Shown here: positions 1-36,891 of the stretch, in pieces
Layout of the letters: each line of letters starts with the position of its first letter
Numbering within the stretch: position 1 is the stretch's first letter
NCBI RefSeq assembly: GCF_013817205.1
Contig: NZ_JACDDD010000034.1
Location: 1-36,891 of the forward strand
Direction: 5' to 3'
DNA: 36,891 nucleotides
Source of the DNA: Polaromonas sp.
GTDB lineage: Bacteria > Pseudomonadota > Gammaproteobacteria > Burkholderiales > Burkholderiaceae_C
Notes under the pieces: generated by a model
Databases searched by the model: none
The model's input: only the letters and a program-made list of their open reading frames with translations
Told to the model about the DNA's origin: nothing
Program-made: the position numbers and the translations under genes

Positions 1-127
1 TCCTCGAGCGGCTGCCCACGCAGCCGGCCAGCCGTGTCGATGAACTGCTGCCGCATCGCTGGCAGTCAGCGCCCGTCACTACCTGACTCGTACGGCCGTC
101 GTCAAGACGGGATCACCGCACGCTTAC
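1..127 (+). mobile_element. IS66-family insertion sequence, right end
   Basis: The window opens inside an IS66-type element. It holds the last codons of the large transposase (3..86) followed by about 40 non-coding bases ending in CGCTTAC at 121-127. On the other strand this reads GTAAGCG, the terminal bases typical of IS66-family inverted repeats. The left end lies outside the window, so neither the full length nor the 8-bp target duplication can be checked. The sequence immediately after position 127 switches to IS256-type transposase coding sequence, which supports 127 as the boundary. Confidence 0.65.
3..86 (+). CDS. IS66-family transposase (TnpC), C-terminal end only
   Basis: The reading frame from position 3 encodes the last 27 residues of a protein that continues upstream of the window, ending at TGA 84-86. 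The peptide LPTQPASRVDELLPHRW resembles the C-terminal tail (IS66 C-terminal domain) of IS66 transposases, where a conserved LP..W stretch closes the protein. No catalytic residue is in view, so activity cannot be judged. The assignment rests on this short tail plus the IS66-like end at 127. Confidence 0.6.
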   Translation, partial: LERLPTQPASRVDELLPHRWQSAPVTT

Positions 128-502
128 GCAAATCCGGCTGCAGCAGTTCGATGACAAGTGGGGGCCGAATATCCCATCATCGTCAAATCTTGCCGCAGTA
201 ACTGGGAACGCATCACGCCGTTCTTCGACTATCCACCGGAAATACGGCGCATCATTTACACGACCAACGCCATTGAGTCGGTGAACATGAGTTTGCGCAA
301 GCTCACCATGAACCGGGGCTCGTTTCCCAGTGACGATGCCCTGCTGAAATTGTTCTACCTGGCCTTGGCCAACATAGCCAAGAAATGGACTATGCCGCTC
401 AGAGACTGGAAGGCTGCATTGACCCAGTTTGCCATCCAGTTTGAGGAAAGGATGCCGAAGACTTGATACTCGCCCCGTTTACACAAAATTCGGGTCACCC
501 TC
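128..502 (+). mobile_element. IS256-family insertion sequence remnant, right part
   Basis: A partial IS256/mutator-type element. After the transposase stop at 466 comes the right end, with the CGTTTACACAAAATTC block near 477-492 and CGGGTCACCCTC at 491-502. Read on the other strand this starts GAGGGTGACCCG and runs into GAATTTTGTGTAAACG, a form common at IS256-family termini. The left two thirds of the element are missing. The IS66 end at 127 sits exactly at the break, so IS66 insertion or a later deletion removed the rest. Confidence 0.6.
129..466 (+). pseudogene. IS256-family transposase, truncated and frameshifted
   Basis: The C-terminal third of a mutator-type transposase. The segment FFDYPPEIRRIIYTTNAIES contains the third catalytic acid of the DDE triad (Glu in NAIES), and the family signature continues through NRGSFPSDDALLKLFYLAL to the stop at 464-466. 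Upstream, LQQFDDKW (138-161) is in a different frame from EYPIIVKS (from 167). One base is therefore missing near 160-167 in the G-rich run. An open frame from GTG 158 exists but begins mid-domain and is not a genuine start. The first two catalytic aspartates are absent, so this copy cannot transpose by itself. Confidence 0.8.
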
Positions 503-713
503 GGATTTTCTGCTTGCTCCGTAAGCAAATGATGCATAGCTAACGGGAATGACCCGTACGCGTTTATGAAGGATTTCTTGGCTCGCTGTGGAGCGTGACT
601 TTTGCGTGAGTATCCAAAGCACTGTAAGGCCCTTCACAACAGTGGCTGCATCAACATTGACGTGTGGGCGTCCGTAAGTCGTTGATTTATAACGATCTCA
701 ATTTTCTATGGCA
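503..713. other. Non-coding end of an integrated element, no gene seen
   Basis: I see no supportable gene in these 211 bases. The last part (about 670-710) is AT-rich, unlike the host genes, and reads GTAAGTCGTTGATTTATAAC, a type of sequence often found beside tyrosine-integrase attachment sites in tRNA genes. It joins the tRNA-Arg 3' half at about 714. Interpreting it as the terminal part of a genomic island is an inference from these junctions. Confidence 0.45.
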
Positions 714-760
714 GGCTACGAACCAAGGGGTCGTGGGTTCAATTCCTGCCAGCCGCACCA
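714..760 (+). other. 3' half of tRNA-Arg(ACG): attachment-site remnant
   Basis: From 716 the sequence matches a tRNA from position 32 onward: anticodon loop CTACGAA (anticodon ACG), 3' anticodon strand CCAAG, variable loop GGGTC, T-arm GTGGG/TTCAATT/CCTGC, acceptor strand CAGCCGC, discriminator A and encoded CCA at 758-760. The 5' half is not there. The bases before the loop are GCAGG, of which only the last two can pair with CCAAG, and no D-arm or 5' acceptor strand precedes them. A clean break in the anticodon stem is what site-specific integration into a tRNA gene leaves at the distal end. The intact gene should lie at the other end of the element, outside the window. Confidence 0.8.
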
Positions 761-767
761 AACGTCA

Positions 768-799
768 AGCCCTGGAAGCGGAAGGTTCCAGGGCTTTTT
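768..799 (+). terminator. Rho-independent terminator of the tRNA-Arg locus
   Basis: A perfect 10-bp stem AGCCCTGGAA (768-777) / TTCCAGGGCT (786-795) with an 8-base loop is followed by TTTTT. It lies 7 bases after the tRNA CCA end, so it is the native tRNA terminator that remained with the 3' half. It separates this locus from greB. Confidence 0.85.
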
Positions 800-846
800 C
801 GTTACGATGTCCCGTTCTGGAACACGTTAATACCTCTCTGGCTCCC

Positions 847-1410
847 ATGAGCAAAGCTTTCACCAAAGAATCCGATACCGAGGACGATGAGGACCTGTCG
901 CTGCCGCCGCTGCCCGCAGGCGGCAAGAACTACATCACGCCGCGCGGTTACGCGCGCCTGCGGGACGAGTTGCTGGACCTGATCGACAGCGAACGGCCCA
1001 AAATTGTTGAGGTGGTGCATTGGGCCGCAAGCAACGGTGACCGCTCGGAAAACGGCGACTACCATTACGGCAAGAAGAGATTGCGTGAAATCGACAGGCG
1101 GATCCGGTTTCTGACCAAGCGCCTGGAGATCGCCGAAGTTTCAGATCCTGCTGTTCACCACGGCAACGACCATGTGTTTTTTGGCGCCACCGTCACTTAT
1201 GCCGATGAGAGCGGCGCGAAACAGACCGTCACCATCCTGGGCATTGACGAGGCCGACAGTGCGCTCAACCAGGTGAGTTGGATCTCGCCAATTGCGCGGG
1301 CCCTGCTCAAGTCCCGCGTAGGAGATGAAGTCAAGCTGGCAACGCCGGCCGGTATCCGGGACATCGAAGTGGTTGAGGTGCAATACCCGGCGCCGGTGGC
1401 ATCTGCCTGA
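847..1410 (+). CDS. greB: Transcription elongation factor GreB
   Basis: A 187-residue member of the GreA/GreB family, which binds in the secondary channel of RNA polymerase and stimulates cleavage of backtracked RNA. The N-terminal coiled coil carries the family signature GDRSENGDYHYGKKRLREID, with the acidic tip residues (D, E) that coordinate the catalytic metal. It is the GreB rather than GreA form because of KKRLREIDRRIRFLTKRL and the later VFFGA segment. The C-terminal FKBP-like domain ends near SPIARALLKSRVGDEV. A longer open frame reaches back to 664 but would run through the tRNA fragment and terminator; ATG 847 gives the family length with an acidic N-terminal extension (EDDEDLS). 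It is convergent with spoT, with only 8 bases between the stop codons. Confidence 0.95.
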   Translation: MSKAFTKESDTEDDEDLSLPPLPAGGKNYITPRGYARLRDELLDLIDSERPKIVEVVHWAASNGDRSENGDYHYGKKRLREIDRRIRFLTKRLEIAEVSDPAVHHGNDHVFFGATVTYADESGAKQTVTILGIDEADSALNQVSWISPIARALLKSRVGDEVKLATPAGIRDIEVVEVQYPAPVASA

Positions 1411-1418
1411 CGCTGTCC

Positions 1419-3659
1419 TCACACACCGGGTTTGGCGCGCTGGACGCGCAGGACCGAGGGCGTGCGCTTGACGTTGCGCATCACCGATGCGAGGTGCACG
1501 CGGTCACGCACCTGCACGCCGAAACGCAAATCGGATGCGTCCTGCGCCGCCTCCTGTGCCATATCCACGTGGGTGATGTCGGCCTCGGCACTGGCAAGCG
1601 CCGAGGCCACTCGGGCCAGCACGCCCTTGCCGCTGGTGACGGTCACCAGCAGGCCGGTTTCAAAGGCCCGGCTTGGCTCGTCGGACCAGTCCACCGCAAT
1701 AAAGCGTTCGCTGTCGCGGTGTTGGAGTTTTCTGGCCACCAAGCAGTCGTCGGTGTGGACCACCAGACCCTCGCCGCGGCCCAGGTAACCCACGATGTCG
1801 TCGCCGGGAATGGGGCGGCAACATGTGGCAAATTTTACTGATGCGCCTTCGCTGCCATCGAGCACCAGCGCGCCCTGGGAGATCGATTCATGGGCAGTGT
1901 AGCGCTCGCGGCTCATCAGCAGCGGATCGGGTTTTTCGCCGGTTTCGGCCAGCATGGTGACGATGCGTTTGGCCACCATGCTGGCAATGCGTTTGCCCAG
2001 GCCGATGTCAGTAAGCAGATCGGCACGAGTGCGGTTGCCCGAGAAACGCAGAATTTTTTCCCAGATGGCGTGATTGAGGTTGTCGTCGTCGGGCAGGCGT
2101 TCTATGCCTTCGGCACGCAGCGCCTGGGCCAGCATCTTTTCGCCGAGATCCTGCGACTCCGTCAGCGCCATGGTCTTGAGGTGATGGCGGATTTTTGACC
2201 GGGCCTTGCCGGTGCGGACAAAGCCCAGCCACGCCGGGTTGGGGCTGGAGACCGACGCGGTGATGATTTCGATCACGTCGCCGTTGCGCAGTTCCGAGCG
2301 CAGCGGCACCTGCTCGCCATTGACCTTGGCGGCGACGGCGCGGTGGCCCACATCGCTGTGGATGGCGTAGGCAAAATCGACAATCGTGGCGCCGCGAGGC
2401 ATCGCCATGATCTGGCTTTTCGGCGTGAAGACGTAGACGGCATCGGGAAACAGGTCAATCTTGACGTGGTCCCAGAATTCTGCGGCATCCCGCGTTTCGT
2501 GCTGGATGTCGAGCAGTGACTGCAGCCATTGCGTGCCCAGGCGCTGCGATGCGTCACTCTCGGGGTCGGTAGCTTTGTACAGCCAGTGTGCGGCGACACC
2601 GGATTCGGCCACGATGTGCATGGCCTCGGTTCGCATCTGAAACTCGATGCTGGTGCCGAAAGGGCCGACCAGTGTGGTGTGCAACGACTGATAGCCGTTG
2701 ACCTTAGGGATCGCGATGTAGTCCTTGAACTTGCCGGGCAGCGGCTTGTAGAGCTGGTGCAACACGCCTAGAGCGGTATAACAGGCGGTGACGCCGCCCA
2801 CGATGATGCGAAACCCGTAGATGTCGGTCACCTGCGCAAAAGACAGGTGTTTTTCATCCATCTTGCCGTAGATCGAATACAGCGCCTTTTCGCGCCCGTA
2901 GATATGCACCTGGATGCCGGCGTTGGCAAAGGCCGCATCCACCTCGGTTTGCACTCGCTTGATGACGTCGCGCCGGCGTCCGCGTGCCCGCGCCAGCGCC
3001 TTGGTCAGTGTGGCGTAGCGCCAAGGGTAAAGGTGCTGGAAGGCCAGGTCCTGCAATTCGCGGTAGGTGGTATTCAGGCCCAGACGGTGCGCAATCGGCG
3101 CGTAGATGTCGAGGGTTTCGCGGGAGACGCGGCCCCATTTGCTGCGCGGCACATCGCCCAGCGTGCGCATGTTGTGGCTGCGGTCGGCCAGCTTGATCAG
3201 GATGACGCGCACATCACGCGCCATCGCCAGCAGCATCTTGCGGAAAGACTCGGCCTGATTTTCCTCGCGGGTGTTGAACTCCAGCTTTTCCAGCTTGGTC
3301 AGCCCGTCCACCAACTCGGCCACAGGGGCGCCGAAACGCTCGATCAGTTCGGGTTTGGTGACGCCGCAATCCTCGATGGCATCATGCAGCAGCGCCGCCA
3401 TCAGGGCTTGCGCGTCGAGCTTCCATTCGGCGCACTGCTGTGCGACGGCAATCGGATGGGTGATGTAGGGCAGGCCGCCATTGCGGATCTGTCCGAGGTG
3501 GGCTTCGTCAGCGAAGCGGTAAGCCTGGCGAACACTCTCAACGTCGGCCGGACTCAGGTAGTCGAGTTTGGCAGTGAGCGCGGCAAAACTCGCCGCAGCG
3601 GCATTGGCGGCTGCCGGGGTCGATTTGCTGTTGGCAGTGGGAAAAACCAGGGCGCTCAT
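1419..3659 (-). CDS. spoT: Bifunctional (p)ppGpp synthetase/hydrolase (SpoT/Rel type)
   Basis: 746 residues, the normal length for SpoT. It makes and degrades the stringent-response alarmone (p)ppGpp. Domains in order: HD hydrolase (YITHP, LLHDAIEDC, LADRSHNMRTL, residues about 65-200), synthetase (YGREKALYSIYGK, TDIYGFRIIV, GYQSLHTT, about 255-390), TGS (PRGATIVDFAYAIHSDVGH, about 425-490), then a zinc-finger-like stretch with a CCRPIPGD motif and a C-terminal ACT domain. Both the HD motif and the synthetase motifs are intact, and GKFKDY matches the RFKD-type bifunctional enzymes rather than the EPDD of monofunctional RelA. It follows gmk-rpoZ in the classic order, but a terminator at 3728-3750 separates it from rpoZ, so it may have its own promoter. 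Confidence 0.95.
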   Translation of the reverse strand: MSALVFPTANSKSTPAAANAAAASFAALTAKLDYLSPADVESVRQAYRFADEAHLGQIRNGGLPYITHPIAVAQQCAEWKLDAQALMAALLHDAIEDCGVTKPELIERFGAPVAELVDGLTKLEKLEFNTREENQAESFRKMLLAMARDVRVILIKLADRSHNMRTLGDVPRSKWGRVSRETLDIYAPIAHRLGLNTTYRELQDLAFQHLYPWRYATLTKALARARGRRRDVIKRVQTEVDAAFANAGIQVHIYGREKALYSIYGKMDEKHLSFAQVTDIYGFRIIVGGVTACYTALGVLHQLYKPLPGKFKDYIAIPKVNGYQSLHTTLVGPFGTSIEFQMRTEAMHIVAESGVAAHWLYKATDPESDASQRLGTQWLQSLLDIQHETRDAAEFWDHVKIDLFPDAVYVFTPKSQIMAMPRGATIVDFAYAIHSDVGHRAVAAKVNGEQVPLRSELRNGDVIEIITASVSSPNPAWLGFVRTGKARSKIRHHLKTMALTESQDLGEKMLAQALRAEGIERLPDDDNLNHAIWEKILRFSGNRTRADLLTDIGLGKRIASMVAKRIVTMLAETGEKPDPLLMSRERYTAHESISQGALVLDGSEGASVKFATCCRPIPGDDIVGYLGRGEGLVVHTDDCLVARKLQHRDSERFIAVDWSDEPSRAFETGLLVTVTSGKGVLARVASALASAEADITHVDMAQEAAQDASDLRFGVQVRDRVHLASVMRNVKRTPSVLRVQRAKPGV

Positions 3660-3727
3660 GCCTTAAATGTATCGCGGCGGCGATAAAACATGCGAAACAC
3701 GGTCTTTGAAATAACCCCCCAGAAACA

Positions 3728-3750
3728 AAAAAGCACCGCGCAGCGGTGCT
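3728..3750 (-). terminator. Rho-independent terminator after rpoZ
   Basis: A perfect 8-bp stem AGCACCGC (3732-3739) / GCGGTGCT (3743-3750) with a 3-base loop. On the minus strand it is followed by a run of T (the plus strand has AAACAAAAAA at 3724-3732). It lies 20 bases beyond the rpoZ stop and before spoT, so it probably ends or attenuates gmk-rpoZ transcripts. Confidence 0.8.
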
Positions 3751-3770
3751 TTTCAGGGGAGCAGGGATTG

Positions 3771-3974
3771 TCAGCTCGGAACTTTTTTCAGCATTTCCAG
3801 GCCGATTTTGCCTTCTGCGATTTCGCGCAGTGCGGTCACGCCGGGTTTGTTCTTGCTTTCGATTTTGGGTGCGTGGCCCTGGCTGAGCATGCGGGCACGG
3901 TAGGTCGCGGCCAGAACCAGCTGGAAGCGGTTCGGGATTTTTTCCAGGCAATCTTCAACGGTAATGCGGGCCAT
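3771..3974 (-). CDS. rpoZ: RNA polymerase omega subunit
   Basis: A 67-residue protein starting [20 protein letters not shown], the standard opening of RpoZ, followed by the conserved AATYRARML and ALREIA segments that embrace the C-terminus of beta prime. Omega helps assemble RNA polymerase and is linked to the ppGpp response through a binding site at the beta-prime/omega interface, which fits its position beside spoT. The start at 3974 gives the normal length; a longer frame to 4100 would overlap gmk and has no family match. It lies 46 bases downstream of gmk on the same strand. Confidence 0.96.
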
Positions 3975-4020
3975 GGGGAATCTCCGGGTAAATGGGAACG
4001 GTGGAAACTGGGGCAACAAC

Positions 4021-4641
4021 TCAGGAGATGTGCAGGGCCTTAAAGGTCTCGGCACGGGCGCGTCGCTGCGCTGCAAACTTGAGTCGTTGGGCATGAACAA
4101 TGGTTTTCAGGTCGAAAACGGCTCGTTCAAATAACTCATTGATTATAACGAAGTCGAACTCCCGGGCCTGGGCCATCTCGACGGCGGCATTTTGCAGGCG
4201 CAGTTCAATCACGTCGGGTGCGTCCTCGCCGCGCCGCTCCAGCCGCGAGCGTAGTTCATCCCAGCTCGGCGGCAGGATGAAGATCAACACCGCATTGGCA
4301 AAAATCCGTTTGATGTTGATGGCGCCCTGGAAGTCGATTTCCAGGATGACGTCGGCGCCGGTGGCCACGCGCTCCTCAATGGTCTGCCGCGAGGTGCCGT
4401 AGCGCTGGCCGTGGACGTGGGCCCATTCGAGGAAGGAGTCTCGCAGGACCATGCCGTCGAACTCTTCAGATGAAATGAAAAAATACTCGCGACCGTGTTT
4501 CTCCTGGCCGCGGGGTGCCCGGGTGGTGTGCGACACCGCAGGCTGCACCCTGGCGTCCAGCTCCATCAGCGCCTTGACCAGGCTGGACTTTCCGGCGCCA
4601 CTGGGTGCGGCGACGACAAACAGGTTTCCGGGGTAATCCAT
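4021..4641 (-). CDS. gmk: Guanylate kinase
   Basis: 206 residues, the usual Gmk length. It converts GMP and ATP to GDP and ADP in the cytoplasm. The P-loop APSGAGKSS (about residues 12-20) is followed by the GMP-binding region [19 protein letters not shown] and by the lid and core segments [15 protein letters not shown] and [17 protein letters not shown]. It lies 41 bases downstream of the yicC-family gene and upstream of rpoZ, a common proteobacterial operon that links guanine nucleotide supply with RNA polymerase and (p)ppGpp metabolism. Confidence 0.97.
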
Positions 4642-4682
4642 AGGTGTTGTGATTGGTTTTCTGGATGGGCTGCGCTGGCGGG

Positions 4683-5600
4683 CTACTCTATGTTCTGAAC
4701 CTGTTCGCGAATCTGCTCGATCAGCACCTTCATGTCGACCGAGACATGGGTCAGTTCCAGGGAGCCCGATTTCGACCCCAGGGTATTGGCTTCGCGGTGC
4801 AGCTCCTGGATCAGGAAGTCCAGACGCTTGCCGACTTCGCCCCCCGCCGTGAGCAGCCTGTCAATTTCTTCAAGGTGCGACGTGAGACGCATGATTTCCT
4901 CGGCCACATCAATGCGAATGGCGAACGAGGTGGCCTCCAGCAGGGCCCGGTCCTGGGCTGCTTCCGGAAGGGTGGTGCCGTCAGTCAGGGCCATGGCCTC
5001 TTTCCAGCGCTCCATGAAGCGGCTTTTTTGCTGCTCGACCAGCTTGGGCACCATGGGGGTGGCCGCGGCGGCCAGCGCCCGCAGCTGCGCGGTTCGCTCC
5101 AACAGCATCTGCGCCAGCCGCGCGCCCTCGCGTTCGCGGGCAGACAGCAGCTCCTTCAGGGCTTTTTTGGCGAGTTTGAGCAGCTCATCGCTGTAATCGT
5201 GCGTGCTCCTGTCTTCCCCTGCGGCCATGCGCAGGATATCGGCCACGCTGAGCGCTGCGGCGCCGGGGAGCCATGAGCGCACCGTGTCCTCCATGGAGCC
5301 CAGGCGCTGCAGCGTGGTGCTGGCCGGGGCCTTGAGGCCTCCAGCGGAATTTCCTTCCAGCGAGACACGTATTTCGATCTTGCCGCGCTTGAGTTTGCCG
5401 GTCAGCAGCTCTCGCAAAGCCGGCTCGGACTGCCGCAGTTCATCGGGCAGACGGAAGGCCAGATCCAGAAAACGGCTGTTGACCGAGCGTATTTCCACGC
5501 CAAGGCGCGCGTGGCTGCTGTTGCCAGCATCGGCGTCAGCGGCTGTGTGTGCAGGGGTGGACTGGACGGCTGCATAGCCTGTCATACTGTAAACTGACAT
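4683..5600 (-). CDS. yicC: YicC/YloC-family endoribonuclease
   Basis: 305 residues starting [10 protein letters not shown], the diagnostic N-terminus of the YicC/YloC family. [20 protein letters not shown] and the C-terminal segment [22 protein letters not shown] are the two best conserved blocks. Known members are small-RNA-associated or stationary-phase endoribonucleases; the exact target here cannot be told. It is slightly longer than average because of a low-complexity stretch near residues 18-30 ([12 protein letters not shown]). It is the first gene of the leftward yicC-gmk-rpoZ set and is divergent from the kinase gene; the 65 bases between them must contain both promoters. Confidence 0.92.
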
Positions 5601-5665
5601 TCGTAATACGCTTTTCTAGAGTCAACAGGAGGGGTGATCCCGTCACCTTGCTTTAATCCCGAATT

Positions 5666-6673
5666 ATGTCAAAGGTCAAGCCAGCGCCACTCCCACCCGA
5701 TACCGTCATTGGAGGCTATCGCGTTGTGCGCAAGCTGTCTGCCGGCGGGTTTGGGGTAGTTTACTTGGCTGTTGACAATGAGGGACAGCAGGTTGCCATC
5801 AAGGAGTACCTGCCGTCTTCACTGGCCAGCCGTCCACCGGGTGAGCTGCTGCCGCAGGTGCAGCCCGAAAAGCTCTCGCTCTATCGCCTGGGATTGAAGA
5901 GTTTTTTCGAGGAAGGGCGCTCGCTGGCCCAGATCTCCCACGCTTCCGTGGTGAGTGTGCTTAACTTCTTCCGCGAAAACGAGACCGTGTACATGGTCAT
6001 GAACTACCTGGAGGGGGGCACCCTGCAGGACTTCATCATCACGGCGCGCGAACTCAAAAAGCAGAAGGTGTTCCGTGAATCGACCATCCGTTCGCTGTTT
6101 GACGAGATCCTGCGCGGGCTGCGCATCGTGCACCAGCACAAGATGCTGCACCTGGATATCAAGCCGGCCAACATCTTCATCACTGACGACAACAAGGCGG
6201 TGATGATCGACTTCGGCGCCGCGCGCGAGGTACTGAGCAAGGAAGGCAACTTCATCCGCCCCATGTACACGCCAGGGTTTGCCGCGCCCGAAATGTACCG
6301 TCGCGATTCTTCCATGGGCCCCTGGACCGACATTTACGCGATCGGCGCCTGCATTTACGCGACCATGCAGGGTTATCCGCCCAACGACGCGCCGCAGCGC
6401 CTTGAAAAAGACCGTCTGTCGCTTGCACTGTCCCGCCTGCGCGGCGTGTATTCGGACAACCTGATTGAAGTGGTTGAATGGTGCATGTCTCTCGACCCCC
6501 TGTCGCGGCCCCAATCGGTTTTTGCCTTGCAGAAGGAGCTCAGCCGCGAGGGCGAGCGACGCTACACCAAGCTGACCGTCGGCGAAAAAATGCGCCTGCA
6601 GTTTGACAACATGGTGTCAGACACCAAGAAAACCGCGCGCAAGGCCACCGGCTTTGCGACAAAGTTCAAATGA
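5666..6673 (+). CDS. Soluble serine/threonine protein kinase (Hanks type)
   Basis: 335 residues containing one eukaryotic-like kinase domain from about residue 18. The glycine loop is LSAGGFGVVYL (24-34), the ATP lysine is K46 in VAIKEYLP, the catalytic loop is HLDIKPANI with catalytic D164, and the metal-binding DFG begins at D182. The residue before the catalytic Asp is Leu instead of Arg, making it a non-RD kinase. I see no transmembrane segment or extracellular sensor. The short basic C-terminus (about 300-335) has no recognised domain. The stop overlaps the start of the PP2C gene (ATGA), so the two are made together, as expected for a reversible phosphorylation pair. Substrates are unknown. 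Confidence 0.93.
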   Translation: MSKVKPAPLPPDTVIGGYRVVRKLSAGGFGVVYLAVDNEGQQVAIKEYLPSSLASRPPGELLPQVQPEKLSLYRLGLKSFFEEGRSLAQISHASVVSVLNFFRENETVYMVMNYLEGGTLQDFIITARELKKQKVFRESTIRSLFDEILRGLRIVHQHKMLHLDIKPANIFITDDNKAVMIDFGAAREVLSKEGNFIRPMYTPGFAAPEMYRRDSSMGPWTDIYAIGACIYATMQGYPPNDAPQRLEKDRLSLALSRLRGVYSDNLIEVVEWCMSLDPLSRPQSVFALQKELSREGERRYTKLTVGEKMRLQFDNMVSDTKKTARKATGFATKFK

Positions 6674-7572
6674 AGTTCTCCGTTTTCCAGGTCAGCCGCA
6701 AGGGCGGCCGCGAAAAAAACGAAGACCGCATGGGGTATTGCTACACCCGTGAGTCCGGCTTGTTTGTGCTGGCTGACGGCATGGGCGGCCACCCCGAAGG
6801 CGAAGTTGCGGCGCAGTTGGCGCTGCAGACCATCTCGGCGCTCTACCAGAAGGAAGCCCGACCGCTGGTCCGGGATACCACCGAATTCCTGTCGTCCGCG
6901 CTGATGGCTGCGCATCACCAAGTCATCCGCTACGCCAGCGAAAAAGGCATGCTCGACACGCCGCGCACCACCGTGGTTGCGGTCATCCTGCAGGGCACGG
7001 GCGCGACTTGGGTGCATTGTGGTGACTCGCGGCTGTACGTGGTGCGTGATGGCGAGTTGCTGACCCGCACCCGCGACCACTCCTATCTGGAGCAGCAGAA
7101 CGCCGGCGTGATCAAACTCGAACGCCTCAACCGCAACATCCTGTTTACCTGCCTGGGCTCGCCTTCCAAGCCGGTGTTCGACATCGCCGGTCCGGTGGTG
7201 CTGCAGCAGGGCGACAAGCTGATGCTGTGCTCCGATGGTCTGTGGGGCAGCCTGACCGACGCTGAAATCGTGCGCCACATGGCCGCCAACGGCGTGTCCG
7301 AAGCGGTGCCCGAGATGGTTGAACATGCGCTGCGCAACGGCGGCCAGCATGGCGACAACGTCACCGTGCTGGCGATGGAGTGGGAAACCCCCGACGCCTT
7401 CGAATCGACACACGGCGTTTCGACTGACAGCATCATGGACGGCGTGTTTGCCTCCACGATCCAGGCCGGCGTGCTTGATACCGGCGTGGAAGACCTCGAC
7501 GACGCTGCCATTGAGCGCTCGATTGCCGAGATCAACGAGGCGATACGCCGTTCTGCCGCCAAAAAGGTCTGA
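6670..7572 (+). CDS. PP2C-family serine/threonine protein phosphatase
   Basis: 300 residues. Metal-binding PP2C motifs are present in order: RKGGREKNEDR near residue 10, LADGMGGHPEGEVAA near 35-50, VHCGDSRLYVVRDGEL near 115-130, MLCSDGLWGSL near 185 and HGDNVTVLAMEW near 225-236. All the aspartates that hold the two metal ions appear to be in place. After the catalytic domain there is an acidic tail of about 60 residues (to EINEAIRRSAAKKV) with no recognised domain. It is translationally coupled to the upstream kinase and most simply removes phosphates added by it. Confidence 0.93.
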   Translation: MKFSVFQVSRKGGREKNEDRMGYCYTRESGLFVLADGMGGHPEGEVAAQLALQTISALYQKEARPLVRDTTEFLSSALMAAHHQVIRYASEKGMLDTPRTTVVAVILQGTGATWVHCGDSRLYVVRDGELLTRTRDHSYLEQQNAGVIKLERLNRNILFTCLGSPSKPVFDIAGPVVLQQGDKLMLCSDGLWGSLTDAEIVRHMAANGVSEAVPEMVEHALRNGGQHGDNVTVLAMEWETPDAFESTHGVSTDSIMDGVFASTIQAGVLDTGVEDLDDAAIERSIAEINEAIRRSAAKKV

Positions 7573-7671
7573 ATCCCGCCCTGACCTCGCGCTTGTGCCG
7601 GCCCGGGCCGCCCCTGCCGTTTTGTTTACCTTTTCAGCCCCCCGGCGTGACTCGCCAGAAAGCCCTTTGCC

Positions 7672-8400
7672 ATGAGTTCATTTGAAAGAAGCGGTGCCCG
7701 TGCGGTTGACCAGCTCCGTCCCGTGCGCATCACCCGCGCCTACACCGCTTACGCCGAGGGTTCGGTGCTGATCGAATTCGGCAACACCAAGGTGTTGTGT
7801 ACCGCTTCGGTTGAGGAAAAAGTCCCGGGCCACAAAAAGGGCAGCGGCGAAGGCTGGGTCACGGCCGAATACGGCATGTTGCCGCGCGCCACGCATACGC
7901 GCAGCGACCGCGAAGCCGCGCGCGGCAAGCAGAGCGGGCGTACGCAGGAGATCCAGCGCCTGATTGGCCGCTCCATGCGGGCGGTGTTCGACCTGAAAAA
8001 ACTCGGTGAACGCACCATCCACCTCGACTGTGACGTGATTCAGGCCGACGGCGGCACCCGCACCGCCAGCATCACCGGTGCGTTTGTGGCCGCGCAGGAC
8101 GCAGTCAACAAGCTGCTGGCGGATGGCAAGCTCAAGGAGACACCGATCCTCGGACACGTGGCGGCCATTTCCGTCGGCATTGTCCAAGGCACGCCCTTGC
8201 TGGATCTTGAGTACATCGAGGACGTGGGCTGTGACACCGACATGAATGTGGTCATGACAGGCGCTGGCCACTATGTCGAGGTTCAGGGTACCGCCGAAGG
8301 TGCTGCGTTTTCACGCAAGGAGATGGATGCATTGCTGCAACTGGCCGAAAAGGGCATCAGCGACCTGGTCCGTCTGCAGCAGCAGGCGCTCCTGAATTGA
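7672..8400 (+). CDS. rph: Ribonuclease PH
   Basis: 242 residues, typical for RNase PH, the phosphate-dependent 3'-to-5' exoribonuclease that trims tRNA 3' ends. Recognisable blocks are [20 protein letters not shown] at the N-terminus, [20 protein letters not shown] (conserved phosphate and RNA contacts), [17 protein letters not shown] and the C-terminal [20 protein letters not shown]. It starts at ATG 7672, 99 bases after the phosphatase. Its TGA stop lies at the edge of a repeat element at 8398-8445, and rdgB follows at once. Confidence 0.96.
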
Positions 8401-8445
8401 TAGCTATTCGCGCCCGCCAGTCAAGGGCTGAGGCCCATTTTTGCT
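8398..8445 (+). repeat. Dispersed ATAGCT...GCGCCCGCC repeat, copy between rph and rdgB
   Basis: This spacer reads TGATAGCTATTCGCGCCCGC, then CAGTCAAGGGCTGAGGCCCATTTTT. Its first 28 bases align with a stretch inside trpF (minus strand near 34487-34514), and its ATAGCT core aligns with a segment between ureA and ureB (17624-17640). I recognise this layout as a short dispersed repeat of Comamonadaceae genomes, from general familiarity. It supplies the rph stop codon and lies one base before the rdgB start. Confidence 0.55.
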
Positions 8446-8446
8446 T

Positions 8447-9046
8447 ATGAAAATCGTATTGGCCTCAAACAATACCGGCAAACTCGCAGAACTGCAGGCC
8501 ATGCTGGTGCCGCTGGGCGTGACGCTGGTCAAACAGGCCGAACTCGGCATCAGCGAGGCCGAAGAGCCCTTCCGCACCTTTGTCGAAAACGCGCTGGCCA
8601 AGGCGCGCCATGCCTCGCTGGCCAGCGGCCTGCCAGCGCTGGCCGACGACGCCGGCCTGTGTGTTGATGCCTTTGGCGGCCTGCCCGGCGTGGACACGGC
8701 TTTTTACGCCACCCAGTTCGGTTATGCCAAAAGCGATGGCAACAATGTGCGCGCACTGCTCGAGCAAATGGCGGGCATCACGGCCCGGCGCGCGGCCATG
8801 GTCAGCACGTTGGTAGCGGTGCGGTCTGCCGACGATCCGGAGCCGCTGATTGCAGTCGGCCGCGTGAGTGGCGAGATCGCCACCGAACGGCGCGGCAGCA
8901 ACGGTTTCGGTTTTGACCCGGTGATCTTCCTCCCGTCCTTTGGCAAGACTTTTGCCGAACTGCCGGTTGAGGTGAAAAACGCCAACAGCCACCGCGGCAT
9001 GGCGGCGCGCCAGATGATGGACCTGATGCGCGAGCGCTGGTTATGA
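8447..9046 (+). CDS. rdgB: XTP/dITP diphosphatase (HAM1/RdgB family)
   Basis: 199 residues. It hydrolyses non-canonical purine triphosphates (dITP, XTP) to monophosphates and so keeps them out of DNA. The N-terminal ASNNTGKLAEL motif binds the triphosphate; FVENALAKARHAS, ADDAGLCVDAFGGLPGV, GSNGFGFDPVIFLP and the closing NSHRGMA block are all intact. ATG 8447 is chosen over TTG 8441 because KIVLASNN is the family start. It sits between rph and hemW on the same strand. Confidence 0.95.
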   Translation: MKIVLASNNTGKLAELQAMLVPLGVTLVKQAELGISEAEEPFRTFVENALAKARHASLASGLPALADDAGLCVDAFGGLPGVDTAFYATQFGYAKSDGNNVRALLEQMAGITARRAAMVSTLVAVRSADDPEPLIAVGRVSGEIATERRGSNGFGFDPVIFLPSFGKTFAELPVEVKNANSHRGMAARQMMDLMRERWL

Positions 9047-9062
9047 GCCGCATTTATCGGCT

Positions 9063-10298
9063 ATGAGCTTCCCGATACCCGTCGTCAGCGCAGTGCCCCC
9101 GGCAGAAACCGGCGGTTCGCTCAAGGACGTTCAGCACTACATGCGCGGCGGCACCTTGCAGCTGGCCGCCTTGCCGCCACTGTCGCTGTATGTGCACCTG
9201 CCCTGGTGTCTGAAAAAGTGCCCGTACTGCGACTTCAATTCCCATGAAAACCGTGGAGACCTCCCCGAGCAGCGTTACCTGAACGCGCTGATGGCCGACC
9301 TTGAAGCCTCGCTGCCGTTGATCTGGGGCCGCACGGTGCACAGCATCTTCATAGGCGGCGGCACGCCCAGCCTGTTTTCACCGCAGTCCATTGACCGGCT
9401 GATCGGCGACATTCGCGCGCGACTGCGGCTGGAGCCCGATTGCGAAATCACGCTGGAGGCCAATCCCGGGACCTTCGAAAAAGACCGCTTCAAGGCTTTT
9501 CGCAGCGCCGGTGTGACGCGCCTGTCCGTCGGGGTGCAGAGCTTTGACGATGCGCATCTGACGGCGCTGGGCCGTGTGCACGACCGCGCGCAGGCCATCG
9601 CTGCGGTCGAGGAGGCTGCGCAGGCTTTCGACACCTTCAATCTTGACATCATGTACGCCTTGCCCGGCCAGACGCTGACCGGCCTGGAGCTGGACATGCA
9701 GCAGGCGCTGGCCTTTGCCCCGCCGCACATTTCGATCTACCACCTGACGGTCGAGCCCAACACCTTCTTTGCCAAACACCCGCCCGTGTTGCCCGAAGAG
9801 GATGACGCCTACGTCATGCTGGACCGTATCACCGAGATGACGGCAGCCGCAGGCATGGACCGGTATGAAATCTCGGCCTATGCGCGGCCTGGCCACCGCT
9901 GCGTGCACAACCTCAACTACTGGCAATTCGGCGACTACCTCGGCATAGGGGCGGGTGCACACAGCAAGCTGAGTTTTGCGCACCGGGTGGTGCGTCAGGT
10001 TCGTTTTCGTGATCCCAGCTTGTATATGGACAAGGCGCTGGCCGGCACGCCGCTGGCGCAGGACAGCGAAGTGGCCCGCGCCGGTTTGCCTTTTGAGTTC
10101 ATGCTCAACGCCCTGCGTTTGCGCGAAGGCTTCAGGCTGCAGGATTTCAGCGAGAAAACCGGCTTGCCGTTGACTGCCATCCAGGCCGGCCTGGACGAAG
10201 CGGAGCGTATGGGCCTGATCACGCGCGACTTTGTGCAGGTGAGGCCGACCGCACGTGGCTTCGATTTTTTGAACGACCTGCAAGCGCTGTTCCTCTAG
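9063..10298 (+). CDS. hemW: Radical SAM heme chaperone HemW
   Basis: 411 residues. HemW proteins are radical-SAM relatives of HemN that bind and deliver heme. The Fe-S motif is CLKKCPYCDF (CxxxCxxC), preceded by LSLYVHLPWC. Further HemN-family features are FIGGGTPSLFS, ITLEANPGTFE, RLSVGVQSFDD and the C-terminal HemN domain with GFRLQDFSEKTGLPL. It lacks the extra N-terminal region and fourth cysteine of true HemN, so it is called HemW rather than coproporphyrinogen oxidase. ATG 9063 follows the rdgB stop by 16 bases. An N-terminal extension of about 38 residues precedes the core. Confidence 0.93.
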   Translation: MSFPIPVVSAVPPAETGGSLKDVQHYMRGGTLQLAALPPLSLYVHLPWCLKKCPYCDFNSHENRGDLPEQRYLNALMADLEASLPLIWGRTVHSIFIGGGTPSLFSPQSIDRLIGDIRARLRLEPDCEITLEANPGTFEKDRFKAFRSAGVTRLSVGVQSFDDAHLTALGRVHDRAQAIAAVEEAAQAFDTFNLDIMYALPGQTLTGLELDMQQALAFAPPHISIYHLTVEPNTFFAKHPPVLPEEDDAYVMLDRITEMTAAAGMDRYEISAYARPGHRCVHNLNYWQFGDYLGIGAGAHSKLSFAHRVVRQVRFRDPSLYMDKALAGTPLAQDSEVARAGLPFEFMLNALRLREGFRLQDFSEKTGLPLTAIQAGLDEAERMGLITRDFVQVRPTARGFDFLNDLQALFL

Positions 10299-10606
10299 CC
10301 CGAACAAGCCCCGGTCGTCGGACGGCCGCCCGCCAGAGTTATCTACATCTACATTGGGGCGCCGCCCCCAGGTTCGCAGTTACACAGGCTGACGTGATCT
10401 CAGCCGTTTCCCGAGGGCCTGAGAGTGTTGTTTTTTTGGCTAAATGACAGAGTTTGTAGGCATTTTCCTACAACGCTATTTTCATAAATCGATCAAATTA
10501 GCACTTGATTTCACTCTTGGATTGCCCCGGTTTGTTTCAACGACGGGCACCACCAGAAATCGGTGGCTCTTTTTACAACCTGTCTCAATCTTTAGGAAGA
10601 CACATC
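10299..10606 (+). promoter_or_regulatory. Upstream region of the outer-membrane protein gene, with an inverted repeat
   Basis: A 308-base gene-free stretch. From about 10430 it becomes AT-rich, as expected of a promoter. It contains the perfect inverted repeat TTGTAGG-N6-CCTACAA at 10454-10473. A second stem, CCACC-N7-GGTGG, lies near 10550-10566, followed by CTCTTTTT at 10567-10574; this could fold in the mRNA leader. A ribosome site AGGAAG at 10594-10599 precedes the ATG at 10607. I cannot assign a -35/-10 pair with confidence. Confidence 0.4.
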
Positions 10607-11449
10607 ATGACTGCTACGACATTTCCTGCAACCAAGCGTCGGCTAAGCCTCGTCGCACTGGCTGTACTGGGAGCTGTTTCGAGTTCCGGTGCAATGGCTC
10701 AATCCATGTATGAGCTGAATGGCCCGTACATTGGCGGAAACATCGGGCGCACCAAAGCCGACTTTGACAACGGCACGATCAACCGCACGCTGGCTGCGCA
10801 GGGCCTCGGGATCACGTCCATCAGCGAAGACGACAGGGACACCGGATACAAGCTCTTTGGCGGCTACCAGTTCAACCGCAATTTTGCGGTGGAAGGCGGA
10901 TTCTTTGATTTGGGTAAATCCAGCTACCGTTTCAATACCTTACCTCTTGGCAGCTTCAGTGGTGAGACTCGTGTTCGAGGCCTGAACCTTGACTTGGTAG
11001 GCATCTTGCCTGTGTCGGACCGCTTCTCCGTCTTTGGACGAGTGGGTGCCGCCTATGCGCAAAGCCGGGCCAACTTCGCCAGCACTGGCGCCGTAGCTGC
11101 GAACAGATCCGACACGCGCAACAACGACACCCACGTCAAAGTGGGTCTGGGCATGCAATACGCCCTGACCGAGGCGCTTTCCTTGCGGGCAGAACTCGAG
11201 CGCTATCGCATCAATGATCCTGTCAGGAACCGCGGCCACATCGATATGGCATCGCTGGGCCTGGTTTACCGTTTTGGTCCTAAAACCCCGCCTCCTGTCG
11301 CCTACGTGCCGGTTGCCAGCCCACCACCACCGCCGCCCGCGCCGGTCTACGTGGCACCACCGCCTCCGCCTCCAGTCGTAGTGGCACCACCGCCTCCGCC
11401 GCCTGCCTACGAGCCACCAGCTCGTCCAGCCAGACAAGGCCGCAACTAA
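10607..11449 (+). CDS. OmpA-like outer-membrane beta-barrel protein with proline-rich tail
   Basis: 280 residues. A signal peptide (KRRLSLVALAVLGAVSSSGA, cleavage near AMA-QS) is followed by an eight-strand OmpA-type barrel of about 190 residues with alternating patterns such as GPYIGGNIGR, YKLFGGYQFNRNFAVEGGFF and FSVFGRVGAAYAQS, ending GLVYRFGPK. The last 50 residues are almost entirely Pro/Ala/Val (repeated PPPPPP blocks). In related proteins such a linker leads into a peptidoglycan-binding OmpA domain; here the protein stops instead, and a terminator follows directly. So it is a free barrel with a flexible periplasmic tail. ATG 10607 is chosen over upstream starts because of the ribosome site and signal peptide. 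Confidence 0.85.
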   Translation: MTATTFPATKRRLSLVALAVLGAVSSSGAMAQSMYELNGPYIGGNIGRTKADFDNGTINRTLAAQGLGITSISEDDRDTGYKLFGGYQFNRNFAVEGGFFDLGKSSYRFNTLPLGSFSGETRVRGLNLDLVGILPVSDRFSVFGRVGAAYAQSRANFASTGAVAANRSDTRNNDTHVKVGLGMQYALTEALSLRAELERYRINDPVRNRGHIDMASLGLVYRFGPKTPPPVAYVPVASPPPPPPAPVYVAPPPPPPVVVAPPPPPPAYEPPARPARQGRN

Positions 11450-11473
11450 CCCGGGGTTGCAAGACCCTAAGTG

Positions 11474-11509
11474 ATGGCGCGGAGGTGAGAACCTCCGCGC
11501 CATATTTTT
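11474..11509 (+). terminator. Strong Rho-independent terminator
   Basis: A perfect 13-bp stem (11474-11486 with 11491-11503) closed by a GAGA tetraloop and followed by ATTTTT. It lies 24 bases after the stop of the outer-membrane protein gene and ends that single-gene transcript. Confidence 0.92.
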
Positions 11510-11677
11510 GTCTGGGTTTAGTGCGAAGCGGTTAAGGCAAGTGGTCGGTTTGGACGGTCGTTCACCAGCGAGTCTCAACATAAAACAGCCAATGCCCCCG
11601 GAAGTGCGAAGGGCAAGCCGACGCAACAGCACCGCTTGCCCCACATTGAGATGTAGTATCTTGCGCATAGGAATACC

Positions 11678-12532
11678 ATGATGCGACGCTATTCAGCCAT
11701 ACAGCAAATCCTTTTTTTGGCGGGTTGCACACGCCGAGCTGCCACGCTTGTGACGCAAGGCGTTTTCCTTGGTGCGGTTGCGGTCAGTGCGTTGATGCTG
11801 CCAGCCGCAGCGGCGCAGAACATGCCTTCCGTGATCACTCCGGATTCTGGCGCCGGCTCGCGGGACAATGCGAGCGCCTTGACACCTGCCGGATCCGTCA
11901 TAGCGGCACCGGCGATCAGACTGGCCAGCTTCGGGCAGGAAGTGCCTTCTGTGGAATCACAGAAGTTTGCAGACTGGGTGGTGCACTCGGCTGACAACGG
12001 CAAGTTGCCCTTCATGATCATCGACAAGGTCAATGCCCGGGTGTTCGTGTTCGATGCCCAGGGGCAGCTTCGCGGTGCCGCAGCTGCGCTGTTGGGACTG
12101 GCAGTGGGTGACGTCGCCGTTCCGGGTCTCGGTACGCGCAAGCTGTCCAGCATTCGCCCCGAAGAGCGCGTCACGCAAGCCGGTCGTTTCGTCGCATCGC
12201 TGGATCGCGATATCCACGGCGAGGAACTCCTCTGGGTCGACTACGACAGCGCCCTTTCGCTGCACCGGGTCGTGAAAGGGCAGCCCAAAGACCGCCGCGC
12301 AGAGCGCCTCGCCTCACCGAGTCCACTGGACAACCGCATTTCCTTTGGCTGCATCAATGTGCCGGTGCACTTCTATGAAAAAGTAGTGAGCCCGTCATTT
12401 ACCGGGACAAACGGCATCGTCTATATATTGCCGGAAACCCGCTCAGCGCGTGAAGTTTTCGGCTCCTACGATGTTCAGGATCCTTCTCGCAGTCAAGCCT
12501 CAGGCCCGTCAGGCGAAGCCAGAGCCAGATAG
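11678..12532 (+). CDS. Exported L,D-transpeptidase (YkuD)-like protein
   Basis: 284 residues with an N-terminal hydrophobic stretch (VFLGAVAVSALMLPAAAAQN, about residues 28-47) that acts as signal peptide or anchor. The C-terminal half resembles a YkuD catalytic domain, which cross-links peptidoglycan peptides or attaches proteins to them: FMIIDKVNARVFVFDAQGQL, then a His in SLHRVVKG and the catalytic-cysteine block NRISFGCINVP. The usual motif is SHGCxN; here the His is Phe (SFGC), while the Cys and the upstream His remain. The spacing between that His and the motif is about 25 residues, longer than the usual 14-17. This may be a divergent subfamily. The gene has no close partner; tRNA-Ser lies beyond it on the other strand. 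Confidence 0.75.
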   Translation: MMRRYSAIQQILFLAGCTRRAATLVTQGVFLGAVAVSALMLPAAAAQNMPSVITPDSGAGSRDNASALTPAGSVIAAPAIRLASFGQEVPSVESQKFADWVVHSADNGKLPFMIIDKVNARVFVFDAQGQLRGAAAALLGLAVGDVAVPGLGTRKLSSIRPEERVTQAGRFVASLDRDIHGEELLWVDYDSALSLHRVVKGQPKDRRAERLASPSPLDNRISFGCINVPVHFYEKVVSPSFTGTNGIVYILPETRSAREVFGSYDVQDPSRSQASGPSGEARAR

Positions 12533-12648
12533 CCATCTCTGCCGAAACGGGGCTGCGGGCGGTCTGACTCTGACCGCATAGGCCCTCAGGGTTTGCGTTT
12601 GGACTCATCAAACATTCCTGCCTGCGAAGCCGCTAACCAGCAAAAAAA

Positions 12649-12676
12649 GCCACCGAGAGCAAGAGCTGTCGGTGGT
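12649..12676 (-). terminator. Terminator after tRNA-Ser
   Basis: On the minus strand a stem ACCACCGA / TCGGTGGC (8 bp, one G-T end pair) is followed by TTTTTTT (plus-strand A run at 12642-12648). It starts 10 bases past the CCA end of tRNA-Ser. Confidence 0.8.
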
Positions 12677-12686
12677 TGATGTTTTT

Positions 12687-12774
12687 TGGCGGAAGCGGTG
12701 AGATTCGAACTCACGGATAGTTTCCCATCGCCGGTTTTCAAGACCGGTGCAATCGACCACTCTGCCACGCTTCC
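12687..12774 (-). tRNA. serT: tRNA-Ser(TGA)
   Basis: An 88-base class II tRNA. The acceptor strands are GGAAGCG and CGCTTCC, with discriminator G and encoded CCA at 12687-12689. The anticodon arm is CCGGT-CTTGAAA-ACCGG, giving anticodon TGA, which reads UCA and other UCN codons. The long variable arm (CGATGGGAAACTATCCG region) is typical of serine tRNAs, and the T-loop is TTCGAAT. A TAAAAT box about 10-15 bases upstream (12785-12790) could be its -10 element; no clear -35 is seen. Confidence 0.97.
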
Positions 12775-12831
12775 AGATGTTCTATTTTACCTGCGAGCAC
12801 CGCGTGCTTTCGGAAGTGCCAAAAAATGTAT

Positions 12832-13488
12832 TCATGTACTTCGCAGCATCCCCTTGCATTCTATAAACGCCACCACCTCCGCCAAGCCCGTGTTGGTCTT
12901 CAGGTTGGTCATGACAAAGGGCTTGAGGCCCTTGGCCGTCGTGCGCATCCGTATGGTGTCGGCTTCCATCACGGCCAGGTCGGCACCGACGTGGGGGGCG
13001 AGGTCGGTCTTGTTGATCACGAATAGGTCACTTTTGGTGATGCCGGGGCCGCCTTTGCGCGGGATTTTTTCACCGGCGGCGACGTCGATCACGTAAATGG
13101 TCAGGTCGCTGAGTTCGGGGCTGAAGGTGGCTGCCAGGTTGTCCCCGCCGGATTCAATGAACACCACGTCGGCGTCCGGAAAGTCCACCAGCATGCGGTC
13201 AATTGCTTCCAGGTTGATGGACGCGTCTTCGCGGATGGCGGTATGTGGACAGCCGCCGGTTTCCACACCCATGATGCGCTCCGCGTCGAGCGCTCCGCTG
13301 ACGGTCAGGATCCGCTGGTCTTCCTTGGTGTAGATGTCGTTGGTGATGGCCACCAGGTCGTAATTGGCTTTCATGGCCTTGCACAACATTTCGAGCAGGG
13401 TGGTCTTGCCGGAGCCAACTGGCCCGCCTATGCCGACGCGCAGCGGGGGAAGTTTTTTGGTGCGGTTCGCGATGTGGTGAAGCGTCAT
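12832..13488 (-). CDS. ureG: Urease accessory GTPase UreG
   Basis: 218 residues. UreG is the SIMIBI GTPase that carries nickel and, with UreF and UreD, drives GTP-dependent nickel insertion into urease. The P-loop is [15 protein letters not shown], followed by [24 protein letters not shown] (with the Cys-Pro-His nickel site), [17 protein letters not shown] and [12 protein letters not shown]. It overlaps ureF by ATGA at 13485-13488, so translation is coupled. It is the last gene of the cluster; tRNA-Ser follows on the same strand. Confidence 0.96.
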
Positions 13489-14183
13489 GATCTGAACAGT
13501 CGGGAGTATTGCGTTTCGTGTTGCGATGAAAGAATCGCCAGCATGGGCGAAAAGGCCTGACGTTCATGGTCCTCAAGCGCCATCGCCGTACCGATGGCCG
13601 TCGGGATTTCTGCAGCCAGCCGCGCCAGTATGCGCTGGCCGGCGCTCTGACCCAGCGGCACGGATTTGAGCGCAGCCTGCACCATGTTTTCAGCCCAGCC
13701 GAAGGCGTAGGCGGTCAGGCAATCAGGCACACCGGCGTCAAGCGGCGAGGCGGCGAGTGCAAAGACAACAGGGTAGGTGGGGGGCAAAGCCGCACAGACT
13801 TGCAGGTGTGCGTCGCTGATGCTCTGGTGATTGCGCAGCCACTCGAGCAGGGAGCGGCCCATCTGCTCGGCCTGCAGGCGCAGCTCGCTGGTCTCGCGGG
13901 TCTGCAGCACCCAGTCATTGAGTGCCTTCACCTTGTCGAGCTGCTTGTTGCGCCAGGCCGGAACGGCCTGCGCGATCACCGCCAGGTCGCCGCGCGCCAG
14001 GCTCAGGTGCAGCTGGTCGCTGAGCCAGTCGGCCGCTATGCTTTCTGTAGCTACTCCCGCCCGGTCCACGCCGGCTTCCAGCCCTTCGGAGTAAGAAAAA
14101 CCACCGACCGGCAGGGCCGGAGAGGCCAGCCATATCAGTTGCAGCAGGCTGGCGGCAGGCAGGGACTGGGCTGTCGCGCTCAA
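13485..14183 (-). CDS. ureF: Urease accessory protein UreF
   Basis: 232 residues. UreF is the helical scaffold that binds apo-urease and UreD and recruits UreG. Family features are the N-terminal [20 protein letters not shown] motif and the C-terminal half with [22 protein letters not shown]. The start overlaps the ureE stop (ATGA at 14180-14183) and the end overlaps the ureG start. A segment near 14034-14066 (encoding [10 protein letters not shown]) resembles the dispersed ATAGCT repeat in inverted orientation, although the protein remains in frame. Confidence 0.95.
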
Positions 14184-14812
14184 TGGCTGTTCGGCTTGTG
14201 CGGGTGGATCTGGATCGCCACCGGCCGCGCCTCATGCGTGTGCGCATGATCGTGATCGTGGCCATGTTCGCAGTCGGATCCGTGGACATGCGGTGCGACT
14301 GCGGCCACAGGTGTGTCTGTGTGGCCATGTGCGCCCACTTGTGCATGACTGTGGCCGCCGGCGCTGTACGCACCACCTTCGGGCTCGAAGGACTCGCTGA
14401 CCTCGTTGACGATCAGGTGCATGGCGCGCAGCATCTCGGCCAGCACATGGTCGGGCTCAATCTTCAGATGATCGGGCTTGAGTTCAATGGGCACATGCCG
14501 GTTGCCGAGGTGGTAGGCAGCTCGGGTCAGGTCGAAGGAGCTGCCGTGGGAGGTGCAAGCGGTGATGCGCAGCACGGTTTGCGGCGCGGCAATCACCCGG
14601 ACCATGGAACCGTCTTCGGCAATCAGCACATCACCACCGCGCACCAGCGTGCCGCGCGGCAGAAAGATGCCGAGCTGGCGGTCCTGCGAGTCGGTGGCCT
14701 CGAAGCGGCTTTTCTGGCGGATGTCCCAGTCGAGCTCGACGCTGGCGGCGCGTTTGAGCAGCACGGGCGCCAGTCCAGCGCCTTGGGAAATGCATTTGGA
14801 GACTTGAAGCAT
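14180..14812 (-). CDS. ureE: Urease accessory nickel metallochaperone UreE
   Basis: 210 residues. UreE is a dimeric nickel chaperone that passes Ni to UreG. The N-terminal peptide-binding domain covers about residues 1-75 and the metal domain about 76-150 ([20 protein letters not shown] contains the conserved interface His). A C-terminal tail of about 60 residues carries 15 histidines (for example [12 protein letters not shown]), suited to nickel binding or storage, as in Klebsiella UreE. It starts 56 bases after the acetyltransferase gene. Within the cluster it is the only accessory protein with obvious metal storage capacity. Confidence 0.95.
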
Positions 14813-14868
14813 AAAAATTCTGGTGCTCAGGTGATCCGTGTATTGTTGCGCAGGGCCATAAGCATCCC

Positions 14869-15327
14869 TCAGGAAAGGGTTTTGGTCATGAACAAACTGT
14901 AGGGGTCGAGCGCATAGTCAGCAAAGGGGCCGCACGCCACAAAGCCTTCACTTCGATACAGCTTTTGTGCCGCAGCAAATGGAGCGTGCGAACCGGTTTC
15001 TAGGCTGATCTCTCGAATGCCTTTGGCACGCGCAATTACCTCGATGTGATGTAGCAGCGCGCGAGCCACGCCCTTGCGCATGTGGCCGGCTGCAGTGCGC
15101 ATCGACTTGAGTTCTGCATGCGTTGGCGTCAGTTGCTTGAGCGCCCCGCAACCCATTAATTCATCCCCTTCACAGGCTGTCCAGAACGTGATGGACGGAT
15201 GTCGCAATGCCTCAAGGTCGAGCGCATGAACGCTCTCGGGCGGGGAGTGTTTGTGCATCTCATCCAGGTGCAATTGCAGCAATGCCGCAATTGCCGCCCC
15301 GCGCAGGTCATCAATCCGGATTTCCAT
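14869..15327 (-). CDS. GNAT-family N-acetyltransferase in the urease cluster
   Basis: 152 residues with the acetyl-CoA binding motif HMRKGVARALLHHIEVIARA (R-x2-G-x-A form) at about 80-100, a preceding strand ELKSMRTAAG, and motif B IREISLETGSHAPFAAAQKL followed by YRSEGF. The fold is that of small-molecule or protein N-acetyltransferases; the substrate cannot be read from sequence. It lies 7 bases after ureC and upstream of ureE on the same strand, so it is almost surely co-transcribed with urease genes, although it is not a known maturation factor. Confidence 0.88.
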   Translation of the reverse strand: MEIRIDDLRGAAIAALLQLHLDEMHKHSPPESVHALDLEALRHPSITFWTACEGDELMGCGALKQLTPTHAELKSMRTAAGHMRKGVARALLHHIEVIARAKGIREISLETGSHAPFAAAQKLYRSEGFVACGPFADYALDPYSLFMTKTLS

Positions 15328-15334
15328 ACACGGT

Positions 15335-17080
15335 TCAGAAAAGAAAGTAGCGCTGCGTCATCGGCAGGCTGGTGGCGGGCTCGCAGCTCAGCAACTCGCC
15401 ATCGGCTCGCACAGCATAGGTCTGGGCGTCAACCTCCATTTTCGGCGCATAGGCATTGTGAATCATGTGCCGCTTTTGCACGCCGCGGATGTTCTTCACG
15501 GCGGCCAGTGTTTTGGCCAGACCGAACTGCTCTTTCACGCCGGCGGCCAGTCCGGCCTGCGACACAAAGGTCAGCGAGCCCCTGGCAATCGCGCCGCCAA
15601 AGCCGCCGAACATCGGGCGGTAGTGCACTGGCTGTGGTGTCGGTATCGAGGCGTTCGGGTCGCCCATGGCCGCCATGGCGATGAAGCCACCTTTGAGGAT
15701 CAGCGCCGGCTTGATGCCGAAGAAAGCCGGTTTCCAGACCACCAGGTCGGCCCATTTGCCCACTTCAATGGAGCCGACCTCGTGCGAAATACCGTGGGCA
15801 AGCGCCGGGTTGATGGTGTATTTGCTGATGTAGCGTTTGGCGCGGAAGTTGTCGTTGCGCTCTGTGTCTTCGGGTAGCTTGCCACGCTGCACCTTCATCT
15901 TGTGCGCCGTTTGCCACGTACGGATGATGACTTCACCGACCCGACCCATGGCCTGGCTGTCGCTGCTCATCATGCTGATCGCGCCCAGGTCGTGCAACAC
16001 ATCTTCGGCGGCAATGGTTTCCTTGCGGATGCGGCTTTCGGCAAAGGCCAGGTCTTCTGCAATCGCCGGGTCCAGGTGGTGGCAGACCATCAGCATGTCC
16101 ACATGTTCGTCCAGCGTGTTGACGGTGTAGGGCATGGTCGGGTTGGTTGACGATGGCAAAAAATTCTGTTCGCCAACGACCTTGAGGATGTCCGGCGCAT
16201 GGCCACCACCCGCGCCTTCTGTATGGAAGGCGCAGAGGGTGCGGCCCTTGGTGGCGGCTATGGTGTTCTCGACGAAGCCGCTTTCGTTGAGCGTGTCGCT
16301 GTGGATGGCCACCTGCGTGTCGGTCTCGTCTGCCACGTCCAGGCAGTTGCTGATCGCGGCCGGAGTTGTGCCCCAGTCTTCGTGCAGCTTCAAGCCGATC
16401 ACACCAGCGTTGATTTGTTCATGCAACGCAGCCGGCAGGCTGGCATTGCCCTTGCCCAGGAAACCCAGGTTCATCGGGAAGGCGTCTGCGGCCTGCAACA
16501 TGCGCTCGATATTCCACGGACCCGGTGTACAGGTGGTGGCGAAAGTGCCGGTGGCCGGCCCGGTGCCGCCGCCCAGCATGGTGGTGACGCCCGAGGTCAG
16601 CGCTTCCTCGATCTGTTGCGGGCAGATGAAATGGATGTGTGAGTCGATGCCACCGGCGGTGACGATCATGCCTTCGCAGCTGATGATCTCGGTGCCGGGC
16701 CCGATGATCATGTCGATGCCGGGCTGGGTGTCGGGGTTGCCGGCCTTGCCGATGGCCGCGATGCGCCCGCCCTTCAGGCCAATGTCGGCCTTGACGATGC
16801 CCCAGTGGTCGACGATCAGCGCGTTGGTCATCACGCAGTCCACAGCACCTCCGGTGCTGTCTCCGAGTCCCGCCTTCGGCGCGTTGGTGCGCTGCGACTG
16901 CGCCATGCCGTCGCGAATCGTCTTGCCGCCGCCGAATTTCACTTCCTCCCCGTAGCTGCCGGCGCGCAGGGTGTAGTCAGCCTCGACCTCAATCAGCAGG
17001 TCGGTGTCGGACAGGCGCAGGCGATCGCCCACGGTGGGGCCGAACATTTCTGCGTAAGCGCGGCGTCCAATAGTTGCCAT
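15335..17080 (-). CDS. ureC: Urease subunit alpha
   Basis: 581 residues, the catalytic subunit that hydrolyses urea to ammonia and carbamate. The nickel ligands are in place: [14 protein letters not shown] (two His), the lysine that becomes carbamylated in [35 protein letters not shown] and the later Asp in [11 protein letters not shown]. The active-site flap is present as [20 protein letters not shown] (Cys-His-His). ATG 17080 ([20 protein letters not shown]) is the family start; an upstream open reading to 17386 lies out of frame through ureB and is not used. It is slightly longer than the usual 567-573 residues. Confidence 0.97.
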
Positions 17081-17090
17081 TACCGGACTC

Positions 17091-17140
17091 CCGTAGGGCC
17101 GCCCCAAGGGAGGCCAGCGCCCCCGCGGGGGGCAGTGATT
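17091..17140 (-). repeat. GC-rich palindromic intergenic repeat between ureB and ureC
   Basis: On the minus strand the spacer reads CACTGCCCCCCGCGGGGGCG followed by CTGGCCTCCCTTGGGGCGGCC. It contains the palindrome CCCCCGCGGGGG. A related GC-rich block occurs at 22600-22740. I recognise this as a dispersed intergenic repeat type of Comamonadaceae; copy number must be checked genome-wide. It could fold in the mRNA between ureB and ureC. Confidence 0.5.
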
Positions 17141-17165
17141 ACACGAAGTGATGAACGTGGGGGCA

Positions 17166-17471
17166 TTAAAGCTTTCCTTGAATGAGGCCGCGAAAGCCGT
17201 AAATCTTTCTTTCACCGGCGAAGTCCACCAGCTCCACCGTGCGCTGCTGGCCCGGCTCGAAGCGCACAGCCGTGCCGGAGGCGATGTTGAGCCGCATGCC
17301 ATGCGCGGCGGGGCGGTCGAAGGCCAGGGCGCCGTTGGTCTCGGCAAAGTGGTAGTGCGAGCCGACCTGGATCGGCCGGTCGGCACTGTTCTGCACCACC
17401 ACGGTCAGCGTGCGCCGCCCAGTGTTGAGTTCGTGGTCGGGGCCGTCGGTGAGCAGTTCGCCGGGAATCAT
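17166..17471 (-). CDS. ureB: Urease subunit beta
   Basis: 101 residues, the normal length. The protein begins [20 protein letters not shown] and includes [16 protein letters not shown] and [19 protein letters not shown], the most conserved parts of the beta subunit. ATG 17471 is chosen over a start further upstream because MIPGE is the family N-terminus. It precedes ureC by 85 bases, a gap filled by a palindromic repeat, and follows the small His-rich membrane protein gene by 7 bases. Confidence 0.96.
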
Positions 17472-17478
17472 GGCCGCC

Positions 17479-17664
17479 TCACTTGTCGCCGCGCGACAGC
17501 CAGATGGCCAGCGCCAGCACACACGCCGCAGCCACATAACCCCAGACGTCGGTGGCATGCCAATGCGTGCCTGCTATGGCGTGGCCTTCATGGGCAAATA
17601 CGGCTGTAGCCCCCGTAGAAATTGCGCAAACAGCTATGATTTTGAGAGCGTTTTGAAAGTTCAT
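17479..17664 (-). CDS. Small His-rich membrane protein between ureA and ureB
   Basis: 61 residues, not a known urease subunit. An N-terminal hydrophobic signal-like segment ([19 protein letters not shown]) is followed by a His-rich loop [15 protein letters not shown] with five histidines, one transmembrane helix ([17 protein letters not shown]) and a short charged end SRGDK. The topology suggests a periplasmic His-rich loop, which could bind nickel. It may be a shrunken relative of the HupE/UreJ nickel permeases, whose N-terminus is similar (AH-GH pattern), but this is only a guess. ATG 17664 is preferred over TTG 17679 because AGGGAC lies just before it. Part of the signal segment is encoded by a dispersed-repeat-like sequence (17624-17640). 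Confidence 0.75.
17624..17640 (-). repeat. ATAGCTG..TGCGC repeat core inside the small urease-cluster gene
   Basis: The minus strand reads ATCATAGCTGTTTGCGC, identical in 16 of 17 bases to the segment in trpF at 34498-34514 and similar to the rph-rdgB spacer. Further along the gene the sequence continues with GGGGCTACAGCC, which I recall as the second conserved half of the same repeat type. The repeat is read in frame as IIAVCA. Confidence 0.5.
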
Positions 17665-17690
17665 GAAAGTCCCTGTCAAGGTCGGTGGGC

Positions 17691-17993
17691 TCAGACAATC
17701 GGCTGGTGAACGGTGACGAGTTTGGTGCCGTCGGGAAAGGTGGCTTCAACCTGGATGTCCGGAATCAACTCGGCGATACCGTCCATCACGTCGGCGCGGG
17801 TCAAAATTGTCCGGCCATCGCTCATGAGCTGGGCAACAGTCTTGCCATCGCGCGCACCTTCCATCACGGCGGCGCTGATCAGTGCCACGGCTTCCGGGTA
17901 GTTCAGCTTGAGACCTCGCGCCTGGCGCCGTTCGGCCAGCAGGGCGGCGGTGAAGATCAGCAGCTTGTCTTTTTCTCTTGGGGTCAATTCCAT
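17691..17993 (-). CDS. ureA: Urease subunit gamma
   Basis: 100 residues starting [20 protein letters not shown], the standard UreA opening, with [20 protein letters not shown] and the closing [13 protein letters not shown]. It is the first gene of the leftward urease cluster. A ribosome site GGAGAG lies at 17999-18004. A sigma-54-type promoter at 18037-18053 would give a leader of about 33 bases. ureD, which often precedes ureA, is not present; the next gene upstream is divergent. Confidence 0.96.
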
Positions 17994-18036
17994 GGTCTCT
18001 CCGGGGGCGGCTGCGGCAGGGGTGCGTGTGCCGGGC

Positions 18037-18053
18037 AGCAAGAATGGTGCCAA
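18037..18053 (-). promoter_or_regulatory. Putative sigma-54 promoter of the urease cluster
   Basis: The minus strand reads TTGGCAC-CATTC-TTGCT. The -24 GG and -12 GC are exactly 10 bases apart, and the boxes match the sigma-54 consensus TTGGCAC-N5-TTGC(A/T) fully. Transcription would start near 18027, about 33 bases before the ureA start. Nitrogen-limited expression through NtrC or a similar activator is the usual meaning of such a promoter before urease genes; no clear NtrC site is visible in the short upstream space. Confidence 0.7.
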
Positions 18054-18061
18054 AGGAATTG

Positions 18062-18074
18062 AGCGCGTGGCGCT
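18062..18074. promoter_or_regulatory. Inverted repeat between two divergent promoters
   Basis: AGCGC-GTG-GCGCT is a perfect 5-bp inverted repeat whose centre (18068) lies almost midway between the two -24 elements (18050 and 18090). It could be an operator acting on both directions. In a GC-rich genome such a short repeat may occur by chance. Confidence 0.3.
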
Positions 18075-18087
18075 GGTTTTCCCTCTG

Positions 18088-18103
18088 TGGCATGGAATCT
18101 GCA
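18088..18103 (+). promoter_or_regulatory. Putative sigma-54 promoter of the permease-kinase gene
   Basis: The plus strand reads TGGCATGGAATCTGCA. GG (18089-18090) and GC (18101-18102) are 10 bases apart, as required for -24/-12 promoters, with TGGCA intact and TGCA at -12 in place of TTGC. Transcription would start near 18113, about 30 bases before the ATG at 18143. It is weaker than the element facing ureA, but orientation and distance fit. Confidence 0.5.
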
Positions 18104-18142
18104 CTTCAGCAGATCCGCCTGATGACGTATTGACACCCACCC

Positions 18143-21100
18143 ATGGACACCCCCGCCGCACCGCTTCCCCTGCCTGCGCAGGCCGTGCCCCCGTGGGCCC
18201 CCGCGCCCGTGCCCGCCGGCGATGGCGAAGCACCGGTGCAACGCATCATCAAGGTCAGGCGCGATTACAACAGCTGGGTCGCCAGCGAAACCATGGAGGA
18301 CTACGCGCTGCGCTTCACGCCCCAGCGTTTTCGCCGCTGGTCTGAATGGCGCGTCGCCAACACCGCTTTCGGCGCGGCTTCGTTTCTGATCCTGGAAGCA
18401 GTTGGCGCCACCTTGCTGGTGCAGTATGGCTTCACCAACGCCTTCTGGGCGATTGTGGCCACCGGACTGATCATTTTCATGGCCGGCTTGCCGATCAGCG
18501 TTTATGCCGCGCGTTACGGCGTGGACATGGATCTGCTGACGCGCGGCGCCGGATTCGGCTACATCGGCTCAACCTTGACCTCGCTGATCTATGCCTCTTT
18601 CACCTTCATCTTTTTTGCGCTCGAAGCTGCGGTCATGGCTTATGCGCTGGAGCTGGCGCTGGGTATTCCACCGAGTTGGGGTTACTTGATTTGCGCGCTG
18701 GTGGTGATTCCGATGGTGACCTACGGCGTCTCTGTCATCAGCCGCTTTCAGATGTGGACGCAGCCGCTGTGGCTGATCATGCTGGTCGTGCCATTTGTCT
18801 ATGTTTTGGTGCGTGACCCCGGGGCCTTTGCAGGAATAACGCACTATAGAGGTGAAAAAGGCGCCAACTCTGGCTTTGATTTGCACCTGTTTGGTGCTGC
18901 TTTGACGGTGGGCATCGCCCTGATCACCCAAATGGGGGAGCAAGCCGACTACCTGCGCTTTATGCCCGTCCGGACACCGCTCAATCGCCGCCGCTGGTGG
19001 GCTGGCGTGCTGGCCGGCGGGCCGGGCTGGGTGTTGCTCGGGGTGGTCAAAATGCTGGGCGGTGCGTTTCTGGCTTACCTGGCGATCCAGCATATGGTGC
19101 CGCTGGATCGGGCGGTGGATCCCAACCAGATGTACCTCGCCGCTTATGAATACGTGTTTCCGAACTACGGCTGGGCGGTGGCTGCCACGGCGCTGTTTGT
19201 GGTGATCTCGCAGCTCAAGATCAATGTCACCAATGCTTATGCGGGATCACTCGCCTGGTCCAACTTTTTCTCGCGTTTGACACACAGCCATCCGGGACGG
19301 GTGGTGTGGGTGGTATTCAACACCCTGATTGCCTTCATGCTGATGGAGATGAATGTGTTTCAGGCCCTTGGCGACGTACTGGGTCTGTACTCCAACATCG
19401 CGATTGCCTGGATGATGGCGGTGGTGGCCGACCTGGTCATCAACAAGCCGCTGGGCCTGTCGCCCAAGGGAATCGAGTTCAAGCGCGCTCACCTGTATGA
19501 CATTAACCCGGTTGGTGTTGGCGCGATGGCGCTGGCCTCGGTGCTGTCGGTGGCGGCCCACCTGGGTCTGTTTGGCCGCACGGCACAGGCGTTTTCGGCG
19601 GTCATTGCATTGGGTACGGCTTTTGTGACTTCGCCGCTGATTGCCTGGGCCACCAAAGGGCGCTATTACATTGCCCGCCAGGGGGAAGCTTCAGAGGCCG
19701 ATGCCCAAGGCAACTACAAACCCTATGCGCTCAAGCGCTGCGTGATCTGCGAGCGCGACTACGAAGGTCCGGACATGGCGCATTGCCCGGCCTATCAGGG
19801 GCCGATCTGCTCGCTGTGCTGTACGCTGGATGCGCGCTGCGGCGATTTATGCAAACCGCAGGCCAGTCTCTCTGCCCAGTGGTCGGCCACGTTGCGCTGG
19901 CTGCTGCCGCGCCGAATCTGGCCTTATCTGGATACCGGCCTGGGGCATTTCCTGCTCCTGATGCTGGTCATCGTGCCGCTGCTGGCCAGCGTGTTTGGCC
20001 TGCTCTACCACCAGGAAATGCGCGCGTTGCTGGAGTTGCAGGCGACGTCCGGACCGACGCTTCGCTCTGGATTTTTGAAAGCCTACATGGCACTGCTGGT
20101 GATCGCCGGGCTGGTCGCCTGGTGGCTGGTGCTGGCGCACAAAAGCCGACAGGTGGCGCAGGAAGAGTCCAACCGCCAGACCCATTTGCTGATGAAAGAG
20201 ATCGAGTCGCACCGCCAGACCGACGAGGCTCTGCAGCAGGCAAAACGCGTGGCCGATCTCGCCAACCAGGCCAAGAGCCGCTATATCAGCGCGATCAGCC
20301 ACGAGCTGCGTACGCCGCTTAACAGCATTCTTGGCTATGCGCAGTTGATGGGTGAAGACACCTCTATTCCGCCGCACCGTCAGCAGGCCGTCGGGGTCAT
20401 CAAGCGTGGCGGTGAACACCTGCTGTCGCTGATCGAGGGCACGCTGGACATCGCGCGCATCGAAAGCGGAAAACTCACGCTCAAGGTCAAACCCATGCAC
20501 TTCACCGACTTTGTGCAGGAGCTGACCGGCATGTTCGAGCTCGAAGCGCAGGCCAAGGGCCTGGAGTTTCACTTCGAGTCCGAAGGCAGCCTGCCCGTGG
20601 TGGTGCGCGCCGATGAAAAACGCGTGCGTCAAATCCTGATCAACCTGCTGGGCAACGCCGTCAAGTTCACCTCTGCGGGGCGCATCAGCCTGCGCCTGAA
20701 GTACGCACGCGAGATGGCTCACATCGAGATTGAAGACACCGGACCCGGCCTGTCGCCGCAGGAGATTGAGCGCATTTTTGAACCCTTCACGCGCGCCTCC
20801 ACACCCGGTCCTGCGGCGCCCGGTGCGGGGCTGGGCCTGACGATTGCCAAGATGCTGACGGATCTGATGGGCGGCGAGTTGACGGTGGCCAGCACGCCCG
20901 ATGTCGGTTCGGTGTTCCGCGTCAAGCTGTTTTTGCCCGAAGTCCGGCTGGCGCCCGGCGCGGCGCTGCCTGTGCCAACCTCCCGCGCCCACAAGGCGCG
21001 TTACGGATATGCCGGAGCGCGGCGGCACGTGCTGGTGGTGGACAACGAAGAAGCCGACCGCGAGCTGCTGGTCAATGTGCTGGGGCCGCTGGGTTTCGAG

Positions 21101-21631
21101 CTGCGCACGGCGGCCAGCGGCCACGACTGCCTGGATTTGCTGGCCGCGGGCTACCGGCCTGAAGTGATCCTGATGGACCTGGCCATGCCGGGCATCGACG
21201 GATGGGAGACTCTGCGCCGCGTTCGGGCAGCAGGGCACGCCGATGTTCATCTGGCCATTGTGTCGGCGAATGCTTTCGACAAGGGCCTGGACAACGATGT
21301 CGGTGTCCGGCTGGAAGACTTCATCCTCAAGCCGGTGCGCCACAGCGAACTGCTGGACTGGCTGGAGCGGCGCCTGCAACTGCTTTGGCTGGAAGCACCG
21401 GTGCAAGTGCCGGCAGCTGCGGCACCGCCGCGCATCTACCCGCCGGTGGCGCAGCTCGACGCCTTGCGCGCGGTCGTCAACCTCGGTTATTTTCGCGGCA
21501 TCATGAATACGCTCGACGAGATTGAAAAAGCCCAGCCGCAAAGCGCCGGTTTTGCTGCCGAGATGCGCTCTCTGGCGCGCCAGTTCCAGTTTGAGACCAT
21601 GAGCCAGCAGCTCAGCGAGGTGCCGACATGA
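18143..21631 (+). CDS. NCS1-type permease fused to a hybrid histidine kinase
   Basis: 1162 residues. Residues about 30-515 form a twelve-helix NCS1 (cytosine/purine/uracil/allantoin) permease-like domain, for example [32 protein letters not shown] and [15 protein letters not shown]. Residues 533-570 hold eight cysteines (533, 536, 548, 556, 559, 560, 566, 570) and look like a metal-binding cytoplasmic module. Two more helices (about 600-622 and 645-667) flank a short loop. Then come a HisKA domain with phospho-acceptor H720 ([10 protein letters not shown]), an ATPase domain (N838, DTGPG at 865-869, GAGLGL at 894-899), a receiver with D967, D1012 and K1063, and a helical C-terminal domain to 1162. 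It resembles in layout the SSSF symporter-kinases such as CbrA, but with an NCS1 module. It likely senses, and perhaps transports, a nitrogenous base. It is coupled by ATGA to the response regulator and is divergent from urease. Confidence 0.9.
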
Positions 21632-22602
21632 ATAATCGCGCGCTCGCGCAGACGCTGGACCGCGCCAACAGCGACGTGGTGTTGATCGTCGATGACGTGC
21701 CCGACAACCTCTCGGTATTGCACGATGCGCTCGACGAATCCGGTTTCACCGTGCTGATCGCCACGCATGGCGAAGCCGCCTTGCAGCGCGCCGCGCAGGC
21801 CCTGCCTGACATCGTGCTGCTCGACGCCATGATGCCCGGTATGGATGGTTTCGAGGTCGCCAAACGCCTGAAGGCCGATGCGCGCACTGCGCATATTCCC
21901 ATCATCTTCATGACCGGGCTGACCGAGACCGAATATTTGGTCGCTGCGCTGGATTCGGGCGGCGTGGACTATGTGACCAAACCGATCAAGCCCAAGGAAG
22001 TGCTGGCACGCATCGGCGTGCACTTGCAAAGCGCGCGCGAGAAGCGCCAGGCACGCAATGCGCTCGACGCTTTTGGTTACGCCACCATCACGGTGCGTGT
22101 CAGCGACGGCAAACTGATGTGGCAGACACCGCTGGCCCGTGACCTGCTGCTGGCCTACTATGGGACCAGCGCGCCGCAAACACCTGAAGCCGTGCTGGCT
22201 TGGCTGCGGCGCAACCTGGCGGATGCCGAACGCCAGATCGAGCCGCCGCGCCTGGTGTGCGAGAGCGCCGTCTCAGTGGCTCGCCGCCTGACCTTTCGCC
22301 TGCACCAGCGGACCGGCGATAGTGAAGGAGGAGGCGACTGGCTGATCATCATGCGCGAGGAATCCGACGACACCGTGATCCAGGCCATGAGCCTGAGCTT
22401 CAAACTCACGGCACGCGAAGCCGAGGTGCTTTACTGGGTGGTCAAGGGCAAGATCAACCGCGATATCGGCGACATCCTGGGCACCAGCCCCATGACGGTG
22501 AAAAAACACCTGGAGCGGGTGTTTGCCAAACTGGGCGTGGAGACGCGTACTGCGGCGGCCGGCATGGCCATGAGCCGGATCCTGCAGTTACATCAGAAGT
22601 AG
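21628..22602 (+). CDS. Response regulator with PAS-like middle and LuxR-type HTH
   Basis: 324 residues. The N-terminal receiver begins VVLIVDDVPDNLSVL and has phospho-acceptor D66 (IVLLDAMMPGMDG) and the conserved Lys in VTKPIKPKE. A middle region of about 120 residues (NALDAFGYATITVRVSDGKL, WQTPLARDLL) is PAS-like. The C-terminal LuxR-type helix-turn-helix is FKLTAREAEVLYWVVKGKIN followed by IGDILGTSPMTVKKHLERVF. It is read by ATGA overlap with the permease-kinase gene, so it is its cognate partner. It lacks an AAA+ domain and so cannot itself activate sigma-54 promoters; the urease promoter would need another activator, or this regulator acts elsewhere. Confidence 0.92.
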   Translation: MNNRALAQTLDRANSDVVLIVDDVPDNLSVLHDALDESGFTVLIATHGEAALQRAAQALPDIVLLDAMMPGMDGFEVAKRLKADARTAHIPIIFMTGLTETEYLVAALDSGGVDYVTKPIKPKEVLARIGVHLQSAREKRQARNALDAFGYATITVRVSDGKLMWQTPLARDLLLAYYGTSAPQTPEAVLAWLRRNLADAERQIEPPRLVCESAVSVARRLTFRLHQRTGDSEGGGDWLIIMREESDDTVIQAMSLSFKLTAREAEVLYWVVKGKINRDIGDILGTSPMTVKKHLERVFAKLGVETRTAAAGMAMSRILQLHQK

Positions 22603-22873
22603 ATCCCCCCGGGCCTTTACTTCATGCAACTCCCTGCGGCCCAAGGGACCCCTGCTGGATTGAAGAGCCCCACCGCTCGCTCGCTCCGCATACCTCGCCG
22701 TCCCCGCGGGGGTCGCTGGGCCTGTGGCCCAGCCCTTCGGCAAGCTCGGGACAAGCCAAGGTCGGTTCGCGGCATGGGCTGGTGCGGAGAGCCTGCAAGC
22801 TTATTGAGCCTCCAGCCCCCGTGTGGAAAGCGCTGATAGCTATAAATTTGATAGCGTTAGACGCTGCTGCCGC
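22603..22873. repeat. Intergenic stretch of GC-rich and ATAGCT repeats
   Basis: These 271 bases hold no convincing gene. They contain palindromic pieces: CCCCGCGGGG near 22702-22711 and the perfect hairpin GCTGGGCC-TGT-GGCCCAGC at 22715-22733. Near 22834-22856 there is GATAGCTATAAATTTGATAGC, an ATAGC-type repeat. The GC-rich part resembles the spacer between ureB and ureC. The hairpin lacks a T run and so is not a standard terminator, though it may limit transcription past the response regulator. Confidence 0.45.
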
Positions 22874-23239
22874 TTATTCAGGCTGGGTCAGCGCGGACGT
22901 GTCTTTGCGGATCGAATCGCGGTCGCGGTGCTGTTTCAGCCGGTCCAGTGTGCTGTCAAGCGCGCGTTTGAGCTTGCCTTCCGCGCCGCGAAAGGCTTCG
23001 TCAATCCCTGGGGCATGGTGCGTCACGGCGATCGGCGAATGGTTGGCCAGACGGGCTTCCATCAGGCAGCGTTTGTCCGAGGCGCCGGCCTTGCCGCTGT
23101 TTTCGTCGCTCAGATGGACTCCCACACGGGTGATTTCCTGGCTGAAGCGCTGCAGTGTCTGGCTGACTTCGGCTTGGGCCCAGCGCTCCAGTGCCTCGCG
23201 GCCTTCAATGCTGTGGTTGGTGTTGACTTGAACTTGCAT
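22874..23239 (-). CDS. Ribosome hibernation/HPF-RaiA family protein
   Basis: 121 residues. It begins MQVQVNTNHSIEGREALERW, with the beta-alpha-beta layout of the S30AE/HPF family, and continues with VGVHLSDENSGKAGASDKRC and MEARLANHSPIAVTHHA before a basic helix GKLKRALDSTLDRLKQHRDR. Family members bind the ribosomal decoding region and silence or dimerise ribosomes in stationary phase. It is the short form, without the C-terminal dimerisation domain. ATG 23239 is chosen, with GAGGA upstream, over a start 11 codons earlier. It is convergent with the response regulator and divergent from the infA locus. Confidence 0.82.
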   Translation of the reverse strand: MQVQVNTNHSIEGREALERWAQAEVSQTLQRFSQEITRVGVHLSDENSGKAGASDKRCLMEARLANHSPIAVTHHAPGIDEAFRGAEGKLKRALDSTLDRLKQHRDRDSIRKDTSALTQPE

Positions 23240-23732
23240 GCGGGGGTCCTCTGTGTCAGTGCGGCGTGCCATGCGGTCCGCCAGGTTGAAACCGTTCGCG
23301 ACGGCGATGAGTTTTCAGTGTGGGCGTTTTGGCGACAGTCTGTTGTAGGGGTTTTTCCACAATCGGCAGCTTGGGCGGGCAAGATTCGCGCACCCCTGCA
23401 GGAAAGCCCAACAACAGTTACAATGAAAGCTTCGGTAACGCATCAGCTTTTTTCAACGAAGTCCCATACCTCTGGCTTCCTTCTCAAACGCGGCGCTTCT
23501 CAGAGCCCGAAAATCACAGAAATTTGACAGTGCCTTCGGTGCCAACACAGCATTGAACCCCCACCGCACGGTCCCATTTCCTGACGAGCACTTTTCCCAA
23601 CGGTGCCCACTCAAGGCTCACCTACCCGGTCCTTCCAGGCCGGGCAGGCAGAACCGGATACCCGTTGGCTTGCTCGCAAGCCGTTTATTTCTCCTTTCAT
23701 CAAGCCGGGAAACATACCCGGCAAAGACTTTT
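23240..23732 (+). promoter_or_regulatory. Long leader region before the small-protein/infA pair
   Basis: A gene-poor stretch of 493 bases. The TACAAT box at 23417-23422 could be a -10 element. From there a leader of about 300 bases would precede the ATG at 23733. Two hairpins are visible: GGCTTG-CTCG-CAAGCC at 23667-23682, followed by the T-rich GTTTATTT, and GCCGGG-N7-CCCGGC at 23704-23722, which ends 10 bases before the start codon where no good ribosome site is seen. A long structured leader before an IF-1 gene suggests post-transcriptional control, for example by temperature; this is inference. A 34-codon open frame from 23422 has no recognisable features. Confidence 0.35.
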
Positions 23733-23972
23733 ATGACGATTGATCACAACCACATTTCGGTGGGCAAGTACCTTGTCTCACCGCTGGCCAAGCCACAGGG
23801 CGAAGGCTGTTACGTCGCCTCCGTGTCCATCCGGTCCGGGCGCGGCAGTGCCACGCATGACCGCGTGATGCGCTTCAGCGGGCTGTTTGACAGTGCCTCT
23901 GCAGCTGTCCATTACGCCACCGAACACGCGCTGGGCTGGATCCACGAACGCTCGGCGCCGGCTTGCGCCTGA
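23733..23972 (+). CDS. Conserved-looking 79-residue protein of unknown function
   Basis: 79 residues starting MTIDHNHISVGKYLVSPLAK. The sequence YVASVSIRSGRGSATHDRVM followed by a helix containing SASAAVHYATEHALGWIHER looks like a small alpha/beta fold; I do not recognise a family. There is no signal peptide or membrane segment. It lies 48 bases upstream of infA on the same strand and shares its leader, so it may be co-expressed with this IF-1. The codon use is like that of the neighbours, which supports a real gene. Confidence 0.7.
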   Translation: MTIDHNHISVGKYLVSPLAKPQGEGCYVASVSIRSGRGSATHDRVMRFSGLFDSASAAVHYATEHALGWIHERSAPACA

Positions 23973-24020
23973 GCTTGCCCACCCGCACAGATATTTTTCC
24001 AATTTCCAAGGAGCTACATT

Positions 24021-24275
24021 ATGGCCAAAGAAGAACTGATTGAAATGCACGGGCTGGTCAACGAGGTGCTGCCCGACTCGCGCTTTCGCGTGACGCTGGA
24101 CAACGGCCACAAGCTGGTCGCCTACACCTCTGGCAAGATGCGCAAGAACCACATCCGCATCCTTGCTGGCGACCAGGTGTCGCTGGAACTGTCGCCTTAC
24201 GATCTGAGCAAGGGCCGCATTACCTTCCGGCACATTGCCGGCCGGGGACCCGGCCCGTCGCGCCAGGCGCACTGA
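24021..24275 (+). CDS. infA: Translation initiation factor IF-1 (longer, probably second copy)
   Basis: 84 residues with the whole IF-1 OB fold: [40 protein letters not shown], and the conserved RI-L-GD-V and [12 protein letters not shown] segments. IF-1 binds the ribosomal A site during initiation. A 12-residue C-terminal extension beyond IF-1 of E. coli length ([12 protein letters not shown]) and the isolated location, away from the ribosomal-protein operon, suggest the extra infA copy that many betaproteobacteria carry. A ribosome site AAGGAG lies just upstream, and a strong terminator follows. Confidence 0.94.
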
Positions 24276-24282
24276 AAAAGCG

Positions 24283-24310
24283 AAACGGGGCCCAGTGCCC
24301 CGTTTTTTTT
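24283..24310 (+). terminator. Rho-independent terminator after infA
   Basis: A 9-bp stem AAACGGGGC (24283-24291) / GCCCCGTTT (24297-24305) with a 5-base loop, continuing into a run of eight T. It starts 7 bases after the infA stop. The decayed DUF502 gene on the other strand runs into it. Confidence 0.9.
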
Positions 24311-24757
24311 GCTTGCCTGTTCTTGACAGAAATTCAAGGGGTAGATCAACGAGGCCTATCCGAGTGACGGGCCCGACAATTTTCAGCGGGTGGCGGGCAC
24401 GCGCAGGATCACCACGCTTTGTTCACCGGGTCTGCCTGACGGTGAAAAATAGTCGGCAAAACTCTTGAGCGAACTGTAGATGCTTTTGACCACCGGCAGG
24501 TTGGTGAAGGGCAACTCGACGATAGTCAACAGGCGGCGGGCTTTCGGCTCGGAGGCTATGTAGCCGATCAACAGAATAATCAGCACGCCTGACACCAAGC
24601 CCATGCCCGGAATATAAAAGCCGCCGATGAGGGGGCCGAGCACCCATAGCGTGAGTTTTTCCGTCCAGGCCAGGAAGATGGAAAGGAGGTACAGCGCCAG
24701 TGCCAAGGGGGGGCAGGGTGATCAGGCCGCGGAAGAAATATTTGTAGAGTTTTTCAT
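24311..24757 (-). pseudogene. DUF502-family membrane protein, frameshifted and truncated
   Basis: Pieces of a DUF502 membrane protein lie in three frames. The N-terminus KLYKYFFRGLITLPPL (about 24755-24708) is followed by a run of seven C on the minus strand (24707-24713). One C fewer would join it to the middle part LALALYLLSIFLAWTEKLTL, then IPGMGLVSGVLIILLIGYIA and LPVVKSIYSSLKSFADYF. A stop at 24383 ends this frame, but the next frame continues directly with KIVGPVTRIGLVDLPLEFLS, which matches the following family segment (VGLVTR). The last 50-60 residues are missing because the infA terminator intervenes. The first C-run shift could be a sequencing error; the second shift and the lost end make decay more likely. 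Confidence 0.75.
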
Positions 24758-24917
24758 GCCGGTGTGACTGCGGCAGCTTTCAGGGCCGGTTTCCCAAGCG
24801 CTTGCGGTGTCCCCGGTATGTAGGTGTGGCCCTACCTGTGCTTGGGGCCACCTCCCGCACTGCTGGCAAAAGAGCGCACTTATCTTTTGGGCCTTGAATC
24901 AACTTTGGAGAAAACAA

Positions 24918-24992
24918 ATGCCCGTCATCGCCTGGTTACTCGGTGTTCCCGTCACCGTCGTCATTCTTCTGATGCTGTTCGGGGTGTTTTAA
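24918..24992 (+). CDS. Tiny single-helix membrane protein (24 residues)
   Basis: A 24-codon frame from ATG 24918 with a ribosome site GGAG at 24907-24910. The whole peptide is one hydrophobic helix, MPVIAWLLGVPVTVVILLML plus GVF. It is followed 12 bases later by another small gene with its own AAGGAG. Function is unknown. The ribosome site, the clear helix and the tandem arrangement support translation, but coding of so short a frame cannot be proven from sequence alone. Confidence 0.55.
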   Translation: MPVIAWLLGVPVTVVILLMLFGVF

Positions 24993-25004
24993 GGAGTCGC
25001 GCAC

Positions 25005-25160
25005 ATGTTACGCAAACTCATTGTTCTCGCCGTCACCTCCGGCCTGGCCGCCAAGTGGTACCGCAATCACGCCAGCAAGCGTGCCGAGGCTGCTGCTGCG
25101 GCGAACGCCCCGGTCGCGACACGACGCAGGCGCGCCGGCACGCCCGTGAATCAAGGCTGA
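25005..25160 (+). CDS. Small basic protein with hydrophobic N-terminus (51 residues)
   Basis: A 51-codon frame from ATG 25005, preceded by AAGGAG at 24991-24996. A moderately hydrophobic start (LRKLIVLAVTSGLAAKWY) is followed by an Ala-rich helix and a strongly basic end (TRRRRAGTPVNQG). It may be a membrane-associated partner of the 24-residue protein just upstream. I recognise no family. Confidence 0.55.
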   Translation: MLRKLIVLAVTSGLAAKWYRNHASKRAEAAAAANAPVATRRRRAGTPVNQG

Positions 25161-25319
25161 GCGCGCCACCGCCCATCCTGGGCGGCGCATCGTCTTCACA
25201 GTTGCTGCATCACACAGGGTCTCCGGAAGTGAGCCGCAGGTGATTTCGCACAGCATCGCAACCGGTCGCCCAAGGTGGACGCCTTGGGCCCCCGTTTCGC
25301 CCCAACGTCAGACCCCGTC

Positions 25320-25727
25320 ATGAAGCATTGGCTTGACATCATGAGCTTGCTGTGGGCTTCGCCCTGCTCGGTCCTTGGTCTGGTGCTTGCCTGCATTCCC
25401 TTGCTGGCGGGGGGGCGGGCCAGGTGGTCCTCCGGCGCGCTGGAAGTCACTTACCGCGAAAGCCAAGTGGACTGCGGCAAGCTCGCGCGCAGGCTTCCGT
25501 TTCGTGGCATCGTTTTCGGACATGTCATCCTCGCAGTGACGAGTGAAGAGCTGCGACTTATCGGCCCGCATGAGCGTGTTCATGTTCGGCAATACGGGCG
25601 TTGGGGGCTACTTTTCTTCTTCGCATATGGCGCGTCGAGCCTTTGGCAGCTCCTTTGCGGCCGCAGCGCGTACTGGGACAACCATTTTGAGGTGCAGGCT
25701 CGTGCACTGAGCGTCCAGAGCCATTGA
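25320..25727 (+). CDS. Membrane protein of unknown function with HERVHVRQY motif
   Basis: 135 residues from ATG 25320. An N-terminal membrane segment (LLWASPCSVLGLVLACIPLL) is followed by LPFRGIVFGHVILAV, then HERVHVRQYGRWGLLFFFAY (HExxH-like, with a second hydrophobic stretch) and the conserved-looking close AYWDNHFEVQARA. The HERVH spacing recalls metalloprotease-type HExxH sites and is followed by a possible third ligand in NHFEVQA. I think this is a conserved proteobacterial hypothetical family, but cannot name it. A longer frame from GTG 25275 is possible; ATG 25320 starts the hydrophobic segment better. Confidence 0.65.
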   Translation: MKHWLDIMSLLWASPCSVLGLVLACIPLLAGGRARWSSGALEVTYRESQVDCGKLARRLPFRGIVFGHVILAVTSEELRLIGPHERVHVRQYGRWGLLFFFAYGASSLWQLLCGRSAYWDNHFEVQARALSVQSH

Positions 25728-25879
25728 CAGGGAAAACAACTCCGGTCTTGCAGACTGCTTACCCAACTGGCGAATGCAACGAGCCAATCGGATACTCGTT
25801 AACCTGAGTTGATGCATAGGATGCACATCCAGTAATCTGCGAGAGCTTGTGGTCAGGTGTCACATCCGCCACGTTCCGG

Positions 25880-26110
25880 TAGCGTTGTAGCCGTGTAGCT
25901 CACCGGAAGAGGTGAGCCCGGAAGATTCTGTCAACGACATGGATCTGATTGAGCGGCCAAGATCATTCAGCCCCCAAAAACCTGAACCGTGAAGAAGTGC
26001 TTCTGCATCTGATCTCCCATGGCGCCTACCACCGTGGAAACGTCGGTCACCTATCAAAATCGATCGCCATCGCGCCACCCCGGGACCCGTACACAAATTT
26101 TCTTCATGTC
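25880..26110 (+). pseudogene. DinB-family protein remnant (C-terminal part)
   Basis: The stretch LNREEVLLHLISHGAYHRGN (25985-26044), followed by VGHLSKSIAIAPPRDPYTNF and LHVSEP, matches the C-terminus of DinB/YfiT-type proteins, including the metal-binding HGxYHRGxVG motif. Upstream, stops break the frame (for instance in the 25890-25950 region), and no N-terminal domain with the first metal-binding His is found. Downstream it runs into an unrelated tail after about 26106. It is most likely a decayed gene. A hairpin GCTCACC-N6-GGTGAGC lies at 25898-25917. Confidence 0.6.
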
Positions 26111-26230
26111 AGCGAACCGGCGCGCAGCCCCGGAGACTCCCTCAACCGAGAGGACAATACGGACAAATACCCGGCAAGTCGGGAGCCGACTCCCATCTCA
26201 AATCTTTAGGGTAACCTTCGCCCCCACCCC

Positions 26231-26662
26231 ATGCCCATGACCGGTACCCAAGCCCTCATCCTCGGCGCCATTCTCAGCGCTACCGCTTCACTGGCGCATC
26301 TCGCTTGTATTGTGTGGGGCGCGCCAGCCTACCGCTTCATGGGCGCGGGCGAAAAAATGGCGCGGGCTGTCGAGGCGGGCACGCTGCAGCCTACACTGGT
26401 CACCCTCGCCATCTCTGGGGTCCTCCTGGTGTGGGCGGCCTATGCGTTGGGCGGTGCCGGTGTGATCGATCCCTTGCCCCTGAGGAAGCTGGCTCTTCCC
26501 GCCATTTGCGCTGTTTACCTGGGCCGCGCCGTGGCTTTCCCATTGCTCTATCCGGCCTTCCCCGAGAACTCCCGCACCTTCTGGCTGGTTTCGTCGGGCA
26601 TCTGCCTGTTCATCGGCCTGGTGCATCTTTACGGCGTGGTCGCCGTGTGGCCTACCCTGTGA
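26231..26662 (+). CDS. Four-helix integral membrane protein, unknown function
   Basis: 143 residues with four predicted membrane helices: QALILGAILSATASLAHLAC, TLVTLAISGVLLVWAAYALG, KLALPAICAVYLGRAVAF and FWLVSSGICLFIGLVHLYGV. No catalytic motif is seen, and I do not recognise a named family. Two ATGs (26231 and 26237) are equally plausible. It is the first gene of a tightly packed rightward set (membrane protein, AraC, VOC, membrane protein, YdeI); the AraC gene follows within 25 bases. Confidence 0.75.
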   Translation: MPMTGTQALILGAILSATASLAHLACIVWGAPAYRFMGAGEKMARAVEAGTLQPTLVTLAISGVLLVWAAYALGGAGVIDPLPLRKLALPAICAVYLGRAVAFPLLYPAFPENSRTFWLVSSGICLFIGLVHLYGVVAVWPTL

Positions 26663-26684
26663 AGGCTGACCTGTGGGTGGGGCT

Positions 26685-27149
26685 GTGAGCCAAAGCCCCG
26701 GACTGTTGCGCAGGCTGCTGCGCGCCAGGGACCGAATGGACGCAGCATCACACGAGGACTGGCCTGTCGCCCGCCTGGCGCTGGTGGGCGCAGTTTCGCC
26801 GGCACACTTCGCCCGTTCGTTCAAGCAGGCGTTTGGTCTGCCTCCGCACCGCTACCTGCTCACGCGCCGCATCGAGCGGGCCGCCGCCCTGCTGCGCGAT
26901 ACTGATTTGCCGATTACAGAGATCGCGCTTGAAACCGGCTGGAAGAGCATAGGCAGCTTTGGGCGCATCTTTCGCGATATAACCGGCGAGAATCCGGCCG
27001 CTTTCCGTGCGCGCGAGCGCACGACGCCTCATGGACGGGCGTATGTGCCCGAGTGCGTTGCACGCGCCGCGCATCGCCCGGACCTCAAGTCCGCAGTTTC
27101 GGAGAAGCGGCGGGAAAGGACTGCGGGTAAAAACCTGGGGGTGCGCTGA
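26685..27149 (+). CDS. AraC-family regulator, DNA-binding domain only
   Basis: 154 residues from GTG 26685 (GTG 26673 is also possible). Nearly all of it is the AraC two-helix-turn-helix domain: SPAHFARSFKQAFGLPPHRY, LLTRRIERAAALLRDTDLPI, then ITEIALETGWKSIGSFGRIF and FRDITGENPAAFRAR. There is no ligand-binding domain, so it either responds to no small molecule or works with partners. A disordered basic tail of about 45 residues ends the protein. Similar stand-alone AraC genes are often found beside VOC-fold proteins, as here. Confidence 0.88.
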   Translation: MSQSPGLLRRLLRARDRMDAASHEDWPVARLALVGAVSPAHFARSFKQAFGLPPHRYLLTRRIERAAALLRDTDLPITEIALETGWKSIGSFGRIFRDITGENPAAFRARERTTPHGRAYVPECVARAAHRPDLKSAVSEKRRERTAGKNLGVR

Positions 27150-27213
27150 GCAGACCTTTCCGGTTTTTCCAGGCCTGTGCGGTGCCTTCTTCAATCCAAT
27201 CGACGGAGGTGTG

Positions 27214-27645
27214 ATGACTCAATATGTAGATGTGGCCGGTCTGTATGTGCGCGACCAGGACGAGGCGCTGGCTTTTTATGTTGGCAAGCTGGGCTTTCGC
27301 GTGCATACCGACGTGCGCAATGGCGACTACCGCTGGCTGACGCTGCAATTGCCGGACCAATCCTCGTTCCAGCTCGGTTTGTTCAAGCCGGGGCCGCCAG
27401 TCCATGACGCCGCAACTGCCCAGGCGTTGCACGCGCTGGTCGCCAAAGGTGCCATGCCGCCGCTGGTGCTGGTGGTCGATGACTGCCGCAAGGCTTATGA
27501 ACGGCTGAGCGAAAGCGGGGTGGAGTTCACGCAGGAACCGATCAGCCGCTATGGCTCTGTGGACGCGGGCTTTCGTGATCCGTCCGGCAACGGGTGGAAA
27601 ATGATTGAGCGCACGGCAGGACCTCACGCGAGAGAGCAGCCATGA
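27214..27645 (+). CDS. VOC-family (glyoxalase/bleomycin-resistance-like) protein
   Basis: 143 residues with the paired beta-alpha-beta-beta-beta units of the vicinal oxygen chelate fold: DVAGLYVRDQDEALAFYVGK, LGFRVHTDVRNGDYRWLTLQ, and later PPLVLVVDDCRKAYERLSES, EFTQEPISRYGS and VDAGFRDPSGNGWKMIE. The usual metal-ligand positions are not all His or Glu, so catalytic activity is uncertain; many members bind or modify small molecules. ATG 27214 has a perfect ribosome site GGAGGTG just before it. The stop overlaps the next gene's start. Confidence 0.88.
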   Translation: MTQYVDVAGLYVRDQDEALAFYVGKLGFRVHTDVRNGDYRWLTLQLPDQSSFQLGLFKPGPPVHDAATAQALHALVAKGAMPPLVLVVDDCRKAYERLSESGVEFTQEPISRYGSVDAGFRDPSGNGWKMIERTAGPHAREQP

Positions 27646-27872
27646 GCTGGAACCACTGGATGCGGCAAAGCCATCGCTGGCTGTCGATCGTCTTCACGCT
27701 CGCCGTGCTCGCCAACTTCGCGGCCAGGGCGCTGGAGCCGGGTGAGCCATCGCCGTGGGTGACCTACTCGCCGCTGCCGCCCTTGTTTCTGCAACTGCTG
27801 ACCGGCTTGTATCTCTTCGCGCTTCCCTATTTCTCCGGCGCCCGAACGTCGCGCCTTCAGGAAGATCAATGA
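27642..27872 (+). CDS. Two-helix membrane protein coupled to the VOC gene
   Basis: 76 residues. It starts MSWNHWMRQSHRWLSIVFTL, an amphipathic lead into helix one (LSIVFTLAVLANFAARAL), then a Pro-rich loop and helix two (LPPLFLQLLTGLYLFALPYF). The start overlaps the VOC stop (ATGA, 27642-27645) and the stop overlaps the YdeI start (27869-27872). Function is unknown; the coupling implies equimolar expression with the neighbours. Confidence 0.8.
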   Translation: MSWNHWMRQSHRWLSIVFTLAVLANFAARALEPGEPSPWVTYSPLPPLFLQLLTGLYLFALPYFSGARTSRLQEDQ

Positions 27873-28450
27873 CAAAAGCCTCCACAAAATCGCGCTTCAA
27901 GGCAAAGCTGCTTCGGGTAGACAGCGCGGGCAAGGAGACCGCATGGGCCTTTCTTGTTTTGCCAAAAACTGCAAGTGAAAAGCTCCCCCGGCGAGGCCGA
28001 ACGAGTGTAGAGGGCACCATCAATGGCCATCCATTCCGTGCCACGCTGGAGCCAGACGGTCAGCTGAGTCATTGGCTCAAGGTCGACAAAACGCTGCTCG
28101 AAGCTTCTGGCGCTGTAACGGGAGACATGGTCACGCTGGAGCTTTCCTCTGTGGCGAAAGAGCCGGAGCCTGATCTTCCACAAGACTTCCGTCAAGCGCT
28201 TGCCTCGACCCCAGATGCCAAGGCCACGTGGGATGCCACCACAACCCTTGCCCGGATCGATTGGGTGCACTGGATAGAGTCCGCAAAACAGGCAAAAACC
28301 CGTCAAAGCCGGATAAGCGATGCCTGCGACATGCTGAGTTCGGGCAAAAAACGCGTTTGTTGCTTCGATCCGTCCGGGTTCTACAGCAAAAGCCTCAGTG
28401 CACCCTGCGAAGCGGATCAAGTTGGTGCGGGGGCCGGTCGGCGCGACTGA
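27869..28450 (+). CDS. DUF1905 plus YdeI/OmpD-associated domain protein
   Basis: 193 residues. The first 90 form a DUF1905 domain (FKAKLLRVDSAGKETAWAFL, RTSVEGTINGHPFRATLEPD, GDMVTLEL). The second part is a YdeI-type helical domain, DLPQDFRQALASTPDAKATW followed by RIDWVHWIESAKQAKTRQSR. Family members are small cytoplasmic proteins, some linked to bacteriocin or stress phenotypes; the biochemistry is unclear. The C-terminus after about residue 165 (CCFDPSGFYSKSLSAP) departs from the family. It is coupled by ATGA to the preceding gene and is convergent with lysS. Confidence 0.82.
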   Translation: MTKASTKSRFKAKLLRVDSAGKETAWAFLVLPKTASEKLPRRGRTSVEGTINGHPFRATLEPDGQLSHWLKVDKTLLEASGAVTGDMVTLELSSVAKEPEPDLPQDFRQALASTPDAKATWDATTTLARIDWVHWIESAKQAKTRQSRISDACDMLSSGKKRVCCFDPSGFYSKSLSAPCEADQVGAGAGRRD

Positions 28451-28493
28451 TCAGGCCTGAAAACGCGCTTTTTCAACCGGGTCCCCGTCGCCC

Positions 28494-30047
28494 TCAAGCC
28501 TCGCGCCGCAACGCCGGAAACAGGATCACGTCGCGGATGCTGGCGCTGTCTGTCAGCAACATCATGAAGCGGTCGATGCCGATGCCGCAGCCGCCGGTGG
28601 GCGGCATACCGTATTCGAGGGCACGCACGTAGTCGGCGTCGAAGTGCATGGCTTCCTCGTCGCCGCCGTCCTTGGCGTCGGACTGCGCGAGGAAACGTGC
28701 GGCCTGGTCTTCGGCGTCGTTGAGCTCGCTGAAGCCGTTGCCGAATTCGCGGCCGGTGATGTAGAGCTCAAAGCGCTCGGTCACTTCCGGCCGTGCATCA
28801 TTGGCACGGGCCAGCGGCGAGATCTCGGTCGGGTGCTCCATGATGAAGGTCGGCTGCCAGAGCTTTTCCTCGACCATCTCTTCAAAATACATGACCTGCA
28901 GGCTAGGCAGTGAGCGGCTGTCGAGTTTGTCCTTGGCGCTGAACTTGCCCATTTTCTTCAGCGTGGCGACCAACCAGGCGGCATCGTCGACATGGGTGCC
29001 GGCCTCGGTGTGTTTGAGGATGGCTTCGCGGATGGTCAGGCGCTCGAAGGGCTGGCTCAAATCCACCGTCTTGCCTTGGTAGCTCAGCACCGTGCCGCCC
29101 GCGACCTGCGTGGCGACGTGGCGAATCAGCGCTTCGGTGTAGGTCATCAAGTCCTGGTAGTTCCACCACGCGGCGTAAAACTCCATCATGGTGAACTCGG
29201 GGTTGTGCCGCACGCTGATGCCTTCGTTGCGGAAGCTGCGGTTGATCTCGAACACACGCTCGAAGCCGCCGACGATCAGGCGCTTGAGGTAGAGCTCGGG
29301 AGCGATGCGCAGAAACATCTGCTGGTCCAGCGCGTTGTGGTGCGTGACAAAGGGCTTGGCGTTGGCGCCGCCCGGGATCGGGTGCAGCATCGGGGTTTCG
29401 ACTTCGAGAAACTGGTTGTCCACCATGAAGCTGCGCATGGTCGAGACTGCCTTGCTGCGTGCGGCAAAACGCTGGCGCGCGTCCACATCGGTGATCAGGT
29501 CGACATAACGCTGGCGGTACTTGACCTCCTGGTCAGCCACACCGTGGAACTTGTCAGGCAGCGGCCGCAGGCTTTTGGTGACCAGTCGGATGCCGGTGGC
29601 ATGGATCGACAGCTCGCCGGTCTTGGTCTTGAACAGCGTGCCGGTTGCAGACACGATGTCACCGAGGTCCCAGTGTTTGAAGGCGTTATGCACGTCCTCG
29701 CCGACACCTTCGTTGTTGATATAGACCTGGATGCGGCCGCCGGAGGGCCCGAAAGATGCGTCCTGCAGCGTGGCGAAGCTGGCCTTGCCCATCACACGCT
29801 TGAGCATCATGCGGCCGGCCACGCTGACCGTGACAGCCAGCGGCTCCAGCTCTTCCTTGCTCTTGCCGTCGTACTGCGCAAACAGCGCCTGGGCGCGGTG
29901 TTCCGGTTTGACGTCGTTGGGAAAGACCACACCCTGGCCGCCGGCCTGCTGCTCGCGCATCAGGCGCAGCTTGTCACGGCGCTCGGCCATGAGCTGGTTG
30001 TCGTCGTGCGCGGGCGTGGCCGCGGGGCTGGTTGGCGTGTTGGACAT
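28494..30047 (-). CDS. lysS: Lysyl-tRNA synthetase (class II)
   Basis: 517 residues, the normal class II LysRS. An OB-fold anticodon-binding domain occupies about residues 70-190 ([20 protein letters not shown]). The catalytic domain carries motif 1 ([17 protein letters not shown]), motif 2 ([20 protein letters not shown]) and motif 3 ([13 protein letters not shown] near the end). ATG 30047 ([20 protein letters not shown]) is chosen; an upstream in-frame extension to 30197 would overlap the neighbouring gene's 3' end and has no family match. The disordered N-terminus is common in this family. Confidence 0.97.
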
Positions 30048-30150
30048 TGAAAGGGTTCTCGAGGAAAGAGGGCAGGCCGGCAGGTGCGGGCCGAATGTCA
30101 AACCGCTGATTTTAGGCTGCCTTGTCGCCCGCGCCGGGGCGGCGCAACTG

Positions 30151-30807
30151 CTACAACGCGATGCCGGTTTTTTCGAGGATGTCGCTGACCAGTTCAAGCC
30201 GCACCAGCGGGTTGTCGAGCTGCATCAGGCGCTGCTTGAGCTCGACCGGCATGGGCAGCAGTTCGCACCAGCGGTTGGCAACCCAGCCGCAGTCGTCAAG
30301 CTGGTAGGGCGCCTCCAGCGGCATCTGGTCGGCCGGCATGTTGCGCTCCTGCAGGCTTTTGATGAGCTTGCCCAGCGCGTTGGCCGCGCCGCGCAGATCG
30401 TCCGGCACCAAGACCCGCTGGTCGTCGTCGAGGCGGGTGACGTCGGCGATCCACAGGCCATGTTTGAGCTTTTCATGGCTGGAAATTTCGAAGCGCTGGG
30501 CGCCGCTGCAGCGGATCACCATCAGGCCCGGCTGCGGCACGGCGTAGCTGGTGATGGTGGCCAGTGTGCCCACCGTGTGAAAGGCCTCGGTGGCAAAGCG
30601 GTCGCCGCTCAGGCCGTCGCCGGGCTTGCGCACTTCCGAGCCCTGGGTCAGCGCCACCACACCAAACGGCGCGCCGGTCTTGTGGCACTTGCTGATCATG
30701 TCGAGGTAACGCACCTCGAAAATCCGCAGCGGCAGCAGGCCGCCGGGGTACAGCACCGTCCCCAGCGGGAACAGCGGCAGCGAGGAAAGAGTCAGGGCTT
30801 CAGGCAT
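30151..30807 (-). CDS. Lon-substrate-binding-domain protein (LonN-like)
   Basis: 218 residues. The N-terminal half is the LAN/LON substrate-binding domain seen alone in many bacteria: [45 protein letters not shown], then [16 protein letters not shown]. The C-terminal half is helical. There is no AAA+ ATPase or Ser-Lys protease domain, so it is not a Lon protease. It may select or protect substrates; its role is not established. ATG 30807 (MPEALTLSS) is preferred, though an upstream ATG at 30852 is in frame. Confidence 0.85.
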
Positions 30808-30974
30808 CGGTGCGGGGGATGGTTTCACGAAACGCGGGTGGTGATGCAGCATCTTCCCACGATCCTGTTACCCCCTGCACGCGCTGTGGCTGCACGGCCG
30901 GCAGCACCGCCAACCGGTTGTCCAGAATTTGGGTCAAATAGGGCTTCAGCCCCCGTCTGTCGGGCGTGAACAGC

Positions 30975-31017
30975 TCCTGTTTTGATAGCAAACCTGGCTC
31001 TCGCCGGGAGCCCGCGC
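30975..31017 (+). repeat. TTTTGATAGC-type repeat after accD
   Basis: The accD 3' flank on the plus strand starts TTTTGATAGCAAACC, then GGCTCTCGCCGGGAGCC with an internal CTC-GCC-GGGAG palindrome, and ends next to the accD stop. It starts like the other ATAGC repeats in this window but diverges afterwards. I call it a related repeat with low confidence. The hairpin could serve as a transcript end for accD, although no T run follows it on the minus strand. Confidence 0.3.
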
Positions 31018-31890
31018 TTACAGGACCGCGTCGGTCGGCTGGCGCAATAGCATGGCCAGCGAGTTGGCCACGGTCTTGCGCAGTTCCCTGCGGTCGCAGA
31101 TGAAATCAACCGCGCCCTTGGTCTGCAAAAACTCGGCACGCTGAAACCCTTCCGGAAGCGTCACGCGCACGGTGGACTCAATGACACGCGGGCCGGCAAA
31201 ACCGATCAGTGCTTTCGGCTCGGCAATCACGATGTCGCCGACAAAGGCGAAGCCGGCACTGACACCGCCCATGGTCGGGTCGGTCAGCACGCTGATGTAA
31301 GGCAGGCCTTTTTTGGCCAGACGCGTCAGGGAGGCATTGGTTTTTGCCATTTGCATCAGGCTAAGCAGGCCTTCCTGCATGCGTGCGCCGCCGGTGGCGG
31401 TGAAGCAGATAAACGGCACTTTCTGCTCGATGGCGGCATGCACGCCGCGCACAAAGCGCTCGCCCACCACGCTGCCCATGCTGCCGCCCATGAAGTCAAA
31501 CTCAAAACAGGCCACCACCACGCCTATGCTGTGCACCGCGCCGCCCATGACGATCAGGGCATCGGTCTCGCCAGTGTTTTCCAGCGCCTCCTTCAGGCGC
31601 TCGGGGTATTTGCGGCTGTCCTTGAACTTGAGCGGATCGACAGGCAGCACTTCCTGGCCGATTTCATAACGGCCTTCCGGGTCCAGAAAGCTGTCCAGCC
31701 GGGCCCGGGCGTCCATGCGGTGGTGGTGGCTGCACTGCGGGCAGACGTTCTGGTTTTTCTCCAGGTCGGTCTTGTACAGCACCGCTTCACAGCTGGGGCA
31801 CTTGACCCACAGGCCTTCGGGCACACTGCGGCGCTCGGTCGGGTCGGTGGGGGTGATTTTGGGGGGGAGAAGTTTTTCTAGCCAAGACAT
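31018..31890 (-). CDS. accD: Acetyl-CoA carboxylase carboxyltransferase subunit beta
   Basis: 290 residues. AccD joins AccA to form the carboxyltransferase that makes malonyl-CoA for fatty acid synthesis. The N-terminal zinc ribbon uses C31, C34, C50 and C53 ([23 protein letters not shown]). The crotonase-type core follows: [60 protein letters not shown] and [20 protein letters not shown]. It follows trpA by 53 bases in the usual proteobacterial order. folC, the common next gene, is not here. Confidence 0.97.
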
Positions 31891-31943
31891 GGGTCAGTCC
31901 TTGAGGGGGGAATCCTGGAGGGGAAAGCCGTAAAGAAAGGGGA

Positions 31944-32777
31944 TTATGCGCGCTTCGCCGGGGCTGTCGATTCATCTAGCGCCTGGCGTATTCCTGCCAG
32001 AAAATCACGCACCGCAGCAGCGGCCTTGTCGCGTGGTTGGTCCTCCAACAACTGGATGATGCGGGTGCCTATGACCACGGCGTCAGCGACACGGCTGATC
32101 GCTACCGCGGTGGAAGCGTCGCGTATGCCGAAACCGACACCGACCGGGATGCTGACATGTTCACGTATGCGCGGCAGCATGGCCTCCACCGCGCCCAGGT
32201 CCAGCGTGCCGGCGCCCGTTACACCCTTGAGCGAGACGTAATACACATAACCGCTCGCGACCTGGGCCACCTGCGCCATGCGGGCGGCGGTGGAGGTGGG
32301 GGCCAGCAGGAATATGAGGTCTATCTGGTGCGCGCGCAGGGTGGCGGCAAAGGCCTGGCATTCCTCGGGCGGGTAGTCCACGACAAGAATGCCGTCCACG
32401 CCGGCTGCCGACGCATCGCGCACAAAGCTGTCTTTGCCGCGTTTGATGTCGTAGGCTTCGATGGGGTTGGCATAACCCATCAGCACCACGGGTGTTTTGC
32501 TGTCCTGCTGTCGGAACTGCTGCACCATCTCCAGCACCTGAACCAGGCCTGTGCCCAGCGCCAGTGCCTTGTCGCCGGCTTTCTGGATCACAGGACCGTC
32601 GGCACTCGGGTCGGAAAATGGCACACCCAGTTCAATGACGTCGGCCCCGCCGGCCACCATGCCGTGCATGATCTCTGGCGTGATATCCGCGAAAGGAAAG
32701 CCCGCCGTGACGTAGGGAATCAGGGCTTTGCGGTTTTGCGCTTTCAGCGCATCAAACGTGGGAGTAATACGACTCAT
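31944..32777 (-). CDS. trpA: Tryptophan synthase alpha subunit
   Basis: 277 residues. It cleaves indole-3-glycerol phosphate to indole and passes indole to TrpB through the tunnel. Catalytic E49 ([17 protein letters not shown]) and D60 fall at exactly the textbook positions. [37 protein letters not shown] and [11 protein letters not shown] form the rest of the barrel. The start overlaps the trpB stop by 4 bases (32774-32777), giving coupled, equimolar synthesis of the two subunits. Confidence 0.97.
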
Positions 32778-34024
32778 GCTGATGCCCCTTTGACGACATG
32801 CCCGCGCATCGACGGCCGGTCATAAAAGTCGGCGCCCGAGAGGTCTGCCACCGTGCCAATGTCCTTGTCACCGCGGCCCGAGAGGTTGACCAGGATGGAC
32901 TGGTGGGGGTGCATGGTTTTGGCCAGCTTCATCGCATAAGCGACGGCATGGCTGGACTCCAGCGCGGGAATGATGCCTTCGGTGCGGCACAGGTAGTGAA
33001 AGGCCGACAGCGCCTCGGCATCGGTGATGCCGACGTATTCGGCGCGGCCGATGTCTTTGAGAAAAGCATGCTCGGGCCCGACGCCGGGGTAGTCCAAACC
33101 AGCGCTGATGCTGTGCGTCTCGGTCACCTGGCCGTCCTCGTTTTGCAGCACATAGGTGCGGTTGCCGTGCAACACGCCGGGCACGCCGCGCTGCAGCGAT
33201 GCCGAGTGCTTGCCGCTGTCCATGCCTTCGCCAGCCGCTTCCACGCCGATCAAACGCGTGTTTTCGTGGGCGATGTAGGGGTGGAAGATGCCCATGGCGT
33301 TGCTGCCGCCGCCCACGCAGGCAATCACCGCATCGGGCTGTTTGCCGCCTGTCATATCGGGCATTTGCACCAGGCACTCCTCGCCGATCACGCTCTGGAA
33401 ATCCCGCACCATCATTGGGTAAGGGTGGGGGCCTGCAACGGTGCCGATGATGTAGAAAGTGTTGTCGACATTGGCGACCCAGTCGCGCATGGCTTCATTC
33501 AACGCGTCTTTCAGCGTCTTGCTGCCGGATTCGACGGGTACCACGGTGGCGCCCAGCAGCTTCATGCGGTAAACATTCGGGCTCTGGCGCTTGACGTCTT
33601 CGCTGCCCATGTACACCACACACTCCAGCCCGTAGCGCGCGCAGATGGTCGCCGTGGCCACACCATGCTGACCGGCGCCGGTTTCGGCAATCACGCGCGG
33701 TTTGCCCATGCGTTTGGCCAGCATGGCCTGGCCGATGGTGTTGTTGATCTTGTGTGCGCCGGTGTGGTTGAGATCCTCGCGCTTGAGGTAAATCTGCGCG
33801 CCGCCTTGTTCCCGGCTCATGCGGGCCGCATGGTAAACCGGAGAGGGGCGCCCTACAAAGTGCTTGAGCTCGGCATGGAATTCAGCCAGAAATTCCGGGT
33901 CATGCTGGTATTTGGCGTAAGCCGCTTTCAGTTCGTTGATGGCATGGGTCAGTGTCTCAGAGACAAAACTGCCGCCATAAATCCCGAAATGCCCTGTCGT
34001 GTCAGGTTGCTGGTAGTCGTACAT
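32774..34024 (-). CDS. trpB: Tryptophan synthase beta subunit
   Basis: 416 residues. It condenses indole with serine using pyridoxal phosphate. The PLP lysine is K92 in [11 protein letters not shown], the phosphate-binding loop is [15 protein letters not shown], and [30 protein letters not shown] and [13 protein letters not shown] are all intact. It lies in trpF-trpB-trpA order, with its start overlapping the trpF stop by about 23 bases and its end overlapping trpA, so all three are coupled. Confidence 0.97.
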
Positions 34025-34727
34025 TGTTCTTCACAAGTTGTTCGTCGGCAGCGCGAACGGCTGCAACAAACTGGTTGATTTTTTCGGCGCTTTTGATTCC
34101 TTTGAGGGTGGCCCCTCCGGTAGCGGAAATCTCGACGCCCGAACTGACATCAACGGCCAGCGTTTTACAACGCGGCCTGACTTGCAAAATGCCATCGGTC
34201 ACATTTGCAGGTGTGAGTCCACCAGACAAAACGAGGTGAGCGTTGACGCTTGGAGGAAGAAGTGACCAATTGAATGTTGTTCCGCCGCCGCCATAACCTT
34301 CGACATGCGCGTCGAGCAGGATGGCCTGGGCTTCTTTGTAGTCTTGCACGTATTTTACGAGATCAAAAGCGACACTCCCATGGCCGGGGTTTTCGTCGAG
34401 GGGGATTCGTGCGGCACGCATGAAAGGCCGGCCTGACTGAAGGCATGCCTGCGGCGATTCATCACCATGAAATTGGAGCAAAGCCGTTGGCAGGCGGGCG
34501 CAAGCAGCTATGATTTCAGGAGCGGATGCGTTCACAAAAAGGAGCACTGGCGTTACAAAAGGGGGCAGGCGGCTGGCCAGTTCGGCTGCGCGTTCGGCGC
34601 TGACGTAGCGCGGGCTGGGGGCGTAGAGCACAAAACCCACCGCGTCGGCACCAGCTGCGACCACCGCGTCCACATCCTCTTCCCGCGTCAGGCCGCAGAT
34701 CTTGATACGAGTCCGGTGCATGGTCAT
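34002..34727 (-). CDS. trpF: Phosphoribosylanthranilate isomerase
   Basis: 241 residues. It catalyses the Amadori rearrangement in tryptophan synthesis. The catalytic Cys is C11 in [14 protein letters not shown]; the catalytic Asp is in [60 protein letters not shown] and [10 protein letters not shown] complete the barrel. ATG 34727 is chosen because it overlaps the truA stop as ATGA (34724-34727). Codons at 34498-34514 coincide with a repeat core seen elsewhere in the window. It overlaps trpB at the other end. Confidence 0.96.
34498..34514 (-). repeat. ATAGCTGCTTGCGC repeat core inside trpF
   Basis: The minus strand reads ATCATAGCTGCTTGCGC, then CCGCCTGCCAACGGCT. The first 17 bases differ by one from the core at 17624-17640, and the stretch from ATAGCT matches the rph-rdgB spacer copy in about 22 of 27 positions. 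It is read in frame as IIAACARLP without changing the family length of TrpF. Confidence 0.45.
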
Positions 34728-35506
34728 GGCAACCAATCATATGCTGACGTGCGTTCCGGCAGACCATAACGGGCTTCGTAACGCGGCCCCAGAAAGTACA
34801 AGCCATCGGGCGAAAATGTGGGCGCGGCCACGTCGCGGCGTCGCGCGTCCCGCACCTCGGCCATCCAGCCGGGTGGCTGCTGGCCCTGACCGATGGTGAG
34901 CAGGCAACCCATGATGTTGCGGATCATGTGGTGTAAAAAGGCGTTGGCCTCGAACTCGAACCGCCAGTAGCCAGCCCGCTGGGAGACCTCAATACGCGTC
35001 AGTGTCTTGACCGGTGTTTTGGCCTGGCACTGGGCAGCGCGAAAGGATGAAAAATCGTGTTCGCCAATCAGGTGGGTGATGGCTTCGCGCATCGCCGCAG
35101 CGTCCAGCCGGCGATAGACCCAACCGACCCGACCCGCCTCGACGCTGGGGCGCACCGGCGACTCCAGCAGCACGTAGGCGTAGCGACGGCTGGTGGCGCT
35201 GCCGCGGCAGTGGAAGTCGCCGGGCACGGTGCGTGCCCATTGCACGGCGATATCGCGGGGTAAAAAAGCATTGGTGCCGCGCACCCAGGAGGGCAGTTCG
35301 CGCGTGAGTTGGGTGTCGAAGTGGACCACCTGCATCAGCGCATGCACGCCGGCATCGGTGCGCCCGGCGCAAAGGGTGCGGATCGGTTGGTCGGCAAACT
35401 TGCCCAGCGCCTTTTCAAGCTGGTCTTGCACGGTTTTGCCTGAAAGCTGGCTTTGCCAGCCTTCGTAGGCGCCGCCGTTGTAACTGAGGCCCAGAGCGAT
35501 CCTCAC
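34724..35506 (-). CDS. truA: tRNA pseudouridine(38-40) synthase TruA
   Basis: 260 residues. It modifies uridines 38-40 in the anticodon arm of many tRNAs. The nucleophilic aspartate is D51 in CAGRTDAGVHA; the N-terminus MRIALGLSYNGGAYEGWQSQ and the later ASSFRAAQCQ-like segment (FSSFRAAQCQAKTPVKTL) and FLHHMIRNIMGCLLTIGQG are typical. It lies between fimV and trpF as in most betaproteobacteria and is coupled to trpF by ATGA. Confidence 0.97.
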   Translation of the reverse strand: MRIALGLSYNGGAYEGWQSQLSGKTVQDQLEKALGKFADQPIRTLCAGRTDAGVHALMQVVHFDTQLTRELPSWVRGTNAFLPRDIAVQWARTVPGDFHCRGSATSRRYAYVLLESPVRPSVEAGRVGWVYRRLDAAAMREAITHLIGEHDFSSFRAAQCQAKTPVKTLTRIEVSQRAGYWRFEFEANAFLHHMIRNIMGCLLTIGQGQQPPGWMAEVRDARRRDVAAPTFSPDGLYFLGPRYEARYGLPERTSAYDWLP

Positions 35507-35537
35507 GGGCAGCTCCCAGGGAGAAGGTGCAAAAGTG

Positions 35538-36890
35538 TCAGGCCAGTGCGTTCAGGAAAGCCTGGGCCTTGGCCTTGAGTGAACCACTCGAGTGGGCCAT
35601 CACTTCCTCGGCCAGGGACCGCGCGCCGTCATCGTCACCAATCGCGCGAAACTCCTCGGCCAGCGCGAACTTGGTCTCCAGCGGGTCGTCCACATCCATG
35701 GCGGGCGCAGGGACGTTGGCAGGGGCGATGTTCTGGCTTTCTGTGGTCGGACTGTCGAGATCCAGCGAGAGGGCACCCATGTCGAACTCGAGCATGCCGC
35801 CGGAGGTGTCCAGCGGTGTGGCCGCAGTGGTGACGGCCGGTTCGTCGGTGGTGAAGCTCAGGCCGGCGTCCATCGGAGGCAGTGGGGCGTAGGCCACTGG
35901 CGCCGGCGGAGTCGGTGAAGCCACCGGTGGCATGGAAAAGCTGGCTGGGCTGAAGTCCATGCCGTTGTCGACAGGGTCAGCTGGCGGCACTGTGGGCATT
36001 GCCAACGTCCGCTCGGTGCGTGCAAACGGCGCAGGCGCGGGAGCTGATGGGGCTGCCTCTTCGTCGCCCAGCGAAAAATCCAGGTCCAGGTCGAAGTCAA
36101 CCGCTGAGGCTTCGGGCTCGGGAGCGGCCTGCGGCGGTAGTGGGGTGGTCTGGGTGGCAAAGGAAGTGGTGGCCAGGCCCGCCGCCGCCACCGCCGCGCC
36201 AAGCGCTGCCGGTGGTTGACCGTCAGGTTGGTACATCGGGTTGGCAGGGTCGAGGTCACGCCCCATTTCGGCCATGTGGGCCCATTCCACACCTTGGCCC
36301 CGGGTCAGGTTGTAGGCTTCGGCGGCGACGGCCGCAAAGGCTGCAGCATCGCGCCGCTTCGCATAAATTTCCATCAACTTGGCGTGGATGGCGATACGGG
36401 TCGGGCTGACGTGTATGGCTTCCTTGAGGATTTCCTCAGCCTGCAGGTCGCGGCCATAGGCCAGGTAGACGTCGGCTTCGGCGACCGGATCCACGTCGCC
36501 AGCTGCATCAAGCTGACTCGGCGAATACACCATGGACGAGCCAGTGGCATTGGACTCGTTGGTGTCTATGCGCTGGCCGCCGCTGGCGCCGAAGAAGGAG
36601 TCGGGCTGCAGCCGGCTTTCGAGGAAAGAGCTGTCCACGGCGACCGCATTTTTATGCCGGCGCGAACGGTAGACAGCCAGGCCCACAAGCAGCAACAGCA
36701 GGGCAGCGCCGCCGGCCAGAATCAGCGGGTTTTCGAGCAACTCATCGATCAGGCTGGGCTCTGGCGGGGGTGGCGGTACCACTACTGGCTTTTTCACGGG
36801 CGTCGGTGTGGGGGCCGGCGCGCTGACGGTGGGAGCGACGGTTGCAGCCGCGCCGGTCGCCGGCGCCGACGCGCTTGCGGCCGGACTGGC
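35538..36890 (-). CDS. fimV: FimV/HubP-family polar protein, C-terminal part
   Basis: The frame is open to the window edge; the N-terminus (signal peptide, LysM region) lies outside. What is seen: a Pro/Ala-rich stretch, a membrane helix (LILAGGAALLLLLVGLAVYR), then a cytoplasmic part with a TPR-like unit DVYLAYGRDLQAEEILKEAI and the C-terminal FimV motif PLETKFALAEEFRAIGDDDG followed by ARSLAEEVMAHSSGSLKAKA. FimV proteins organise the cell pole and type IV pilus machinery. Between them is an acidic low-complexity region. The gene order fimV-truA-trpF supports the call. Confidence 0.9.
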   Translation of the reverse strand, partial: ASPAASASAPATGAAATVAPTVSAPAPTPTPVKKPVVVPPPPPEPSLIDELLENPLILAGGAALLLLLVGLAVYRSRRHKNAVAVDSSFLESRLQPDSFFGASGGQRIDTNESNATGSSMVYSPSQLDAAGDVDPVAEADVYLAYGRDLQAEEILKEAIHVSPTRIAIHAKLMEIYAKRRDAAAFAAVAAEAYNLTRGQGVEWAHMAEMGRDLDPANPMYQPDGQPPAALGAAVAAAGLATTSFATQTTPLPPQAAPEPEASAVDFDLDLDFSLGDEEAAPSAPAPAPFARTERTLAMPTVPPADPVDNGMDFSPASFSMPPVASPTPPAPVAYAPLPPMDAGLSFTTDEPAVTTAATPLDTSGGMLEFDMGALSLDLDSPTTESQNIAPANVPAPAMDVDDPLETKFALAEEFRAIGDDDGARSLAEEVMAHSSGSLKAKAQAFLNALA

Positions 36891-36891
36891 C

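Follow-up and report, generated by a model that had tools for sequence, protein, structure and literature searches.

A putative NCS1-type urea and short-chain-amide transceptor with a hybrid histidine kinase, encoded beside urease genes

The window analysed here, a stretch of 36,891 nucleotides of Polaromonas sp. DNA (contig NZ_JACDDD010000034.1), carries divergently from a urease cluster the gene of a protein in which an NCS1-like transporter domain is followed by an eight-cysteine module and a hybrid histidine kinase. Judging from its gene neighbours and from a DNA palindrome common to the promoters concerned, this protein is likely a membrane transceptor for urea and short-chain amides, whose kinase would, together with a LuxR-type regulator, control the genes for the uptake and hydrolysis of these compounds. 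The view builds on what was computed here, namely the architecture and fold of the protein, its gene linkage, and a palindrome that is enriched at promoters of the system. To our knowledge, there are few direct sensors of urea or small amides among regulators. If the reading is correct, the operons for urease, Urt and Fmd/Ami gain a regulator, an operator and a class of ligands, and a third transporter fold becomes available, after SLC5 and Amt, for studying how a transport fold controls a kinase.

Architecture of the sensor protein

The sensor is encoded on the + strand by an open reading frame of 1162 codons (18143..21631), for which orthologues exist; a chance reading frame is ruled out by orthologues of high identity in genomes of the same family. 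The N-terminal half reaches at most 94% identity in these genomes and at most 96% in named Polaromonas, and the genome of the window (G000) contains a single full-length copy. The NCS1-type transporter or sensor domain (about aa 34-517; 18242..19693, +) was delimited with an AlphaFold2 model, Foldseek fold matches in the PDB and hhalign. It is followed by the cysteine module (about aa 530-572; 19730..19858, +), which was recognised in the sensor alignment and comprises C533, C536, C548, C556, C559, C560, C566 and C570, so that eight of the ten cysteines of the protein cluster at positions 533-570. Two long helices (aa 599-630 and 634-704; 19937..20254, +) then lead into the kinase and, according to hydropathy and the AlphaFold2 model, hold two extra transmembrane segments; hydropathy places about 12 such segments at 71-505 and the further two at 603-621 and 647-665.

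The C-terminal part consists of a HisKA dimerisation and phosphoacceptor domain (aa 710-776; 20270..20470, +; Pfam E 9.1e-17; H720 read from the sequence), a HATPase_c domain (aa 824-931; 20612..20935, +; E 6.7e-27) and a Response_reg receiver domain (aa 963-1073; 21029..21361, +; E 5.5e-16; D1012 read from the sequence), all of which score above the Pfam cut-offs. The adjoining gene (21628..22602, +) encodes a response regulator with a REC and a LuxR-type (GerE) DNA-binding domain, as assigned by Pfam. With HisKA, HATPase_c and a receiver in one chain and a regulator gene next to it, the protein is a hybrid histidine kinase; an Hpt domain was not found at the sensor system of the window. Pfam, hydropathy, fold comparison and orthologues thus confirm the permease-kinase fusion in one reading frame that a first-pass annotation of this DNA had proposed, and Pfam likewise upholds its hybrid kinase with a coupled response regulator.

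Relationship of the N-terminal half to NCS1 transporters

Sequence searches did not assign the N-terminal half to a family. No Pfam family matches it even at E 10, and PF02133, the NCS1 family by which the first-pass annotation had suggested checking the domain, matches at E up to 10 neither the query sensor nor any of the 36 members of an alignment termed A2 (35 sensors and the standalone protein of locus L174); at E up to 1e-5 it has no match anywhere in the genome of the window. Because these searches, and phmmer and hmmsearch searches of PDB sequences, gave nothing useful for this half, the analysis turned to comparisons of folds and of profiles. For aa 34-705, AlphaFold2 gave, from 74 sequences that included four distant permeases, a model with a pLDDT of 90.5 and a pTM of 0.89, and in a Foldseek comparison with the PDB the top five matches are CodB (TMt 0.80-0.81) and Mhp1 (0.65-0.68), whereas SSS and other LeuT-fold transporters rank below these NCS1 structures. 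Standalone permeases that were retrieved with the sensor domain at 25-26% identity provide a bridge at the sequence level: three of the four that were scanned exceed the PF02133 cut-off, as does the standalone protein of L208, and hhalign aligns A2 with three PF02133-positive standalone relatives at 99.1% probability (E 1.4e-18, 416 columns) and with twelve canonical NCS1 proteins at 84.8% probability (E 6.5e-6).

Fold and profile comparison therefore bear out the NCS1-type permease of the first-pass annotation, and a better fit to another transporter family, which it had named as a reason to abandon the idea, was not seen. As a PF02133 match is absent, the domain is best filed as a distant, NCS1-related branch, and not as a member of PF02133; this placement depends on the model and on sequence profiles. 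An SSS/SLC5 fold was considered as well and rejected, with SSS structures below NCS1 in Foldseek and no SSS match in Pfam.

Linkage of close orthologues to urease genes

The urease genes of the window, identified by Pfam on its open reading frames, all lie on the - strand and hence divergently from the sensor, as had been noted in the first pass: ureA (urease gamma, 17691..17993; Urease_gamma E 7.2e-47; start set at the Met with which the Pfam domain begins), ureB (urease beta, 17166..17558; Urease_beta E 1.9e-42), ureC (urease alpha, 15335..17386; reading frame as listed, domain from aa 105), ureE (14180..14812), ureF (13485..14183) and ureG (12832..13488; cobW/UreG). A gene for a GNAT acetyltransferase is present within the cluster, between ureC and ureE (14869-15327).

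In 70 of 80 named close loci, ureA, ureB or ureC lies upstream on the opposite strand. In five of the remaining ten the flank is shorter than 3 kb, and in the other five it is 10 kb (L076, L080, L081, L085 and L117); a second sensor stands beside urt genes in L080 and L085, and urt-like genes (39-50%) lie downstream in L117. A contig titled Akkermansia muciniphila (L110) carries an 82% identical copy together with a urease cluster, which is probably a binning error.

An even draw of 200 genomes of the same family was searched with the sensor domain. Matches occurred in 114, and as those in G029, G065, G176 and G188 are distant permeases only, 110 of the 200 genomes have the sensor domain. The close type, defined by at least 67% identity over most of the domain, is found in 91 genomes after dropping the partial rows G191, G123, G169 and G049. 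Urease is common in the family (151 of 200 genomes), but ureC is present in 91 of 91 close-type genomes (in G003 by two weaker matches) and in only 60 of the 109 others, an association with a Fisher p of 2e-16 that is uncorrected for kinship, the genomes being related and the counts thus not independent. In 79 of the 91 genomes ureC is at most 10 kb from the close-type sensor, on the opposite strand in 79 of 79; it lies farther away on the same contig in five and on another contig in six, and that of G003 was not placed. As to the dropped rows, ureC is present in G123, G169 and G049 and gave no match in G191, where the sensor is of the close type and the genome 73% complete.

Distant homologues and their neighbours

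For the distant homologues, 73 loci, a hand-picked part of the places found, were searched by tblastn with reference proteins for UrtA, B, C and D, FmdA, FmdB and AmiE that score above NCBIfam cut-offs. Matches to a "ureD" reference were left out of the counts because this reference fits no NCBIfam model, and a first neighbour survey by clustering of open reading frames was discarded for its antisense frames and replaced by the tblastn survey. In 60 of the 73 loci, urt, fmd, ami or ure genes occur within 10.5 kb of the sensor: 36 loci have fmd/ami and urt, eight urt, six urt and ure, five fmd/ami, four all three and one ure. The nearest marker gene is upstream and divergent, by the rule of the script, in 47 of the 60 linked loci. 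Of the 73 distant loci, 60 have a LuxR-type regulator next to the sensor. In L132, L133, L149 and L203 the link consists of urt-like matches at 38-53% identity that may reflect related ABC transporters; the above-cut-off UrtA of the window's own genome is likewise just 40% identical to the reference. No urt, fmd, ami or ure genes were found in 13 of the 73 loci, four of which have cut flanks (L131, L154, L181 and L184) and nine 4 kb or more on each side; one of these nine, L178, contains another sensor, which adjoins urt genes.

L080, L085, L153, L154, L155 and L178 each carry two different sensor copies at a distance of about 7 to 15 kb, in some of these loci beside different sets of urea or amide genes; L080 and L153 have identical sensors. 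In L130, a sensor with its regulator (4025-8109) stands beside genes that by eye read as nifK, nifD and nifH, and no urea or amide genes were found there. In a tree of 94 rows built by a quick method, the window protein falls into a supported group of 18 rows, which are mostly urease-linked, and the groups of fmd/urt-linked sensors fall elsewhere.

The sensor module is found across Pseudomonadota, and it matches 526 of 72,556 plasmid records, of which 342 are from Klebsiella and 78 from Sinorhizobium. Among six plasmid records that were opened, four annotated ones agree with the linkage (B. vietnamiensis pBVIE02, Mitsuaria, Klebsiella and S. meliloti pSymB). In the single Klebsiella record opened, the sensor stands beside urtABCDE and a formamidase gene, and on pSymB urtABCDE is two kb from the sensor, with three small genes between. 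Common annotations of the sensor, among the rows listed, are "ATP-binding protein", ArcB and generic hybrid kinase. Two records named "Acinetobacter phage" (CAKLQF020000001.1 and CAKLQH020000001.1), each above 300 kb and with two sensor matches, look like host DNA.

The recognised neighbours, urtABCD, fmdA, fmdB, amiE and ureABCEFG, are genes for urea and short-chain amides, and the link to nitrogen metabolism expected in the first pass is thereby supported by both the close and the distant loci. The ligand suggested there, a purine, pyrimidine, hydantoin or allantoin-like compound, did not find such support. NCS1 transporters carry nucleobase-like, hydantoin or allantoin ligands, and a sensor with this fold could respond to a nitrogen source of that kind that yields urea on breakdown, the more so as one standalone relative is annotated as "allantoin permease". 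Formamidase and amidase are, however, foreign to purine breakdown, the recognised neighbours in the 60 linked loci are urea and amide genes, and the "allantoin permease" itself adjoins fmdA and fmdB. Among the neighbours identified, a part of all neighbours from a survey directed at urea and amide genes, there are no purine or allantoin genes. We therefore regard a nucleobase-like ligand as improbable and favour urea and short-chain amides.

Cysteine module, exchanged outputs and kinase-free relatives

The 69 aligned sensors and the standalone protein of L174 all keep the eight cysteines, which substantiates the Cys-rich module seen in the first pass, and the complete set is present in none of the four distant permeases. 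What follows the module is variable. Behind the same sensor module there is a HATPase without receiver in L169, L170 and L172, HisKA-HATPase without receiver in L176, HK-REC-REC-Hpt in L148, PAS-PAS-HK-REC in L186 and PAS-GGDEF-EAL in L185 (7249-10920), and the last fusion hints that urea or amides may set c-di-GMP too. Across 93 proteins, some of them with such other outputs, permease and cysteine module are more conserved than the kinase.

These observations bear on the possibility that the NCS1 domain is merely a scaffold and that the kinase reads the general nitrogen or energy state, an ion flux, or a docked loaded binding protein such as UrtA or FmdD. For CbrA, the transport domain is reported to be non-essential for autokinase and phosphotransfer activity, although it appears to modulate the autokinase, and L-histidine is reported to have no significant effect on either activity (PMC7096432). 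Also in favour of this possibility, urtA is the closest of the marker genes in 47 of the 60 linked loci, and the L130 sensor stands beside apparent nif genes. On the other hand, the stronger conservation of permease and cysteine module than of the kinase, in a comparison that includes other outputs, and the persistence of the sensor module when the output is swapped fit a specific ligand. We consider the scaffold explanation unlikely, though less so than a nucleobase-like ligand, and retain specific sensing of urea or amides as the preferred reading.

Three proteins stop at or just past the cysteine module and have no kinase: that of L174 (559 aa, with the start chosen here), one from Moraxella osloensis (547 aa as annotated) and one from Streptomyces (about 573 aa). 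By eye, the Moraxella osloensis protein retains four and the Streptomyces protein five cysteines in the module region. All 69 aligned sensors have E85, which is replaced by Q in L174, and the two other standalone proteins have an acidic residue one position before it (by eye); with three sequences, this difference between sensors and standalone proteins is only a lead. The kinase-free transporter copies in L174 (9767-11446) and L243 (8914-10557) adjoin formamidase genes and are candidates for a new amide/urea permease family.

Such copies near formamidase genes might suggest that the fusion protein is mainly a low-flux transporter of urea or amides as well, with a kinase that just feeds back on its own uptake, and CbrA is indeed described as a protein that both transports and signals (PMC7096432). 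As genes of Urt-type ABC transporters are already nearby in 54 of the 73 distant loci, we regard a mainly transporting role as the least probable of the alternatives and a sensory role as the likely one.

A palindrome at promoters of the system

A search for inverted repeats within 400 bases before the distant sensor genes gave TACGT-N6-ACGTA in 23 of 66, and no dyad occurred more than three times in ten shuffles. The longer family palindrome, ATACGTCA-NN-TGACGTAT, is found at up to three mismatches before 31 of 68 distant sensors, compared with 0.15% of shuffles. Among 87 close orthologues it is found at up to three of 16 mismatches in one, the window itself, and at up to four mismatches in 11, compared with 0.6% of shuffles. 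For the core form ATACG-N8-CGTAT, allowing up to one mismatch gives hits in 36 of the 67 distant loci, where 0.53 are expected, and in three of the 81 close loci, where 0.33 are expected; allowing up to two of 10 gives 43 distant (7.5 expected) and 23 close loci (7.9 expected). All shuffles were mononucleotide shuffles, and related loci are not independent. The best core match of the window is a putative operator in the gap between ureA and the sensor gene, ATCCGCCTGATGACGTAT (18113..18130, no strand assigned), with three of 16 mismatches to the family palindrome and one of 10 to the core; over the whole window, the core at two mismatches shows no excess (4 versus 4.6).

In the 3.77-Mb genome of the window there are six sites at up to three mismatches, compared with four for a control pattern. 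One is the site at 18113-18130 and another, ATACGCCGGGTGGCGTAT, precedes by about 80 to 115 bases the urtA reading frame on contig 138, which encodes the only UrtA of this genome above the cut-off; for three of the other four, no link to the sensor system was noted (L245 and L246; those of contigs 141 and 148 were listed only). At up to two mismatches, 41 genomes contain eight sites, compared with seven for the control pattern, and 33 of the 41, including G000, have none. Five of these eight sites are in promoters of the sensor system, namely before urtA (L254), before the sensor (L255), between urtA and amiE with the sensor next (L257 and L258) and between urtA and the sensor (L259, which belongs to the set that yielded the motif), and those in L256, L260 and L261 are not. 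The palindrome is weak in close orthologues other than the window, and for this reason we rate the overall reading as likely and refrain from a stronger word.

Proposed mechanism

In the mechanism that we propose, the NCS1-fold domain would bind, and might also transport, urea where the branch is urease-linked, or short-chain amides of the formamide or acetamide type in the fmd/ami-linked branches. The bound state would be relayed through the cysteine module, which is probably metal-binding, and the two long helices (aa 599-704) to the histidine kinase, and the kinase would, by a putative phosphate route from H720 and D1012, control the neighbouring LuxR-type regulator. This regulator is the presumed binder of the ATACG-N8-CGTAT palindrome and would switch the urease, Urt and/or Fmd/Ami genes, and probably the gene of the sensor as well; as to the sign of control, activation is assumed.

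A wider generalisation is conceivable, in which NCS1-type transceptors whose cysteine module binds metal would form a so far undescribed class of widespread urea and short-chain-amide sensors in Pseudomonadota. The one sensor module would be coupled to kinases, to phosphorelays and to c-di-GMP enzymes, and the kinase-free relatives would form a new family of formamide/urea permeases. We give this generalisation an even chance and rank it below the reading of the window protein itself.

Comparison with known systems

A description of an NCS1-kinase fusion family was not found in the literature searched, outside which most subscription journals and supplements fall, and titles and abstract beginnings on formamidase, fmdA/urtA, urease and short-chain amides in connection with kinases or two-component systems do not describe the sensor family. 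A system for the same kind of substrates is AmiC/AmiR, which also controls the use of short-chain amides; AmiC is described as a ligand sensor of the periplasmic-binding type and AmiR as an antiterminator, so that, unlike the window sensor, neither has a transporter fold or is a kinase (PMC13209695). In Pseudomonas veronii, a chromosomal amiE/fmdA/fmdB/urtABCDE cluster is reported to be without amiC and amiR; the same strain also has a plasmid ami operon and grows on acetamide or formamide (PMC13209695).

With CodB and Mhp1, the sensor domain has the fold in common, and conserved D-x-x-R, N-x-Y-x-x-S and D positions are common to the sensor and its PF02133-positive relatives. In contrast to these transporters, to which it is 16-17% identical, the sensor has no PF02133 match and adds the cysteine module and the fusion to a kinase.

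Transporter-fused kinases as such are already known. The SLC5/STAC kinases CbrA, CrbS/MxtR and RpuS likewise combine a sensor of transporter fold with a (hybrid) histidine kinase and a partner regulator, and they serve the use of small nutrients, as far as the available parts of these reports describe them (PMC7096432, PMC7918813, PMC13022988, PMC9100948). The window sensor differs from them in being nearest to NCS1, in its linker of eight cysteines and two transmembrane segments, and in its urea and amide target genes; within aa 521-709 there is no Pfam match for a STAC linker, although the library may hold no STAC model. In the ammonium sensor kinase Ks-Amt5, a transporter for a nitrogen source has likewise become the sensor of a kinase, but it is an Amt domain, from one anammox bacterium, and the part of the report available to us mentions no cysteine module (PMC5764959). 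While fusions of kinases to SLC5 and Amt domains thus precede it, the version with an NCS1 fold is a new variant of this principle.
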